64,000 bases of DNA from Sphingobium indicum BiD32. GTDB lineage: Bacteria; Pseudomonadota; Alphaproteobacteria; Sphingomonadales; Sphingomonadaceae. The position numbers and the translations under genes are program-made. The DNA is taken from NCBI RefSeq assembly GCF_000382885.1, contig NZ_CAVK010000055.1, positions 1 to 64,000 of the forward strand, in the 5' to 3' direction. The notes beneath the pieces are model-generated. The model saw only the letters and a list, made by a program, of their open reading frames with translations, made no database searches and had not been told where the DNA came from. Positions 1 to 64,000 of this stretch are shown one piece after another. Numbering within the stretch: the first letter of the stretch is position 1; each line of letters begins with the position of its first letter.

Positions 1-256
1 CCCGCACCGCCTTGCTTTCGACGATGCGGGTGGTGGCGCGGTCGGCACGCCTGCGGACGCTGTCGTGAAGTTCGGAAAGCGACAGGAAGCGTTCGTCATC
101 GGGCCGGGAGAACCATTCTGACGAGACCCGGCTGACATTGCGGCCACGGGAGATATCGACCCGGTAACCGCCGCTGACGGGGCGATCATGAGATGGATGG
201 GCGTGGGAGGGATGGGCGAGGACGGGTTGGTCGATGACTCGGGCAAGGCTGGCCAT
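1..256 (-). CDS. DUF932 (phage/plasmid-like) protein, N-terminal part
   Basis: This minus-strand frame opens at an ATG at 256 and runs off the left edge without a stop, so only about 85 N-terminal residues are visible. The peptide contains the stretches GGYRVDISRGRNVSRVSSEW and FSRPDDERFLSLSELHDSVR, which match my memory of the start of DUF932 proteins carried by plasmids and integrative elements. Their molecular function is not established. It is the most downstream visible gene of the minus-strand backbone module. A purine-rich tract (326-340) lies 70 nt upstream of the start. The family call is fairly safe, but nothing can be said about the missing C-terminus. Confidence 0.72.
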   Translation of the reverse strand, partial: MASLARVIDQPVLAHPSHAHPSHDRPVSGGYRVDISRGRNVSRVSSEWFSRPDDERFLSLSELHDSVRRRADRATTRIVESKAVR

Positions 257-325
257 GAAGCTGCTCCTGAAGGTTGGAAGAAGGCAAGAGCCGGTGCATC
301 ACCGCATCCGTGCTCATCCTTATTC

Positions 326-340
326 ACCCCCTTCCCTCCA
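326..340 (-). promoter_or_regulatory. Purine-rich tract upstream of the DUF932 gene
   Basis: On the coding (minus) strand this reads GGAGGGAAGGGGGTG, about 70 nt before the start at 256. The same 15 bases recur exactly at 10619-10633 before the parB-like gene. Function is unknown; a regulatory or RNA-level role is inferred only from the repeated position. Confidence 0.45.
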
Positions 341-370
341 CCGTCGGCAGGTCGGACGGCACAAAACCAC

Positions 371-1072
371 TCAAGCGACGGCAGCTAGCCATTCATAAAG
401 AAGATGGGCATCTGGGTCGCGCTCATGTCCGTTGGCGATCCGCACCAGACGCCCGTCGCAGGCAAAGCCCGATGCACGGGGGAAGTCGAGATAGATCTTG
501 CCCTCAAAGATCAGGTCCGCCGAACGCACCGCCATAACCTTGCGGGTGGTCCCAAGTGCGCGGTGCCCCTCGGGCGCAGCGATGAGCTTCAAACTGTCGC
601 CAGGTTTGAGACGTTTTTTGAAGGCCGCCAGAGAAATCAGCGGATCGACCGGGTTCGCGGGTCCGCGCCGCACCGCAAGTGCAGCCCAATAGGCGCGGCC
701 GATACGCACCTCGTTGTAAAAAGAGCAGTTCATGAAATCCTGATAGAAATTCGAGCGGGTAAAACCAAACCGCTCGATCTGGTCGCCCAGCATGACCTCG
801 AACGCACGCCGGGCGGTTTCGTCCGTGAGATCTGCGGGTGCATCGAGCAGCTCGATAATGACCTTGCGGCCACCGGCGAAGCTTTCGCCCCGAACCGAGA
901 ATGCCGCACCGACGACATGTGCGCCAAGATGGTGCTCGATCCGGCCACATAGTGCGGGCAAGGCCTCGCCCTGTTGGAAGAGATCGCCTTCATAGTGGAA
1001 ATTGCCGCGCTCGTCGTGTTCGGTCTGGCTATAAAGGCGCGCGGATGCCGCCACCGGCAAAGCCTGTGTCAT
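371..1072 (-). CDS. Conserved mobile-element protein of unknown function
   Basis: This encodes 233 residues with the start at 1072, preceded by a GGAAAA ribosome-binding sequence. No domain or catalytic motif is recognised. The product looks soluble, with no signal peptide or membrane segment, and is mixed alpha/beta in character. It sits between the DUF932 gene and a run of short overlapping genes in the same direction, an arrangement I associate with sphingomonad plasmids and genomic islands. Codon use and GC content look like the neighbours. Coding status is well supported by length and context, but the function is open. Confidence 0.75.
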   Translation of the reverse strand: MTQALPVAASARLYSQTEHDERGNFHYEGDLFQQGEALPALCGRIEHHLGAHVVGAAFSVRGESFAGGRKVIIELLDAPADLTDETARRAFEVMLGDQIERFGFTRSNFYQDFMNCSFYNEVRIGRAYWAALAVRRGPANPVDPLISLAAFKKRLKPGDSLKLIAAPEGHRALGTTRKVMAVRSADLIFEGKIYLDFPRASGFACDGRLVRIANGHERDPDAHLLYEWLAAVA

Positions 1073-1161
1073 GGTGTTTTCCTTTTTCGTGAAGTTCAGG
1101 CGAGGCGCGCAGGATCAAGGCCCTGCGGGACTTTCGCCTCTGGGTTGCAGGCGGAAGCCAA

Positions 1162-1623
1162 TCAGGCAGCTTTGGTGGCGATCTCCGCTTCGCCGACGAT
1201 CTCGACATGCGCGCGGTGATAGCCATGCTGTTCGAGCCAGGCTTCTGCGGTCGTATGGTCCACAGCGACATGGAGCAGCTCGCGGTGATCGTCCCATGCC
1301 TGCACGACCAGAGCGGCTCCCGGTGGCGGGACGCTGGTCACCTCGAAGCCGCGCTGGTCTGTGACGGCGAAGACCCTGGATACTGAGAGAACGACGATGC
1401 CATCATTGCCATAGTCCCCTTCGTGCAGGGTGAAGGTCGCCGGACAGGGAAAACTCCCCGTGCCTGCAGGAGATCGCTGGGTAAGCTGCCCTGAGCTGTT
1501 GCGGTCTTTCCACGCGCTCAGCTTGCGTTTGAAGCGTTCCGGTGGGCGCGGTGTCCAATCCGTAAAGCGGATATGTGCGCCCAGCGGCGCCTCATCATAA
1601 ATCGATTGTGCGGTAGTGGTCAT
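1162..1623 (-). CDS. Conserved small mobile-element protein
   Basis: The start is placed at the ATG at 1623 (MTTTAQSIYDEAPLGAHIRF), because a GGAGATGTC ribosome-binding sequence precedes it; an upstream in-frame start at 1695 has none. The 153-residue product has no recognised motif. The N-terminal third is charged (TPRPPERFKRKLSAWKDR), and the C-terminal part ends in an Ala/Lys tail. The start overlaps the 3' end of the upstream gene (stop at 1595), which suggests translational coupling within the backbone operon. I cannot assign a function. Confidence 0.68.
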   Translation of the reverse strand: MTTTAQSIYDEAPLGAHIRFTDWTPRPPERFKRKLSAWKDRNSSGQLTQRSPAGTGSFPCPATFTLHEGDYGNDGIVVLSVSRVFAVTDQRGFEVTSVPPPGAALVVQAWDDHRELLHVAVDHTTAEAWLEQHGYHRAHVEIVGEAEIATKAA

Positions 1624-1915
1624 AAGACATCTCCAGACGTGAAAAAGGCCCGGCATCGGCCGGGCCTGATGGTGGTGACGGGTAGAAAAATTCACCGGCG
1701 CGAGTTGGGATCGGCGGCGGCGGTTGAGCGACCCGGTGCAACACCGTTCCGTGGGGCAGAAGTGAAGCCTGTGTCTGCGCCTCTTCGTCCCGCGCGACGA
1801 CCCAGGCCCAGTAACCGAGCCTTGTGTCGCTATTGGCGACTTCGGCTTGCCAGTCGGCGACAGGGTGATCGGGATGATCGGCCCATGGATCGTTCATGGG
1901 GAGATCAATGCTCAT
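1595..1915 (-). CDS. Conserved small mobile-element protein
   Basis: This 106-residue product starts MSIDLPMNDPWADHPDHPVA. It is acidic and tryptophan-rich at the N-terminus and proline-rich in the middle (QPPPPIPTRAGEFFYPSPPS). No domain is recognised. Its start abuts the stop of the upstream gene (1915), and its last codons overlap the start of the downstream gene by about 29 nt. It therefore belongs to a tightly packed minus-strand operon running from 2896 to 1162. The last ten or so residues are read through the next gene's ribosome-binding site, so the C-terminus is probably not conserved. Confidence 0.6.
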   Translation of the reverse strand: MSIDLPMNDPWADHPDHPVADWQAEVANSDTRLGYWAWVVARDEEAQTQASLLPHGTVLHRVAQPPPPIPTRAGEFFYPSPPSGPADAGPFSRLEMSYDHYRTIDL

Positions 1916-2418
1916 CAGATGATCCCGCCATCAAGCGCGCGGGAGAGGGCTTCGCCGGTAGTCTCAATCTCGATGCGATCGGCGAAAATGGCGCACCATC
2001 CGCCAGAAAATTCTCCGATCCTGGCACGTGAACAACTGCACGCCCATTCAAACCCGATCGGCGCCTCGCGTAACGTCGCCTGACAGCAACGTTGGATCAG
2101 CCCGGCAAGCGCATCAGGCTGAAAATCGGTCGTGCTGGAGAAGATTACGGTACTGACCATCGGCTGGTCGAGCGTGTTGCCGCCCTCAAAATCGACCCCG
2201 AAATTCGGGAAATCGCAATCCGGGAAGATGGCGAGAAAGCCGCTGCATGGATCGTCCGGCGAGGTCGGCGGAAACACCGCCAAAAATTCCGGCGTGAAGT
2301 CGGTCGGGGTTCTTTCATCCTGTAGGTCATAGCTCGCCTGGAAGGCTTCCTCGAGAAGCGCCATTTCCGCATGGCTGCAGGTGAAGGCGAAGCTGCCCTG
2401 GACATAGGAGTCAGCCAT
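1915..2418 (-). CDS. Conserved mobile-element protein of unknown function
   Basis: The start is taken as the ATG at 2418 (MADSYVQGSFAFTCSHAEMA), which overlaps the 3' end of the upstream gene by 8 nt; the longer frame to 2535 lies inside that gene. The 167 residues are acidic and aromatic-rich, with several cysteines (DPCSGF, RCCQ, WACSCSRARIG). The clustered C-terminal cysteines could bind metal, but no known zinc-finger spacing is evident. It is co-transcribed with its neighbours. Function unknown. Confidence 0.68.
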   Translation of the reverse strand: MADSYVQGSFAFTCSHAEMALLEEAFQASYDLQDERTPTDFTPEFLAVFPPTSPDDPCSGFLAIFPDCDFPNFGVDFEGGNTLDQPMVSTVIFSSTTDFQPDALAGLIQRCCQATLREAPIGFEWACSCSRARIGEFSGGWCAIFADRIEIETTGEALSRALDGGII

Positions 2419-2896
2419 GACACAGCTCGCATGTCCGGACCGAGGACGCTTCGTCCTCGGCAATCGCGAACGGCGGCGGTGTGAACTCGGCGGAAACGAA
2501 CCAGCGATCCACCGCTTCGGCCGAGCCAAGGGCACGGTATCCGCACCGTGTCAGAACTACCTCATCCTGTTCGGTCAGATCGAATTGAGCCGTGGGGCAC
2601 TGACCCGTGAAGACCACCCGCTCGGGCCCGAAGGCTCCCGCGCAGCTGCCGGATGACCGCACGAACGGCAGCGCGTGCTGTTCGCAAAAGCTTTCGGTCT
2701 CCTGGAAAATTCCGCCAGGCAGTTCATAGGCGAAAGCCTCGAGGGTCTTGCCATCACTGACGCAGGTATCGTCCAGAGCCTCGCCTTCCCAGTCGGCACG
2801 GCCACCATCCAGTTCGATGGCGGCGATGAGGCCCGGAATGCAGGATCGCGGGATAGGCCCGCCGATGACGATGGACGCGGTTGCACGATCAGCCAT
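2411..2896 (-). CDS. Conserved mobile-element protein of unknown function
   Basis: The start is the ATG at 2896 (MADRATASIVIGGPIPRSCI), preceded by an AAGGAG ribosome-binding site. The upstream in-frame extension to 2980 is unsupported. The 161-residue product has several cysteines and an acidic C-terminal third and resembles its downstream neighbour in composition. No family is recognised. It is the first gene of the overlapping cluster 2896-1162, and a purine-rich tract (2954-2970) sits 58 nt upstream of it. That suggests the promoter lies between 2897 and 3110. Confidence 0.68.
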   Translation of the reverse strand: MADRATASIVIGGPIPRSCIPGLIAAIELDGGRADWEGEALDDTCVSDGKTLEAFAYELPGGIFQETESFCEQHALPFVRSSGSCAGAFGPERVVFTGQCPTAQFDLTEQDEVVLTRCGYRALGSAEAVDRWFVSAEFTPPPFAIAEDEASSVRTCELCHG

Positions 2897-2953
2897 ATTC
2901 AATCTCCTTGTGAAATGGGTAAGCGCGGCACCTCGCCGCCGCTCCAGCCCCGA

Positions 2954-2970
2954 ACCCCTCCCTCCCCTCC
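2954..2970 (-). promoter_or_regulatory. Purine-rich tract upstream of the 2411-2896 gene
   Basis: The coding strand reads GGAGGGGAGGGAGGGGT, 58 nt before the start at 2896. It has four runs of two to four G and could form a G-quadruplex. It resembles the tracts at 326, 3451, 8412 and 10619, each placed 38-70 nt before a start codon. The remaining intergenic sequence (2897-3110) shows no recognised feature. Confidence 0.42.
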
Positions 2971-3110
2971 ATCTGCACAAATTTTAGGCAGCCTTCCCGG
3001 CTGCGCACGAGCTCACGCCGAGGACAGCCGGGATATGGGTCAGGAATTGTCCGTCATTTTGGTGCGGTGTACGTTGATGCCGAAACGCGGTGACGGTTTG
3101 CGCTTGGCGA

Positions 3111-3413
3111 TCAGCCTTCGGCGGCAGCGACGCCGATCAGGTGACGCAGTTTGGACCAGGCCAGTTCCTCGCCCGCGCGCAGTCCCCTGTTGAGACCCTG
3201 GCCATAGAGTCGGTAGGCGGCAGCGGTCACTTCAGGCGTGGCACTGGCCGGGAACAGCGTAACCAACTGACCTTCGTCATCGAGCATTTCGAACACATCT
3301 GCCCCCGATGAGAGTTTGGTGATCGCGATGCGGGCCGGGCTTCCCAGCTGTTCAAGGTCCGCGTTGAAGCTCTCGACAAAGAGCGGATCGAGGATGGGGT
3401 CATCTTGCGCCAT
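3111..3413 (-). CDS. Conserved small mobile-element protein
   Basis: The start is the ATG at 3413 (MAQDDPILDPLFVESFNADL), with a good CGGAGAA ribosome-binding sequence. The 100-residue product appears soluble and alpha/beta, with no signal sequence. A LVTLFPASATPEVTAAAYRL segment in the middle is followed by a basic C-terminal helix. It matches no family I can name. It lies between the strawberry-notch gene region and the 2896 operon, in the same direction. Confidence 0.66.
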   Translation of the reverse strand: MAQDDPILDPLFVESFNADLEQLGSPARIAITKLSSGADVFEMLDDEGQLVTLFPASATPEVTAAAYRLYGQGLNRGLRAGEELAWSKLRHLIGVAAAEG

Positions 3414-3450
3414 GGGATTCTCCGAAAGACGCCGCCGAACCATCCGGCAG

Positions 3451-3477
3451 CACCCCTCACCTTCCCACTCCCCTTCC
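3451..3477 (-). promoter_or_regulatory. Purine-rich tract upstream of the 3111-3413 gene
   Basis: The coding strand is an almost pure A/G tract with runs GGAAGGGGA, GGGAAGG and GAGGGG. It begins 38 nt before the start at 3413. It is a more diverged member of the set of tracts found before backbone genes. Confidence 0.38.
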
Positions 3478-3524
3478 GATGTCAGGATGGTGGACCGGCT
3501 CGCAACGAGAGAAAATGGCGGCGG

Positions 3525-3920
3525 TCAGATTTCTGCGGGGAGCGCGAAAGCTTTGCCAATCATGATCCGTGTCGATAGCAGCGCGGTGTCGAACGCATGG
3601 CCCATAATGCCAATGCTCCTGAACCAGTCCCGGCTCTGCTTTGTACCGTTGAGCAGATCTAGCAGCAGATCCTCGTCCTGTGACATGGTTCCATCGCAGC
3701 CCACACACACCGGGCGGCGCAGCGCCATCTCGTAGAAATGCATCAGGCTGTCGATGACTGGTGCCAGCATGCCGCAGCCTTCCTGCGCGAGCGATACGAA
3801 CAGATGGGGCTGGACGGAGAGCCCCGTATCGCGCGCCTCGCGCCAGCGGCGAATAGAAACCAGAATGATCGACAGGATGGAAATCGACCCGCCCTCAAGG
3901 GCCCCAGATTGAAATGTCAT
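3525..3920 (-). CDS. Conserved mobile-element protein of unknown function
   Basis: The start is the ATG at 3920 (MTFQSGALEGGSISILSIIL), preceded by a GGAG ribosome-binding sequence 9 nt away; longer in-frame starts overlap the strawberry-notch gene. The 131-residue product has a hydrophobic N-terminal stretch, then RRPVCVGCDGTMSQDEDLLL, whose CxxC pair could bind metal. It has no recognised family. A near-perfect palindrome at 3950-3966 lies just upstream and may regulate it, so this gene is a candidate for separate control within the module. Confidence 0.65.
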   Translation of the reverse strand: MTFQSGALEGGSISILSIILVSIRRWREARDTGLSVQPHLFVSLAQEGCGMLAPVIDSLMHFYEMALRRPVCVGCDGTMSQDEDLLLDLLNGTKQSRDWFRSIGIMGHAFDTALLSTRIMIGKAFALPAEI

Positions 3921-3949
3921 ATGCCGCGCTCCGGTCGACTCGCTCACTA

Positions 3950-3966
3950 TTGCGAATAGTTCGCAA
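3950..3966. promoter_or_regulatory. Palindrome, possible operator
   Basis: TTGCGAA and TTCGCAA form perfect 7-bp arms separated by TAG, 30 nt upstream of the start at 3920. The surrounding bases (ACTA before, CTAA after) extend the symmetry partly. The size and position fit a dimeric repressor or helix-turn-helix operator, but no cognate regulator is identified in the window. Confidence 0.45.
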
Positions 3967-4051
3967 CTAATGCCGGATGGCGCGGTGAAGGGCAAGCCGC
4001 TTGCGCCGGCTGGAGATGAACAAACGGCAGAACCATGCGGTCTCGCAAGGC

Positions 4052-7000
4052 TCATGCCCGCCCCTCTGTCGGCGCCGGTAATATGGCTGCAAGAACCACT
4101 TCGGCCCGGTCCATCGGCACGAATACCCGCGTCACATAGGCGATGACTTCGGTGAAGCATCCGCGCGCCTTCAGCCATTCCCGGTCCTGGGGCAGCGCTG
4201 AGCGCAATTCGAGACGGCGGCTGTTATTGACGAAGACCGACACCAGGCGGACGCCCTCAAGACCTGGCAGCGGCACCCCTTCGTCGCTGCGCGCCGCGGC
4301 GATCAGCTCGGCAGGTGTCAACCGGACCGAGGCGGCAAGCCCGAATTCGGCTTCGAGCTTTTCGACCGCTGCAGGCATGACGATACGGCCGAGCAGAGCC
4401 TCGCCGGTGCTATCGGCGATACGCCAGACCCGAACATCGTCGGCGGGAAGCTTGTGCCACACGGGCAGGAGTAGGCCTGTGGCCAGACTGATCGTCTCGA
4501 CATCGAGCGCAGCAGATGCTGCCGCAACCTCTTCGTCCCACAATTGGCGGAAGCTGTCGCGTTCGACCGGCTTCCAGTGGGTATGGCGCAAGACATCTGC
4601 GGAAAGGCGTTCATATCCCGTAGGACGGACCAGCTGGCACATCGGCACCGGCCTGCCCTCATCATCGGTGATCGACCATGATGGTACGCGCAGCGCAACC
4701 CGGCCCGAACGGCCATTGCGCAAGAATGCGATGTCGCCGGTGCCGTCCCAGATATGCATCAGATGTGCCCAGGACGTGGTGTGCGGCTTCATATGGAGTT
4801 CAAGGCGAAGCAGGCGGGTCTCTGCGCCGGTGAGCGGATCGGTGCGCAGTATCTGATCGGACAGGGGCACGATGCGTGTCGCGCGGATCGTTTCGACGCC
4901 CATGTCGAGTGTGCCAGCCTCGCGCGCCGCGTCGACCCGGGCCTGAATGAGGCCGATATATTCCTCGAAGATCGCGTTCTGGGTGGCAATGCGTAGCGCC
5001 AGGATACGGTTGAGCCAGCGCTGGATCGGCGGCAGCTTTTCGAGCAGACCGCCGCCCTGATCATCGGCCAGTTTGAGCCCGGTCATTCCCTGAAAATCCA
5101 TCAAACTGGTGCTGCCTAGCTTTCCGGCATGGAGCAGGTGATACCACTGGGTCAGCGCTTCCTTGGCATAGTCGCTTTCGAGATTATCGGCAGGGTCGAA
5201 CAGGTTCTGGCCGCCAGTCTGGCGCTGCCCGCGGGTCAGTGCGCCCAGACTGTCGAGGCGGCGGGCGATGGTGCTGATGAAACGCCGCTCGCCCTTGCAG
5301 TCGGTGGTGACCGGCCGGAACACCGGCGGGCTTGCCTGGTTGGTCCGGTGGGTGCGCCCCAGCCCCTGGATCGCGGTTGCCGCCTTCCAGCCCGGTTCGA
5401 GCAGGAAGTGGATACGGCGTTTGGCAGCGCTGCCGCAGGCGAGATCGGCATGATAGGATCGCCCGGTTCCGCCCGCATCGGAAAAGGCGAGGATCGGCTT
5501 GCGCCCGGCCATGAAATCGTCGCTGTCGGCCTTGCGCGCCCCCACCCCGCGTGGTTCCAGTTTCTGGTTGCCGCGCTGGTCGAGCACAATGCGCCGCGAG
5601 CGCCCGGTTACTTCGGCAACCTGATCGCTGCCGAAATGGGCAATCAGGGCATCGAGCGCGGCGGGGATCGGCGGCATACCGCAGAGCTGCTCGACCAGCG
5701 TGTCGCGCGCAGCCAGTGCTTCCTGAAAGTGAACCGGTGCGCCAGCCTCATCGACCATCATTTCCGAACGCATCGTTCCATCGCTCGCCCGGAAGGCGCG
5801 CAATTGCCGGGTCGGAAAGGCATTTTTGAGATAGTCGATGAGTGTGTCGAGCGGCGAGACCTCAACCATCAAATGCGCCCGTTCCTGCGCCGAAAGCGCT
5901 GCAAGCCGCCGTTCGAGGATCGCCGCCGCCGTGGTGACAAGCTGGACGACGGCGACATGGCCCGCAGCCAGTTCCTTCTCGATCGAGCGGATCACACTCG
6001 GTATCTTCATCGAGACCAGCACCTGGGAAAAGAACCGCTGTTTCGCGCTTTCAAATTTCGACAGCGCCGAGCCTTTGGCCTGCGCATTCAACGTATCGCC
6101 GGTCATCCGGTCGAGAATGTTGGCCGCCTTCATCGCCTCGTCGAGATTGCGGTGGATGATCGCCCAGGCATCGGCATAAGCGTCGTAGATGGCGATCTGA
6201 TCCGCCGTCAGCCGGTGTTCGAGCGCCTCATATTCAACGCCCGCAAAGCTCAGTGCCCGTGCAGTATAAAGCCCCATCGCCTTCAAATCGCGGGCGACAA
6301 TCTCCATCGCCGCGATCCCGCCATTGTCCATCGCCGCCATGAACGCCGCCCGGTCGCGAAACGCCGTGTCTGGCCCCCACAGGCCGAGACGCGCGGTATA
6401 GCAGAGATTGGCGGGGTCGGTGGCGCCGGTGGCCGAAACATAGAGAACCCGGGCGCGAGGCAGCGCATGTTGCAGCCGGACACCTGCCAGTCCTTGCTCG
6501 GAGCCTTTGGCAGTGCCGAACTCGGTGTCGGTGCCCGCAGCATTGGCGAGAGCATGGGCTTCGTCGAACACCAGCATGCCGTCAAAATCGTCCCCAAGCC
6601 AGGCACGGATCTGCTGGAGCCGCGATGCTTCATCATGGCGCGAAGAGCGCAGCGTCGCATAAGTGAGGAAGAGGATGCCGCTGGGCATGCCGATGGATGT
6701 CCCGAACGGAAAGGCATCGAGCGGCTGGATGTCGATGGGCACCCCGCCAAGCGCGGTCCAATCTCGGCGCGCGTCCTCGATCAACCCGGCGCTGGCCGAT
6801 ATCCAGACCGCCTTGCGGCGTCCCTGGTTCCACTGGTCGAGAATAGAGGCGGCAACTTCTCGCCCCTTGCCAACGCCGGTGCCGTCGCCGATGAAATAGC
6901 CGGTGCGGTAGATATGGCCCTGCGGGGTCTCGATAAGCTGATCGCCAGCATCATTGGGCAGGAAGCTGCCGGGAAGGTCGCGCGCGAAGGCCTCCCCGGC

Positions 7001-8362
7001 ATGGATCAGGGTTTCGAGCTGGGCATCGGACAGCGCGGCAAGCGCGCGGTCTTGCAACATCGGCCGGTAGCTGGGCGCGGGCGGGAGGACCGAGGCCATG
7101 GCGACGGATTCGACCAGCTGATCGGGATGGGGTTTTCCACCTGCAATGTCGATTCGCGCGAGCCGCCAGGGGACATAAATGCCGACGGGATCGCCAGCAG
7201 GCAGCGGGGTTTCCCGAACGGTATAGTCGAGCAGGCGCGGGACATCGTCGATGCGCGGTTCGCGTTTGGGTGCCTGGATGCGCGGGCCTGACAGCTTGGC
7301 GAAGAGCGAGGCTGGTGATCGTATCGGAGCTGGCCGCATCCGGACTTGCGCCATGGCAGGTGCGGGCGGCGGAGTGCTTGATAGATCGAGCCGGGGAGGC
7401 AGACCCAGCACGATCAGCAGTGCCGCTTCGATATCGGACACGCAGTGACGCGCAGGTTCTCCGGTCCAGCCCTTGTCGTAGATCAGCAGCCGTACCGCGA
7501 TGCTGGTGCCGTGCTTGGCATAAGGATTGCCGAGGATAGTGATCTCGGCGCGCGGCGGAACGATTTCGGCAACCGTCGCATAGCCGGTAGTGCCGCTGCC
7601 ATCGGGTGCGAAACTCGGCGGCATGATCGCGACGCAGCGCCCGCCATGGCCCATACGCAGCAAGGCGGAGCGCAAATGCCGGGCTCCGGCATGGCGATCA
7701 CGGCCGCGACCCTCGCTGCGGCTGAACGGCGGGTTGATCAGGACAACGCTGGGAACAAGGGCGGGCGGCAGTTTGTCGTGAATGAACTCGGCATCATGGG
7801 TGGTGACGTCATGACCCATCGCGACACCCAACAGTGCGGCGCGCTGGTCATCGCGTTCGTTGAGCAGCAGCCGTGCCCCTGCCCTCAAAGCATGGGCGGC
7901 AAGCATCCCGGTTCCTGCCGAGGGTTCGAGCACAAGGTCTGACGGGGTGATCTGCGCGGCGCGGGCAGCAAGCCAGGCCAGTGCGAGCGGCGTGCTGAAC
8001 TGCTGGAGATCGACCTGATGCTCGGAGCGGTAGCTCTGCGTTGGCAAGCTGTTCTGGAAGGCGAGCAGCGCGGCGAAGATTTCGCCCGGATCGGTCCGCT
8101 GTCCGATCGGTCCATCATCGCGGCCCAACAGCAGCACCTGCGCGGTTTCCAGCGCGTCATAGGCATCGCGCATCGACCATGCGCCGTCCGCGTCTGATGC
8201 TCCAAATGCCGGCATCATCTGCCGCGTGAGATACTGGCGGGTGACGCCGCCGGCATGAACAAGCGCCTCGGCGACATTCCGAGCGACACAATGGAGTTTG
8301 TCGGGCTTGCCGTCTGCAATGGCGAAATCGAGTTTGGCGAGTTTGAGCAGGGTCAAGTTCAT
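4052..8362 (-). CDS. DNA methyltransferase / strawberry-notch helicase fusion
   Basis: This 1436-residue protein joins two modules. Residues about 115-290 carry an adenine-type DNA methyltransferase fold: QQFSTPLALAW, then motif I EPSAGTG (146-152) and motif IV NPPF (210-213). Residues about 420-1100 carry a strawberry-notch-type superfamily II NTPase: Walker A GDGTGVGKG near 490, DEAH in VFDEAH near 600, VSATGATD near 645, and the C-terminal helicase arginine motif GLGRTHRTNQ near 1005. The C-terminal 350 residues have no recognised motif. Similar fusions occur on conjugative elements and phages. The best-studied analogue of this architecture is phage P1 DarB, which protects incoming DNA from restriction. 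An anti-restriction role here is inference. An AAGGAT ribosome-binding site precedes the start. Confidence 0.85.
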   Translation of the reverse strand: MNLTLLKLAKLDFAIADGKPDKLHCVARNVAEALVHAGGVTRQYLTRQMMPAFGASDADGAWSMRDAYDALETAQVLLLGRDDGPIGQRTDPGEIFAALLAFQNSLPTQSYRSEHQVDLQQFSTPLALAWLAARAAQITPSDLVLEPSAGTGMLAAHALRAGARLLLNERDDQRAALLGVAMGHDVTTHDAEFIHDKLPPALVPSVVLINPPFSRSEGRGRDRHAGARHLRSALLRMGHGGRCVAIMPPSFAPDGSGTTGYATVAEIVPPRAEITILGNPYAKHGTSIAVRLLIYDKGWTGEPARHCVSDIEAALLIVLGLPPRLDLSSTPPPAPAMAQVRMRPAPIRSPASLFAKLSGPRIQAPKREPRIDDVPRLLDYTVRETPLPAGDPVGIYVPWRLARIDIAGGKPHPDQLVESVAMASVLPPAPSYRPMLQDRALAALSDAQLETLIHAGEAFARDLPGSFLPNDAGDQLIETPQGHIYRTGYFIGDGTGVGKGREVAASILDQWNQGRRKAVWISASAGLIEDARRDWTALGGVPIDIQPLDAFPFGTSIGMPSGILFLTYATLRSSRHDEASRLQQIRAWLGDDFDGMLVFDEAHALANAAGTDTEFGTAKGSEQGLAGVRLQHALPRARVLYVSATGATDPANLCYTARLGLWGPDTAFRDRAAFMAAMDNGGIAAMEIVARDLKAMGLYTARALSFAGVEYEALEHRLTADQIAIYDAYADAWAIIHRNLDEAMKAANILDRMTGDTLNAQAKGSALSKFESAKQRFFSQVLVSMKIPSVIRSIEKELAAGHVAVVQLVTTAAAILERRLAALSAQERAHLMVEVSPLDTLIDYLKNAFPTRQLRAFRASDGTMRSEMMVDEAGAPVHFQEALAARDTLVEQLCGMPPIPAALDALIAHFGSDQVAEVTGRSRRIVLDQRGNQKLEPRGVGARKADSDDFMAGRKPILAFSDAGGTGRSYHADLACGSAAKRRIHFLLEPGWKAATAIQGLGRTHRTNQASPPVFRPVTTDCKGERRFISTIARRLDSLGALTRGQRQTGGQNLFDPADNLESDYAKEALTQWYHLLHAGKLGSTSLMDFQGMTGLKLADDQGGGLLEKLPPIQRWLNRILALRIATQNAIFEEYIGLIQARVDAAREAGTLDMGVETIRATRIVPLSDQILRTDPLTGAETRLLRLELHMKPHTTSWAHLMHIWDGTGDIAFLRNGRSGRVALRVPSWSITDDEGRPVPMCQLVRPTGYERLSADVLRHTHWKPVERDSFRQLWDEEVAAASAALDVETISLATGLLLPVWHKLPADDVRVWRIADSTGEALLGRIVMPAAVEKLEAEFGLAASVRLTPAELIAAARSDEGVPLPGLEGVRLVSVFVNNSRRLELRSALPQDREWLKARGCFTEVIAYVTRVFVPMDRAEVVLAAILPAPTEGRA

Positions 8363-8411
8363 GGGGCGCTATCCTTGGGAAGTCGGGCGGCCTTCCGCCC
8401 CGTCGCCAATC

Positions 8412-8430
8412 GCCCTCCCCCTTCCTCCCC
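8412..8430 (-). promoter_or_regulatory. Purine-rich tract upstream of the strawberry-notch gene
   Basis: The coding strand reads GGGGAGGAAGGGGGAGGGC, 50 nt before the start at 8362. It is similar to the tracts at 326 and 10619. It overlaps the left arm of the hairpin at 8429-8461 by two bases. Confidence 0.42.
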
Positions 8431-8461
8431 GTGGCCGGGGAATGAAGAAACGGGGCCACGG
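8429..8461. terminator. Hairpin between parB-like and strawberry-notch genes
   Basis: CCGTGGCC (8429-8436) pairs perfectly with GGCCACGG (8454-8461) around a 17-nt loop. It lies downstream of the parB-like gene (stop at 8502) and upstream of the next start (8362). No T-tract follows on either strand, so it may be an attenuator or processing site rather than a true terminator. Confidence 0.35.
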
Positions 8462-8501
8462 CACGACACCGCAGCCCCGTCAGGAGAGCAGATCAGGCAG
8501 G

Positions 8502-10559
8502 TCAGGCGGCGGCGGCGAGGTCGTCCATACCGCTGTCGACATCGGCACCCGGGTCGGTGTCGGCATCGCTGGACATCACGTCTGCGGCTTCGCCCATCTC
8601 ATCGTCCACGCCATTGTCCTCGATCGGTTCGCCCACCTCGTCGGCCACAGGCTGGAAGCGCATGGCGTCGGGCAGCCACGAAAGCGCGCGTTCCTTCACT
8701 CCGGCTTCGACCAGTATGTCGCCCGCGAAGAGTCGCTGCGCCGATGCGGCCAGATCGTGCTTCTTGGACGCGCCGTAACGGTGCCGCAGTTCACCGCCAC
8801 CGACCATCTCGAACAGCGTCAGGATCGAGGGCTTGGTGATCCGGTCGAAGTAGTTCTTCGCCGTTGGCCGCCACCAGGCCGCGACGTCGATCCCGAGCTT
8901 GACGCCCAGATGATCCAGGAAGTGGCTGCCGGTCTTGCCCGCTGGCACGGCGTCGATCGTGCGGGCGATTGCCCAGCCGAGCCAGGCCGCCCGCACATCG
9001 TCGCCCAGCGCACAAAACGCGTCATAGCGCGCACTGACATCACCGTGATCGATCCAGCTGCGGTCGAGCGCGGCATCGAGCTTGGCCCATTCTTCCGCCG
9101 CCAGTGTGCCACTCTCGAACCCGGTAACGCGCTGGGCAGGCGCATTGGCCCTGAGTTCGCTCGCCAGATCGCTGCTGCCGTAACGCCGCAGTGCCGCATC
9201 CACCATCGTGAAGGTGCCGAGATCGAGCGCGAATGCCGGATCGCTTGCGACATGGACGGCAAGCAGTTCGGTTTTCATCATCGCCAGTTCGTCGGCAAGG
9301 CGCTGGCTGACGACGGGCTTGCCCGCACCTTCGGCTTCATCGCCGTGATCCGCATCATCGTCGCCATCGCCGACTCCATCTTCATCGACCGGCATTTCGA
9401 CCGGCGCGATGTAGAGCTGCTCATGGATGCGGGGCTGACCATCGCGGCCGATGACGACATAGGCGAGCGCCGAAGCCTTCTGTTCGTCGGTCAGGATGGG
9501 GCTGCGCGACTGGATCGCCTCATACTCGGCTTCGAGTGCCTGGGTCCGTGCCTCGTCGTCAGCGGTGTAGCCCTCACCGTTTTCGTCCGCCGCAGCGTCC
9601 TCGATCGCTCCAAGTTCGTCCTGGATCAGCTCACACCGGGCTTCTTCCTCGTCCGTGAGCGGAGGAAGTTCACCCTGCACCTGCCGAAGGCCATAGGTCT
9701 CGGTGTAGGGAATGTGCGGTGCGGCGACGCTGCGGATTTCGGCGAAGCCTTCGCGCTGACGGATCGCCTCGGCGGCAGCGGCAAGCTTTTCGTCGGCAAG
9801 GTGATCAAGGATATCGCCGTCGATCCACATTTCGGTGGCGTCATCACTGAAGAGGTCACTTTCGATCCGGCCACCTGCGGCGACATAGTCGTCACGTCCG
9901 ACCAGCAGCGCCTTGGGGTCGCTGCCGCGGTATGCACTCGAAGCCAGCTGGCGCCGGATTTCGCCGACATTGGCGCGGTAATAGCCCTGGCTGAGCTGCT
10001 CGAACACCGACGCCTGGCGCGTGGTATCGGACGTGCTGGCATAAGCCATGGCGATATCGAGCGTGACCGACCCGTCGCGCAGCGCCTCGAACACTGGCTC
10101 GGCGAGACCCGCCAGTCGCAGGCGGCCCTGCACGAAGCGTTCGGTGAGGCCAAAGCGCTTGGCAACATCGGCGGGCGTCTTGTTCTCGGTCTCGATGATG
10201 TCCTGGAACGCCCGGCAGGCGTCGGCGGGGTTCATCGCCAGCTTGAAGAAGTTCTCGGACAGGCTGATCTCGACTGCGTTATTGGCATCGGCGACGACCA
10301 TCACCGGCAGTTCGAAATCGGCAGACAGATCGCCCTTCTCGATGGCGCGGTGAACGGCATCGAGGCGGCGGCCGCCGGCGGTGATGCGATATTGCCCCTT
10401 CTTGCGCGCGACCGGCAGGCCAATCAGGTTCTGGAGGACGCCATGCGCGAGAATGCTGGCTTCCAGTTGAGCATCGGCTTCGGCATCGCTGCTCTTGCGC
10501 ACATTGGTCGGCGATTTGGCAAGTTTTGCCGCCGAGACGAGTATGATGGGCTGGGACAT
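8502..10559 (-). CDS. ParB-like nuclease-domain protein
   Basis: This 685-residue protein begins with a ParB/Spo0J N-terminal domain (about residues 5-130; ITAGGRRLDAVHRAIEKGD and ISLSENFFKLAMNPAD correspond to the conserved GxRR and ExxxR-type segments). A helix-turn-helix region follows (TPADVAKRFGLTERFVQGRL, about 138-157). The C-terminal half is long, acidic and Asp/Glu-rich, and is not typical of chromosomal ParB (about 300 residues). No parA gene is adjacent, so classical partitioning is doubtful. A role in element maintenance or gene regulation is inferred. It lies 32 nt downstream of the Toprim gene in the same direction, and a purine-rich tract lies 60 nt upstream. Confidence 0.82.
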   Translation of the reverse strand: MSQPIILVSAAKLAKSPTNVRKSSDAEADAQLEASILAHGVLQNLIGLPVARKKGQYRITAGGRRLDAVHRAIEKGDLSADFELPVMVVADANNAVEISLSENFFKLAMNPADACRAFQDIIETENKTPADVAKRFGLTERFVQGRLRLAGLAEPVFEALRDGSVTLDIAMAYASTSDTTRQASVFEQLSQGYYRANVGEIRRQLASSAYRGSDPKALLVGRDDYVAAGGRIESDLFSDDATEMWIDGDILDHLADEKLAAAAEAIRQREGFAEIRSVAAPHIPYTETYGLRQVQGELPPLTDEEEARCELIQDELGAIEDAAADENGEGYTADDEARTQALEAEYEAIQSRSPILTDEQKASALAYVVIGRDGQPRIHEQLYIAPVEMPVDEDGVGDGDDDADHGDEAEGAGKPVVSQRLADELAMMKTELLAVHVASDPAFALDLGTFTMVDAALRRYGSSDLASELRANAPAQRVTGFESGTLAAEEWAKLDAALDRSWIDHGDVSARYDAFCALGDDVRAAWLGWAIARTIDAVPAGKTGSHFLDHLGVKLGIDVAAWWRPTAKNYFDRITKPSILTLFEMVGGGELRHRYGASKKHDLAASAQRLFAGDILVEAGVKERALSWLPDAMRFQPVADEVGEPIEDNGVDDEMGEAADVMSSDADTDPGADVDSGMDDLAAAA

Positions 10560-10591
10560 GCTGGTTCTCCTGGCGGACCGGGCCAGACCAT

Positions 10592-11545
10592 TCAGGCCGC
10601 TTGCCGCATCCAGTCTCCCACCCCCTTCCCTCCTGCCCGGAGCGCGTCATTCCAGTCGTTGAAGCCTTGCGGCGGCCACAGCACCTCGATTGTTCTGCCG
10701 GGCATCGCATAGGCATCGGTCGCCTTGGCAGCACCGATCCGTCCACCACGATCATTGTCGGGGAGCAGGATCAGGCGGGTGACGGTGTCCGGAATGGCGA
10801 TGTGTGCGAGGCGTTCGTTGCCGAGCGTCGCCCAAACCGGAATGTCGAGCAGGAGGATCGCCGACAGGGCCGTCTCGATTCCTTCCGCGAGCCCGAGCGT
10901 ATCGTTTGCTGGTGCCAGGATGACCGCGCCTTGGCCGGGGCGACCCAGCATGCGCCGTGGATTGGCGAGGTCGCGGGCGCGACGCGGCTCGTCAGGTTCA
11001 AGAAATGTCCGCTGGAGTGCGACTAGGCGTTCCCGCTCATGTAGCGCCGCGAGCATGGCGGGTCTGAACACCGCGCGCCGCCCTCTGCCAAGCGGCGTGC
11101 GTCGGTGGAAACGCAAAGCGGATGGTGACAGGATAATCGAGCGACGCCGCAGATACTGCTCGGCCGGTGTTCCTATGACAGGGAACGCACCATCCCATAG
11201 GTCCAGTGCTCGCTGCCTCAGCCATGCGGGGCTGAGAGATGTCTGCGATGTCGAAAATGCCGGCGCGCCATTCAATGGAATATTGCGATCGAGCCGTCTG
11301 ATCGCCCGGATGACGTCAAGCGTGTCACAACCGGCAAAGCATTTGAACAGCAGCGCTTTCTCGCCAACGCGAACGGATAGGCTGGGCGTGCGGTCATGAT
11401 GGGCCGGGCATCGGCACATCGCGCCATTCGGCGACCATGTGCCCCCAAGGCGTTTGACGAGATCGGCTGCATGTGTTTCCAGGTCGCAATGGACCGCAGG
11501 ATTGTCGAGATTGGATTTGGAGCGAAGAGTAGACGTTCTGGGCAT
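10592..11545 (-). CDS. Zinc-finger/Toprim primase-like protein
   Basis: This 317-residue protein has a CHC2-like zinc-binding segment near residues 44-73 (CRCPAHHD, then KCFAGCD) and a C-terminal Toprim domain: LAEGIETALS near 213 provides the acidic E, and LILLPDNDRGG near 257 the DxD. This matches the DUF7146/Toprim proteins of mobile elements, which resemble the front end of DNA primase or a phage P4-type priming protein without the helicase. Priming of element DNA during transfer or replication is likely but not shown. A GGGAGG ribosome-binding site precedes the start, and a polypurine tract lies at 11572-11588. Its 3' end contains the purine-rich 15-mer at 10619-10633. Confidence 0.8.
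   Translation of the reverse strand: MPRTSTLRSKSNLDNPAVHCDLETHAADLVKRLGGTWSPNGAMCRCPAHHDRTPSLSVRVGEKALLFKCFAGCDTLDVIRAIRRLDRNIPLNGAPAFSTSQTSLSPAWLRQRALDLWDGAFPVIGTPAEQYLRRRSIILSPSALRFHRRTPLGRGRRAVFRPAMLAALHERERLVALQRTFLEPDEPRRARDLANPRRMLGRPGQGAVILAPANDTLGLAEGIETALSAILLLDIPVWATLGNERLAHIAIPDTVTRLILLPDNDRGGRIGAAKATDAYAMPGRTIEVLWPPQGFNDWNDALRAGGKGVGDWMRQAA
10619..10633 (-). promoter_or_regulatory. Purine-rich tract upstream of the parB-like gene
   Basis: GGAGGGAAGGGGGTG on the coding strand, identical to 326-340. It lies 60 nt before the ParB-like start (10559), inside the last codons of the Toprim gene, where it encodes part of GGKGVGDW. Confidence 0.42.
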
Positions 11546-11571
11546 ATGGCCTCCCGATCAACACCGCCTGA

Positions 11572-11588
11572 TTCCCTCTTCTCTTCCC
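11572..11588 (-). promoter_or_regulatory. Polypurine tract upstream of the Toprim gene
   Basis: The coding strand reads GGGAAGAGAAGAGGGAA, 27 nt before the start at 11545. It has the same A/G character and position as the other tracts but a poorer match. The rest of the 207-base gap (11546-11752) shows no recognised feature. Confidence 0.3.
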
Positions 11589-11752
11589 AAACGGACGCCA
11601 CACAGATGCGGGAAGCAGCGCGCTGGCACGACCGTTTTCGTGCGGCGCCATCTCCATTGTCAGAATAGCGGTTCGCGCTCTTCGAAGCGGTACCAACAAA
11701 ACGGCAATGGCTCTCCAGCCTCGCCTCAAGATTGCCTATTCAAACCCGCTTC

Positions 11753-13714
11753 TCAAGCTGAGAGCCATTCATAGGGAACCAGTGCGTGGTCACGCCAGTG
11801 TTCTGCCAAAACAACACCGGCAAGATCGCCCCAGACATCCTCATCGGCATGATCCAGGACGACGATCTGCAATCGGCCGTTGGCCGCAGCCGCCTGTTCG
11901 CCGAGCAATTGGAATACCTTGCGGACCGCGACAACGTCCTCGTCTCGCCATGCGACTGGATCGGTGGCCTCATCGCCAGCAGCACGACGAGGGAAATATA
12001 CCTGGCTCGGCTGATCATAGATCAGTAGGCCGGGAACGGGATGATGAGGCAATTCCAGGAAGAAGGTCTGCAGCGCAAGCGTTAGCGCGACATGATAGGC
12101 CAGCCAGTTTGCGCCGCTACCGATCTCCCAGAGATAGTCATCGCGCGTTCCCCTGATGACCTTGACCGTCAAGTCTGCGACCATCAGGCGCACCGGTGCA
12201 TCTGGCCATTCCGCGTCCAGTCGGGGAATCAACCGGCCAGTCGTTGCCTCGATACCGTCCAGGGCGTTACGCATCTTGCGCTCAATTTCGTTCTCAGACA
12301 CTCGGCGCCGAAGCTCTCCCATCTGCGACTTGATTGCATCGATCTCCTGGCGAAGCCCCGCCGACTGGTCGGTGCGATCATAGAGCAGGAGGGCCTGTTC
12401 AAGACGGCCAAGGAAGCGCTCCATCCGATCGAAACGGTCAATGGTCTGTTTCGCCTGCTGCGAATTGCGCTCCAGCATGCCGATTTCCCGGCGAATCTCG
12501 TTCAGACGGGCAAGCAGCACTTCCGCATCACCCCGCAGGCGCAGGATTTCCTTGTCGAGCGTGTCGGACACGCTGGGATGTGTGCGCAGCCGGACCTCAA
12601 TTGCCGCAAGCGCATCGCTTAGCTGCTCAACTTTTTCACGGCCGCCGTCGCCCAGGATCGCCACGGCGTCATCCCGCCTGTCATCGGGCATAAGTTCCTT
12701 GAGCCAGTCTGACAGGGCCAGGCGGTCGCGCTGGATGCGCAGCGCGCTGCCATAGGCATCGCTGCTCTCGATAAGCCGCCGCAGTTCACTCAATCGTTGC
12801 CGGTGTTGGGTAAGATTGACCGCGACAGCGCTTTCCTCGGTGCGCAATTCCTGAAGCCGGCCGAGAGCAGCGTCGATCCCTGCGATATTGGGATGAGCCG
12901 CTTCGCTGTTCGCTTCGACGACGCCGCGCAGCATGTCGACTATGTCAGGCCAGTCGCTTGGAATCGCTTGATCGGATGGCAGCAGGCCGAACTCGATCGC
13001 TTGCCTCAGCCAGGACTGCGCTTCCATCCGCCAAGCATTTCCGGCAGCCATTAGCGCCCGAAGTTCGCTTTCGCGTCGCCGCAGGAGTCGGCCCAAACGA
13101 TCGAGTTCATAGCGTGCCTGCAGAACCTCGGCGGTGACAGCCTGCAGAATATAGGGGAAGATGGTCTTCAGCTTCTCGCGATGCTCGGTCGTGTCGGCCT
13201 TGAAGAACATGACGTCGGGGTTGGCGACGATATTCTGGGGTTGAAAGGTGAAGGCCATGAGATCTCGGAAACTCGGCCGAGACTTGAAGCCCCCTTCTGC
13301 TTCAGGTTCGAAGTCGAGATTGGTGAGGCCCGCAAGCCGGTTCAGCATGGCCTTCACGTTCGAGGCGGACGTCCCCTTGCCATCGATGCGCTGCGGAACC
13401 TCGACCTCATCCCCCTCAATGAGCACCATGTCCCCTGTAGTCTGCTGATCACCAGGTTCACGTCGGGCGAGCAGTTTCTGCCCTTCGACCGTATCGATCA
13501 CGACGCCGAACCAGCTGCAATTCTCTCGAATGACGCCGACCGGAATCGCGCACTTGTCCGAGGCAAGGCAATAGTCGATGATCGGGATGACCGCTGATTT
13601 ACCCGTTTTCGACGCACCACTGATGACGTTGACCACGCCGGGATGGAAATCGACGATGCGTGGTTGGCCGTCGTGACGGGGCCAAAGGATCAATTTACGC
13701 AGCTGGAAATACAT
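11753..13714 (-). CDS. ABC-3C system ATPase (DUF3732)
   Basis: The start is the ATG at 13714, overlapping the middle-component stop by one base (TGATG). The 653-residue protein has a Walker A GASKTGKS at residues 33-40 and a long coiled-coil centre (about 200-480) as in SMC/Rad50-type ABC ATPases. The DUF3732-type Walker B region is LLIYDQPSQVYFP near 562-574, where the usual DE is replaced by DQ, a feature of this family. It is the ATPase of an ABC-three-component conflict system, thought to sense invading DNA and license the effector. It is the last gene of a compact operon 15389 to 11753. Confidence 0.86.
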   Translation of the reverse strand: MYFQLRKLILWPRHDGQPRIVDFHPGVVNVISGASKTGKSAVIPIIDYCLASDKCAIPVGVIRENCSWFGVVIDTVEGQKLLARREPGDQQTTGDMVLIEGDEVEVPQRIDGKGTSASNVKAMLNRLAGLTNLDFEPEAEGGFKSRPSFRDLMAFTFQPQNIVANPDVMFFKADTTEHREKLKTIFPYILQAVTAEVLQARYELDRLGRLLRRRESELRALMAAGNAWRMEAQSWLRQAIEFGLLPSDQAIPSDWPDIVDMLRGVVEANSEAAHPNIAGIDAALGRLQELRTEESAVAVNLTQHRQRLSELRRLIESSDAYGSALRIQRDRLALSDWLKELMPDDRRDDAVAILGDGGREKVEQLSDALAAIEVRLRTHPSVSDTLDKEILRLRGDAEVLLARLNEIRREIGMLERNSQQAKQTIDRFDRMERFLGRLEQALLLYDRTDQSAGLRQEIDAIKSQMGELRRRVSENEIERKMRNALDGIEATTGRLIPRLDAEWPDAPVRLMVADLTVKVIRGTRDDYLWEIGSGANWLAYHVALTLALQTFFLELPHHPVPGLLIYDQPSQVYFPRRAAGDEATDPVAWRDEDVVAVRKVFQLLGEQAAAANGRLQIVVLDHADEDVWGDLAGVVLAEHWRDHALVPYEWLSA

Positions 13715-14223
13715 CAGAAATCGATCCTTAAGGTCGAAGCGATTTGCGGAATGCCAAGCTTGGAAAACCAATAGCCCAACTTATCGGCAGCGCCGGCAAA
13801 CCCCTTCAGTCGCTCTGGGATAACGGGCTTCCTGACGCCGATCAGATCGAGCGGATAGCCGTGCAGCGCAGCATTCTCATAGTCGATCTTGATCAGTCGC
13901 GACGTCGCCGCCATGCCAACTGATTGCAGGCTTAGCGGTCGTAGTTGGAGCGCACGGCCGTGCAGTTCCATCAGCACTTCGCGCTCTTTATCGAACTTGG
14001 CCGCAAACAACCACAAACCTGATGACTTGCGGGTCGAGACTACCGCATCGAATGTCGGACGATGGAGCAGCATCGGCAGAATGAGGAAGGCTAGCGGGAG
14101 CGGCACGGCTTCGGCACCGTCTTCCTGATAGCCGAGAGTGAAATGCCAGATCAAAAAGGCGCCGATCGCGGGATTCTGGACGATATCGAGTTCGCTGAGG
14201 TCGACTGCCGAGGTGATCGTCAC
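13714..14223 (-). CDS. ABC-3C system middle component
   Basis: This 169-residue soluble protein begins MTITSAVDLSELDIVQNPAI and contains the NPAIGAFLIWHFTLGY segment, which I recognise from 'three-component ABC system middle component' proteins. It starts with an ATGA overlap on the effector stop (14220-14223) and its stop overlaps the ATPase start, so the three genes are translationally coupled. Family knowledge gives the middle component as the adaptor between the ABC ATPase and the variable effector. No enzymatic motif is seen, as expected. Confidence 0.82.
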   Translation of the reverse strand: MTITSAVDLSELDIVQNPAIGAFLIWHFTLGYQEDGAEAVPLPLAFLILPMLLHRPTFDAVVSTRKSSGLWLFAAKFDKEREVLMELHGRALQLRPLSLQSVGMAATSRLIKIDYENAALHGYPLDLIGVRKPVIPERLKGFAGAADKLGYWFSKLGIPQIASTLRIDF

Positions 14224-15389
14224 CCTGCATCACCATCAAGCAGAGTCTCATAGTCCGTATGCCAGCCGATGCGTCGACGATCGGCGAGATCGTTAAAACT
14301 GCCATGGACGAAATGCCCCGGCACCACCCGTCCATCCAGCGGGGCCTGGTGTTGCGCACATTGACGATAAACGAGACGCCCCTGAACCTCCGCAGCCTTG
14401 TGCCCATGCAGATCCGCGACATCGCCGCGGGCCATGCCGTGCCGGCGCACAAGGTCATCGTCCCAACCATCCAGGCTTCCTGAAAATACCAGGCCGCGCT
14501 CCGCCCATTCGGCCTTGTCGGCCGAGGTGCGCAGGAAATCGCTGACCGCTCGCAGACGATCCTCGTCGCTCGCCTGGACCAGTTCGAGTTGCCTGATGAA
14601 GATAGGGCGTGTTGAGGCGATGTCCGCCACGAGCGCATCGCTGGGTGCCTCAGCCAGCGATGTCAGCAGGCCGGGCAGGTTGTTCTGCCGGATAAATGCC
14701 TGGAAATCCTTTCGGAACGCGTCGGCATCAAGCATCTGCACTTCGCCGCGCTGGATGAGGCGGTCGAGCGCCTGCTTGGCCTGCCCAATTCCAGACTTGA
14801 CCAATATGTCGACATGGTTCTCGGCAATGGTGGGCAGGAGTACCGCACGGATGGCATCGAGTGGGTCCGAGGCGTTAGTCTCCAGCTCGAAATGTCCGAC
14901 TATGGCGGCTTGCTGTCCCTTTGATGCGTCTAGAAACGGCTGGAGGTGAGCGGCGCAGGCGGGAGGGGTCTTCTGCTTTGCGAGTCTCGCCCGGATCATC
15001 GTCAGAACGGCTTCGACGTCATCAGCGTTCGCGGCACCTGCCAGCGCCTCGGCGAACGCCCCCTTCTTTGCAGGTGTGACGTACAGGCGAAAACGCGTAG
15101 CCTCGGCCTTGCATTCCTTCGCCTCAAGCATCGTCAGCCAGTTGTGGAAGGCCTTCCACAGATCGATTGCCCAGTCCGAAATGGGATTCTGCTTCAGCGC
15201 ACTTTTGGTCTGTTCGAGACAAAGGCTGCCATCGGCATAATGGATGGCGACGTCGTCCTGTAATTCGAGCGATACCTTGGCCCCTTTAGGGCAAGTAAGA
15301 AGATGATAGAAGACCCGGACTGGCTGAAGAGCAAAACCGAGATATTGTCCGGGTGCACTGTGCTTCGCAGGTTTAATTTCGGCATTCAT
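14220..15389 (-). CDS. ABC-3C system effector, putative REase-fold nuclease
   Basis: This 389-residue protein opens with GQYLGFALQPVRVFYHLL and LELQDDVAIHYADGSLCLEQ followed by TK. E42, D45/D46 and Q60-x-K62 are compatible with a PD-(D/E)xK restriction-endonuclease-like core of the kind seen in DUF4297/Mrr-like conflict nucleases. The C-terminal half corresponds to the ABC-3C C-terminal domain that should dock on the middle component. It is the first gene of the operon, with a GAGGGGG ribosome-binding sequence. DNA cleavage is predicted from motif order only; the fold assignment is less certain than the system assignment. Confidence 0.75.
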   Translation of the reverse strand: MNAEIKPAKHSAPGQYLGFALQPVRVFYHLLTCPKGAKVSLELQDDVAIHYADGSLCLEQTKSALKQNPISDWAIDLWKAFHNWLTMLEAKECKAEATRFRLYVTPAKKGAFAEALAGAANADDVEAVLTMIRARLAKQKTPPACAAHLQPFLDASKGQQAAIVGHFELETNASDPLDAIRAVLLPTIAENHVDILVKSGIGQAKQALDRLIQRGEVQMLDADAFRKDFQAFIRQNNLPGLLTSLAEAPSDALVADIASTRPIFIRQLELVQASDEDRLRAVSDFLRTSADKAEWAERGLVFSGSLDGWDDDLVRRHGMARGDVADLHGHKAAEVQGRLVYRQCAQHQAPLDGRVVPGHFVHGSFNDLADRRRIGWHTDYETLLDGDAG

Positions 15390-15633
15390 ACATGCGCCCC
15401 CTCTGATGAATGCTGAGCGACCAGCCTTTCTCGGTCAAGAGACAACATAAGCCCTGGTCATGGCAACCTTTTGTGGTGCGACCGATCACAGCGGGAAGCG
15501 CTGATCGCGTCAGGCGTTGCTTGCCATCTTCGGTAGAACCGCCCAAACTATCTGGCTCACATATCAAAAGGCGGTAGTCGGCCTCGGAATATACTCCAGC
15601 GGCACCCATCAGGTAGCCCATGGCGGTGTCACC

Positions 15634-15700
15634 TCTTATTTAAGAGCGCTTACCTTAGCTCATTTGCTATTTAAGCCAAGAGGGCATTGCTTAAATAAGA
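15634..15700. promoter_or_regulatory. Triple TATTTAAG motif, candidate operator for fic operon
   Basis: TCTTATTTAAG (15634-15644) and CTTAAATAAGA (15690-15700) are perfect 11-bp inverted repeats, and a third copy CTATTTAAG lies between them (15667-15675). They end 22 nt before the Fic start in an otherwise GC-rich gap. The Fic protein has a C-terminal winged-helix segment and could bind here itself. The rest of the 332-base gap (15390-15721) shows no other recognised element, though it must hold promoters for both divergent operons. Confidence 0.55.
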
Positions 15701-15721
15701 CCGTACCGTCATATTGGACTC

Positions 15722-16903
15722 ATGTCTGAACCTGCCCCCAATCTCCGGCTAGGCCACTATGTCGAAACCCTTGTTGCGGGAGAGATGGTGCGCGCGTTCG
15801 TGCCGCCGCCCTTGCCACCGGAACCGCCGATTGACGTGCTTGCTCTGCTGGAGCGGTTGAGCCTGGCGGAACGAGCATTGGGGCGTCTGGACGGCATCAC
15901 CATGCTGCTGCCGCGCCAGGAACTGTTCCTCTACATGTATGTGCGGAAGGAAGCCGTCCTCTCATCCCAGATCGAGGGCACGCAATCGACGCTTTCGGAT
16001 CTGCTCCGTTTCGAGACCGAGGCGCAAGCTGGCCAACCGGTCGACGATATTCGCGAAGTTTCGAACTACGTCGATGCCATGATGTATGGCCTGGAGCGGC
16101 TGGAAGACTTGCCCCTGTCATTGCGTCTAATCCGGGAGATGCACGCGCGACTGCTGCAAAGCGGGCGTGGCGGCACGAAGAGCCCCGGCGAATTCCGGCG
16201 TTCGCAGAATTGGATCGGCGGCACACGTCCCGGAAATGCGCTCTTCGTACCGCCGCCACCGACCGAGATGGATGGCTGTCTCGATGCGCTTGAACGCTTC
16301 ATGCACGAGGAAGGGTCACGGCTACCCGCACTGATCAAGGCCGGCCTGCTGCACGTTCAGTTCGAGACCATCCATCCGTTCCTGGACGGCAATGGCAGGA
16401 TCGGCCGGTTGCTGGTCACGCTTTATCTCTGCGTCAACGGGGTGCTGCGCAAGCCGTTGCTCTATCTGAGCCTTTATCTCAAAACCCACCGCGCTGACTA
16501 TTACCGCCTGCTTCAGGAGGTGCGCGAGCATGGCGCGTGGGAAGCCTGGCTCGACTTCTTCCTCACGGGCGTCGCGGACACCGCCAATCAGGCATTCGAT
16601 GCCGCCACCCGGATCGTCGAACTGTTCAAGGAAGATCGCGAACGCATCACGGCGGAGAGTGACCGGGCTGGTTCAGTGCTTCGTATACACGATCACTTTC
16701 AACAGAACCCGTTCCTGACGGCCAATCAGCTCGTCCTGCACACGGGCCTCTCCGCCCCCACGGTCAATGCAGCGCTCGCCGATCTGGAACAGTTCGGTAT
16801 CGTCGAGGAAATCACTGGCCGCAAAAGAGGCCGCGTTTTCAGTTACCGGCGGTATCTCGCAATCCTGAGTGAGGGCACCGACCCGCTCCCCGCTGCGACC
16901 TGA
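15722..16903 (+). CDS. Fic-family AMP-transferase with winged-helix tail
   Basis: This 393-residue protein carries the complete Fic motif HPFLDGNGRIGR near residue 221, with catalytic His and phosphate-binding GNGR, so AMPylation activity is expected. The N-terminal segment SSQIEGT (near residue 80) fits the S/TxxxE(G/N) inhibitory helix of class II Fic proteins, which keeps the enzyme off until released. The last 70 residues (TANQLVLHTGLSAPTVNAAL) look like a winged helix-turn-helix. It starts an operon with the OLD/UvrD pair (13-nt gap to the next start), downstream of an inverted-repeat cluster. Target and role in defence are unknown. Confidence 0.88.
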   Translation: MSEPAPNLRLGHYVETLVAGEMVRAFVPPPLPPEPPIDVLALLERLSLAERALGRLDGITMLLPRQELFLYMYVRKEAVLSSQIEGTQSTLSDLLRFETEAQAGQPVDDIREVSNYVDAMMYGLERLEDLPLSLRLIREMHARLLQSGRGGTKSPGEFRRSQNWIGGTRPGNALFVPPPPTEMDGCLDALERFMHEEGSRLPALIKAGLLHVQFETIHPFLDGNGRIGRLLVTLYLCVNGVLRKPLLYLSLYLKTHRADYYRLLQEVREHGAWEAWLDFFLTGVADTANQAFDAATRIVELFKEDRERITAESDRAGSVLRIHDHFQQNPFLTANQLVLHTGLSAPTVNAALADLEQFGIVEEITGRKRGRVFSYRRYLAILSEGTDPLPAAT

Positions 16904-16916
16904 CGGAAGGAAGCCT

Positions 16917-18899
16917 GTGCGTATCGAATCTGTAACCCTGTCGGGCTTCCGTTGTTTCAGCCCCGATCCGATCACAGTGCCGATTTCATCGGAGATCACG
17001 GCCGTTGTCGGCCCGAATGCGGCGGGCAAGACCGCGCTCCTGCACGCACTGTCGAAGCTGTTTGGCGTATCGCGCGCGCAGCGCACCGTTCAGCGTTCAG
17101 ATTTTCACCTTAGCGCAGACAACCATCCGGATGATCGCGAACCCAAGGATTTGTTCATCGACGTGCTGATCGGTTTGCCCGAACTGGCCGATGGCACCGC
17201 GACACCGGAGACGATCGCCCCCTCGTTCCGGCACATGCAGATCGAACGAGAGGGCAAATCGCCAGTCTGCCGTCTGCGCCTCGTGGCGCGATGGGAAGAC
17301 GACGGGACGGTCGAAGGTGAGGTTTCGCAGGAACTCTTTTGGGTCGATACGCTCGATGACGATCCGACCGAAGACAAGTGTCACCCTGTTTCGGCGGCGG
17401 ATCGTGGCCTCATCCAACTCTATTATACGCCTGCCAGCCGGGACGCGGCGGCCCAGATTAGGGCAACGACGGGCGCACTAGCCGCTCGCCTGCTCCGCGC
17501 TATCGAATGGTCGTCCGAGACCGAGGAGGCTGTTCAGAAAGCCACTGAGAATCTGGCCACGGCATTCGAGAGCGAGTCGGCGATTGCCGCGATCGGCAAA
17601 GCCGTGCAGGCGCGCTGGTCAGGCCTTCACGACGATGTTGTCGATACGAAGCCCAGGCTCAGCCTGGTCAGCCGCCGGTTTGAGGATGTCGTCAACAAAA
17701 TCGCCGTCATCTTCGAGCAGGGACCGGACGGTCAGGAACGCGGTCTCGACGCTCTGAGTGATGGGCAGCAATCCCTATTCTATTTCGCGCTGGCCGCAGC
17801 CGTTTTCGATCTGGAGCGCGAGGTTGTCGCCGGCACGGTCGAGGGGTTCCGCGACGATACTCTGCGCATTCCCGCCCTCACGATCTTCGCGGTGGAAGAG
17901 CCGGAAAACCATCTCTCCCCTTATTTCCTGGCGCGCATCATCCGTCAGGTCCGCTCGCTGACCGATGCCGGTGGCGCTCAGGCCATCGTCACCAGTCATT
18001 CGCCCGCGGTTTTGAGCCGCGTCAATCCGCGGGAGGTTCGCTACTGCCGCTGCGATCCGGAGACGCGCATCTCGTCGGTCAAGACGATCAAGATGCCAGC
18101 AGGTGTCGATGAGGCAGCCAAATTCGTTCGCGGTGCCGTACTCGCCTATCCAGAACTCTACTTCGCCCGGTTCGTGCTGCTCGTCGAAGGAGATTCGGAG
18201 CGAATCGTCTTGCCGCCTCTGGCTGAGGCGCTCGACCTCCTGATCGATCCTGCCTTCGTCGCCATCGTGCCACTAGGCGGGCGGCATGTGCAGCACTTCT
18301 GGCGGTTATTGAAGCATCTGGGCATCCCTCACGCGACCCTCCTGGATCTCGATCTGGGTCGCGAAGGTGGCGGCTTTGGCCGAGTGAAGACGGCGATCGA
18401 GAATCTCATCGAATTTGGCGTGCCAAAAGCCAAACTCCTAGAAATTGAAGGTGGCTTGTTGTCCGACGAGAGACTCTCAACAATGCACACATGGCAGGAC
18501 GTGGAAGATCGGAAGATTCTGAAGGGATGGCTCGATCGCCTCAAGTTGCATGGAGTCTACTTCTCCGCGCCTCTCGACCTCGATCTTGCCATGCTTGAAG
18601 CCTTCCCGGAGGCATACGAAGCGATCATTCCCAAGGGCGGCGGACCAAAGATGACCGCTGACAAAGCGGCGGAAGTAGTTCTCGGGACGGCTGGACCAGG
18701 GCTCACGCTCTACACGGGGGCATTCAAGGACTATCCAGACCTACTGCCAGCCTACCGCTATCACTTTCTTACACATAGCAAGCCGGCAACCCATCTCGCG
18801 GCGCTGTCGCACATCAAACCCAAGGCGTTGCGCGAAGATATGCCTTCTGTTCTGGCCGAAGTTCTCAAGCACATCGCCAAGTCATTGCGGCGGGACTAG
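16917..18899 (+). CDS. Gabija-like GajA: OLD-family ATPase/Toprim nuclease
   Basis: The start is taken as GTG at 16917 (MRIESVTLSGFRCFSPDPIT) behind a GGAAGGAAG ribosome-binding sequence; an in-frame ATG at 16869 lies inside fic. The 660 residues contain an ABC-type ATPase with Walker A GPNAAGKT (32-39), Walker B IFAVEEPENHLSP and the switch histidine TSHSPAVLSRV. A Toprim domain follows, with LLVEGDSE near 421 and DLDLGREGGG near 476. This is the OLD architecture of Gabija GajA, which nicks phage DNA when nucleotides fall. It is 2 nt from the helicase gene. It is somewhat longer than the studied GajA (about 580 residues), so Gabija-like is the careful wording. Confidence 0.83.
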   Translation: MRIESVTLSGFRCFSPDPITVPISSEITAVVGPNAAGKTALLHALSKLFGVSRAQRTVQRSDFHLSADNHPDDREPKDLFIDVLIGLPELADGTATPETIAPSFRHMQIEREGKSPVCRLRLVARWEDDGTVEGEVSQELFWVDTLDDDPTEDKCHPVSAADRGLIQLYYTPASRDAAAQIRATTGALAARLLRAIEWSSETEEAVQKATENLATAFESESAIAAIGKAVQARWSGLHDDVVDTKPRLSLVSRRFEDVVNKIAVIFEQGPDGQERGLDALSDGQQSLFYFALAAAVFDLEREVVAGTVEGFRDDTLRIPALTIFAVEEPENHLSPYFLARIIRQVRSLTDAGGAQAIVTSHSPAVLSRVNPREVRYCRCDPETRISSVKTIKMPAGVDEAAKFVRGAVLAYPELYFARFVLLVEGDSERIVLPPLAEALDLLIDPAFVAIVPLGGRHVQHFWRLLKHLGIPHATLLDLDLGREGGGFGRVKTAIENLIEFGVPKAKLLEIEGGLLSDERLSTMHTWQDVEDRKILKGWLDRLKLHGVYFSAPLDLDLAMLEAFPEAYEAIIPKGGGPKMTADKAAEVVLGTAGPGLTLYTGAFKDYPDLLPAYRYHFLTHSKPATHLAALSHIKPKALREDMPSVLAEVLKHIAKSLRRD

Positions 18900-18901
18900 C
18901 C

Positions 18902-20806
18902 ATGGCGGTGCTGTCGCGACGGGTTCGCCCGGATGATTGGAAGCCGGTCGGCGTGGACGCGCTCGAAGCGAATGCGTTGAAGGTTGTCCGGTCGGCAGAC
19001 AATCGATCCGTCATCGCCGGCCCCGGTGCAGGCAAGACGGAATTGCTCGCGCAACGCGCCGCCTATCTCCTCCAGACGGGCACCGCACCTCCGCCAGGGC
19101 GTATTCTGGCCATCAGCTTCAAGCGCGATGCCGCAACGAACCTCGCCGCGCGGGTCCGTCAACGATGCCACCGCATTCATGCCGGGCGCTTCGACTCCAT
19201 GACGTTCGACGCCTTTGCGAAGGGGCTGATCGACCGCTTTGGTCAGGCATTACCCGAACTCTGGCGACCCACGCCCGACTATGAAATCATGTTCCCCAAT
19301 GATCGAGATTATCGGGATTTCCTTCAGCAGCAACTCGGTGCCCCTCCGACATCGGTCGGCATCTACGCCGACATTCAAGCGATAACAGTGAAAGCGTTCG
19401 AACGCCGTCATCTGGTGGGATTGCCGCTCCCGTTGGAAGGCTGGCCAAATCCGACGCCGTGTCAATGGGCAGCCGATCGCTACTGGCAAACGTCGCTTCG
19501 CAGTGGCAAGACGAGCGGCCTGTCGTTTCCCATGATCGGGCGCCTTGTCGAACTACTGTTGCGGGTTAATCCGATGGCGCGCGACGCGCTGCGACTGACC
19601 TACTCGCACCTGTTCATGGACGAGTTTCAGGATACGACTCAAATCCAATACGATCTGGTTCGCACAATCTTCCTCGGCACCGACACTGTGATCACCGCCG
19701 TGGGGGACAACAAGCAGCAGATCATGCGCTGGGCCATGGCGATGGATGATCCGTTCACGGCTTTTGACGCCGACTTCGCCGCGAAGCGAACACCTCTCTA
19801 CAACAATTATCGTTCGTCGCCCGAGCTGGTGCGTATCCAGCATGTTCTGGCCCAAGCCTTAGACGCGCGCGCCGTGGCACCGGTATCGAAAACGGTGGGC
19901 ACGATCGCAGGGGACAGTTGCGCAATCTGGGATTTCTCGACGCCGGAGGTCGAGGCGGACCGCCTGGCGGCATTCGTTGCCGCCGAGATGAAGACCCAAA
20001 AGCTCGGCCCACGCGATTTCGTTCTGCTTGTCCGCCAGAAGGCCGTCGACTACGCGGCTGTCCTCGAACCGGCCTTCGCGGCCGCCGGTATTCCCCTGCG
20101 CAACGAGGCCGGGACCGTCGGCACGGTCATGCTGCAAGAACTGCTGGCGGAAGAAGCATCGGAACTGGTCGTCGCCATTCTGCACCTCGCGATGACCAAG
20201 CGGGCCGGCCGATATTGGACGGACTGTCAGGAGGCGCTAGCTGCACTCCGTGGCGTCGCGCCCGATGAAGAGGCCGCGCAGACCAAACTTGCCCGCGAAC
20301 TGGACGCATACGTGATCAAGCTCAGCGCCGCACATCCCAATCCACCAAAAACAAAGGCAATAGCGCAATCCATCGTGGACGACATTCTGGCCTTCATCGG
20401 CCGGGAACGGCTGATCGCCGTTCATCCCGCCTACGGCCAGGGCAGCTGGCTCGAAAAGGTTCTTGATGCGGTCGCGGTGCATCTGCTGGTGTCGTCGGCT
20501 GACGGCATCGATTGGTCATCGGCTCTTGACGCCTATGAAGGCATCCATGCGATCCCGCTGATGACAATCCATAAAAGCAAAGGACTCGAATACCACAGCG
20601 TTATATTCGTCGGCTTGGACGATGGCGCATGGTGGAGTTTCTCCAACGATCAGGTCGAGGCTACTGCGGGTTTCTTTGTTGCATTCACTCGCGCCAAACA
20701 GCGTGTCGTTTTCACCTATTGCGCTCGTCGTGGCTCACGAACCAAGATCGCGACACTGTATGAGCTTCTGAGTAAGGCAGGGGTGCAGAGTGTGCGCGTT
20801 GCTTAA
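18902..20806 (+). CDS. Gabija-like GajB: UvrD/Rep helicase
   Basis: This 634-residue superfamily IA helicase has motif I AGPGAGKTE near residue 39, motif Ia ISFKRDAATNLAARV, motif II LFMDEFQDTT near 237, motif III VGDNKQQIMRW, motif IV NNYRSSPELV, motif V MTIHKSKGLEYHSVIFVGLD near 555 and motif VI VAFTRAKQRVVFTYC. All nucleotide-binding elements are present, so it should be active. Its 2-nt spacing from the OLD nuclease gene is the diagnostic gajA-gajB order. In known Gabija complexes GajB binds the GajA tetramer and augments defence. Generic DNA repair is the alternative, but the pairing argues against it. Confidence 0.84.
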   Translation: MAVLSRRVRPDDWKPVGVDALEANALKVVRSADNRSVIAGPGAGKTELLAQRAAYLLQTGTAPPPGRILAISFKRDAATNLAARVRQRCHRIHAGRFDSMTFDAFAKGLIDRFGQALPELWRPTPDYEIMFPNDRDYRDFLQQQLGAPPTSVGIYADIQAITVKAFERRHLVGLPLPLEGWPNPTPCQWAADRYWQTSLRSGKTSGLSFPMIGRLVELLLRVNPMARDALRLTYSHLFMDEFQDTTQIQYDLVRTIFLGTDTVITAVGDNKQQIMRWAMAMDDPFTAFDADFAAKRTPLYNNYRSSPELVRIQHVLAQALDARAVAPVSKTVGTIAGDSCAIWDFSTPEVEADRLAAFVAAEMKTQKLGPRDFVLLVRQKAVDYAAVLEPAFAAAGIPLRNEAGTVGTVMLQELLAEEASELVVAILHLAMTKRAGRYWTDCQEALAALRGVAPDEEAAQTKLARELDAYVIKLSAAHPNPPKTKAIAQSIVDDILAFIGRERLIAVHPAYGQGSWLEKVLDAVAVHLLVSSADGIDWSSALDAYEGIHAIPLMTIHKSKGLEYHSVIFVGLDDGAWWSFSNDQVEATAGFFVAFTRAKQRVVFTYCARRGSRTKIATLYELLSKAGVQSVRVA

Positions 20807-20839
20807 TTTAGGTGATGCAGGGCATCGAGGAGAATATAT

Positions 20840-21287
20840 GTGACCATTACCTTCGAGGTTCATGGAGAAGACGGCCTCTTCTCCTATCCCGATGGCCACG
20901 ATGACATCCAGCAGCAGTTCGACAATCTGCTGGATGAACGCGATGCCGGGAATCTCAGCCGAACCAATTACGTCGGCAGGCTCAAGGAACTTGTTGCTGC
21001 CGATCCGACCTTCATCGACGGGCAAGACGCCCGACGCCATCGCCTTTCTTCGCTGGCTTCATACCCATCCCAAGGTGATGGCTGAACGGGCAGCCTACCT
21101 CGAAGGCCGCGAAGCGTTGTTGTGGAACCATGACGTCGAAGAGCGTCGCGCCATCCTGGTGCAGGAAGATGCCATCGTTCATGATATCGACGATCGGCTA
21201 TCGGACGTGATCGTGCAGTCCCGCACCGACCGTGGCGGTTCGTCCGTGGTTCCCTGGAATTATACAAAGAAACGCGATCGTTTCTGA
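20840..21287 (+). pseudogene. Frameshifted conserved hypothetical gene
   Basis: A GTG start at 20840 with a GAGGAG ribosome-binding sequence opens a frame reading MTITFEVHGEDGLFSYPDGH, continuing through NLLDERDAGNLSRTNYVGRL to about position 21020. The frame then becomes unlike coding sequence and stops at 21085. A second frame carries a plausible continuation (GKTPDAIAFLRWLHTHPKVM ... VVPWNYTKKRDRF) to 21287. Either one base has been gained or lost near 21025, or two gene ends have been fused. The N-terminal part looks like a small conserved protein that often precedes TPR-like segments. It follows gajB by 33 nt and may be operon debris. Confidence 0.5.
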
Positions 21288-21367
21288 TTGCCAGAGGACG
21301 GATCTCTGCCTGCCCATAGGAAACACGCCATTCCGACTAACTATGAAGAACTCCGCTTTCCTGATTT

Positions 21368-22657
21368 TTATGAAATCACCCTGGTCGAAAGCAAATCCGC
21401 CCAATCGCAAAGCGCCTTTTTGCGAGCGTCAAGCATCTCGGATTTGTTGTAGACGCGCATGATCTTCGACCGCGTCGCGGTCGCGACGTGGTTCAATATC
21501 CGATCCGCAACATGGGGCGGCACACTCAGAATCTCGCAGGCGTGCGTATTGAAGGTCGTTCGCAGATCATGAACGGTCCAGTGCGGCATGTGCTCAACGG
21601 TTTCCAGATCGATCCCCGCCTGTTCCGCCTCCTTGATCCGGGCACCCCGGACTGCCTTGTCAATCCGGCGCTTGGCTTTCGTGAAACCCGAGACCGATGT
21701 TTCACCAGTGGTCGAAAAGAGTAGCTTCGACTCCTTCGGCCGCTCCTTGTGGTTGAGCGCCTCGATAATGATGGACCGAGCCAATGGCGAAAGCGGGACA
21801 CGCAGGGCCTTCGCGTTCTTCGTTCGGCCAGCGGGAAGTACCCATATTCCCTGATCCGGCGTGTCGTCATCCCCGACAGTCAGATCCGCGATCGGCATGG
21901 CCGATATTTCTTCCCGCCGCATCGGCAGCACTATCAGCAAACGGTATAGCTGCTCGAATGGATATCCAAGGCCAGTGGTTGCAGCCCAAACCTCGCGTAG
22001 TTCTTCAAGGGTGTGAAACCGGTCGCGCTCGTTTTCCTTGGCCGGCTTGCGGATGTTTTTTGCGGGAGAATCGGTGAGGATTTCCTCTTCGACGCACCAG
22101 TTGAAGAAGGCCGACGCATAAGCGAGCTTCCGGTTGGCCGATATCGGTGCCTGCCGGGCATGCTTCTTGACGAGATCGCTGATCTCGGCGCGGGTTATCG
22201 AGGCCGGCTTCCGGTTGGCGAGGGTCGTCATCAGACCCTTTTTGCCGTCAAGTGCACGCCGGGTCTGAGCACCGCGACGGTGCTGCGCGAGAATGAGTTC
22301 CTCATACAGGTCCAGTACGTCCTTGAGGGTTGTTCTGGTCCGTATCTCAAGAGCTGCTTCGCGTGCTGCAACCCGCTTCTCCTCGTTGAGGTCATGGCCC
22401 TGGACGACCTTGGCCCGCGCCTCCTGTGCTGCCGCTCGCGCCTCGGCAATACCCATACCGGGCCAGGATCCGAGCTTGATACGCGTGGGTTGACCATTTT
22501 TCAGCCGCCCCCAATACGACCAGCTTGCGGATCGTTGACCCGCGCGGATGCGCAGGCCCGGCTCGCGATCATCGCGGAGTTCGAGTTGCCCAGAGGCACC
22601 ATTCTTGGCCCTCAGGATCAGGGCCTCAATTCCGTTTTTTGTAAGTGAGGCCGCCAC
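21368..22657 (-). CDS. Tyrosine recombinase (DUF4102-type integrase)
   Basis: The start is placed at GTG 22657 (VAASLTKNGIEALILRAKNG) because an AAGGAG ribosome-binding sequence precedes it; the longer frame to 22747 crosses repeat sequence. The 429 residues have an N-terminal DUF4102-like domain (LELRDDREPGLRIRAG), a core-binding SAM-like domain, and the catalytic elements R in LPMRREEIS, HDLRTTFNT (HxxR), DRILNHVATATRSK and the nucleophile Tyr in MRVYNKSEM. It lies next to the tRNA-Lys fragment at 22865 and points inward, as usual for island integrases. A promoter candidate is at 22775-22802. Confidence 0.9.
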   Translation of the reverse strand: MAASLTKNGIEALILRAKNGASGQLELRDDREPGLRIRAGQRSASWSYWGRLKNGQPTRIKLGSWPGMGIAEARAAAQEARAKVVQGHDLNEEKRVAAREAALEIRTRTTLKDVLDLYEELILAQHRRGAQTRRALDGKKGLMTTLANRKPASITRAEISDLVKKHARQAPISANRKLAYASAFFNWCVEEEILTDSPAKNIRKPAKENERDRFHTLEELREVWAATTGLGYPFEQLYRLLIVLPMRREEISAMPIADLTVGDDDTPDQGIWVLPAGRTKNAKALRVPLSPLARSIIIEALNHKERPKESKLLFSTTGETSVSGFTKAKRRIDKAVRGARIKEAEQAGIDLETVEHMPHWTVHDLRTTFNTHACEILSVPPHVADRILNHVATATRSKIMRVYNKSEMLDARKKALCDWADLLSTRVIS

Positions 22658-22681
22658 TCGAACACTCCTTGACCCAAAAAT

Positions 22682-22701
22682 TAGGTTGCATATAGGTTGC
22701 A
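22682..22701. repeat. Tandem direct repeat beside integrase
   Basis: TAGGTTGCA occurs twice with an 11-bp period (22682-22690 and 22693-22701), between the integrase start and its putative promoter. Helical phasing and position suit an integrase arm-type or excisionase/repressor site. Function inferred. Confidence 0.45.
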
Positions 22702-22774
22702 CCAGAGCCCCGACTGACTGGAGTTTCCGCAAGCCAACGACGGACACCCGAGGACGAGACCCTGTGAAATTTCT

Positions 22775-22802
22775 ATTATATATCAGTATGTTGGAGATTC
22801 AA
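22775..22802 (-). promoter_or_regulatory. Sigma-70-like promoter for integrase
   Basis: On the minus strand TTGAAT (22802-22797) and TATAAT (22780-22775) are separated by 16 bp, in an AT-rich patch. It would start transcription about 110 nt before the chosen GTG at 22657. Confidence 0.45.
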
Positions 22803-22864
22803 AATCGGACGCCGGAGGACATTGGGGGACGTGTCAGGACGTTCAAAAAATCGCCCCCGGACGC

Positions 22865-22909
22865 CTCTTAATCAGCGGGTCCTAGGTTCGAGCCCTAGTG
22901 CGTCCACCA
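22865..22909 (+). other. attR: 3' fragment of tRNA-Lys(CTT)
   Basis: These 45 bases correspond to a tRNA from the anticodon loop (CTCTTAA, anticodon CTT) through the T-arm (GGTTCGAGCCC) to the encoded CCA end. The sequence before them is not a tRNA 5' half, so this is not a functional gene. It is the duplicated attachment core left by integration into tRNA-Lys(CTT). The identity beginning at the anticodon loop suggests crossover there. The intact tRNA should lie at the element's left end, outside the window. Confidence 0.75.
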
Positions 22910-23087
22910 AATTCTCCATATATTTCAACGTATTAAATGGCCCTTGGGCCAACCGGATTTCCGCTCGCAGATCGCTAGGTAGCTCTCTAGGTAGCAGCGG
23001 ATCCGGCGACGGTTGATCAAGGTATTGCGACGAAAAGCTGGCTCCAGCGTGTGCTCGAGCCTGTCTTGCTCTATCAACACCTGGGGT

Positions 23088-23960
23088 TCAGTGACCCGGA
23101 TTGAGAATCGCGGCGTTTTTCCGCAGTGCTTCGACAACTGTATCGGTTACTGCCCGCACTCTCGGCATGTGGCGCATGTCCACATGCACACCTATCCAGA
23201 TGTCTCGAACAAGGTCAGGTCTGTCGGGGTACAGGCGAATTAGCCCGGGCTCCCCATCGGCACGATAGCGGGCGAGCGCGGCAACCCCGGCCCCTGCAAG
23301 AGTCGCGTGAACCTGCACTTCGCGGCTGTTGGAGCGAAAACCGATAAGCGCATCGGGAAAGGCATCCCGCAGCCATTTGGCCTCCGGCAAATGCGCCTGA
23401 TCGTCGAGCACCGTTACGAGGCGGGCTTGCCCCTCCTCGATGGGCCGGGCCATATCCGGGGCTGAGTACAGTCCCATGGCGAGCGCGCCGACGCGTCGGG
23501 CTGCCACCTCGTTCCCCTCAAAGCGTGACATGCGCAGCGCGATATCGGCCTCCCGCTTGGACAGGCTGAGCGAACGCGTGTCGGGAACCAGTTCGACAAC
23601 GATGCCCGGATGCTTGGCTTGCAGGGTGACGAGCGCCGGGGTGACGATCCGCGCTGCAAGCGTGTCGACCGTGGTCAGCCTGACTAGGCCTTCGAGCGCC
23701 ACGTCCTTGCCGGTGATGGCGCGTTCGGCGGCCAGTACCTCCGCTTCCACGCGTTCGGCATTGCCCAGCACAGTCTCCCCAAGGGGAGTCAACGCATAGC
23801 CACCGGGCAGGCGCTGCAGCAACCGCGCACCCGTCCGTGACTCCATCGCAGTGAGCCGGCGCCCCATCGTCGGCTGCGTCACTCCGAGCGCACGTGCCGC
23901 AGCAGACAGTGTCCCGTGCCGGGCAATGGCGAGGAATGTGCGAAGATCGTCCCAGTCCAT
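23088..23960 (-). CDS. LysR-family transcriptional regulator
   Basis: This 290-residue protein has an N-terminal winged helix-turn-helix (residues 3-60; LSAAARALGVTQPTMGRRLT) and a LysR substrate-binding domain (about 90-285). It is divergent from doxX/dioxygenase/wrbA, with 103 bp between the starts, a classic LysR arrangement. It therefore probably controls that operon in response to a quinone or aromatic compound. The length is normal for the family. A second copy lacking the DNA-binding domain lies at 56430-57140. This is the first complete gene on the chromosomal side of the island boundary. Confidence 0.88.
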   Translation of the reverse strand: MDWDDLRTFLAIARHGTLSAAARALGVTQPTMGRRLTAMESRTGARLLQRLPGGYALTPLGETVLGNAERVEAEVLAAERAITGKDVALEGLVRLTTVDTLAARIVTPALVTLQAKHPGIVVELVPDTRSLSLSKREADIALRMSRFEGNEVAARRVGALAMGLYSAPDMARPIEEGQARLVTVLDDQAHLPEAKWLRDAFPDALIGFRSNSREVQVHATLAGAGVAALARYRADGEPGLIRLYPDRPDLVRDIWIGVHVDMRHMPRVRAVTDTVVEALRKNAAILNPGH

Positions 23961-24063
23961 GCAACTTCATACGAAAACGCATGGCCACTAGTCAAACTTC
24001 ACGAATGGCATGCACTCATAAAACTACGTACCTGAGGGTCAACGAGACAAAGGACGATTGACC

Positions 24064-24471
24064 ATGACCCAGACAGCTTCGACTTCGCAGGCGATTGCCT
24101 TGCTCCGCGTGACCAGCGGCGCCCTCCTCCTCACGCATGGACTGATCAAGCTCCTGGTGTTCACGCCCGCCGGAACGGCCGGTTTCTTCGAAAGCATCAG
24201 CTTTCCCGGTATTCTGGCCTATCCGGTCATGGCCGGCGAGATCGGGCTTGGCCTTGCCCTGATTCTCGGCTTCATGACGCGTTGGGCAGCACTGGCGGCG
24301 CTGCCGATCATGATCGGGGCAATCGTGCCGCACGCCGCCAATGGCTTCACCTTTTCCAATACCGGTGGTGGTTGGGAATATCCGGTGTTCTGGGCCATCG
24401 CCCTGGCCGTTCAGGCGATGCTCGGCGACGGTGCCTATGCCATCGGCAACCCGCTGAAGCAGAAGGTGTGA
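24064..24471 (+). CDS. DoxX-family membrane protein
   Basis: The start is the ATG at 24064, behind AAGGA. The 135-residue protein has four predicted membrane segments (AIALLRVTSGALLLTHGLIK; ILAYPVMAGEIGLGLALILG; WAALAALPIMIGAIVPHA; VFWAIALAVQAML), as in DoxX/SURF4-like proteins. These are often found with quinone- or thiol-stress genes, and some form membrane oxidoreductase complexes. It is the first gene of an operon with the dioxygenase (6-nt gap) and wrbA. The biochemical role is unproven. Confidence 0.86.
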   Translation: MTQTASTSQAIALLRVTSGALLLTHGLIKLLVFTPAGTAGFFESISFPGILAYPVMAGEIGLGLALILGFMTRWAALAALPIMIGAIVPHAANGFTFSNTGGGWEYPVFWAIALAVQAMLGDGAYAIGNPLKQKV

Positions 24472-24476
24472 GCGAA

Positions 24477-25289
24477 ATGCTCCGCCCACTGTTCCTCTCG
24501 CATGGCGCGCCGACGCTGCCCTTCGAGGATGTCGCCGCCCGCGACTTCCTCAAGCACCTCCCGGCCGCCCTGCCGCGACCCCGCGCGATCCTGGTGGTTT
24601 CCGCACACTGGGAAACGCGCGTCCCCACCGTCAATGCCGTCGAAAGCAATCGGACGATCCACGACTTCGCGGGCTTTCCGGAGGCGCTCTATCAGCTGAC
24701 CTATCCCGCACCGGGTGACCCGCAGCTTGCCGACCGGATCGTCGATCTCCTCGCCGAGGCGGGACTTCCATCGGCCACGGATACCGCAAGGGGTCTCGAT
24801 CACGGAGCCTGGGTGCCATTGATGCTCGCCTGGCCGGACGCCGACATCCCGGTGGTGCAACTGTCCGTGCAAAGCCAGCTCGGTCCCGGCCATCACCTGG
24901 AAGTCGGCCGAGCAATCGCGCCGCTTGTTGAGGAAGGCGTGCTGATCGTCGCCAGCGGCAGCTTCACGCACGACCTGTCGAGCTGGCGCGGCCAGGCAGG
25001 CATGGCAGAGCCCGAATGGGTTACGGAGTTTGCAGACTGGTTCGACGCAGCGCTGGGTGAAGGACGCACCTGCGATCTGCTGGCCTATCGCCGCCTCGCC
25101 CCGCACGCGCAGCGTAACCATCCAACCGAGGAGCATCTCCTGCCCCTGTTCGTTGCGCTGGGTGCGGCGGGATCCGGCGCTCCCGTGCAACGGCTCCATG
25201 CCAGCAATACTTACGGCGTCCTTCGCATGGATGCCTATGCCTTTGGCGCCTCAACTATTTCGACCAATCAAAAAGGAAAGCAGTCATGA
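24477..25289 (+). CDS. Class III extradiol (DODA/LigB-type) dioxygenase
   Basis: The start is the ATG at 24477; a GTG at 24468 overlaps the doxX stop but has the ribosome-binding sequence too close. The 270 residues show the LigB/DODA features: [10 protein letters not shown] with an iron-ligand His near residue 8, VVSAHWET with His near 45, [12 protein letters not shown] and [11 protein letters not shown]. It should use non-haem Fe(II) to open catechol-type rings; YgiD-like members act on DOPA. The substrate is unknown. It overlaps wrbA by 4 nt, suggesting coupled synthesis for quinone/catechol detoxification. Confidence 0.85.
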
Positions 25290-25885
25290 GCAAGGTTCTC
25301 GTCCTCTATTATTCGACCTATGGCCATATCGAGACGATGGCGCAGGCCATCGCGGAAGGTGCGCGTGAAGCGGGCGCCACGGTCGATATCAAGCGCGTGC
25401 CCGAAACCGTGCCCGAGGAGGTGGCAAAGGCAAGCCACTTCAAACTTGACCAGGCTGCTCCCGTCGCGACCGTGGCCGAGCTTGAGAACTATGACGCCAT
25501 CGTCATCGGCACGGGCACGCGGTTTGGCCGGATTTCTTCGCAGATGGCTGCGTTTCTCGACCAGGCTGGCGGGCTGTGGGCGCGCGGCGCGCTCAACGGC
25601 AAGGTCGGCGCGGCCTTCACCTCAACTGCCACGCAGCATGGCGGGCAGGAAACGACACTGTTTTCGCTCATCACCAACATGCTCCATTTCGGCATGACCA
25701 TTGTCGGGCTCGATTACGGCTTCGCCGGACAGTCGGGTCATGACAAGGTCCGTGGCGGCGCACCGTATGGCGCCACGACCATTGCCGGCGGCGATGGCAG
25801 CCGCCAGCCCGACGAGGATGAACTCGCCGGGGCCCGCTATCTCGGTGCGCGCGTCGCCAGGACTGCCAGCAAGCTATTCGGCTGA
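25286..25885 (+). CDS. wrbA: NAD(P)H:quinone oxidoreductase WrbA
   Basis: This 199-residue flavodoxin-fold protein has the FMN phosphate loop [12 protein letters not shown] near residue 8 and the WrbA signature segments [18 protein letters not shown] and [15 protein letters not shown]. WrbA reduces quinones by two electrons and so avoids semiquinone radicals. Its ATGA start overlaps the dioxygenase stop. With doxX and the ring-cleaving dioxygenase it forms an apparent quinone-stress operon, likely under the divergent LysR gene. A strong hairpin follows at 25894-25928. Length and motifs are canonical. Confidence 0.93.
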
Positions 25886-25893
25886 TCTCGAGC

Positions 25894-25928
25894 GGCAGGG
25901 CGCCGTCACACGAGGATGGCGCCCTGCC
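25894..25928 (+). terminator. Hairpin downstream of wrbA
   Basis: GGCAGGGCGCC (25894-25904) pairs perfectly over 11 bp with GGCGCCCTGCC (25918-25928) around a 13-nt loop, starting 9 nt after the wrbA stop. No T-tract follows, so it may act as a weak terminator or 3' stabiliser. Confidence 0.55.
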
Positions 25929-25992
25929 CGTCAACGCACACCAAGACCGACTGCACGGCCAGGCGAATGGCACAGAGAGATAGGGGGATAGC

Positions 25993-26637
25993 ATGTTCGA
26001 GAGCACCGTGACCTTCCTCGACTGGCTCGGGATTGTGGTTTTCTCGCTGACTGGCGCGCTGGTCGCGTCACGAAAGCAGATGGATGTTGTCGGCTTCGTC
26101 CTGCTGGGCACCGTGACCGGGATTGGCGGCGGAACGCTCCGCGATCTTCTGCTCGACCTCCATCCGGTCCTGTGGATCGAACAGCCCCTCTATGTGGTCG
26201 TCTGCGCACTCGTCTCGACAATCGCGTTCTTCACGGCCCACCTCGTGCACTCGCGCTACCAGCTCATCCTTTGGCTCGATGCAGCCGGGTTAGCCCTGTT
26301 TGCCGCGACCGGTGCCGAACGGGCGATCGGCGTCGGTGCAGGCCCGGTCGTCGCCGTCATCATGGGTATGATCACGGCATGCTTCGGCGGCATCATTCGT
26401 GACACCTTAAGCCAGGAGCGGTCGATCATTTTTTCCTACGAGATCTATGTGACCGCGGCGTTGGCTGCTGCAATCACCCTCGTTTGCGCCAACGCGCTGG
26501 GCATTGACCGGCAAGTCGGTGTGTCTGCAGCATTCGGGGTAGGCTTCGCGCTGCGCGGAGGCGCGATCATGTTTGGCTGGTCTCTGCCGCGCTACCGATC
26601 ACGCCAAGGCCGAGCGCATGAAAACGCAGTTTGCTGA
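25993..26637 (+). CDS. TRIC/UPF0126-family cation channel
   Basis: This 214-residue membrane protein has about seven hydrophobic segments and two internally repeated glycine-rich motifs: GIGGGTLRDLLLD near residue 42 and CFGGIIRDTLSQE near 130. The GGxxRD repeats are the hallmark of bacterial TRIC channels (formerly UPF0126/YadS), which form trimers and conduct monovalent cations. It starts 107 nt after wrbA, beyond the hairpin. The C-terminal tail is short and charged. The physiological role in bacteria is not settled. Confidence 0.88.
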   Translation: MFESTVTFLDWLGIVVFSLTGALVASRKQMDVVGFVLLGTVTGIGGGTLRDLLLDLHPVLWIEQPLYVVVCALVSTIAFFTAHLVHSRYQLILWLDAAGLALFAATGAERAIGVGAGPVVAVIMGMITACFGGIIRDTLSQERSIIFSYEIYVTAALAAAITLVCANALGIDRQVGVSAAFGVGFALRGGAIMFGWSLPRYRSRQGRAHENAVC

Positions 26638-26697
26638 AGGGCATCCGCCGGACAGGTTGCGAAGCCAAACGATCGACATCGGTCAGAGGAGTTCCAC

Positions 26698-27072
26698 ATG
26701 AGCAAGAGCGAAGATTTCAGCGACAGGGTCAGCTCGAGGGTGCACATCGAGTATCCCGATTTCGCAACGCTACCTGCGCACGTGAAAGATAAGTTCGAGA
26801 ACCTGCCCACCAAGGTCAATTTCTTCCGGATGATGGGCTACAGCCCGGATTACCACAAGGAACTGGTGGTGCTGAGTGCCGCCGCCTGTGCCGATGCGAC
26901 CTACGAATGGGAGCAGCATGTCTCTGCCAGCAGGTGGACGACGGCCTGGAGATCGCCTTCCGTACGCACCCTACCGCATCGGCATCTTTGTCATCGGGGG
27001 CGCCCTGTAATTTGCTCCCACACACCGGAACTCGCGAGCCAGCACCTATCTCGATCTGTAATTCATGGGTAG
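26698..27072 (+). pseudogene. Decayed carboxymuconolactone decarboxylase-like gene
   Basis: A GAGGAG ribosome-binding site and ATG at 26698 start a frame whose first 80 residues resemble AhpD/carboxymuconolactone decarboxylase-family proteins: LPTKVNFFRMMGYSP, then ELVVLSAAACADATYEWEQH. About 20 residues expected between those blocks are missing. After EQHV the frame turns arginine/serine-rich and unlike the family until the stop at 27072. It thus looks like an internal deletion plus a lost 3' half, although it keeps an open frame of 124 residues. It could still be translated, but activity is unlikely. Confidence 0.6.
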
Positions 27073-27083
27073 AGCCGGAGCTG

Positions 27084-28139
27084 ATGAAGATAAGCACACG
27101 GCAATCTATTTTCGCAGGGCTGGCCTTAATTCTTCTGGCGCTGGCGGGATACTGGCTGCTCGTACCCCGCACAAAGGAAGTGGTCACATTCGTCTCCCAA
27201 GTGGCACCTGCGGAGCGGGTCCTCGCGGTCAATGGGCGGATCAGGCCGCGCTTGCAGGTAGATATACGTCCTGCACTCGGCGGTGAACTCATCGCCTTGC
27301 CCTTTAATGTCGGCGACCGGGTTACAAGGGGACAGATTCTCGCACGGATCGATGACGCGCCTGAAACGGCGGCGATTGCCGAGGCGGAAGCATCCGTCCA
27401 GACTCAGCAGGCAACGCTCGCGCAGGCGCGGCGGGACCTCGCCCGTTTCGTCGCGCTGGGCCAGTTTGCGACGAAGCGTGAAGTGGAGCAACGGCGCCTC
27501 ACGGTGCTGGAAGGCGAGCGGGAACTGAGCCGCCGCCGAGCCAGCGTGGTGCGGGTCCGCGAATTGCGCGACCGCCGGGTGCTGCGCGCGCCCTTTGGCG
27601 GTGTAATCCTCGAGCGCCCCGTCGATCCCGGGCAGACAGTCGGTCTGGAGAGCGTCATCTACCGTCTGGCCGATCTTTCCAGTCCGGAAGTCAACCTCGA
27701 GGTCGATGAGATTTATGCTGCGGAGATCCGTCCGGGAATGGAGGCAATGGTAAGTCTGCCCGGGCGAACCCGCCATCTCAGGGCAATTGTGGCGCATGTC
27801 GAGCCGCGTGTCGATCCCGCGACTGGCGCGCGCGATGTCCGGCTGAGCCTGGTTGACGCTGCTGTCGACGTTCCTTCAGGTCTGACCGTCACGGTGAATC
27901 TGGTCATGGAAAAGCGGGATCGCGCAATCAGTGTGCCGCGCAGCGCCGTCATCCAGTCCAGCAGCGGGGCGAAGGTCAGGATCGTCGGCACGGATGATGT
28001 CGTGATCGAACGCGAGATAGGCTTTGTCGATTGGCCTGCGGAAAAGGTGATCGTCACCAGCGGCATCAGGGCGGGCGAACGCATCCTTGCCAATCCGGAA
28101 TCCGCAGCGCCGGGTGAAGAAGTCCGGGTAGCGAAATAG
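27084..28139 (+). CDS. HlyD/MacA-type membrane fusion protein
   Basis: The start is the ATG at 27084 (MKISTRQSIFAGLALILLAL); longer frames enter the decayed upstream gene. The 351 residues contain one N-terminal membrane anchor (about 8-26), a lipoyl-like hairpin (PALGGELIALPFNVGDRVTR), a coiled-coil hairpin rich in Glu/Arg (about 95-160) and beta-barrel and membrane-proximal domains. It should link an inner-membrane ABC transporter to the outer membrane. It abuts the permease gene (1-nt gap) and the ATPase, forming a MacAB-like export operon. The substrate is unknown. Confidence 0.87.
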   Translation: MKISTRQSIFAGLALILLALAGYWLLVPRTKEVVTFVSQVAPAERVLAVNGRIRPRLQVDIRPALGGELIALPFNVGDRVTRGQILARIDDAPETAAIAEAEASVQTQQATLAQARRDLARFVALGQFATKREVEQRRLTVLEGERELSRRRASVVRVRELRDRRVLRAPFGGVILERPVDPGQTVGLESVIYRLADLSSPEVNLEVDEIYAAEIRPGMEAMVSLPGRTRHLRAIVAHVEPRVDPATGARDVRLSLVDAAVDVPSGLTVTVNLVMEKRDRAISVPRSAVIQSSSGAKVRIVGTDDVVIEREIGFVDWPAEKVIVTSGIRAGERILANPESAAPGEEVRVAK

Positions 28140-28140
28140 G

Positions 28141-29346
28141 ATGAGCCCCTATGCCGTAAAGCTCGCCATCCGGCATCTGCTGTCCCATCCGGGGCAGACG
28201 GCGCTGCTGATGGCCGGCGTGGCGCTGGGCGTCAGCGTGTTCATTTTCATGAGCGCGCTGATTGGCGGATTGGCGACCCTGCTGACCTTGAGAACGGTAG
28301 GCAGCATCCCCCACATCGTGATGGAAATGCCTGATCGCGATCCCGCCATCCTGTCCCCGGATGGTCACGCGCAAGTGGTGCTGCAAAAAGACCTCAGCCG
28401 CCGTGATCAGATTGCGATCTGGCAGCCTGTCATCCCCATCATCGAAAAGACGCCCGGCATTTCTGCCGTATCGCCGCAAATCCGGGGATCCGCCTTTATT
28501 GAACGTGGGCAGACTGTGGCGCCTGTGGGCGTCATCGGCGTCATGCCGGGCAAGCTGTCCGAAATTGCCAATATCGACGCAGCCATGGTGGATGGCAGCA
28601 GCAACTTGCCCGCCGACGGTATCCTGATCGGCAGCAGGCTGGCGCGCGATCTTGGCCTCAGGGTCGGGCAAGTGGTCCGCTTGAGTTCCGATCGCGGGCG
28701 GGCACGCAGTTTCCGAATTGGCGGCGTCTTCACGCTGGGCATTGCCAGCGCCGACCGACAGGCGGTCTACATGAACTTCACCACCGCCCGCGCCTTGTTC
28801 GACCTGTCGACCGGGATTTCCCGGATCGAAATCAGGGTGGTGCCTGCTACCGATGCGGCCGCCATCGCTGAACGTCTGCGCCGGTCCACCGGACTCAAGG
28901 CCACGTCATGGACAGAAGACAATAGCCAGTTGTTCGAGGGCCTGGATGCACAGGCCCGTACTGGCATCATCATCAAGGCGTTTTCGCTGGTCACCATCAT
29001 CGTTGGCATCGCCAGCGCCATGCTATTGTCCATTGTCCGGCGCCAATCGGAAATCGGCATCATGCGCGCGATGGGTGCCAGCAAGGGGCTGGTGATTTCG
29101 ATCTTCGTTCTGGAAGGTACGCTGATCGGCCTTGTCGGGGCAATCGTCGGCGCGGTGATCGCATGGCTCGCGCTGTTGCCGCTGCCGCCGGTGACCGAGG
29201 TACGCAGCGGCGGGTTGCCGATTGACCGGGCGCACGGTGATTTCCTGCTGGCGATTACGTTGACCACTTTGGCTGCGATGCTGGCGTCAATCCTGCCCGC
29301 CCGCAACGCCGCCCGGATCGATCCGGTCGAGGCTATCGGGGCATGA
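28141..29346 (+). CDS. FtsX/MacB-type ABC transporter permease
   Basis: This 401-residue permease has one N-terminal membrane segment (PGQTALLMAGVALGVSVFIF), a large periplasmic domain (about 60-250) and three C-terminal segments (AFSLVTIIVGIASAMLLSIV; VISIFVLEGTLIGLVGAIVG; LLAITLTTLAAMLASILPAR), the MacB/LolC topology. RRQSEIGIMRAMGAS is the usual cytoplasmic coupling motif. It overlaps the ATPase start by 4 nt. Together with the fusion protein it should form a mechanotransmitting exporter rather than a substrate channel. Confidence 0.88.
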   Translation: MSPYAVKLAIRHLLSHPGQTALLMAGVALGVSVFIFMSALIGGLATLLTLRTVGSIPHIVMEMPDRDPAILSPDGHAQVVLQKDLSRRDQIAIWQPVIPIIEKTPGISAVSPQIRGSAFIERGQTVAPVGVIGVMPGKLSEIANIDAAMVDGSSNLPADGILIGSRLARDLGLRVGQVVRLSSDRGRARSFRIGGVFTLGIASADRQAVYMNFTTARALFDLSTGISRIEIRVVPATDAAAIAERLRRSTGLKATSWTEDNSQLFEGLDAQARTGIIIKAFSLVTIIVGIASAMLLSIVRRQSEIGIMRAMGASKGLVISIFVLEGTLIGLVGAIVGAVIAWLALLPLPPVTEVRSGGLPIDRAHGDFLLAITLTTLAAMLASILPARNAARIDPVEAIGA

Positions 29347-30029
29347 GCGCGGAAGCGATTTTTTCCGTGAGCGGCCTGACCAAGCGCTTCGGCGAAGGCG
29401 AGGCCGAGGTGCTCGTTCTCAAGGGTATCGACCTGTCGATGGCGGCCGGCGAAATGGCCGCGCTGCTCGGTCCGTCCGGTTCGGGCAAGAGCACATTGCT
29501 GACGATCCTGGGGACGCTGATGCGCGCTAGCGGCGGCACCCACGACATGCTGGGCGTGGACCTTATGCAAGCGAGCGAGGGTCAGCGCACCAAATTCCGC
29601 AGCAAGCACTTGGGCTTCGTGTTTCAGTTCCATCATCTGCTGCCCGATCTATCGGCACTGGAGAATGTGATGATGCCTGCGGCCTGTGCTGCCGGACGCG
29701 AAACGCGCGCGATGCGCGAACGGGCGACGGAACTGCTCGATGCCGTGGGGCTTGCCGACCGCAGGGATTACCGGCCATCGGCAATGTCGGGCGGCCAGCG
29801 CCAGCGTGTTGCGGTGGCGCGCGCGCTTATCAACAATCCGGTGCTGGTGCTGGCAGACGAGCCGACCGGCAATCTTGATCGGCAATCGGCAGACCATGTG
29901 ATGGACCTGATCCGCTCGATCAACCAGACGATGGCTACCAGCTTCCTGATCTCGACCCACGACGAGCATATCGCGGGCCAGTGCCCGCGCCGGATCGAAC
30001 TTCTTGATGGCCGGATTGTCCGGTCATGA
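29343..30029 (+). CDS. MacB/LolD-type ABC ATP-binding protein
   Basis: This 228-residue ATPase has Walker A GPSGSGKST near residue 43, the Q-loop in GFVFQFHHLLPDLSALEN, signature MSGGQRQRVAVARAL near 147, Walker B LVLADEPTGNLD near 167 and the switch His in STHDEH. All catalytic residues are intact. The sequence matches the MacB/LolD/FtsE subgroup, matching the adjacent FtsX-type permease. Its start overlaps the permease stop, and its stop overlaps a possible early start of the MipA-like gene, so the four genes 27084-30895 form one operon. Confidence 0.92.
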   Translation: MSAEAIFSVSGLTKRFGEGEAEVLVLKGIDLSMAAGEMAALLGPSGSGKSTLLTILGTLMRASGGTHDMLGVDLMQASEGQRTKFRSKHLGFVFQFHHLLPDLSALENVMMPAACAAGRETRAMRERATELLDAVGLADRRDYRPSAMSGGQRQRVAVARALINNPVLVLADEPTGNLDRQSADHVMDLIRSINQTMATSFLISTHDEHIAGQCPRRIELLDGRIVRS

Positions 30030-30049
30030 CCCTTCACAGGAGCCCACGC

Positions 30050-30895
30050 ATGCAGCGCGCCCTTCCCGCCCTTCTGGTTCTTTGGGCCGCAGCAGCGGCG
30101 CCGTCCGCGCACGCCCAAGGCGGGCCGCCGCCGGGAGCTGGCCGTCCGCCACAAGGAGACACCGTAACTGTCGGCATCGGCATTGGTGTGACGACATCCT
30201 ACGACGGGGCCAGCGATTACAAGTTCATTCCAGGTGGCACGTTACGGGGGACAGCTAAGGGCCACGATTTTCAGCTCAACGGCCTGCAGCTTTTCGTCAA
30301 TGCCGTTCCGAACGATCCGCGCAGGAAGATCGACATCGAGTTCGGTCCGGTGGCCGGCGTTCGCTTCAACCGAACGGGTGACGTCAGCGATTCCAGGATC
30401 GCCGCCCTCGGCGAACTCGATACCGCGATTGAACTGGGCGCGCGCGGATCAGTGGGCATGCGCGGTGTAATCAACCGCACGGACAAGCTCGCGCTGGCCG
30501 TTACCGGGGTGTGGGATGTTGCCGGCGCGCATGGCAGCCATGTGATCAGCCCCTCAGTCGAATACAGTACGCTGGCAGGCAAGCGCATGTTCCTGCGCAT
30601 GGCGATCAACACCGAGTTCGTGGGCAAGGGCTATGCCGACTACTACTTCGGGATCAACACCGCCGGATCGGCTGCCAGCGGCCTTTCCACTTACAATCCC
30701 GACGGGGGCTTTGCCAGCATCGGCGGCAATGTCCTTGCCACCTACTCGCTGAGCGGCAAACGGACCGGATGGTCCTTGTTCGGTATCGCCAGTTACAAAC
30801 GCCTTCAGGGGGACGTTGCCGTCAGCCCCATCGTGCGTGACACGGGTTCACCCAATCAGGTCTTCGCCTCCATCGGGCTGGGATACACTTTCTAG
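30050..30895 (+). CDS. MipA/OmpV-family outer-membrane protein
   Basis: The start is placed at the ATG at 30050, behind CAGGAG; an ATG at 30026 overlaps the previous stop but lacks such a site. The 281 residues begin with a signal peptide (ALPALLVLWAAAAAPSAHAQ), then a Pro/Gly linker and alternating beta strands ending in aromatic Phe (IGLGYTF), typical of a small outer-membrane barrel. MipA/OmpV proteins act as scaffolds for murein enzymes or as outer-membrane channels. Its place at the end of a MacAB-like operon suggests it serves that exporter. Confidence 0.85.
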   Translation: MQRALPALLVLWAAAAAPSAHAQGGPPPGAGRPPQGDTVTVGIGIGVTTSYDGASDYKFIPGGTLRGTAKGHDFQLNGLQLFVNAVPNDPRRKIDIEFGPVAGVRFNRTGDVSDSRIAALGELDTAIELGARGSVGMRGVINRTDKLALAVTGVWDVAGAHGSHVISPSVEYSTLAGKRMFLRMAINTEFVGKGYADYYFGINTAGSAASGLSTYNPDGGFASIGGNVLATYSLSGKRTGWSLFGIASYKRLQGDVAVSPIVRDTGSPNQVFASIGLGYTF

Positions 30896-30947
30896 AGCCT
30901 GGTTGAGCCGCGGCGGCGCCTGAAGAAACGCCCCGGCCGGGAGCCGC

Positions 30948-31112
30948 TACTGGTGCCGGGTCTCACGCACGATTGACCAGTCATATCCCAGTTCCTCTAC
31001 CCGGTGGCGCAACATCGTCTACGGCTTCGGGAGGCCGTGGATCGCGCGACAGGATCCACAGGTAGCGCCCTGAGAGCTCGCCCACGATCGACGATTGGTC
31101 GTCATTTGTATG
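30948..31112 (-). pseudogene. Lipocalin (Blc-like) C-terminal remnant, frameshifted
   Basis: On the minus strand one frame reads VGELSGRYLWILSRDPRPPE, and after a one-base shift near 31010 another reads MLRHRVEELGYDWSIVRETR before a stop at 30948. Joined, they reproduce the end of bacterial outer-membrane lipocalins (the ...YLWILSR... strand and final helix). The 5' two thirds of the gene are absent. Minus-strand frames further upstream (31432-31145) are short and unrelated. It is a dead fragment at a rearranged junction between the exporter operon and katG. Confidence 0.65.
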
Positions 31113-33748
<2,636 letters not shown>

Positions 33749-34217
33749 ACGGGTCTACAATGGCACAAGGCTCCGTCTCCGACACCAGCCGGGGATGAAT
33801 TTATGTAATAGAGTGGTTTCCGCTCATTCCTGTAATGGCCACATGATTTTAAGTAGTTGGTGCATCCGCCGCACTGGACGATATCGACAAGCCTATGGTC
33901 AGCACGGCTGGGCAAGAGTGAGCAATTTTCGCATGGTCTACGCCTATCGTGCTGGAGCGGGCGCCAGTCAATATTGGCGTTCGCGCAGAAAGGATGCATC
34001 GATCGCAATCGTCGAAAACAATTAGGGAAAGCCCCAGCACTGATCCTCACGACAAAGAACCGAAAAGGATCAGCCAATAAATTGAAAATTAGCAAATTCC
34101 GCCTCGCCAGCGCCTGAGGCACCCTCCTTGGTTCGCGAACGGATCGCCGACGCGTCTGCCGTCTCGGTGCACATAGGCCCGACTTGGCAAGGATCTGTCT
34201 ATACGTTGAATTGAAAC
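33749..34217. other. Intergenic region, nothing recognised
   Basis: This 469-base gap between katG and a convergent small gene is less GC-rich than its surroundings, with several stop codons in all frames and no convincing ribosome-binding site, hairpin-plus-T terminator or RNA gene. I see nothing assignable in it. Confidence 0.5.
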
Positions 34218-34454
34218 TCAGAGCGCCTTCTTCAGCCGCTCGTAGGACGCACGCAGTTCGTCGCCAAGAATCTCCAGGGCAGACTTGATGTTCTGCCCGC
34301 TGTCGTGAAGGCGCGATTCGGCCACGAAATGGTTCCATTTGGCTTCCGCCGCCTCCCATTCCTGCTGGGCTTCCATGCTGCCCAGATGGGCTTGCACCTT
34401 GGCCTCATCGCGCAACGCGGCGAGTTCCGACTTCAGGTTTTCCAATGCGCTCAT
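34218..34454 (-). CDS. Small coiled-coil protein of unknown function
   Basis: This 78-residue, highly charged, almost wholly helical protein (MSALENLKSELAALRDEAKV ... ELRASYERLKKAL) shows heptad-like leucine spacing that suggests a coiled coil. A strong GAGGAGGAAG ribosome-binding sequence precedes the start. It lies 30 nt downstream of the DUF302 gene and is probably co-transcribed with it and the OsmC gene. Similar small proteins accompany stress genes in alphaproteobacteria, but no function is known to me. Confidence 0.75.
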   Translation of the reverse strand: MSALENLKSELAALRDEAKVQAHLGSMEAQQEWEAAEAKWNHFVAESRLHDSGQNIKSALEILGDELRASYERLKKAL

Positions 34455-34484
34455 TTTCTTCCTCCTCTGCTGATTTTCGATGGT

Positions 34485-34886
34485 CTAAATTTCGGATTGC
34501 CGCAGCCGGTCGATCGCGCGCTCGAGCTTGTCTCGGACTACCGCGGCCGCCTTTACCAATTCAGGATTGCTGATGGCCTGCATGGACGCCACCGGGTCAA
34601 TCGCCGCGACTTCAACTTCGGCCGAACCTGACTGCTGCACGATGACATTGCAGGGCAGCATCAGGCCGACCTTGTCTTCCAGTTGCAGCGCCTCGTGCGC
34701 CAATGTCGGGTTGCACGCCCCAAGGATCGTATAGGGGCGGAAGTCGACGTCGATCTTGGACTTGAGGGTCTGCTGGATATCGATCCGGCTGATTACGCCG
34801 AACCCTTCCGTCTTCAGTGCAGCCTCTGCGCGCGCGATGGCGTCATCGAAGGGCACCTTCAACCTGGCTGAAATATAGTAGCTCAT
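34485..34886 (-). CDS. DUF302 domain protein
   Basis: This 133-residue soluble protein has the DUF302 pattern: an N-terminal YISARLKVPFDDAIARAEAA strand-helix unit, GFGVISRIDIQQTLKSKI, PYTILGACNPTLAHEALQLE and LMLPCNVIVQQ. The two cysteines (GACNP and LPCNV) are conserved in the family and could bind metal or be redox active. The function is unestablished, though family members often sit with metal, sulfide or redox-stress genes. Here it lies between OsmC and a small coiled-coil gene in one direction. Confidence 0.87.
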   Translation of the reverse strand: MSYYISARLKVPFDDAIARAEAALKTEGFGVISRIDIQQTLKSKIDVDFRPYTILGACNPTLAHEALQLEDKVGLMLPCNVIVQQSGSAEVEVAAIDPVASMQAISNPELVKAAAVVRDKLERAIDRLRQSEI

Positions 34887-34919
34887 CGCCTGCCTTCTCC
34901 TGTCGGGGTGCGGGTTTCG

Positions 34920-35345
34920 TCAGCTTGCCGCAACCGTAGTGATCACCGGCGTGCCCTCCAGCGTGCGCTGTACCGGGCAGCGTGCCGCGACCGTGATCAG
35001 CTTTTCCCGCTGCTCATCGGACAGATCCTCGCCAATGACACGGATCGTCTTGGTGAAATGATCCGATTTCATCGACTTCCCCTCGACCGTGCCCTTGGCA
35101 TGCGTGAGGGTGACTTCCACGCGTTCGAGCGGCCAGCTCTGCTGACGGGCATACCAGCGCACCGTCATGGCCGTGCATTCGCCCAGTGCGGCCAGCAACA
35201 GGTCATAGGGCGCCGGTCCCAGGTCCCCGCCACCCTGTTCGACCGGCTCGTCGCCGATGAGGTGATAGCCGGACACATCAATGCTGACGGCAAAAGCACT
35301 TTCACCGGTCTCGGCGATGTGCGCTGTTGTCGTGCCTGTACTCAA
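34920..35345 (-). CDS. OsmC-family peroxiredoxin-like protein
   Basis: The start is taken as TTG 35345 (LSTGTTTAHIAETGESAFAV) because GAGGGG lies 8-9 nt upstream and homologous proteins start about here; the longer frame to 35474 reads into the DUF924 gene's end. The 141 residues contain the two reactive cysteines of OsmC/Ohr proteins: LGECTAMTVRWYARQ and ARCPVQRTLEG. These reduce organic hydroperoxides with lipoyl or thiol donors. The YfcG-like general OsmC subgroup is more likely than Ohr. It is upstream of the DUF302 gene in the same direction. Confidence 0.86.
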   Translation of the reverse strand: MSTGTTTAHIAETGESAFAVSIDVSGYHLIGDEPVEQGGGDLGPAPYDLLLAALGECTAMTVRWYARQQSWPLERVEVTLTHAKGTVEGKSMKSDHFTKTIRVIGEDLSDEQREKLITVAARCPVQRTLEGTPVITTVAAS

Positions 35346-35470
35346 AGAACGTCCCCCCTCATGCTGTGGCCCATGCTGGGACCATAACAGGTCATTTCTC
35401 GAACTGTCTGACAAAATGCCACTTGCTTGGCGTGAAGGTTGCCGGGGTCGAGAACAGTGCGGGCCTGCCG

Positions 35471-36127
35471 TCACAGGCGTTCTGGTTGAAATGCGCGCAG
35501 GTGCGGGAAATCGCCCTTTCCAAGGTACTCCTGTTCCGCAGGCATCGATTGCCTGCCAAGGATCTCATTGCGGTGCGGGTGACGACCAAATGTTGCAACG
35601 ACCTGGCGGACGTCTTCGGCCTGTTTCATCAGGGATCGATAGATCGACTGCAAGTGTTCCGGGGCGGTGGAAGCAATTTCTCCGCGCAGGCGGATGAGGA
35701 GGTCGATGCGCTCGAGGTGGTCGGGGCCTTCGCAGTGACCGAGTGGCTGGGTGAAGGCGATCTTGAACCACGGCGTATCGAGAGCTTCATAGTGGCCAGT
35801 TGCCAAGCCCGTCAGCGCCAGTTTCAGTGCGGCAGCATCCTGCGCGAATGCCCGCGTCGTGCCCCGCCAGAGTGACCGTGAAAACTGATCCAGCAGAATG
35901 ATCAGTGAGAGGCGTCCCTCCGGATCGCTTGCCCAGTGATCGAGCCCGCCCTGCGCTCCACGCACCGTCAGTTCTGAAAACCGGGCGACGATCGCCTCAT
36001 CTGCACCGCCCTGCATTCGCCAGAACCAATGCTTGCGATGAGTTTCTGCGTCCACATCAACGTTGCGCCCTTCCGGAAACCAGAAGTCCAGAACGTCGTG
36101 CGACGGCTGAGCAGGGCTTTCGGTCAT
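35471..36127 (-). CDS. DUF924 family protein
   Basis: This 218-residue helical protein carries the DUF924 pattern: VLDFWFPEGRNVDVDAETHR, HWFWRMQGGADEAIVARFSE, the strongly conserved LIILLDQFSRSLWRGTTRAF, and FGRHPHRNEILGRQS near the C-terminus. The fold is TPR-like and the function unknown. The start ATG at 36127 abuts the DksA-like gene. The product is common and widespread, so it is probably a housekeeping rather than transferred gene. Confidence 0.88.
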   Translation of the reverse strand: MTESPAQPSHDVLDFWFPEGRNVDVDAETHRKHWFWRMQGGADEAIVARFSELTVRGAQGGLDHWASDPEGRLSLIILLDQFSRSLWRGTTRAFAQDAAALKLALTGLATGHYEALDTPWFKIAFTQPLGHCEGPDHLERIDLLIRLRGEIASTAPEHLQSIYRSLMKQAEDVRQVVATFGRHPHRNEILGRQSMPAEQEYLGKGDFPHLRAFQPERL

Positions 36128-36147
36128 GCGCTTTCAATCGGACGAGG

Positions 36148-36474
36148 TCATTGCTCGCTGCTTGCGCAGGAAATGCAGAGTGCTGCTTCCGGGCGCGCCT
36201 CAAGACGCTTGGGAGCGATGGCATCGCCGCAGCGCACGCATTCGCCGTAGGTGCTATTTTCGATGCGCAACAAGGCCCGGTTTACCGACGCGATTTCGCG
36301 GGCGACCAGCGCGGCCTGCGCTTCGAGAGAGGCGTCATCCTCCATCTCGACCGCCTGCTCGGACGAGTCCGGGTTCAAGGGCTCCGCAAGATCCTGAGCG
36401 AGGCGCTGCTGCCGGCCTTCGAGCTCGGCGAGTTGTTGCGTTAGGCGCGCCCTGGCGGCATCGGCATTCGGCAT
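36148..36474 (-). CDS. TraR/DksA-family zinc-finger protein
   Basis: The start is the ATG at 36474 (MPNADAARARLTQQLAELEG); a longer frame to 36753 has no support. The 108 residues form a helical hairpin with an acidic tip, followed by the zinc finger YGECVRCGDAIAPKRLEARP...CISC, with two CxxC pairs near 79-82 and 100-103. DksA/TraR proteins enter the RNA polymerase secondary channel and tune transcription in starvation. At 108 residues it is shorter than DksA proper (about 150), so it is a TraR/YbiI-like member. It is divergent from the YdcH-like gene. Confidence 0.86.
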   Translation of the reverse strand: MPNADAARARLTQQLAELEGRQQRLAQDLAEPLNPDSSEQAVEMEDDASLEAQAALVAREIASVNRALLRIENSTYGECVRCGDAIAPKRLEARPEAALCISCASSEQ

Positions 36475-36733
36475 GGACAATAATCCTTTCAAGTCTTCTG
36501 CCCTTTGGTAGCAAGTGCCCCCGCTGTCTGACAACGAGAAGTCCTTCGGCACAAAGCTGGCAGGCAAGAATTCATTGTCTGTGCCAGACTGCTGGATTTG
36601 TTCCGGCCTGCAAGCGAAGTCGACAGTTGTGCTCACCATCCCTAGTGATAGGGAACGGCCAGCACCGGCGCGGCGCGAGGGACTCTTCTTGCCGCATTTG
36701 AAACCGGGCCGTGATTGCGATTGGAGAATTTGA

Positions 36734-36976
36734 ATGTCGAATACCCCCCACACTCTGGGCGATGAATTTCCTGATCAGATGGACCAGATCCACGCTCTGA
36801 AGGTGTCGAGCACCCGGTTCGCCAAGCTCCTGGTGGACTATGACGCAGTTAACGACGAGATCCATCGCGCGGAAACCAACATCGCGCCGGTGTCGCAGGA
36901 TCGCGAAACCGAACTGCGCAAACAGCGCCTCGCGCTCAAGGATCAGATTGCCCAGGCTCTGGCCGAAAACGCCTGA
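36734..36976 (+). CDS. YdcH/DUF465 family protein
   Basis: This 80-residue helical protein (HTLGDEFPDQMDQIHALKVS ... KQRLALKDQIAQALAENA) has the DUF465 pattern, including FAKLLVDYDAVNDEIHRAE and the Lys-Asp-x-Ile segment near the C-terminus. It should form a coiled-coil hairpin. The molecular role is unknown. It is divergent from the DksA-like gene across a 259-bp gap that shows no clear operator. Length and motif order are canonical. Confidence 0.85.
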   Translation: MSNTPHTLGDEFPDQMDQIHALKVSSTRFAKLLVDYDAVNDEIHRAETNIAPVSQDRETELRKQRLALKDQIAQALAENA

Positions 36977-37152
36977 TCCTGGTTTGAAAGTTCTCCTCCC
37001 GCACCGCCACGGGCATGATGCAGGAGGCGAACCACTCCCTTTTGCTTTAGGCATGCGTCCCGGGATGCCTGAAAGTCTCGCTTCAGAAAAATCTGCGGTA
37101 ATCAGCTCACGGCCATGGGCGCTTCAAGACGCCGGCCGACCAGATCCGCTTC

Positions 37153-37722
37153 TCAGCAAGCGGCGCAGCCAGACCAGGATGAGAATCGTGCTTGCCAGCA
37201 ACGCGATTGCAATGAGGCCCGCGCCATCGGGCTGGCCAAAGTTGCGATCAAGGCGCCGCCTGTCACGACATCCTCCCCGCTCGAAACAACGATATTGCTG
37301 ACCGGCTCGGGGCTCGTATTGACGAGCGCCCTGGTCCCCACCTTGGCTCCATGCGCAAGCAGGGTGGCTCCTCCGCCAAGGAGCAGGATGACGATCTGCC
37401 AGACCGGATTTCCGGCATCGACAATCGCGAGGGCAAGCAAGGCTCCGCCCAAGGGACGAACAAGCGTGTGGACCATATCCCAGGCGCTATCGAGCCAGCT
37501 TATCTTGTCCGCGAAGAATTCGACGATTGCGCCGGCCCCGGCAATTCCGAGGACCCAATAGCTGGCCAGTGCATCGAGAGACTGGAGGTGCCCCGGCATG
37601 GCGATCCACCCTAGTCGCATGCCCAGTCCCACGGCGAAAATGCAGAGATAGAGCCGCCAACCGGCAAGCAGGCTGATGCTTGCGGCAATGCTGATGATTT
37701 CTACTGCACTCATCCCGGTCAT
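37153..37722 (-). CDS. DUF4126 membrane protein with frameshifted C-terminus
   Basis: The N-terminal 160 residues match DUF4126: several hydrophobic segments (ISIAASISLLAGWRLYLCIF; ASYWVLGIAGAGAIVEFFAD) and the conserved NTSPEPVSNIVVSSGEDVV. After ALIATLASP the frame becomes Arg/Ser-rich and ends at 37153. The neighbouring frame instead encodes DGAGLIAIALLASTILILVW followed by LRRLLRSG and stops at 37124, which is the expected final membrane helix. A one-base indel at about 37210-37230 explains this. Either a recent mutation or a sequence error; the protein as read lacks its last transmembrane segment. Confidence 0.75.
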   Translation of the reverse strand: MTGMSAVEIISIAASISLLAGWRLYLCIFAVGLGMRLGWIAMPGHLQSLDALASYWVLGIAGAGAIVEFFADKISWLDSAWDMVHTLVRPLGGALLALAIVDAGNPVWQIVILLLGGGATLLAHGAKVGTRALVNTSPEPVSNIVVSSGEDVVTGGALIATLASPMARASLQSRCWQARFSSWSGCAAC

Positions 37723-37943
37723 CCCTGCTTGGGCTCGAAGAGAGGGATCAGCCCGCCATTGCTAGATTAAGGTTCATGCCCGTTTGCAGAACGGCCTCGC
37801 AGAGAAATACCATGGCAATCGCAAGGTGATGGGGCGATTCAGCATCGTCACCGCAGGACGATTATCTCAAAGCCATCGTCCAGTCTCCGCGCTCGGGCGG
37901 CGCGGGGACTGGTATGCGGCAAGCCAGCGCGTGCAGCCCTGCA

Positions 37944-38282
37944 TCACATTGCTGATGCGAGAGGCCCTTTGCCTTCCTCGGTATAAATCCGGTAAGTTTC
38001 ACCTCCGGTGCAGTTCGCGACGATTGTGCCATCGCTGGCCTGACGTTCCGCCTTCGCTATGCCGTCGCACTTCTGGCCGCTAGCCGTGATGACCTCACGC
38101 GCGATGCGCGAGGGCAATCCTTCAGGAGCCGGCTTCATCGCCGCAGCGGGCGCGGCAGGTGCGGTCATGTTGGCTGTCGTTTGTGCCGTCTCTGTAACAG
38201 CATCTGCAGGCTCTTCCGGTTTGGAGTTGCAGGCAGCCAAGATCAAGCTGAGGGCAAGCACAGTTGTGGCTGGTGCTTTCAT
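37944..38282 (-). CDS. Small lipoprotein of unknown function
   Basis: The start is the ATG at 38282 (MKAPATTVLALSLILAACNS), behind CAGGAG. The signal peptide ends in a lipobox LAAC (Cys19), so the mature protein is lipid-anchored. The remaining 90 residues include an Ala/Pro/Thr-rich linker and a compact C-terminal part with two cysteines (GQKCDGIAKAER and VANCTGGETYRIY), which may form a disulfide. No family was recognised. It stands alone between DUF4126 and sciP. Confidence 0.78.
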   Translation of the reverse strand: MKAPATTVLALSLILAACNSKPEEPADAVTETAQTTANMTAPAAPAAAMKPAPEGLPSRIAREVITASGQKCDGIAKAERQASDGTIVANCTGGETYRIYTEEGKGPLASAM

Positions 38283-38679
38283 GACGTTCTCCTGTTCTTT
38301 TGTCTTATGGGACCTCCAGCGTAGATCGTCGGGGATGCAGGTCAACTGTCGATGAACCGTCGAGCCACTCCGCCAGGGTTCGTGGTGCGACGACGGCCAT
38401 CAAGAGCCTGCACCATGGAATGGCGGCACCGTTGTTGACCTTGGTTATGCCGCTCTTGTTCGCCCCGCTGAGGAACACGGGATTGTCAGCAGGCCCCGTT
38501 CACCTCGCGCCATCCCAACAGCCCACGGGCTTCCAGCATCCGGGACAGCGGGCGCATGATGTTCCCAAAGCCCCGTTCTCTCACGCAATGTTAACCTCCT
38601 CCCGGCCATTATCGACGATCACACATTGCTGACAGAGGAGGCGACGCCAGCGCTTGCGGCTAGGCGATCGACATGCGTA
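38283..38679. other. Intergenic region upstream of sciP
   Basis: This 397-base gap separates divergent genes. An in-frame extension of sciP reaches 38626 but lacks a ribosome-binding site. One TTAACC (about 38590-38595) resembles a CtrA half-site without the second half at the right spacing. No RNA or terminator is evident. Confidence 0.4.
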
Positions 38680-38979
38680 ATGATTGAAAATCAGAAATTC
38701 CGTCCCGCCGCGGTCATCGGACCGCTCGGTGAGCCGCTCACCCTCGCTTCGCTGCCGCCAAGAGACACCCGACGCTGGGTCGTGAGGCGTAAGGCCGAAG
38801 TCGTTGCTGCCGTCAACGGTGGGCTGCTCACCGTCGACGAAGCCTGCGAGCGCTATGACCTGACCATCGAGGAGTTTGCCGCCTGGCAGCGCGCCGTCGA
38901 CCGGTCTGGTATGCAGGGGCTGCGGGTCACGAGGCTGCAACACTACCGTGACCTTTATGAGCGCCAGCAGAAATATTGA
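38680..38979 (+). CDS. sciP: SciP-like CtrA inhibitor (DUF1153)
   Basis: The start is the ATG at 38680 (MIENQKFRPAAVIGPLGEPL), matching the conserved beginning of DUF1153 proteins. The 99 residues form a helix-turn-helix (VVAAVNGGLLTVDEACERYD) and contain RRWVVRRKAEVV and GLRVTRLQHYRDLYE. SciP in Caulobacter binds CtrA and promoter DNA and represses CtrA-activated genes in swarmer cells; the gene is confined to alphaproteobacteria with the CtrA circuit. Its presence supports the taxonomic call. The residues of the CtrA-contacting helix appear intact. Confidence 0.88.
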   Translation: MIENQKFRPAAVIGPLGEPLTLASLPPRDTRRWVVRRKAEVVAAVNGGLLTVDEACERYDLTIEEFAAWQRAVDRSGMQGLRVTRLQHYRDLYERQQKY

Positions 38980-39057
38980 CCGGCGTTTGCATGGCCTGAT
39001 CTGTCTGGTTAGGCTGTCAGTCGCAAAATAGACAAGGCGTAATGCAAGGAGTGGATG

Positions 39058-39465
39058 ATGGCGTACAAGATCGATGAAATCGAAGGCATTGGAGCGAAGT
39101 ACGCCGAACCCCTGCAGGCAGCGGGCATCAAGACCACGGACGATTTGCTCAGCGCCTGCGGCAGCCGCAAAGGCCGCGACGACGTTGCCACGCAAACCGG
39201 ATTTTCTGCCAGCCGGCTGCTCAAGTGGGCCAACATGGCCGACCTGATGCGGATTTCAGGCGTGGGCGAAGAGTACTCCGAACTGCTCGAGGCCGCCGGC
39301 GTTGACACGGTCAAGGAACTGGCCACCCGCAATGCCGAGAATCTGGCAGCGAAGATGAAAGAGGTGAACGAGGCGAATAAACTCACCCGGGCAGTGCCTG
39401 CTGCATCGCAGGTCCAGAAATGGGTCGATCAGGCCAAGACCATGGATCCCGCGATCAGCCATTGA
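39058..39465 (+). CDS. DUF4332 helix-hairpin-helix protein
   Basis: Two ATGs occur in tandem; the second (39058) has better spacing from AAGGAG. The 135 residues hold two helix-hairpin-helix pairs: IEGIGAKYAEPLQAAGIKTT and ISGVGEEYSELLEAAGVDTV, as in DUF4332. Such motifs bind DNA backbone non-specifically, but no partner or activity is known for this family. It lies upstream of a small unknown gene (43-nt gap) and may share its transcript. Confidence 0.84.
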   Translation: MAYKIDEIEGIGAKYAEPLQAAGIKTTDDLLSACGSRKGRDDVATQTGFSASRLLKWANMADLMRISGVGEEYSELLEAAGVDTVKELATRNAENLAAKMKEVNEANKLTRAVPAASQVQKWVDQAKTMDPAISH

Positions 39466-39508
39466 TCGAGGGGCATTGCATCCGGACACAAGGAAATCGG
39501 GAGAGGCC

Positions 39509-39814
39509 ATGAGCGAGAATCCGGCTCAAAAGCAAAGTGTCGAACGCCTGCCTGACCAGCGGTCCTCGTTGATCACGGACGAACTGAACAAGATCCTTGC
39601 CATGCTGCAGGGCGCATGCCCCGAAGGCGCGATCATCAGCTTCGATTTCGATGGCAGGCTACATGTTCATGTCGACGTACACAGCTTCGAAGACCTGCTC
39701 AAAGTCGAGGGGATCCTGCCGATCCTGGGCGGCGGCACCTTTCACGACCTGACGCGCGGGGAAACGCCGCACCGCCCCTTCCACCATCGGCTGAGCGCGA
39801 TCGTCGATCGTTGA
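39509..39814 (+). CDS. Small protein of unknown function
   Basis: The start is the ATG at 39509 (MSENPAQKQSVERLPDQRSS) behind GGGAGAGG. The 101-residue soluble product has a helical N-terminal half and a beta-rich segment (GAIISFDFDGRLHVHVDVHS), followed by a Gly-rich turn. No family is recognised. It lies downstream of DUF4332 and ends just before a bidirectional hairpin terminator. Probably a conserved stress-locus gene of sphingomonads, but this is context only. Confidence 0.68.
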   Translation: MSENPAQKQSVERLPDQRSSLITDELNKILAMLQGACPEGAIISFDFDGRLHVHVDVHSFEDLLKVEGILPILGGGTFHDLTRGETPHRPFHHRLSAIVDR

Positions 39815-39863
39815 AGGCGAACTCCGCCTCGCCCCTACGCAGACAAGCCGGCAATATATGAAC

Positions 39864-39898
39864 AAAGCCGAGGGCCTGCAGGGCAGATCCTCGGCTTT
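39864..39898. terminator. Bidirectional terminator between convergent genes
   Basis: AAAGCCGAGG (39864-39873) pairs with CCTCGGCTTT (39889-39898) around a 15-nt loop. A/T-rich ends flank both arms. It sits between the convergent genes 39509-39814 (+) and dodecin (-). Confidence 0.7.
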
Positions 39899-39948
39899 AT
39901 CGTGCATCATCGCCAACCGTCGTCAGCGGCGACAGTATCCAAGGTGCG

Positions 39949-40149
39949 TCATTTGACGATGAAGGTGATCGACAGGATCACCCGCCATTCACTGACTTTG
40001 CCATCGTTGACGGTGACCTTGGTGTCCTTGACCCAGGCGCCTTCGATGTTGTCGATGGTCTCTGCCGCCTTGGCGATGCCGCTGGAAACCGCATCCTCAA
40101 AACCCGTCGTCGAACTGGAAATCACTTCGATTACTTTGGCGATAGCCAT
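39949..40149 (-). CDS. Dodecin
   Basis: This 66-residue protein matches dodecin across its length: MAIAKVIEVISSSTTGFEDA, then a helix (VSSGIAKAAETIDNIEGAWV) and strands KDTKVTVNDGKVSEWRVIL. Dodecins assemble into dodecameric spheres that store flavin, typically as stacked pairs on Trp; a Trp is present in GAWVKD. The gene is monocistronic, transcribed toward the terminator at 39864. A role in buffering free flavin and limiting light or oxidative damage is family knowledge. Confidence 0.9.
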   Translation of the reverse strand: MAIAKVIEVISSSTTGFEDAVSSGIAKAAETIDNIEGAWVKDTKVTVNDGKVSEWRVILSITFIVK

Positions 40150-40197
40150 GGTGTTTCTCCTGAAAATCCCCCGTATGGGTCGCCCCCAGCCTGACGA

Positions 40198-40590
40198 TCA
40201 ATCCAGAAGTTCGGCCGGAACCTTGCCGCCATTGGCCGCCAGTTCCCGCATGACCTGCTTGTGCAGCCAGATGTTCATTTCAGCGCTACCGTCGAGGGCG
40301 CCGGTGTAACCGAGTTCCTGGGCGAGGCCCTTGCGCTCGGTGAGGCTGGAATCGATGCCGAGCAGCTTCATCAGGTCGACAATCGAGGTTCGCCAGTTGA
40401 GTTTCTGGTCGGACTTTGCCGCAAGGCCACTGAGGATGGCTTCCACGTCGACTTCGGAAACCGGCTGCGGTGCGACTGGTGTCGGTGCCGCGGGAGCCGC
40501 CGCCGTGGTCTGTGCGGGTGCGGGTGCAGCCGGAGCCGCCTCCGCCTTCTTGCCGAAAATGGCGTCCTTGATCTTACCGAAAAAACTCAT
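40198..40590 (-). CDS. DUF3597 family protein
   Basis: This 130-residue protein begins MSFFGKIKDAIFGKKAEAAP, followed by an Ala/Pro/Thr linker (about 18-45) and a conserved C-terminal domain: LNWRTSIVDLMKLLGIDSSL and ELGYTGALDGSAEMNIWLHK. This domain order is the DUF3597 signature. The fold is helical and related to LysM-adjacent stress proteins; function unknown. It lies upstream of dodecin in the same direction, with a 48-nt gap. Confidence 0.86.
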   Translation of the reverse strand: MSFFGKIKDAIFGKKAEAAPAAPAPAQTTAAAPAAPTPVAPQPVSEVDVEAILSGLAAKSDQKLNWRTSIVDLMKLLGIDSSLTERKGLAQELGYTGALDGSAEMNIWLHKQVMRELAANGGKVPAELLD

Positions 40591-40721
40591 CGCGCTTCTC
40601 CTTACTCTCTGACATCATCCCGAAACGAGTGTGTGGGAGCCATGTTGCTTTGGCAAGTCATGGGCGATGATCATGACGTCTGTCGGACACGTCTGGCGTC
40701 GTTTAAGAACAGGAGGCCGCT

Positions 40722-41327
40722 GTGAATATTGCAGACATCATGAAACAGACTGGGGCGCTTGATTCCATATCACGTGAACTGGGTGTCGACCCCGCAACAG
40801 CTCGTACCGGAGCAGAGGCGCTGCTTCCCGCCATCCTCGGCGGCTTCAAGAAGCAGGCGCAGCCCGCGCCGGGCGGTCTTGGCGGACTGATCGACATGCT
40901 GGGCGGTGCCGGCGGCGGCGGCCTGCTGGAGGCAGTGACCGGCAGTGCTCCGACCCCCGCAGCACCTGGCAATGAAATCCTGGGCCAGATCTTTGGCTCG
41001 AAGGAGGTCAGCCGGACTGTTGCTGGCCAGGCCTCGCAATCGACCGGCATCGATCCTGCGCTGCTCAAGAAGATGCTGCCGCTGCTGGCCATGGCCGTCA
41101 CCGGGTATCTGGCCAGCCAGAAAGCGGGCGGCGGGGCCAGTGACACCGGACAGGGCGGCGGCCTTGGGGGCATGCTGGGCCAGGTACTCGGCGGCGTGAT
41201 GGGCGGCGGTCAAGGCGGAGCGGCGCAAAGCGGCGGTCTTGGTGGTCTTGCGTCGCTGATCGACCTCGACGGCGATGGCAATCCACTCGACGACATTCTG
41301 GGCATGGCAGGACGGCTCGGCCGCTGA
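40722..41327 (+). CDS. DUF937 family glycine-rich protein
   Basis: GTG 40722 is the start ([20 protein letters not shown]). The 201 residues show the DUF937 core ([20 protein letters not shown] then [23 protein letters not shown]) and an extremely Gly-rich C-terminal part with repeated [15 protein letters not shown] blocks ending in [20 protein letters not shown]. The last element [11 protein letters not shown] resembles a Ca-binding EF-loop. Function is unknown; the protein is cytoplasmic or loosely membrane-associated. It is divergent from the DUF3597 gene. Confidence 0.85.
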
Positions 41328-41385
41328 CACGGGCGGCGCAGCCTACTGGTCTCATGGCGCCACACAAGCGAAAGGGGGAGAGCCA

Positions 41386-42141
41386 ATGATACGCAAATTC
41401 GCAGCCGAATTCGTCGGCACATTCTGGCTGGTATTCGGAGGCTGCGGTTCGGCCGTCCTGGCCGCCGGATTTCCGGAGCTCGGCATCGGGTTCACCGGTG
41501 TCTCGCTGGCCTTCGGCCTGACGGTCCTGACAATGGCCTATGCAGTCGGCGGGATTTCCGGCGGCCATTTCAATCCCGCGGTTTCGCTCGGGCTGGCGCT
41601 GGCCAATCGGTTCTCGTGGAAGGAGCTGATCCCGTACTGGATTGCTCAGGTGGTAGGCGCGGTTGCCGCCGCAGTCGTGCTCTACGCCACCGCCTCGGGC
41701 AAGACCGGGTGGAGCGCCGGCGGTTTTGCATCGAACGGCTTTGGCGACCTGTCCCCCGGCGGCTACTCGATGCAGGCAGCCCTGCTGATCGAGATCGTTC
41801 TGACGGCAGGGTTCCTGATCGTCATTTTGGGGGCGACATCAAAGGCGGCCCCTTCAGGCTTTGCGCCGATCGCGATCGGCTTGGCGCTGACCCTGATCCA
41901 CCTGATCTCGATCCCCGTCACCAATACCTCGGTCAATCCGGCCCGGTCCACAGGCGTGGCCATCTTCGCCGACACCGCGGCCCTGGGCCAATTGTGGCTG
42001 TTCTGGGTCGCCCCTCTTGTGGGTGCGGCGATCGGCGCCTTGATCTGGCGGGTCATGCTGTCACCTGGCGAAGCACCGGAAAACATCGGCAACGATCAAT
42101 TCGTGGACGTCAGCGTGACGCACCTGGAAATCCGCAACTGA
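41386..42141 (+). CDS. aqpZ: Aquaporin Z
   Basis: The start is the ATG at 41386 ([20 protein letters not shown]), behind GGGGGAG; a longer frame enters the DUF937 gene. The 251-residue channel has six membrane segments and two NPA boxes: [13 protein letters not shown] and [15 protein letters not shown], the second with the Arg of the selectivity filter. This is the water-selective AqpZ subgroup. It moves water quickly in osmotic change. The GlsB-like gene follows 13 nt later in the same operon. Confidence 0.94.
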
Positions 42142-42154
42142 GGAGGAAGAGACT

Positions 42155-42421
42155 ATGGGTTGGATCATTGCACTGATCGTGGGCGGCATCGCCGGCTGGC
42201 TCGCCAGCAAGGTGATGAACCGTGATGCCTCGATGGGCATTTTCTGGAATATCGTTGTCGGCTGCATCGGCTCGCTGATCGGCAATGCGGTTGCCGGACC
42301 ACTGCTCGGCATCAGCGGCAGTGTGCAGGAATTTTCTCTGACCGGGCTGATCATTGCCTTCGTCGGCGCCGTGATCCTGCTCGGGATCGTCAACATGGTG
42401 CAGCGCAGGAATATCCGCTGA
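42155..42421 (+). CDS. GlsB/YeaQ/YmgE-family membrane protein
   Basis: This 88-residue protein has three hydrophobic segments (WIIALIVGGIAGWLASKV; GIFWNIVVGCIGSLIGNAVA; LTGLIIAFVGAVILLGIVN) and the glycine-rich spacing of transglycosylase-associated/GlsB proteins. It is a small inner-membrane stress protein with unknown biochemistry. The start follows GAGGAAGAG. It is co-transcribed with aqpZ and ends before a hairpin at 42434. Confidence 0.88.
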   Translation: MGWIIALIVGGIAGWLASKVMNRDASMGIFWNIVVGCIGSLIGNAVAGPLLGISGSVQEFSLTGLIIAFVGAVILLGIVNMVQRRNIR

Positions 42422-42433
42422 ACCAGGCGGACT

Positions 42434-42459
42434 TTCGGGTGGGGTGCGCCTCACCCGAA
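42434..42459. terminator. Hairpin between convergent genes glsB-like and rnk
   Basis: TTCGGGTG (42434-42441) pairs with CACCCGAA (42452-42459) around a 10-nt loop, 13 nt after the GlsB-like stop. No T-tract; it lies between convergent genes and probably ends the aqpZ operon. Confidence 0.55.
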
Positions 42460-42529
42460 CATCCGTCACGTTTTCCGGCTGAGCCCGAATGCCTGCGATT
42501 GTGCGGGTGGGCGATGTGCCGCCCTTACC

Positions 42530-42934
42530 TTATTCCTGATTTACTTCCATGATCCGCAAGGCCCGCTGCTTTCCGGCACGATCGGGCCATGAAATTGACT
42601 GCCCCGGTCTCAGGCCGAGCAATCCAGCCCCAACCAGCGACAGGATCGAAATGCGTCCCGCTTCGATGTCGGCAGCTTGAGGGTAGACAAGTTGCAGCGT
42701 GCGCTCGGCGTCACTCGCCTCGTCAACAAACTTAACGATCGATTGCATGGCGACGACATCCCCCGGCAGCCGGGAATCCTGCACAACCTTGGCGCGGTTG
42801 ATCTCGGCGAGGAGCAGTTCGGCCACCTGCGGCAGCCGTTCCTCCGCCTCGATGGCAAGATTTCCGATCCGTTCAGCGTCGGTTTCACGAATCTGGATCG
42901 GTGGCCGGGCCCGGGCCTTGCGATGGGTGGTCAT
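42530..42934 (-). CDS. rnk: Rnk: nucleoside diphosphate kinase regulator
   Basis: This 134-residue protein has a short helical N-terminus and the GreA/GreB C-terminal-like domain: SRLPGDVVAMQSIVKFVDEA, TLQLVYPQAADIEAGRISIL and SLVGAGLLGLRPGQSISW. Rnk binds RNA polymerase near the secondary channel without GreA's coiled-coil activity, and affects nucleotide pools and starvation responses. With the DksA-like gene it gives two secondary-channel factors in this locus. Confidence 0.87.
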   Translation of the reverse strand: MTTHRKARARPPIQIRETDAERIGNLAIEAEERLPQVAELLLAEINRAKVVQDSRLPGDVVAMQSIVKFVDEASDAERTLQLVYPQAADIEAGRISILSLVGAGLLGLRPGQSISWPDRAGKQRALRIMEVNQE

Positions 42935-43168
42935 GGTGTTCTCCGTCAGCGCCGGTTATGCAGGCGCGGTGCGCTGGAAAAGCGCGATGTAAAGGTGATG
43001 GTCGGTTTTGCCCCGGACTGCGCCGGACGTGGCTCTCGCTGTCCGGGGCTATTGGCCCACGAGAAGCGAACTCGCATGGCAGCGCTGACGCTGACGTGTG
43101 GCAATCCGGAACATGACACGATGATGGCCGCAAGCGATCTTCAAGTCAAACTAGGTGTCACGCCCCGA

Positions 43169-44173
43169 TCAGTGCAGGAGCGCCTTTTGCAGGCCGCTTG
43201 CCACGCAATAAGCGCTGTTCGAAGCAAGGGCGACATGCAGCCCGGTGGCCTGGGCCAATGCCGGCCGGACAAGATTGATGGCTGCACTGCCGCCGGTCAG
43301 GACAATGCCGTCATCGTGGATATCGCGGCTCAGTTCGGGCGATATCTGGCCCAGCAGGTTCACAACCATCCTGGTGATGCCGGCAATATGCTTTTCGACC
43401 ACGGGGAGCAGATCACCTATCGGCAGTTCCAGGGCTGCGGGCAATCCGTTCACGAGGTCGCGCCCCTTCAACCGGACCGTGGCGGCAGGGGCTGCCTGAT
43501 CCTGGAGCATCCTGACGATGTCGCGTTTCGCGTGTTCAGCAGTGTTCATGCCGATAAGGAACTTGTGCTGAAAATGGAGATGATCGGCAATCGCGCGATC
43601 AAGCGCATCGCCTCCACCGCGTAGGGATGCGGTCGCGCAGGTTCCGCCCAGTGACAGGACGGCCGCCTCCGTCGTACCGGCACCGCATTCCACGATCATG
43701 GAGCCGCGGGGATGATCGACATGAAGGCCTGCTCCCCACGCGGCAGCCAAGGGTTCCGTCAACAGTTCGACAGCTCCCAGACCAGCATCGCTTGCCGCGG
43801 TGAGCAGCGCGCCACGCTCTGCGTTGGTAGCGTCAGCTGGCACTCCGATGATTGCGCGAAAGGAGCGGAGCCTGCGCTGGCCGACACTCGATCGCACGGC
43901 ATAGGCCAGATAGTCGCGGGCCGCCGCGATATCGCAAAGCACTCCGCGATGCAGAGGGCGCACGATCCGCAGGTCTCCGGATGCACGCTCCTGCATGGGG
44001 CCAACGGCAGCTCCGGCAGTGACCAGTTCACCGGCATCGACGCGCCCCGCGAAGCAGCAGAGCGACGGTTCATCGAACAGGACACCGCCATCAGCCGACA
44101 CCACCCGCGTATTGGCCGTGCCAAAATCAATCGCGAAATCGGCCTTGCCAGCGCCGGGAAACAGTCTTCTCAT
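43169..44173 (-). CDS. MreB-family actin-like paralog
   Basis: This 334-residue protein has the actin ATPase motifs: phosphate 1 FAIDFGTANTRVV near residue 13, connect 1 and GVPADATNAERGALLTAASD, phosphate 2 VECGAGTTEAAVLSLGGT near 160, and the adenosine motif IVLTGGSAAINLV near 287. It is slightly shorter than MreB (about 345) and stands alone without mreCD, so it is probably an alternative paralog rather than the main shape protein. The second phosphate motif starts with Glu instead of the usual Asp. The role is unknown. Confidence 0.82.
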   Translation of the reverse strand: MRRLFPGAGKADFAIDFGTANTRVVSADGGVLFDEPSLCCFAGRVDAGELVTAGAAVGPMQERASGDLRIVRPLHRGVLCDIAAARDYLAYAVRSSVGQRRLRSFRAIIGVPADATNAERGALLTAASDAGLGAVELLTEPLAAAWGAGLHVDHPRGSMIVECGAGTTEAAVLSLGGTCATASLRGGGDALDRAIADHLHFQHKFLIGMNTAEHAKRDIVRMLQDQAAPAATVRLKGRDLVNGLPAALELPIGDLLPVVEKHIAGITRMVVNLLGQISPELSRDIHDDGIVLTGGSAAINLVRPALAQATGLHVALASNSAYCVASGLQKALLH

Positions 44174-44374
44174 CTCGGCCCGATAGCAGTTGCTCCAGGG
44201 GAAGTCTCCCGAGAGCTTCCAACCTCCTGTTGCGGGCTCCGAGATCCAATCCTACCCCTGCCTTCAGCCTCCTTCAGGCCACTGCAAAGCCGTTCGGCCA
44301 GCTTGATTTGACATACGTGAACCCAGTGGCCGGACTATCAATTATCCAGGCTTCACGCCGCGCCGGAAAAGATG

Positions 44375-47442
<3,068 letters not shown>

Positions 47443-47598
47443 GTTCAGGATGACTCATTGATGATGGGGTTGCAGCTGAGCTCGCCGGTGTTGCAGCATT
47501 CAGGGGGCGATGGTCGCTAGCAATATGTGTTAGCAACCTACTGGAGAAATCCCCGCTCTGCCACGAATTGAGAGGAAGGGGTTGCAGGGTCTTTTTGC

Positions 47599-47955
47599 TT
47601 GAATGAGAGCGACTATCTTGGGTCGGACGCGCGCGCCCGCTCGATATTCTCCGCAATCGACTCTGCGGTGAGAGCAGTTGGCGAAGCGGAACGGCGCGTA
47701 TCGAAAAGTCAGATCGGGTTTTATCGGAAGTACCCATTTGCCGCTGTTTGGCGGCCGAACCAATATCTCAGCGGAAGCCATCCACCGCTGGTTTTGAGCA
47801 TTTTCCTACAGCGAAGAGACCGATCTCTGCGCTGGAAGGAAATAGTCGAGCCCGAGCCAGGTCGCTTCACTCATCACCTGGAGATCAATGGCGCAACAGA
47901 AGTCGACCACCAGGTTCGGGAGTGGCTGCGGGAGGCATGGACATCTGCTACGTGA
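47599..47955 (+). CDS. DUF5655 domain protein
   Basis: This frame of 118 residues (start taken as TTG 47599; no strong ribosome-binding site) carries the DUF5655 pattern: VGEAERRVSKSQIGFYRKYP, VWRPNQYLSGSHPPLVLSIF and RWKEIVEPEPGRFTHHLEIN, ending VREWLREAW. The domain resembles the DUF1801/YdhG-like fold and is of unknown function. It stands alone between gdhA and the P-type ATPase. Flanking sequence (47443-47598 and 47956-48091) shows no other feature. Confidence 0.78.
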   Translation: MNESDYLGSDARARSIFSAIDSAVRAVGEAERRVSKSQIGFYRKYPFAAVWRPNQYLSGSHPPLVLSIFLQRRDRSLRWKEIVEPEPGRFTHHLEINGATEVDHQVREWLREAWTSAT

Positions 47956-48091
47956 CTGATCAGAGCCAGAAGATGACAGTTGCGGTGATGCATATGGCGG
48001 ACTGAGCCGAAGCGGGGTCGGATCTGATCGTAACATTTTGTAGGGTGACCTGCTAAGTCCGGTTTTGCCATGACCGGGGTCAAAACCCAAC

Positions 48092-50677
48092 CTATTCCAG
48101 CAATCGGCTACCCCACAGCGGCTTCAGCCGTTCGAGGACGAACAGCATGACAATGCTGGCGAGCGCAATGATCCCTATTTCCTCAGGAGCGACGCGCGCA
48201 AAATTGAACAAGTCGGCAATCGGAGGAATAAACTGTGTTGCCAGCAAGATCGCGGCCACTAACCCAAGCACTACGCTGAGCGCCGGATTAAACCTGCGAA
48301 GCGCCGCCATGATCGAAGAGCTGAAGCGGCGGTTGATCAGGATCAGGCTGGTGATACCGAGAACGAGCGTGAGAAAGGCGGTGGAACGGAGCTGTTCCTC
48401 GCCCATGCCCAAACTCCAAAAATAGAATGTGAGCCCCCCTGTCACGCCAAATGCCAGGCTACCCTGGATAACCGACCAACCCACCAGCCAGCGCGAAAAC
48501 AATGATGTATCCGGTCTGCGTGGCGGCCTGGCCATGACGTTGCGCTCGTCCTCCTCGGCCTCGAAGGCGAGCGAACAGACAGGATCGATGATCATCTCCA
48601 GGAAGGCGATGTGGATGGGGCCCAGCAACAAGGGCATGCCGGTCAGCAGCGGCAGCAGCGCGAGGCCAGCGATCGGAATGTGCACCGCAACGATGAAGCC
48701 CATTGCCTTGCGCAGATTGTCATAGATTCGCCGTCCCATACGGATGGCCTTGACGATCGAGCCGAAGTCATCATCGAGCAGCACGATGGCCGACGCCTCG
48801 CGGGCAACATCGGTGCCGCGTCCGCCCATGGCGATGCCGATATGTGCCGCCTTGAGCGAAGGCGCATCGTTTACGCCGTCGCCCGTCATGGCGACGATTT
48901 CTCCCGATGCCTTCAACGCCTCGACGAGACGTAGTTTCTGTTCCGGCATGATGCGCGCACAGACGTTGACCGAGCCGATGCGCTGCCTGAGGTCGTCTTC
49001 AGACATGGCCGCCAGGTCTTCGCCCGTCAGCACATTGTCGGCATCTATCCCTGCCTGCCGCGCGATGGCGCGGGCAGTCTGCGGGTAATCGCCGGTGATC
49101 ATGATGATGCGGATGCCGGCCTCGCGGCAGTGGCGCACGGCATCGGGGACCGAAGCGCGCAGGGGATCGGCAAGGCCGACCAGGCCACGGAAAGTGAAGC
49201 TGAAGGCTCGCTGTGATTTCGGCAGTTCAGCGCCGGACCAGCGCGCATCGGCAACGCCCAGCACCCGCAATCCCTTGCTGGCCATGGCATCGATGGTGTC
49301 CTTCAGCCTCGCCTTCTCGTTTCCGGTCATACCGCAAAGTTCGGCGACCGCTTCAGGCGCGCCTTTCGTGGCGATGATCCGTTCCTCGGCCGTATCCGGG
49401 TTGCCCCACACATGCGACATCGCCAGCAGGGCGGGGTCGAGCGGATAGTGATGGTCCAGTGTCCAGCCAGCGTTCTGGCGCACCCTCACGGTTTCCGGCG
49501 CGTGTTCATCACCGAGTTCGTGGAAGGCCACTTCCATGGGGTCCAGCGGCTGCTGGGCGCTGGCCAGAATGCCGAACTCGGCGAGAAGGTGGAATTCGTC
49601 CTCCAGCAGGAGTTTCTGCTGATCGTCATGCAGCAGGATGCGGCCGTCAGGGAGACGCAGTTCGGCTATCCGCATCCGGTTCTGCGTCAGCGTGCCGGTC
49701 TTGTCGGTGCAAAGGGTCGTGGCAGCACCCAGTGTCTCGATCGCTGCCGCCCGGCGGGTCAGCACCCGGTTGCGAGACATGCGCATGGCGCCCATCGCCA
49801 TGAAGATGGTGAGCACCACCGGGAATTCCTCGGGCAGCATCGACATGCCGAGCGCTATCCCGGCCAGTGCGGCCTCCAGCCAGCTCCCGCGAAACAGTCC
49901 GTAAAGAAGGACAACGAGCACGCTGGCCGCAGCGCCCGTCGCCGCAAACCACAACACCAACCGGCGCGTCTGCTGCCTGAGGCGGGGCGCTTCGGTTTCA
50001 AGCGTGGAGAGAACACGGCCGATGCGACCGATCTCGCTGGCAAGACCTGTTGCGGTGACGGCGCAAAGCCCCGTCCCGCGCACGACCAGCGATCCCGAAT
50101 AGACGAACGGCAGGTCGTCTCCACCCGGACGCGCCATGGCCGTTGGCGCATCAGCCCCGCAGGCGGTCTTGCGGACGGCAACGGATTCCCCGGTCAGCAG
50201 CGATTCGTCGAGATGAAGCCCGTCATTTTGCGTGATCCATCCGTCGGCGGGCACCCGATCGCCTTCGGCCAGCACCACGAGATCGCCACGCGCCACCTCC
50301 CGCCCGGCGATGCGCTTCCTTGCCCCATCGCGGATGACGAGAGCCCGCGGACTGGTCAGATCGCGCAGAGCTTCGAGCGCCCGTTCGGTGCGGGTTTCCT
50401 GGACGACAGTGATGAGGATCGAAAGCCCGGCGAACGCAACCAGGATCAGGGCTTCCTGAAGGTCGCCCAGGGCCATGTATATGAGGCCCGCCCCGATCAG
50501 CATCGCCAGCATGGGTTCGCGCAGGACATCAAGGATAATGCGCGCAAATGTGCGCTGCCCGGTACGCGGCAGTTCATTGTAACCTTCCGTCCTCAGGCGC
50601 TCGGCGGCCTCGGCGTCGCTCAATCCGGAGAGCGAAGCCTGGCTTGGCTGTTGCCCCGAGATTTCAGGATTCGTCAT
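48092..50677 (-). CDS. Cation-translocating P-type ATPase
   Basis: This 861-residue P-type ATPase has the phosphorylation site CTDKTGTLTQN near residue 325, the actuator motif LTGESVAVRKT near 162, KGAPEAV and MTGDGVNDAPSLKAAHIGIA in the P-domain, and about ten membrane segments. Membrane helix 4 has PEEFP, and helix 6 reads MIIDPVCSLAFEAEEDE. These place it with SERCA/PMR-like type II pumps of uncertain ion (Ca or other divalent). It has no N-terminal metal-binding domains, so it is not a heavy-metal pump. It begins 66 nt downstream of the VIT gene in the same direction. Confidence 0.89.
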   Translation of the reverse strand: MTNPEISGQQPSQASLSGLSDAEAAERLRTEGYNELPRTGQRTFARIILDVLREPMLAMLIGAGLIYMALGDLQEALILVAFAGLSILITVVQETRTERALEALRDLTSPRALVIRDGARKRIAGREVARGDLVVLAEGDRVPADGWITQNDGLHLDESLLTGESVAVRKTACGADAPTAMARPGGDDLPFVYSGSLVVRGTGLCAVTATGLASEIGRIGRVLSTLETEAPRLRQQTRRLVLWFAATGAAASVLVVLLYGLFRGSWLEAALAGIALGMSMLPEEFPVVLTIFMAMGAMRMSRNRVLTRRAAAIETLGAATTLCTDKTGTLTQNRMRIAELRLPDGRILLHDDQQKLLLEDEFHLLAEFGILASAQQPLDPMEVAFHELGDEHAPETVRVRQNAGWTLDHHYPLDPALLAMSHVWGNPDTAEERIIATKGAPEAVAELCGMTGNEKARLKDTIDAMASKGLRVLGVADARWSGAELPKSQRAFSFTFRGLVGLADPLRASVPDAVRHCREAGIRIIMITGDYPQTARAIARQAGIDADNVLTGEDLAAMSEDDLRQRIGSVNVCARIMPEQKLRLVEALKASGEIVAMTGDGVNDAPSLKAAHIGIAMGGRGTDVAREASAIVLLDDDFGSIVKAIRMGRRIYDNLRKAMGFIVAVHIPIAGLALLPLLTGMPLLLGPIHIAFLEMIIDPVCSLAFEAEEDERNVMARPPRRPDTSLFSRWLVGWSVIQGSLAFGVTGGLTFYFWSLGMGEEQLRSTAFLTLVLGITSLILINRRFSSSIMAALRRFNPALSVVLGLVAAILLATQFIPPIADLFNFARVAPEEIGIIALASIVMLFVLERLKPLWGSRLLE

Positions 50678-50743
50678 AACTCTCGGGCCTTGCTTGCAAC
50701 CGGAATTGCCGGACTTGATCTGGGTTGCGATTCCTCAAGACGA

Positions 50744-51445
50744 TCAGACCACCGTCCCGAAGATCGTTCCGATGCCTGCCGTCAATGCCATGGCTAGAGC
50801 GCCCCAGAAGGTTACGCGCAGGGTGGCCCTCACGACCTTGGCTCCGCCAGCGCGCGCGCCGATGCCCCCGAGAAGAGCCAGAAAAATCAGCGAGGCAATC
50901 GAGACGCCCGCCACCAGCAGGGAGCGCGGCATCAGCAAGACCATGGCGAGCGGCATGGCAGCGCCAGCGGCGAATGTCGCTGCAGAGGTTAGCGCCGCCT
51001 GGATCGGGCGAGCTGCGGTCATCTCCGAAATGCCAAGTTCGTCGCGCGCATGGGCACCGAGCGAGTCCTTTGCCATCAGCTGGATAGCCACCTGTCGGGC
51101 GAGGTCTGCATCGACACCACGGTCCATGTAGATGCGTGTCAGTTCCTCGCATTCGTAATCCGGCTGGCCGGCTAGCTCTGCCTGCTCGCGGGCGAGATCG
51201 GCTTGTTCGGTGTCCGATTGGGAACTGACGGAAACATATTCGCCCGCAGCCATGGACATGGCCCCGGCGACGAGGCCGGCGACGCCTGCGATCAGAACCT
51301 CGGAGGTGGCGGTGGATGCCGCTGCCACGCCTACGATTAGACTGGCCGTCGAAACGATCCCGTCATTGGCCCCGAGAACAGCCGCCCGCAACCAGCCGAT
51401 GCGCGAGACGAGATGGCTTTCCGGGTGTAGGTGAAGTCGGGACAC
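50744..51445 (-). CDS. VIT-family (CCC1-like) Fe/Mn transporter
   Basis: The start is placed at GTG 51445 (VSRLHLHPESHLVSRIGWLR) because AGGAG lies 8 nt upstream; an ATG at 51463 would place that site inside the gene. The 233 residues have the VIT pattern: GWLRAAVLGANDGIVSTASL, AMSMAAGEYVSVSSQSDTEQ, an acidic cytoplasmic metal-binding segment and paired C-terminal helices. VIT/CCC1 proteins move Fe(II)/Mn(II) by proton exchange. It lies upstream of the P-type ATPase in the same direction, suggesting a divalent-metal operon. Confidence 0.9.
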   Translation of the reverse strand: MSRLHLHPESHLVSRIGWLRAAVLGANDGIVSTASLIVGVAAASTATSEVLIAGVAGLVAGAMSMAAGEYVSVSSQSDTEQADLAREQAELAGQPDYECEELTRIYMDRGVDADLARQVAIQLMAKDSLGAHARDELGISEMTAARPIQAALTSAATFAAGAAMPLAMVLLMPRSLLVAGVSIASLIFLALLGGIGARAGGAKVVRATLRVTFWGALAMALTAGIGTIFGTVV

Positions 51446-51563
51446 CGGTGTTTCTCCTGACATTGACGTTAAACTTAATTGCAAAATATTGATCGGTATC
51501 CGGTAGATTGAATCGTGTCCGCCCTGAACAATCCGAATAGAAAGGCAGAGGCGGCACGAGACA

Positions 51564-53126
51564 TCACGGCCCGATGTCGTCTACATCGCTCCTGAACTGC
51601 TTGCCGGCATCTTTGCCAAAGCCAAGCGCCTCTGCAACGGCAACATTCCAGCCGTAGGGATCTGTCCGGTACGTCACCTGGTTGGCCTGGCTCACATAGA
51701 CGGTGCGATAGAGCAGCCTGACGGGTATCGCTTCGGGGAACCTGACGTAAGCGATCTTGCCGCTCGCACGCGCCCTGGACCATTGGTCGGCGATACCCTG
51801 CTGTTCAGCGAGCATTTGGGCAAAACCCAGCGCGTCACTGACGCGGACGCAACCATGGCTCAATTGACGCTGGTGCTTGTCGAACAGCGTTTTTGCGGGC
51901 GTGTCGTGCAGATAGATTGCCAGGCTGTTTTGCAGGTCGAACTTGACGAGGCCAAGCGAGTTGCGGGGCCCGGGCCCTTGAACGATCCAGCCGTTGCGCC
52001 AGCTCATGTTGTTGCGCCGGAAATAGGCTGCACTTTTTCCGGCCAATTCCCCCCTCTGGATCGATTTCGGCACCGTCCATGTGGGATTGGCAACGAGGCG
52101 GAACATGGAAGTGGATATTTGCGGCGTTTCCTTGCCCGGCTTGCCGACGACGACGTTGCGCTGATCGACCAGTTCGCCATCGCGGAAATAGCTCAGTTCA
52201 GCCGCCGCAGTATTCACGTCGATGCGTGTCGCCGGTGGCTCGCGTGTGAGCCAGCGCAATCGTTCCATCGCCACCGCAATCGACCGCGCATGGTCGCCAG
52301 GCCGCACATTGAGAATGGATAACGTATCGACGCCGATGACACCGTCATCCCTGATGTCGTAGTCGTGCTGGAAGGCCTTCACGGCCCTTACGATACCTAC
52401 GGTGTAAAGGGTGCCATCTACGGGCTGCGATGGCGAGGCCTCGGTCGTCACCGGCATAGCCAGGTAGCGATGTTCCACGAGCGCCGTCACGATCTGGGGG
52501 ATCCGTGGATCCCGGTCGCCTGGATGGATCAGGTCTCCGCTGGCAATCTGCGCGACGTTCTCCTGGGACGCTGCCTTTTGCTGCTGCAGGTAGGTGTCCG
52601 CCAAAGCGCGATACTCAGGGGTATCCGGCGCGAGGCTATCCAGCCACGCATCCACCCGGCCAGCCCGAACCGCTGTGGCCAATCCTGATGCGAGATCTAC
52701 CTCAGGGCGAGGATGGGTGTATATGGTGTGGAGCTTCGCTGGATCAGCGACACCGCGAGCCAGCGCGCCTGCGAACATCAGGGCAGCACTGGTCAGGGCA
52801 ATCTCGCGCGCTGGGGCGGATAGCTTCGATAATTCCGGGTGAAAATGCACGCGGTCCAGGCCGTGGTCCGCCCGCTTTCCAAGCGCGGCCCTCAATGCCT
52901 GCTCTGCACGCGGCGACCAAATGGCCGCCCAGTCGGCCTTTTCGTAGAACTCGCGGACTTGTGTGTCCTGCGCCTCTGCCTGCAATTCCGCAGCTGGAAT
53001 GCTCGGGGGGAGCTCAGAAAGTTCTGATTGAGCCTCAGGTTCCCTTGTTTTGCTTACCTCTGGACCGCTGCAACCGGCAGTCAGCACAAGGACCACCGGA
53101 AAAATATGTTTTAGTTTCAAAGGCAC
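51564..53126 (-). CDS. YcbB/LdtD-like L,D-transpeptidase
   Basis: This 520-residue lipoprotein has a signal peptide with lipobox TAGC (Cys19), a peptidoglycan-binding-like region (VKAFQHDYDIRDDGVIGVDT) and the YkuD catalytic domain with LSHGCVRVSDALGFA near 437: His, Gly, the nucleophilic Cys and Arg are all present. It makes 3-3 peptidoglycan crosslinks, which support walls under beta-lactam or envelope stress. The YcbB-type capping subdomain is included. It is transcribed toward the VIT gene but 118 nt separate them. Confidence 0.9.
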   Translation of the reverse strand: MPLKLKHIFPVVLVLTAGCSGPEVSKTREPEAQSELSELPPSIPAAELQAEAQDTQVREFYEKADWAAIWSPRAEQALRAALGKRADHGLDRVHFHPELSKLSAPAREIALTSAALMFAGALARGVADPAKLHTIYTHPRPEVDLASGLATAVRAGRVDAWLDSLAPDTPEYRALADTYLQQQKAASQENVAQIASGDLIHPGDRDPRIPQIVTALVEHRYLAMPVTTEASPSQPVDGTLYTVGIVRAVKAFQHDYDIRDDGVIGVDTLSILNVRPGDHARSIAVAMERLRWLTREPPATRIDVNTAAAELSYFRDGELVDQRNVVVGKPGKETPQISTSMFRLVANPTWTVPKSIQRGELAGKSAAYFRRNNMSWRNGWIVQGPGPRNSLGLVKFDLQNSLAIYLHDTPAKTLFDKHQRQLSHGCVRVSDALGFAQMLAEQQGIADQWSRARASGKIAYVRFPEAIPVRLLYRTVYVSQANQVTYRTDPYGWNVAVAEALGFGKDAGKQFRSDVDDIGP

Positions 53127-53213
53127 GGGCGGTCATCTTCCAAGCTTGATGGCGTAAGCGCCGATACATCCGTGCTCTACCTCGCCAGTTCAATTGATGC
53201 GCTTATTGGAACC

Positions 53214-55220
<2,007 letters not shown>

Positions 55221-56111
55221 ATGCAAAACCTTCTTCCGATCATCATTTCCGCAATGCTTCTGGGCGCTTGTGATCGTCAGGAAGATGCCAGGAACGGCAG
55301 CAGCGCCTCGGCAGCAGATGAACGGCGTTCGGACTCACCAACGATTGCTGCCGCGAAGCGCCCGGACGCGCATTGGGTCTTGCAGGCAAACGCTGAGGCC
55401 ACCGTGCTGGTCCTGCAAACGCAAGCCGGCCACCCGATCCTGTCGCTTACCTGCCCCTCGGAGGAAAAACGGCTACAGGTCAATGTACCCGGCTTCACGC
55501 CGATCGGCAGCGAGGACCGGCTGTCGATCGGCAGTGCCGGCGAAGTGGAAGCGCTTGTTGCCGATTTCCGTGGCGATCGCCAGCTTGGCGGCGTCACTGC
55601 GACGGGAGCGGTGCCGTCCAACCTCGCGGCGCTCGTGGGCGGCCCGGTCTCGGCAAGCTATGGCTCCCAGACCAGCGGTCCCCATCCTGCTGTGCCCCAG
55701 GACGTTGTCAGGTCGTTCGTCGCCGGCTGCCGCAACCGGCCAGCAGCGGGGACGCCGCACGCGGGAATGCCAGGCCGACTGGTCAGCCCCTGCCTCGTTC
55801 AGGACGGCCGGGAACTTTCGGCACAGCCCATGCGCGCAATCGGCACCGAACCGTTCTGGGCCGCGCGAATCGAAGGTCGCTGCGTAACTTATTCCCACCC
55901 GGAGGATCAGCCCGGCACCCGGCTCTGGACCCGGTACACGGCAACGCAGCATGGTGGCATGTGGACGGGCGCGCTTGACGGTCGACCGTTCGTATTGCGG
56001 ACCCGTAAGGCACCCAGCTGTTCGGACGGCATGTCGGACAAGAGCTACCCTGTGGCCGTTGAGCTTATGGTCCATGACGAGCGGCGGAAGGGCTGCGCCG
56101 AACCGGTGTGA
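55221..56111 (+). CDS. COG3650-like lipoprotein
   Basis: The start is taken as ATG 55221 (MQNLLPIIISAMLLGACDRQ), since this gives a clean lipoprotein signal with lipobox LGAC (Cys17); ATG 55209 is possible. The 296 residues comprise an unrecognised middle region rich in Gly/Ser and a C-terminal domain (about 200-296): MRAIGTEPFWAARIEGRCVT, TRYTATQHGGMWTGALDGRP and SDKSYPVAVELMVHDERRKG, typical of COG3650 periplasmic proteins. Function is unknown. Its codon use resembles the neighbours. Confidence 0.8.
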   Translation: MQNLLPIIISAMLLGACDRQEDARNGSSASAADERRSDSPTIAAAKRPDAHWVLQANAEATVLVLQTQAGHPILSLTCPSEEKRLQVNVPGFTPIGSEDRLSIGSAGEVEALVADFRGDRQLGGVTATGAVPSNLAALVGGPVSASYGSQTSGPHPAVPQDVVRSFVAGCRNRPAAGTPHAGMPGRLVSPCLVQDGRELSAQPMRAIGTEPFWAARIEGRCVTYSHPEDQPGTRLWTRYTATQHGGMWTGALDGRPFVLRTRKAPSCSDGMSDKSYPVAVELMVHDERRKGCAEPV

Positions 56112-56143
56112 GGCGGGTTTGCTGTTTCTGAACTATGCAATCG

Positions 56144-56184
56144 GCAAAAAAAGCGGTTCGCCAGACCAAGTCCAGGAACCGCTT
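56144..56184 (-). terminator. Rho-independent terminator
   Basis: AAGCGGTTC (56151-56159) and GAACCGCTT (56176-56184) form a perfect 9-bp stem. On the minus strand the hairpin is followed directly by T7 (the A-run at 56146-56152). It would end minus-strand transcripts such as that of the truncated LysR gene. On the plus strand it has no T-tract. Confidence 0.7.
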
Positions 56185-56429
56185 TGAAAGTCAGGATCAC
56201 GCAGCACAAAAGCCACGAGCCCTTCGGGTCGCACTTTCCCGCTTACATCCTTTCTGGATTTGCGATTGTATGGATTCGACTGATTCAGAAAAAGTCGTGA
56301 CGTGATTTGCCAATCCATCATTGTTCGCAGGGCGAGTGGATGCAACCGGCGGACACATGCCTCCGGCCGGCATTCATGCGGATGCATGGCCGCGAACAAG
56401 TCGGGCAAACCCCAGCGCAGACCGCTACG

Positions 56430-57140
56430 TCAAGACCCGGGATCGAGGATTGCGGAATTGCTCCGCAGAGCCTCAACGACAGCATCCATGACCGCCCGCA
56501 CCCGCGGCATGCCGCGCATATCGACATGCACACCGAGCCAGATATCGCGGGTGAGGTCAGGAACGTCCGTGCGGAGCCGAACCAGGCCAGGCTCCATATC
56601 GGCGCGGTAGCGCGCCAGGGCTGCGACCCCTGCCCCCGATCTCGTCGCCGATAGCTGGACTTCGCGGCTGTTCGAGCGAAAACCGATCGTCCCTTCAGGA
56701 AACACCTCACGCAGCCATTTCGCCTCGGGCAGATGATCGTCCAGCACCGTCACAAGGCGAACGGGGCCATGCTCGAGGCGCTCCGCCCAGTCCGGTGATG
56801 CATACAGTCCCATGGCGAGCGCACCGACTCGGCGCGCCGCCACCTCGTGCCCCTCAAAGCGTGACATGCGCAGCGCGATATCGGCCTCTCGCTTTGACAA
56901 GCTGAGCGAACGTGTGTCGGGAACCAACTCCACAATAATGCCAGGTTGCCTGGCTTGGAGAGCAGCGAGCGCCGGCGTGACAATCCGCGCGGCGAGCGTG
57001 TCGACGGTGGTCAGCCTGACCAAGCCTTCAAGCGAAACGTCCTTGCCGGTGATGGTGCGTTCGGCGGCCAGGACCTCGGCCTCCACGCGTTCAGCATTTC
57101 CCAGCACCGTCTCCCCAAGTGGAGTCAAGGCATAACCCCA
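56430..57140 (-). pseudogene. Truncated LysR-family regulator (copy of 23088-23960)
   Basis: From GYALTPLGETVLGNAERVEA onward this frame is nearly the same protein as the LysR gene at 23088, differing at scattered residues (TITGKDVSLEGLVRLTTVDT vs AITGKDVALEGLVRLTTVDT). The entire N-terminal winged helix is missing. The homology breaks sharply at about 57140, where unrelated sequence begins. A TTG at 57128 could initiate, but the product would have no DNA-binding domain. It is a partial gene duplicate, probably from recombination. Confidence 0.78.
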
Positions 57141-57237
57141 AATACCTCGAGCAGTTCATCGGGTGACAGGACGTGTGCGCTGCCAGTCGAGGCAGGCCAG
57201 GGATCATGCATCGGGGCACCCGTCCGCGCCAGCGCCG
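57141..57237 (-). other. Junction sequence upstream of truncated LysR
   Basis: A minus-strand frame, ATG at about 57210, reads MHDPWPASTGSAHVLSPDEL, then LEVFG, and is cut by a stop in the LysR remnant. The peptide looks coding-like but is not recognised. It may be the start of another gene fused at the breakpoint. Confidence 0.35.
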
Positions 57238-58311
57238 TCACGGGGTAATAGCGACTTTGAGCACGCCATCGCGCTGGTTCGCGAACAGATCATAGGCCGC
57301 CTCAATATCATCCAGCGCGAAACGATGCGTAACCAGCGGACGGGTATCGACCCTGCCGGAGGCGATCACGTCCATCAGCCGCCGCATCCGCTCCTTGCCG
57401 CCGGGGCACAGAGTGGTCCGGATCGTATGGTCGCCCAGCCCGGCCAGAAACGCATCAAGCGGGATGCGGAGGTCTTCCGAATAGACTCCCAGCGATGACA
57501 GCGTTCCGCCCGGGCGCAGGACCCGCATCGCGGCTTCGAAGGTTGACTGCCGGCCCAGTGCTTCGATGGCGACATCGACGCCGCGCCCGCCGGTCAGCCG
57601 CATGATCTCGGCCACCGGGTCGCTCCGGCTGAAATCGACCACCTGATCGGCACCCATACGCCTGGCCATGTCCATCCGGGCCGGAACGCTGTCGACGGCA
57701 ATGATGGTGGTCGCGCCCATAAGCCGGGCACCTGCGGTCGCGCACAGGCCGATCGGGCCCTGGGCGAAGATGGCAACGGTATCGCCAATCCTGATGGCCC
57801 CGCTCTCCGCCCCGGACAGTCCGGTCGACATGATATCCGGGCACATCAGCACCTGTTCGTCCGACAGTCCTTCGGGCACCAGCGCCAGATTGGCCATCGC
57901 ATCGGGCACGAGCACGTATTCCGCCTGGGTGCCATCGATCGTGTTACCGAATTTCCAGCCCCCCAGTGGCTTCCATCCATGCGGGGTGCCCGGGCCATCC
58001 TGCGAGTGACAGCCGCACAGCGCAGCATGGCTGTGTCCCGAGGTGCAGATCGCGCCGGCAATGACCCTCTGCCCTTCCTCGTACCCCTGGACTGCGGAAC
58101 CGAGCTTTTCGATGATGCCGACTGGCTCGTGACCGATGGTGAGACCCTTGGCCACGGGATATTCGCCTTTCAGGATATGCACGTCGGTTCCGCAGATCGT
58201 GGTCGTGGTAATGCGCACGAGCGCATCGAGCGGTCCAACGTCGGGGATCGGCTTTTCATCAAGGACGATGCGCCCCGGCTCGACGAAGATCGCGGCTCTC
58301 ATTTTTGGCAT
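57238..58311 (-). CDS. Zinc-dependent alcohol dehydrogenase
   Basis: The start is ATG 58311, behind GGAGGACATC. The 357-residue medium-chain dehydrogenase has catalytic zinc ligands in TICGTDVHILKGEYP and GLTIGHEPVGIIEKLG, cysteine-rich structural-zinc segment AICTSGHSHAALCGCHSQ (altered spacing from the classic four Cys) and a Rossmann dinucleotide fold near 170-200 (FAQGPIGLCATAGARLMGAT). Such proteins reduce or oxidise small alcohols and aldehydes with NAD(P). Substrate unknown. It is divergent from the membrane-protein gene at 58549. Confidence 0.9.
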   Translation of the reverse strand: MPKMRAAIFVEPGRIVLDEKPIPDVGPLDALVRITTTTICGTDVHILKGEYPVAKGLTIGHEPVGIIEKLGSAVQGYEEGQRVIAGAICTSGHSHAALCGCHSQDGPGTPHGWKPLGGWKFGNTIDGTQAEYVLVPDAMANLALVPEGLSDEQVLMCPDIMSTGLSGAESGAIRIGDTVAIFAQGPIGLCATAGARLMGATTIIAVDSVPARMDMARRMGADQVVDFSRSDPVAEIMRLTGGRGVDVAIEALGRQSTFEAAMRVLRPGGTLSSLGVYSEDLRIPLDAFLAGLGDHTIRTTLCPGGKERMRRLMDVIASGRVDTRPLVTHRFALDDIEAAYDLFANQRDGVLKVAITP

Positions 58312-58548
58312 GATGTCCTCCGGGGCGGATCTTGGGTCAGCAGCGGTCTTGAACGAAGCGATTCTCGTCCAGTCACCAACTTCGCCAACTATAGCGCGCT
58401 TGCGCGAAGAAAGAACGACACTGTCGGCTCACCCAGGCAATCGGCATTTCGGAGCGAACCGGGGCTCTGATTTCGAAGACTTCGCCGCGTTACAGTGCCT
58501 GTGCTAGAAATGCGGCAAACAAGCCAGGCTCGCGAAAGGGAAGTACCA

Positions 58549-59130
58549 GTGCTCAGACCACCACCGAGCCCGGATCCCGGACTGATCGGATTGAGCGTCG
58601 CCAACCCGAACGACCTGTTCCATGCCTTCGACCCCTCGCCCATGGTCGGCCGCGACCTCGACGACGAAGTCGAACAATACATTCTGGAAAGCGCGCTCGA
58701 AGCGCCGCAGACCCGGTATCAACTCGTGATCCATGCCCCGGAGGACAAGATCGGTCTGCCGGAAACTGCCCAAATACCGGACGCGATCAGGCAATATTTC
58801 CTCTACAAGCTCGAGGTCTACCAAAGGCACCTGCGCATCAGGATGCTCGACTGGCGCCGATCGCTTTTCACTGGCCTTCTGTTTCTGGCGATCTGCTGGG
58901 GCCTGGGAATGGTGGCAATGAACCAGATTCCGGAACCCTATGGTGATTTCTTCAGGGAGGGACTGCTGATCATCGGATGGGTGGCGAACTGGAAGCCCTT
59001 CGAATTCTTCCTTTACGACCGGCGCCCGATGGTAAGGCAGCGCAATGTTCTCAAGGCTCTGTCCGAAATGGCCATTTCGATCCGCCCTGCAGACCGGAAT
59101 CCTCAGACTGACGCAGCGGCGCAGCCTTAG
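58549..59130 (+). CDS. Membrane protein of unknown function
   Basis: The start is GTG 58549 (VLRPPPSPDPGLIGLSVANP) with AAAGGGAAG upstream; earlier frames to 58495 lack it. The 193 residues have a soluble N-terminal part (about 1-110, with a charged helix) and a hydrophobic hairpin near 120-160 (LFTGLLFLAICWGLGMVAMN; GLLIIGWVANWKPFEFFLY). Family not recognised. It precedes the universal stress protein gene by 70 nt in the same direction, a common alphaproteobacterial pairing. Confidence 0.75.
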   Translation: MLRPPPSPDPGLIGLSVANPNDLFHAFDPSPMVGRDLDDEVEQYILESALEAPQTRYQLVIHAPEDKIGLPETAQIPDAIRQYFLYKLEVYQRHLRIRMLDWRRSLFTGLLFLAICWGLGMVAMNQIPEPYGDFFREGLLIIGWVANWKPFEFFLYDRRPMVRQRNVLKALSEMAISIRPADRNPQTDAAAQP

Positions 59131-59200
59131 GCAGAATGCGGTAGATCAAGGCTCCTTGCACAAGGGATGATATCTAGCACGCGTGAGAGAGGAAAATCCC

Positions 59201-60043
59201 ATGATGACCGAGATTCGCGACATCCTGCTTTTCATGGTCAGCTACCCTTACCGCACGCCTGGCTGGGGACTCGATGCCTCGCTGTCACTAGCCGAGCGGT
59301 TTGACGCGCGCCTTTCCGGGGTTGTGTGCCAGACGCATATTCCGGCAGTGGGAAACTGGCTGGCCGACAAACTCGTGCACGCCAATGCACTGATTGCTGG
59401 CGAGAACGTGCGGAGCCGCGCGGCGACCACCGACCTCCTCAATGAGTTCGCGGCGTTGGTAGGCAAGGAACGACGCGGCGAGCAATTTCTCGTGGAGTGC
59501 GGACCGCTGGTCAATCCCATGGAGCCCGCGCGCATCGCCCGCACCCACGATCTGACGGTGGTGCCGGTCGAAACCAATGTCGAATTCCAAGTCGCCGCAG
59601 AAGCGCTGGTGTTCGATTCCGGACGCCCAGTGCTTCTGCTTCCCCGGCCGCGATCGGAAGGCCTCGCGATTCAGGACATTATCATCGGCTGGGACGGCAG
59701 CCGCGCTGCGGCCCGCGGCCTGACGGCGTCGTTGCCGTTCTGCCGTGCCGCCAGTTCGGTCCGCCTTGTGGCGATCTCAGGGGACAAGCCGTTCGCAGCG
59801 CAGCACGTGCTGGAAGAAGCCCAGCGTCATCTGGCTCTCCATGACATCGCTGCCCGCCTTGAGGAAGTGGAGGCTACGGGGCGCGATGCCGGCAAGGCTC
59901 TCCTCGATCACGGCAGTAGCAGCGGCGCGGACTTGCTCGTGATGGGGGCTTATGGGCATTCGAAAACCCGGGAATTCGTGCTTGGCGGTGCAACGCGTTC
60001 TGTCCTGGACGACCCGCAATTGCCGGTGCTGCTGGCCCATTAG
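59201..60043 (+). CDS. Universal stress protein, tandem-domain
   Basis: The start is ATG 59201 (MMTEIRDILLFMVSYPYRTP) behind GAGAGGAAA. The 280-residue protein has two Usp folds; the second keeps the ATP-binding GxxGxS-like segment (MGAYGHSKTREFVLGGATRS) near the C-terminus and IIIGWDGSRAAARGLTASLP at its start. The first domain is more degenerate. Usp proteins accumulate in growth arrest and low-oxygen or oxidative stress. It is followed by a second usp gene 66 nt later. Confidence 0.87.
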   Translation: MMTEIRDILLFMVSYPYRTPGWGLDASLSLAERFDARLSGVVCQTHIPAVGNWLADKLVHANALIAGENVRSRAATTDLLNEFAALVGKERRGEQFLVECGPLVNPMEPARIARTHDLTVVPVETNVEFQVAAEALVFDSGRPVLLLPRPRSEGLAIQDIIIGWDGSRAAARGLTASLPFCRAASSVRLVAISGDKPFAAQHVLEEAQRHLALHDIAARLEEVEATGRDAGKALLDHGSSSGADLLVMGAYGHSKTREFVLGGATRSVLDDPQLPVLLAH

Positions 60044-60109
60044 GCCAGCTCGCTCCGCGGGCAGGGTGCCCCGAAACGCAGCTGAAATGGATTCTTGGAA
60101 GGATAATGC

Positions 60110-60936
60110 ATGACAACTCCCGCTATGTCTGTCCTCGTCGCAACAGACCTCGGTGCGCGGTCCGATCGCGCGGTCGATCGTGCCTGCCTCCTGGCTCAGA
60201 CGTGGAGCGCACCGCTCAAAGTCCTGCACGCGATCGAATCGGGATCGTGGGCGGACAGGAACCCTGCTCTTGCGATGGGTGCAGTGCGCGCGGTACTGCC
60301 GGATCCGTCCCTAGCCGCGGAAATTCTCCTGGCCCATGAACCGGCACCGCAGGCCATTGTCCAGGCAGCGCAGGAAACCGGCTGCGGGCTGATCGTTGCC
60401 GGAGTTGCCCGGTTCAACCAGGTCGGCGACTTCCTGATCGGGACGACGGTCGATCATGCGGTCCAAATGCCGCGGTACCGGTCCTTGTGGTCAAGCAGCG
60501 TGCGCATGGCGCCTATCGCTCGCTTCTGGTCGCAACGGACTTCTCAAGCTGTTCGCGCCGGGCCCTGGCGACGGCGGCCGACATGTTTCCAGACGCAGCC
60601 CTGCATGTCCTGCACGTCTACGATGTCCCGCTTGATGGCTGGCCAGGATCAGAGAGCGCAAGCACTGACCTGGAAGAGCAGGCGCGGCGCGACCTGGAAG
60701 CATTTCTCGATCACCCGGACCTGTCGCAGATCTTGCGAAACAGGATATCGATCCATCTTGGGCACGGCGTGATGGACGCTGTCGTCGAACAGACCGCACG
60801 GGACGTGAACGCTGACCTATTCGTGCTCGGGACACACGGCGAGACCGGTTTTCTCCAGTTCGTCGTCGGCAGCAGGGCTGAATCCTTGCTGTTCTGGAGC
60901 CGGATCGACACGCTGATAGTTCGCGAGGTGCCGTAA
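60110..60936 (+). pseudogene. Tandem universal stress protein, frameshifted
   Basis: Two overlapping frames together make a tandem-Usp protein: 60110-60460 encodes MTTPAMSVLVATDLGARSDR through DFLIGTTVDHAV, and the second domain continues in another frame from AVPVLVVKQRAHGAYRSLLV to 60936 (LGTHGETGFLQFVVGSRAES). A one-base deletion near 60464 (GTCCAAATGCC, expected GTC CNA AAT GCC) breaks the join. Read literally, only the first domain would be made. It is either a recent mutation or an assembly error. Confidence 0.78.
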
Positions 60937-61114
60937 GCGCGATTGTTTCCGCGGCAGGAGGCACTTCCTGTCGCTGCGTGCATCGCTTTGCCCCTTTTTT
61001 CCTACTGCCAGTGCGCGGTCAGGATGCAGGCCAGTTCAATGCGCTAATCCAGTGACCCCAGCATTCATACTTGCTCTCTGCGAGGCACACCCTCTCGTCA
61101 GGCGGTCTGCAAAC

Positions 61115-61570
61115 CTAGAGGCCTCTGGCTACGTAACGGGCGTACACCCGCGTCCCGGCTGGTCCGAATGCAGTTACGACGTACGCTGCGCGCCGGTTGC
61201 CGGGTACTTCCATGCCGGGCGACCCCATGGGCATGCCTGAGACGGCAAGCCCAGTGACGCCGCGCGGCCGCTCGCGGAGGATTCGCTTCATATCGGCAAT
61301 CGGCACATGCCCCTCGAAGACGAGCCCATTAATTACCGCTGTATGGCAGGACGCCAGGTTCTGGGGAACGCCCAGACGGCCTTGGTAGGCATTGCGCCGG
61401 GCGTCATCGATCATTCTGATATTCTGACCGAACTGCTGCTTGACCAGCGCGAACCACTTCTCGCAGCAGCCGCAGCCTGGATCGCGGTGAACGACCCCGG
61501 TTGTAGCAGCGAGAGCAAGGGATGGAACCGCAACGGCAAGTAAGACCACGAGGCGTAGGGATTTTCTCAT
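61115..61570 (-). CDS. DUF411 copper/metal-binding periplasmic protein
   Basis: This 151-residue protein has a signal peptide (SLRLVVLLAVAVPSLALAA) and the DUF411 core: VVHRDPGCGCCEKWFALVKQ with the CGCC metal-binding motif near 33, LASCHTAVINGLVFEGHVPI and GLAVSGMPMGSPGMEVPGNR. DUF411 proteins occur widely in copper and heavy-metal operons, probably as periplasmic metal chaperones. It is the last gene of the minus-strand copper cluster, 23 nt downstream of DUF305. Confidence 0.88.
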   Translation of the reverse strand: MRKSLRLVVLLAVAVPSLALAATTGVVHRDPGCGCCEKWFALVKQQFGQNIRMIDDARRNAYQGRLGVPQNLASCHTAVINGLVFEGHVPIADMKRILRERPRGVTGLAVSGMPMGSPGMEVPGNRRAAYVVTAFGPAGTRVYARYVARGL

Positions 61571-61593
61571 TGCGGTTCCTCCCGCTGCCGCTG

Positions 61594-62151
61594 TTACTGT
61601 GCGGTCTTGCCGTGCTGGCTCAGCCAGGCCTGAAGGCCGACGATGTCCCGAGTCTGTGCCGCGATATCCTGGTTCGCCAATCGCAGGACGCGGGTATCCT
61701 TGCTGCGGGCCACGACAAGGCGCGACATTGCAATCGCGCCGCGGTGATGCTCGATCATCTTGCGCACATAGGTCTCGTTCGCATCGGCGCCGGTCGCATG
61801 CATCATCGCCATGTGCATGTGCATTTCAGCTGGCGGAAACGGGTTAGCTGCCGTTGGCTGCATCATCGGCATATGCTGCATATCGCCCATGCCCGGCATC
61901 CCACCCATACCTGGCTTGCCCTCCATCCCCTTCATGCCGCCCATTCCGGGCATGCCTTCCATACTTTGGCCTGCCGGAGGTGCGGGCGAGGCTGGAGTTG
62001 CCAGGGGCGGTGCAGGAGGAGTGGCGACCGGCGCAGCGGTCTGGCCATGGGTATGATCGTGTTCGGCGCTCGTTGAGGGCTGAGTTTGCGCGACGGCGCT
62101 TGTCCCCGTCATGGCAAGTGCGACGGTCGTTGCGAGTGCCAAAATCTTCAT
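61594..62151 (-). CDS. DUF305 Met/His-rich periplasmic protein
   Basis: The start is ATG 62151 (MKILALATTVALAMTGTSAV) behind CAGGAG. The 185 residues have a signal peptide, a Pro/Ala linker, a Met/Gly repeat region (GMPGMGGMKGMEGKPGMGG) and the DUF305 C-terminal domain (HMAMMHATGADANETYVRKM; IEHHRGAIAMSRLVVARSKD). Met repeats and His pairs bind Cu(I)/Cu(II) or Ag. It is part of the cop cluster and probably sequesters periplasmic copper. Confidence 0.85.
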   Translation of the reverse strand: MKILALATTVALAMTGTSAVAQTQPSTSAEHDHTHGQTAAPVATPPAPPLATPASPAPPAGQSMEGMPGMGGMKGMEGKPGMGGMPGMGDMQHMPMMQPTAANPFPPAEMHMHMAMMHATGADANETYVRKMIEHHRGAIAMSRLVVARSKDTRVLRLANQDIAAQTRDIVGLQAWLSQHGKTAQ

Positions 62152-62250
62152 GATGCTTCTCCTGAGCCGGTCTTGAAAAGCTATACGCAAGTGCCGCAAT
62201 GCCCCCTCGCAATCTGAGCAAAATATTCGCGGCTCCCGGATGCTGCGCGT

Positions 62251-63252
62251 TCAGAACCAGAAACGGATGCCGGCAACGTAGCTCGTCGATGACGCGTTCT
62301 CGCCAGCTGCGCGTGCATAGTGCGCCGTGTCACCAAATTTACGTTCCCACGACACACCGACATAGGGCGCGAATTCCTTGCGCAGTTCATAGCGCAGGCG
62401 CAGCCCCAGTTCGAGATTTGACAGGCCGGAGCCAATCCCACTTTCCGGAATGTCCTGCGCTGCGAAATTCGCCTCGAGGCGCGGCTGCAAAATCCATTTC
62501 TGCGTGATCCGCTGGTCAACCTCGCCTTTGATCCGGGCGAGGACATCACCTTTCGTCGAGACAAACGCCGCCGTTTCGATCTCGAACCAATACGGGGCGA
62601 GCCCCTCGATCCCGATAGTGGCATAAGTCCTGTCCGGCCCCTTGCCGAAGTCCTGCCGAACACCGCCTTGCAGGTTCCAGTACGGATCCACTGCATGGGA
62701 CCAGAGCGCCTGCAACTCACCATGATGGCTCGCTTCGCCGAAGTTGCCTTCGCCTTCGGACTCGAGTGCAAGACGGTCGATGTCGCCGCCGAACCAGGCG
62801 CTGGCATCCCAGCGATACCCGTCGCGGCCATTTCGCGCCTGATACTCGGCGATGTTGAACAGGACCTTGTGGAATTTCATACCGCCATGTTCGCCCAGCA
62901 GCGCGGATTGGGCCTCGGCCATCGCAGCGGGACCGAAGTACGTGTCGGCAGCGCGATCGCCTGCGACCGGCGGCGGCGGTGCGTTGCCCGGCTCCAGATC
63001 GGTGCCGATCCTGCCTTCCTTATCGTTAGGTGCGGCCTCGGGGATCGGCATCGCCTTCATGCCGTGCATGTCATGCCCGGCGTGGGGGTCGGTCTCTGTC
63101 GGCGGAGGGGGCGGTGCCGCCGACGAGGCTGGCGGGGCTGGCACGGCGTGGTCATGATGCATCCCGTGATCCATCGGCGGGGGCGTGGGCTGGGCAGACG
63201 CCGCGGTGGCTAGAACGAGCGGGGATACCCCGAACAAAGCAAGCCGGATCAT
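62251..63252 (-). CDS. copB: Copper resistance outer-membrane protein CopB
   Basis: This 333-residue protein has a signal peptide (ALFGVSPLVLATAASA), a His/Met-rich N-terminal region (MDHGMHHDHAVP; HAGHDMHGMKAMP) for metal binding and a barrel-forming CopB domain with alternating strands ending YVAGIRFWF. CopB is the outer-membrane partner of multicopper oxidase CopA. Its start overlaps the copA stop (63249-63252), an ATGA coupling. No copCD genes are visible downstream. Confidence 0.92.
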   Translation of the reverse strand: MIRLALFGVSPLVLATAASAQPTPPPMDHGMHHDHAVPAPPASSAAPPPPPTETDPHAGHDMHGMKAMPIPEAAPNDKEGRIGTDLEPGNAPPPPVAGDRAADTYFGPAAMAEAQSALLGEHGGMKFHKVLFNIAEYQARNGRDGYRWDASAWFGGDIDRLALESEGEGNFGEASHHGELQALWSHAVDPYWNLQGGVRQDFGKGPDRTYATIGIEGLAPYWFEIETAAFVSTKGDVLARIKGEVDQRITQKWILQPRLEANFAAQDIPESGIGSGLSNLELGLRLRYELRKEFAPYVGVSWERKFGDTAHYARAAGENASSTSYVAGIRFWF

Positions 63253-64000
63253 GCCGCGTCTCCCGCATCGCGTACTTGCACCACGCGCATCATCCCGGCG
63301 TGCATGTGAAGAAACATGTGACAGTGGAAGGCCCAGTCGCCGTGGATGCCGGTCACGTCGAAGCTCAGCTTGCCGCCCGGCGCGACGTTTACCGTGTGCT
63401 TGCGCGGGCTGTGCGCCCCGTGTCCAGTGACCAGTTCGAAGAAATGCCCGTGCAGATGAATCGGATGGTTCATCATAGTGTCATTTATCAGCGTCACCCG
63501 CACCCGCTCATCCGTTCTGAGCGGGATCGGCGTCTTTGCCTCCGACAACGTCTTTCCGTCCATCGACCACATGTATCGTTCCATGTTGCCGGTAAGGTGA
63601 ACCTCGATCTCCCGCGCAGCCCCGCGTACGTCTGGATTGCGCTCCAGCGCCACGAGGTCGCGATAGACCAGAACCTTGTGGCCGACGTTTTCAAGGCCGA
63701 CGCCGGGTTCTCCGGTTCGGTCCATGGGCATCGGCGCAATCGACTGGACGCCGGGGCCAAGCGCCACCTGCAGCGCATTGGCTCCGTCGCGCATCGACAT
63801 CGAGTGTCCGGTAGCGCCTGCCTGCCCCACCGCGCCGCCACCGGATACAGGCATATCCATGCCTTCCATGTCGTGCCCGGCATGTGGATCGTCGGAGGCA
63901 GGAGTATCCATGCCTCCCATCCCCATGTCCTTCATCGTCAGCAGTGGCCGTTCGCGCAAAGGCGGAACCTCAGCGACCATTCCCGCGCGGGGAGCCAGTG
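63249..64000 (-). CDS. copA: CopA multicopper oxidase, C-terminal part
   Basis: About 250 C-terminal residues are visible; the gene continues past the right edge. It contains a Met/His-rich insertion (MKDMGMGGMDTPASDDPHAG) and the C-terminal copper sites: MNHPIHLHGHFFEL (two HxH pairs) and HCHMFLHMHAGMMRV with the type 1 Cys-His...Met ligands. CopA oxidises Cu(I) in the periplasm. The strand order copA-copB-DUF305-DUF411 suggests one copper-induced operon; the promoter lies outside the window. Confidence 0.93.
   Translation of the reverse strand, partial: LAPRAGMVAEVPPLRERPLLTMKDMGMGGMDTPASDDPHAGHDMEGMDMPVSGGGAVGQAGATGHSMSMRDGANALQVALGPGVQSIAPMPMDRTGEPGVGLENVGHKVLVYRDLVALERNPDVRGAAREIEVHLTGNMERYMWSMDGKTLSEAKTPIPLRTDERVRVTLINDTMMNHPIHLHGHFFELVTGHGAHSPRKHTVNVAPGGKLSFDVTGIHGDWAFHCHMFLHMHAGMMRVVQVRDAGDAA

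Follow-up and report, generated by a model that had tools for sequence, protein, structure and literature searches.

The window, a 64-kb stretch of DNA (64,000 nucleotides) from Sphingobium indicum BiD32, contains three open reading frames on the forward strand, namely fic (15722-16903; 393 aa), gajA (16917-18899) and gajB (18902-20806). The first encodes a class II Fic protein of the SoFic family, the second an OLD-type ATPase/TOPRIM nuclease with a GTG start and the third a UvrD-type helicase. The listing of open reading frames lets that of gajA begin at 16869; its homologues start at the GTG at 16917, and thus the gap between fic and gajA amounts to 13 nt (16904-16916). This gap includes GGAAGGAAG, which resembles a ribosome-binding site, and gajB follows 2 nt behind gajA. 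Both gaps, as given by an earlier sequence-only reading, are reproduced from the coordinates, and such a spacing on one strand suggests that fic, gajA and gajB form a single transcript.

GajA and GajB match the PADLOC profiles PDLC00090 (E 3.8e-246) and PDLC00103 (E 3.1e-229), respectively, and the locus is therefore Gabija by profile, beyond being merely Gabija-like. The Pfam domains of GajA above cut-off are AAA_21, AAA_15 and OLD-like_TOPRIM, and GajB carries UvrD domains. In the case of Fic, the domains above cut-off are Fic_N, Fic and a C-terminal HTH_24, and the best PADLOC match is SoFic (E 1.4e-126). Its layout is that of class II, with an N-terminal inhibitory motif (SSQIEGT, residue 81), the HPFxxGNGRxxR catalytic motif (HPFLDGNGRIGR, residue 218) and a C-terminal winged helix; each of these elements had been read from the letters and was located here. 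All three genes are under purifying selection, as functional genes would show, with low dN/dS against four relatives for Fic (0.04-0.09), GajA (0.06-0.10) and GajB (0.07-0.08, where the comparison with G019 covers 498 aa only). According to PADLOC, a Lamassu-like operon is located just upstream of fic-gajAB.

The region preceding fic is built of repeated boxes, all given here on the forward strand. Box 1 (CTTATTTAAG, 15635-15644) and box 3 (CTTAAATAAG, 15690-15699) are reverse complements of each other and compose an 11-nt perfect inverted repeat. Box 2 (CTATTTAAG, 15667-15675) is a near-copy of box 1, with which it forms a direct repeat 31 nt apart, and the GCTTACCTTAGC element (15648-15659) is placed between the two. 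A possible promoter, TTGCTT and CATATT with a spacer of 17 nt (15687-15715), has its first hexamer overlapped by box 3. It ends 6 nt before the ATG, and the resulting mRNA would, tentatively, have little or no leader; a sigma-70 consensus scan of positions 15390-21300 reported no promoter.

The boxes, the GCTTACCTTAGC element and the positions of the possible promoter are conserved in an alignment of 35 Fic loci. The common block reads TTAWTTAAG, a 3-base interval, gCTTAcCTtagc, some eight bases and TAWTTAAG, followed by TTGCTTAAATAa and, shortly before the ATG, a cATaWT hexamer. Among the 33 loci with a Fic of at least 81% identity, the pairwise identity averages 0.706 over the control block and 0.74 over the −10-like hexamer, compared with 0.318 for the flank and 0.317 for the spacer. 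Boxes near −85, −54 and −30 are seen again from locus to locus, although the strict form of all three is not present everywhere. Within the 64-kb window, the core TTA[AT][AT]TAA occurs twice, both times in the fic control region.

Fic is found directly upstream of gajA, on the same strand and with a spacing of 13-23 nt, in 10 of the 29 GajA loci examined (at least 60% identity). The Fic-positive loci are the window, G019, a Sphingobium MAG, a Sphingomonas MAG, a Roseomonas plasmid and loci of Methylobacterium, Paracoccus, Caulobacter, Bradyrhizobium and Acetobacter. Within this set, the Fic proteins of three loci (L014, L015 and L027) are identical, and L024 and L037 are near-copies. The 29 loci are a non-random sample, as are the other locus samples, and comprise the window, G019, 20 of 26 loci from one search and 7 of 9 plasmid records at 60% identity or above; six streptococcal loci (31-33% identity) and the plasmid records H6 and H9 were left out. 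The sequence-only reading had placed Fic at the head of a Gabija operon and had made the matter one of co-occurrence beyond chance; the arrangement recurs, and its recurrence and spacing rule out a chance adjacency of Fic and gajA.

The remaining 19 of the 29 close GajA loci have no Fic directly before gajA, and a fixed three-gene Gabija is for this reason rejected. Among more distant GajA loci (31-47% identity), none of the 22 with a readable upstream side showed a Fic directly upstream. The recurrence in 10 of 29 loci, together with a conservation of Fic as strong as that of GajA and GajB, would be expected if Fic were a third component which AMPylates GajA or GajB, or an extra effector which they switch on. 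The absence of Fic from the 19 loci and the presence of the same Fic before Argonaute, Hachiman and NERD-helicase genes, or standing alone, make this quite improbable, and the third-effector role once suggested for Fic is disfavored since each of gajAB and Fic is commonly found without the other.

Traces of Fic are retained in some of the Fic-less loci. In Rhodobacter ruber (L031) the stretch just before gajA resembles the C-terminus of Fic, and in L010 and L035 about 20 nt resembling the Fic-gajA junction are kept. These remnants point to at least one loss of Fic among the GajA loci, and probably to more than one. Loci with and without Fic are intermixed in the GajA tree (e.g., L011 with L012, support 100/99); its basal branching order is not settled, and long branches meet.

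Loss is also seen on the other side of the junction. Among the ten Fic-positive loci, three (L026, L027 and L038) have a broken gajA and/or gajB together with an open Fic, and L097 retains the initial bases of the gajA junction, gajA itself being gone and Fic again open. These cases bear on the idea that Fic guards GajAB, in which GajAB or the intact operon would restrain the toxicity of Fic and the loss of Gabija, for instance through a phage inhibitor, would free it. EcSofic is indeed toxic upon expression, according to passages of PMC12249575, and toxin genes occupy the same slot elsewhere (an AbiEii gene in L016 and L021, a zeta-toxin gene in L029). Nevertheless, an open Fic beside broken or absent gajAB, the persistence of gajAB in the Fic-lost L031 and the inhibitory helix which a class II Fic has of its own leave a guard role dependent on GajAB as the least probable of the readings, with very little to be expected of it.

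Several other genes are located in the slot in front of gajA. Two Novosphingobium loci (L016 and L021) have an AbiEii gene that ends about 22-28 nt before it, and in Streptococcus cuniculi (L029) a zeta-toxin gene overlaps gajA by 4 nt. On a viral contig, L213, a WYL protein gene lies 19 nt upstream, in L204 a SacI-type nuclease gene lies 11 nt upstream, and in L210 a type I restriction subunit gene overlaps gajA. All are single cases to which no chance level is attached.

From the side of Fic, 24 close copies were examined, 81-94% identical to the Fic of the window. Eight are from genomes and 16 from plasmid records, the latter hand-picked, with different organisms favored, from a larger list in which 119 match at E 1e-100. 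Family searches around G713, G749, G492 and G605 contributed a single close copy, G859 (85% identity), and a further Fic with 70% identity. Over 33 of 33 close copies the Fic reading frame is open, with the catalytic and inhibitory motifs kept.

Defense genes are found directly behind Fic in three of the 24 copies, and these are different in each. In L094, a gap of 12 nt separates Fic from a short-Argonaute-type SIR2 protein (PADLOC Aga_SIR2, E 1.4e-224), which is followed by a pAgo (PADLOC pAgo_I, E 3.5e-213; the Pfam search of this pAgo was without any match). In L047 the Hachiman proteins HamA and HamB are encoded 10 nt downstream of Fic. In L095 there is a 4-nt overlap between Fic and the gene of a NERD-domain helicase, for which the best PADLOC model is the RT-associated NERD helicase, a match that does not imply completeness as a system. 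Consequently, the same Fic unit stands directly before unrelated defense genes, that is, Gabija, SIR2/pAgo, Hachiman and a NERD helicase, with one locus each for the last three.

The strongest evidence for modularity comes from the comparison of L013, the Fic-gajAB locus of Paracoccus, with L094, the Fic-SIR2-pAgo locus. The two are 95.7% identical over 2,075 bp. This shared stretch starts about 876 bp upstream of Fic, spans a divergent gene, the boxes and Fic, and stops 17 nt past the Fic stop, at the start of the next gene. The two Fic proteins are sisters in the Fic tree (98/75, not starred), with a dS of 0.14. In the 9-13 kb fetched around two relatives of the L094 SIR2 protein (87% and 69%) and one relative of the L047 HamB (71%) no Fic was found, which indicates that leader and effector operons join and part.

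A recognized defense gene directly behind Fic is absent in 20 of the 24 copies, and the switch would thus mostly serve Fic alone. Three of these 20 (L043, L096 and L187) have, within 10 nt of the Fic stop, an ORF of 62-74 aa that received no identification. The main rival to a portable leader is a possible one and relies on these numbers: SoFic would be an independent single-gene defense which has joined the front of other operons by passive stacking, and a shared transcript, if there is one, would be without regulatory meaning for gajAB. The control region serves Fic at whatever site, and defense islands join systems freely, as with the Lamassu-like operon just upstream in the window. On the contrary, the joints are at the Fic stop, at −4 to 23 nt, before four kinds of downstream system, three of which are whole operons. 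Mere stacking is on balance rather unlikely, and a portable leader is the preferred reading.

The distribution of the boxes was followed with a pattern made of box 1 and the GCTTACCTTAGC element. Allowing up to 4 mismatches, 31 of the 33 Fic loci have it between −85 and −90, whatever gene follows (L190 and L191 were missed), and it is absent from all 43 Fic-less GajA loci (589 kb; two genomes, L007/L209 and L008/L210, are counted twice). In two distant Fics (67-69% identity) it is not at the corresponding place. Across 386 genomes, with up to 2 mismatches, the pattern has six matches and the reversed control pattern three. Four of the six sit 85-86 nt before a Fic of at least 87% identity, and of the five sampled genomes with such a Fic only G713 is missed. 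The palindromic control region travels with Fic and not with gajAB. A wider Fic regulon is ruled against by the single match, at up to 2 mismatches, in the genome of the window.

In viral contigs, a single-sequence query with GajA found no relative, and an alignment search gave 11 loci; in the seven readable upstream, Fic was present in none. The box pattern had no exact match in these contigs, and none of the phage records matched Fic at E 1e-40. Relatives of Fic in viral contigs number 71, with 39-64% identity. A few of these are located 11-48 nt before genes of an unknown 325-aa protein, a McrB-like AAA protein or a type I methyltransferase.

Taken as a whole, Fic and its upstream control region are probably a portable, self-regulating operon leader unit. 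By analogy with Fic precedents such as CccR, the winged helix would bind the boxes, including the one that overlaps the possible −35 hexamer, and the bound Fic would repress its own promoter. Since gajAB would be carried on the fic transcript, they would be held down under the same switch. Infection or stress may take Fic off the operator, so that Fic and Gabija would rise together, again by analogy. The released Fic could then AMPylate a host target and add growth arrest to the degradation of DNA by GajAB, an addition suggested by the intact Fic motifs and the precedent of EcSofic. Of the three roles considered in the sequence-only reading, that of autoregulator is the best supported, through the conserved palindromes which go with Fic and the analogous case of CccR.

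A broader and more tentative proposal, to which somewhat less than even credence is given, is that an AMPylase toxin may act as an interchangeable control head of bacterial immunity. Winged-helix repression, and modification of a host target upon release, would couple the transcription of any defense operon located behind Fic (Gabija, short Argonaute, Hachiman or NERD helicase) to abortive infection, and AbiEii, zeta or WYL proteins would fill the slot in other Gabija lineages. Close copies of the front unit ahead of unrelated anti-virus genes suggest a portable controller of bacterial immunity. A defined control region and a toxin-regulator make the control of Gabija expression, as well as the sensing and the targets of SoFic, testable with simple reporters. 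Furthermore, undescribed defense genes may be sought directly behind a Fic of this type with its boxes.

Gabija as published is a two-gene system. The locus of the window shares with it the GajA and GajB profiles, the domains and the gene order, and differs in that Fic and its control region precede gajAB in the same direction.

With SoFic (Shewanella SoFic and E. coli H397 Sofic), the Fic of the window shares the domain layout and the inhibitory and catalytic motifs, but it differs by sitting at the front of an operon. Residues 29-385, winged helix included, match the solved chains of Shewanella SoFic, at an identity of about 30% as estimated by eye. Against the NCBIfam SoFic equivalog NF046030 it scores 174.2 bits, where the threshold is 550, and it is therefore a relative within the SoFic family and not an equivalog. 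Passages of PMC12249575 describe EcSofic as dimeric, with a C-terminal domain needed for toxicity and the AS1 antitoxin gene downstream. The 13-nt fic-gajA gap of the window is too short for an AS1 gene, and no small antitoxin gene directly downstream of Fic is found.

The HTH of CccR from Yersinia pseudotuberculosis binds palindromes near its own −35 and −10 boxes, resulting in autorepression, and CccR is a toxin for which the catalytic His is required (passages of PMC9755527). It shares with the Fic of the window the combination of Fic and C-terminal HTH, a likeness of layout. In the same passages CccR is a secreted T6SS effector and is not reported as the head of a defense operon. CbFic2 binds DNA and its activity changes, and DNA binding of SoFic had not been shown, according to parts of PMC10628234.

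Each of the ingredients is already known, namely Gabija, SoFic, self-repressing Fic proteins and portable regulators of immunity. In a mainly open-access literature, no paper was found, among the matches listed, in which Fic leads an operon of Gabija, Hachiman or Argonaute, and a Fic-Gabija operon link is absent from the passages on Fic, SoFic or Gabija of PMC8649781, PMC11514479, PMC11706625, PMC12988326, PMC10440598, PMC11680222 and PMC12629846.

Close parallels in the way of working are BrxR/CapW (WYL) and CapK-CapS, DNA-binding regulators upstream of diverse defense operons (parts of PMC9122601 and PMC13373217, the main texts of which mention neither Fic nor Gabija). Like an immune-operon regulator, the Fic of the window has a predicted DNA-binding domain (HTH_24) and conserved operator-like boxes at its own putative promoter. 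Pfam lists no WYL domain in it up to E 0.01, and BrxR/CapW and CapK-CapS belong to other protein families. In contrast to these, the leader of the window is the predicted AMPylase toxin itself, and the new element would be a portable operon leader whose protein is such a toxin.

The window contains a Lamassu-like ABC-3C operon (11753-15389, minus strand; Pfam and PADLOC profiles) beside the Fic-led Gabija operon and divergent from Fic, with members matching the profiles LmuB/DUF3732, MC3/LmuC and LmuA/CTD7. In the sequence comparison, the locus of a Sphingobium MAG (L009) agreed with the window at 92.6% over the entire stretch of about 11726-21024.

Divergent genes are found next to Fic at other loci. 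At L113, L011, L038, the Paracoccus Fic-gajAB locus (L013) and the Fic-SIR2-pAgo locus (L094), the product of the gene divergent from Fic starts with xGYTQRVRDSILPLSVAGTLP, and this gene and Fic have the palindromic box region in common. In Aminobacter pAA04 (L047), the Fic-Hachiman operon and an annotated TIR-domain gene (5000-5887, minus strand) are divergent.

A tyrosine integrase gene (Pfam) is located at 21368-22747 on the minus strand of the window, adjoined by a 25-mer resembling a tRNA 3′ end (22885-22909). A second copy with one mismatch lies on the same contig about 51.6 kb onward (G000:C208:74480-74504), and beyond this pair two additional copies were found elsewhere. The 25-mer and its copies may represent att sites, belonging to an integrative element or an island. 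In four rhizobial plasmid copies (L042, L043, L046, and L048), inspection by eye showed short stretches resembling the 3′ ends of tRNAs (TTCGA...TCAAGG) just 3′ of the Fic stop, and these are perhaps integration traces.

The genes following Fic relatives vary. In three viral contigs (L116, L117, and L118), a Fic about 60% identical is followed 11 nt on by the gene of a 325-aa protein, which gave no match in Pfam and PADLOC searches; the gene is a candidate for an unknown defence gene. At L131 and L132, with Fic relatives of about 60%, an McrB-like AAA protein gene lies 48 nt on and a type I methyltransferase gene 32 nt on.

The genes immediately 5′ of gajA at other loci encode AbiEii in two Novosphingobium loci (L016 and L021), a zeta toxin in Streptococcus cuniculi (L029), a WYL protein in a viral contig (L213), a SacI nuclease (L204) and a type I restriction subunit (L210). 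At L206 (genome G1220), 66 nt separate the end of a pAgo gene (2293-3768; PADLOC pAgo_I, E 5.7e-168) from the gajA that follows it, an adjacent Argonaute-Gabija pair that lacks Fic.
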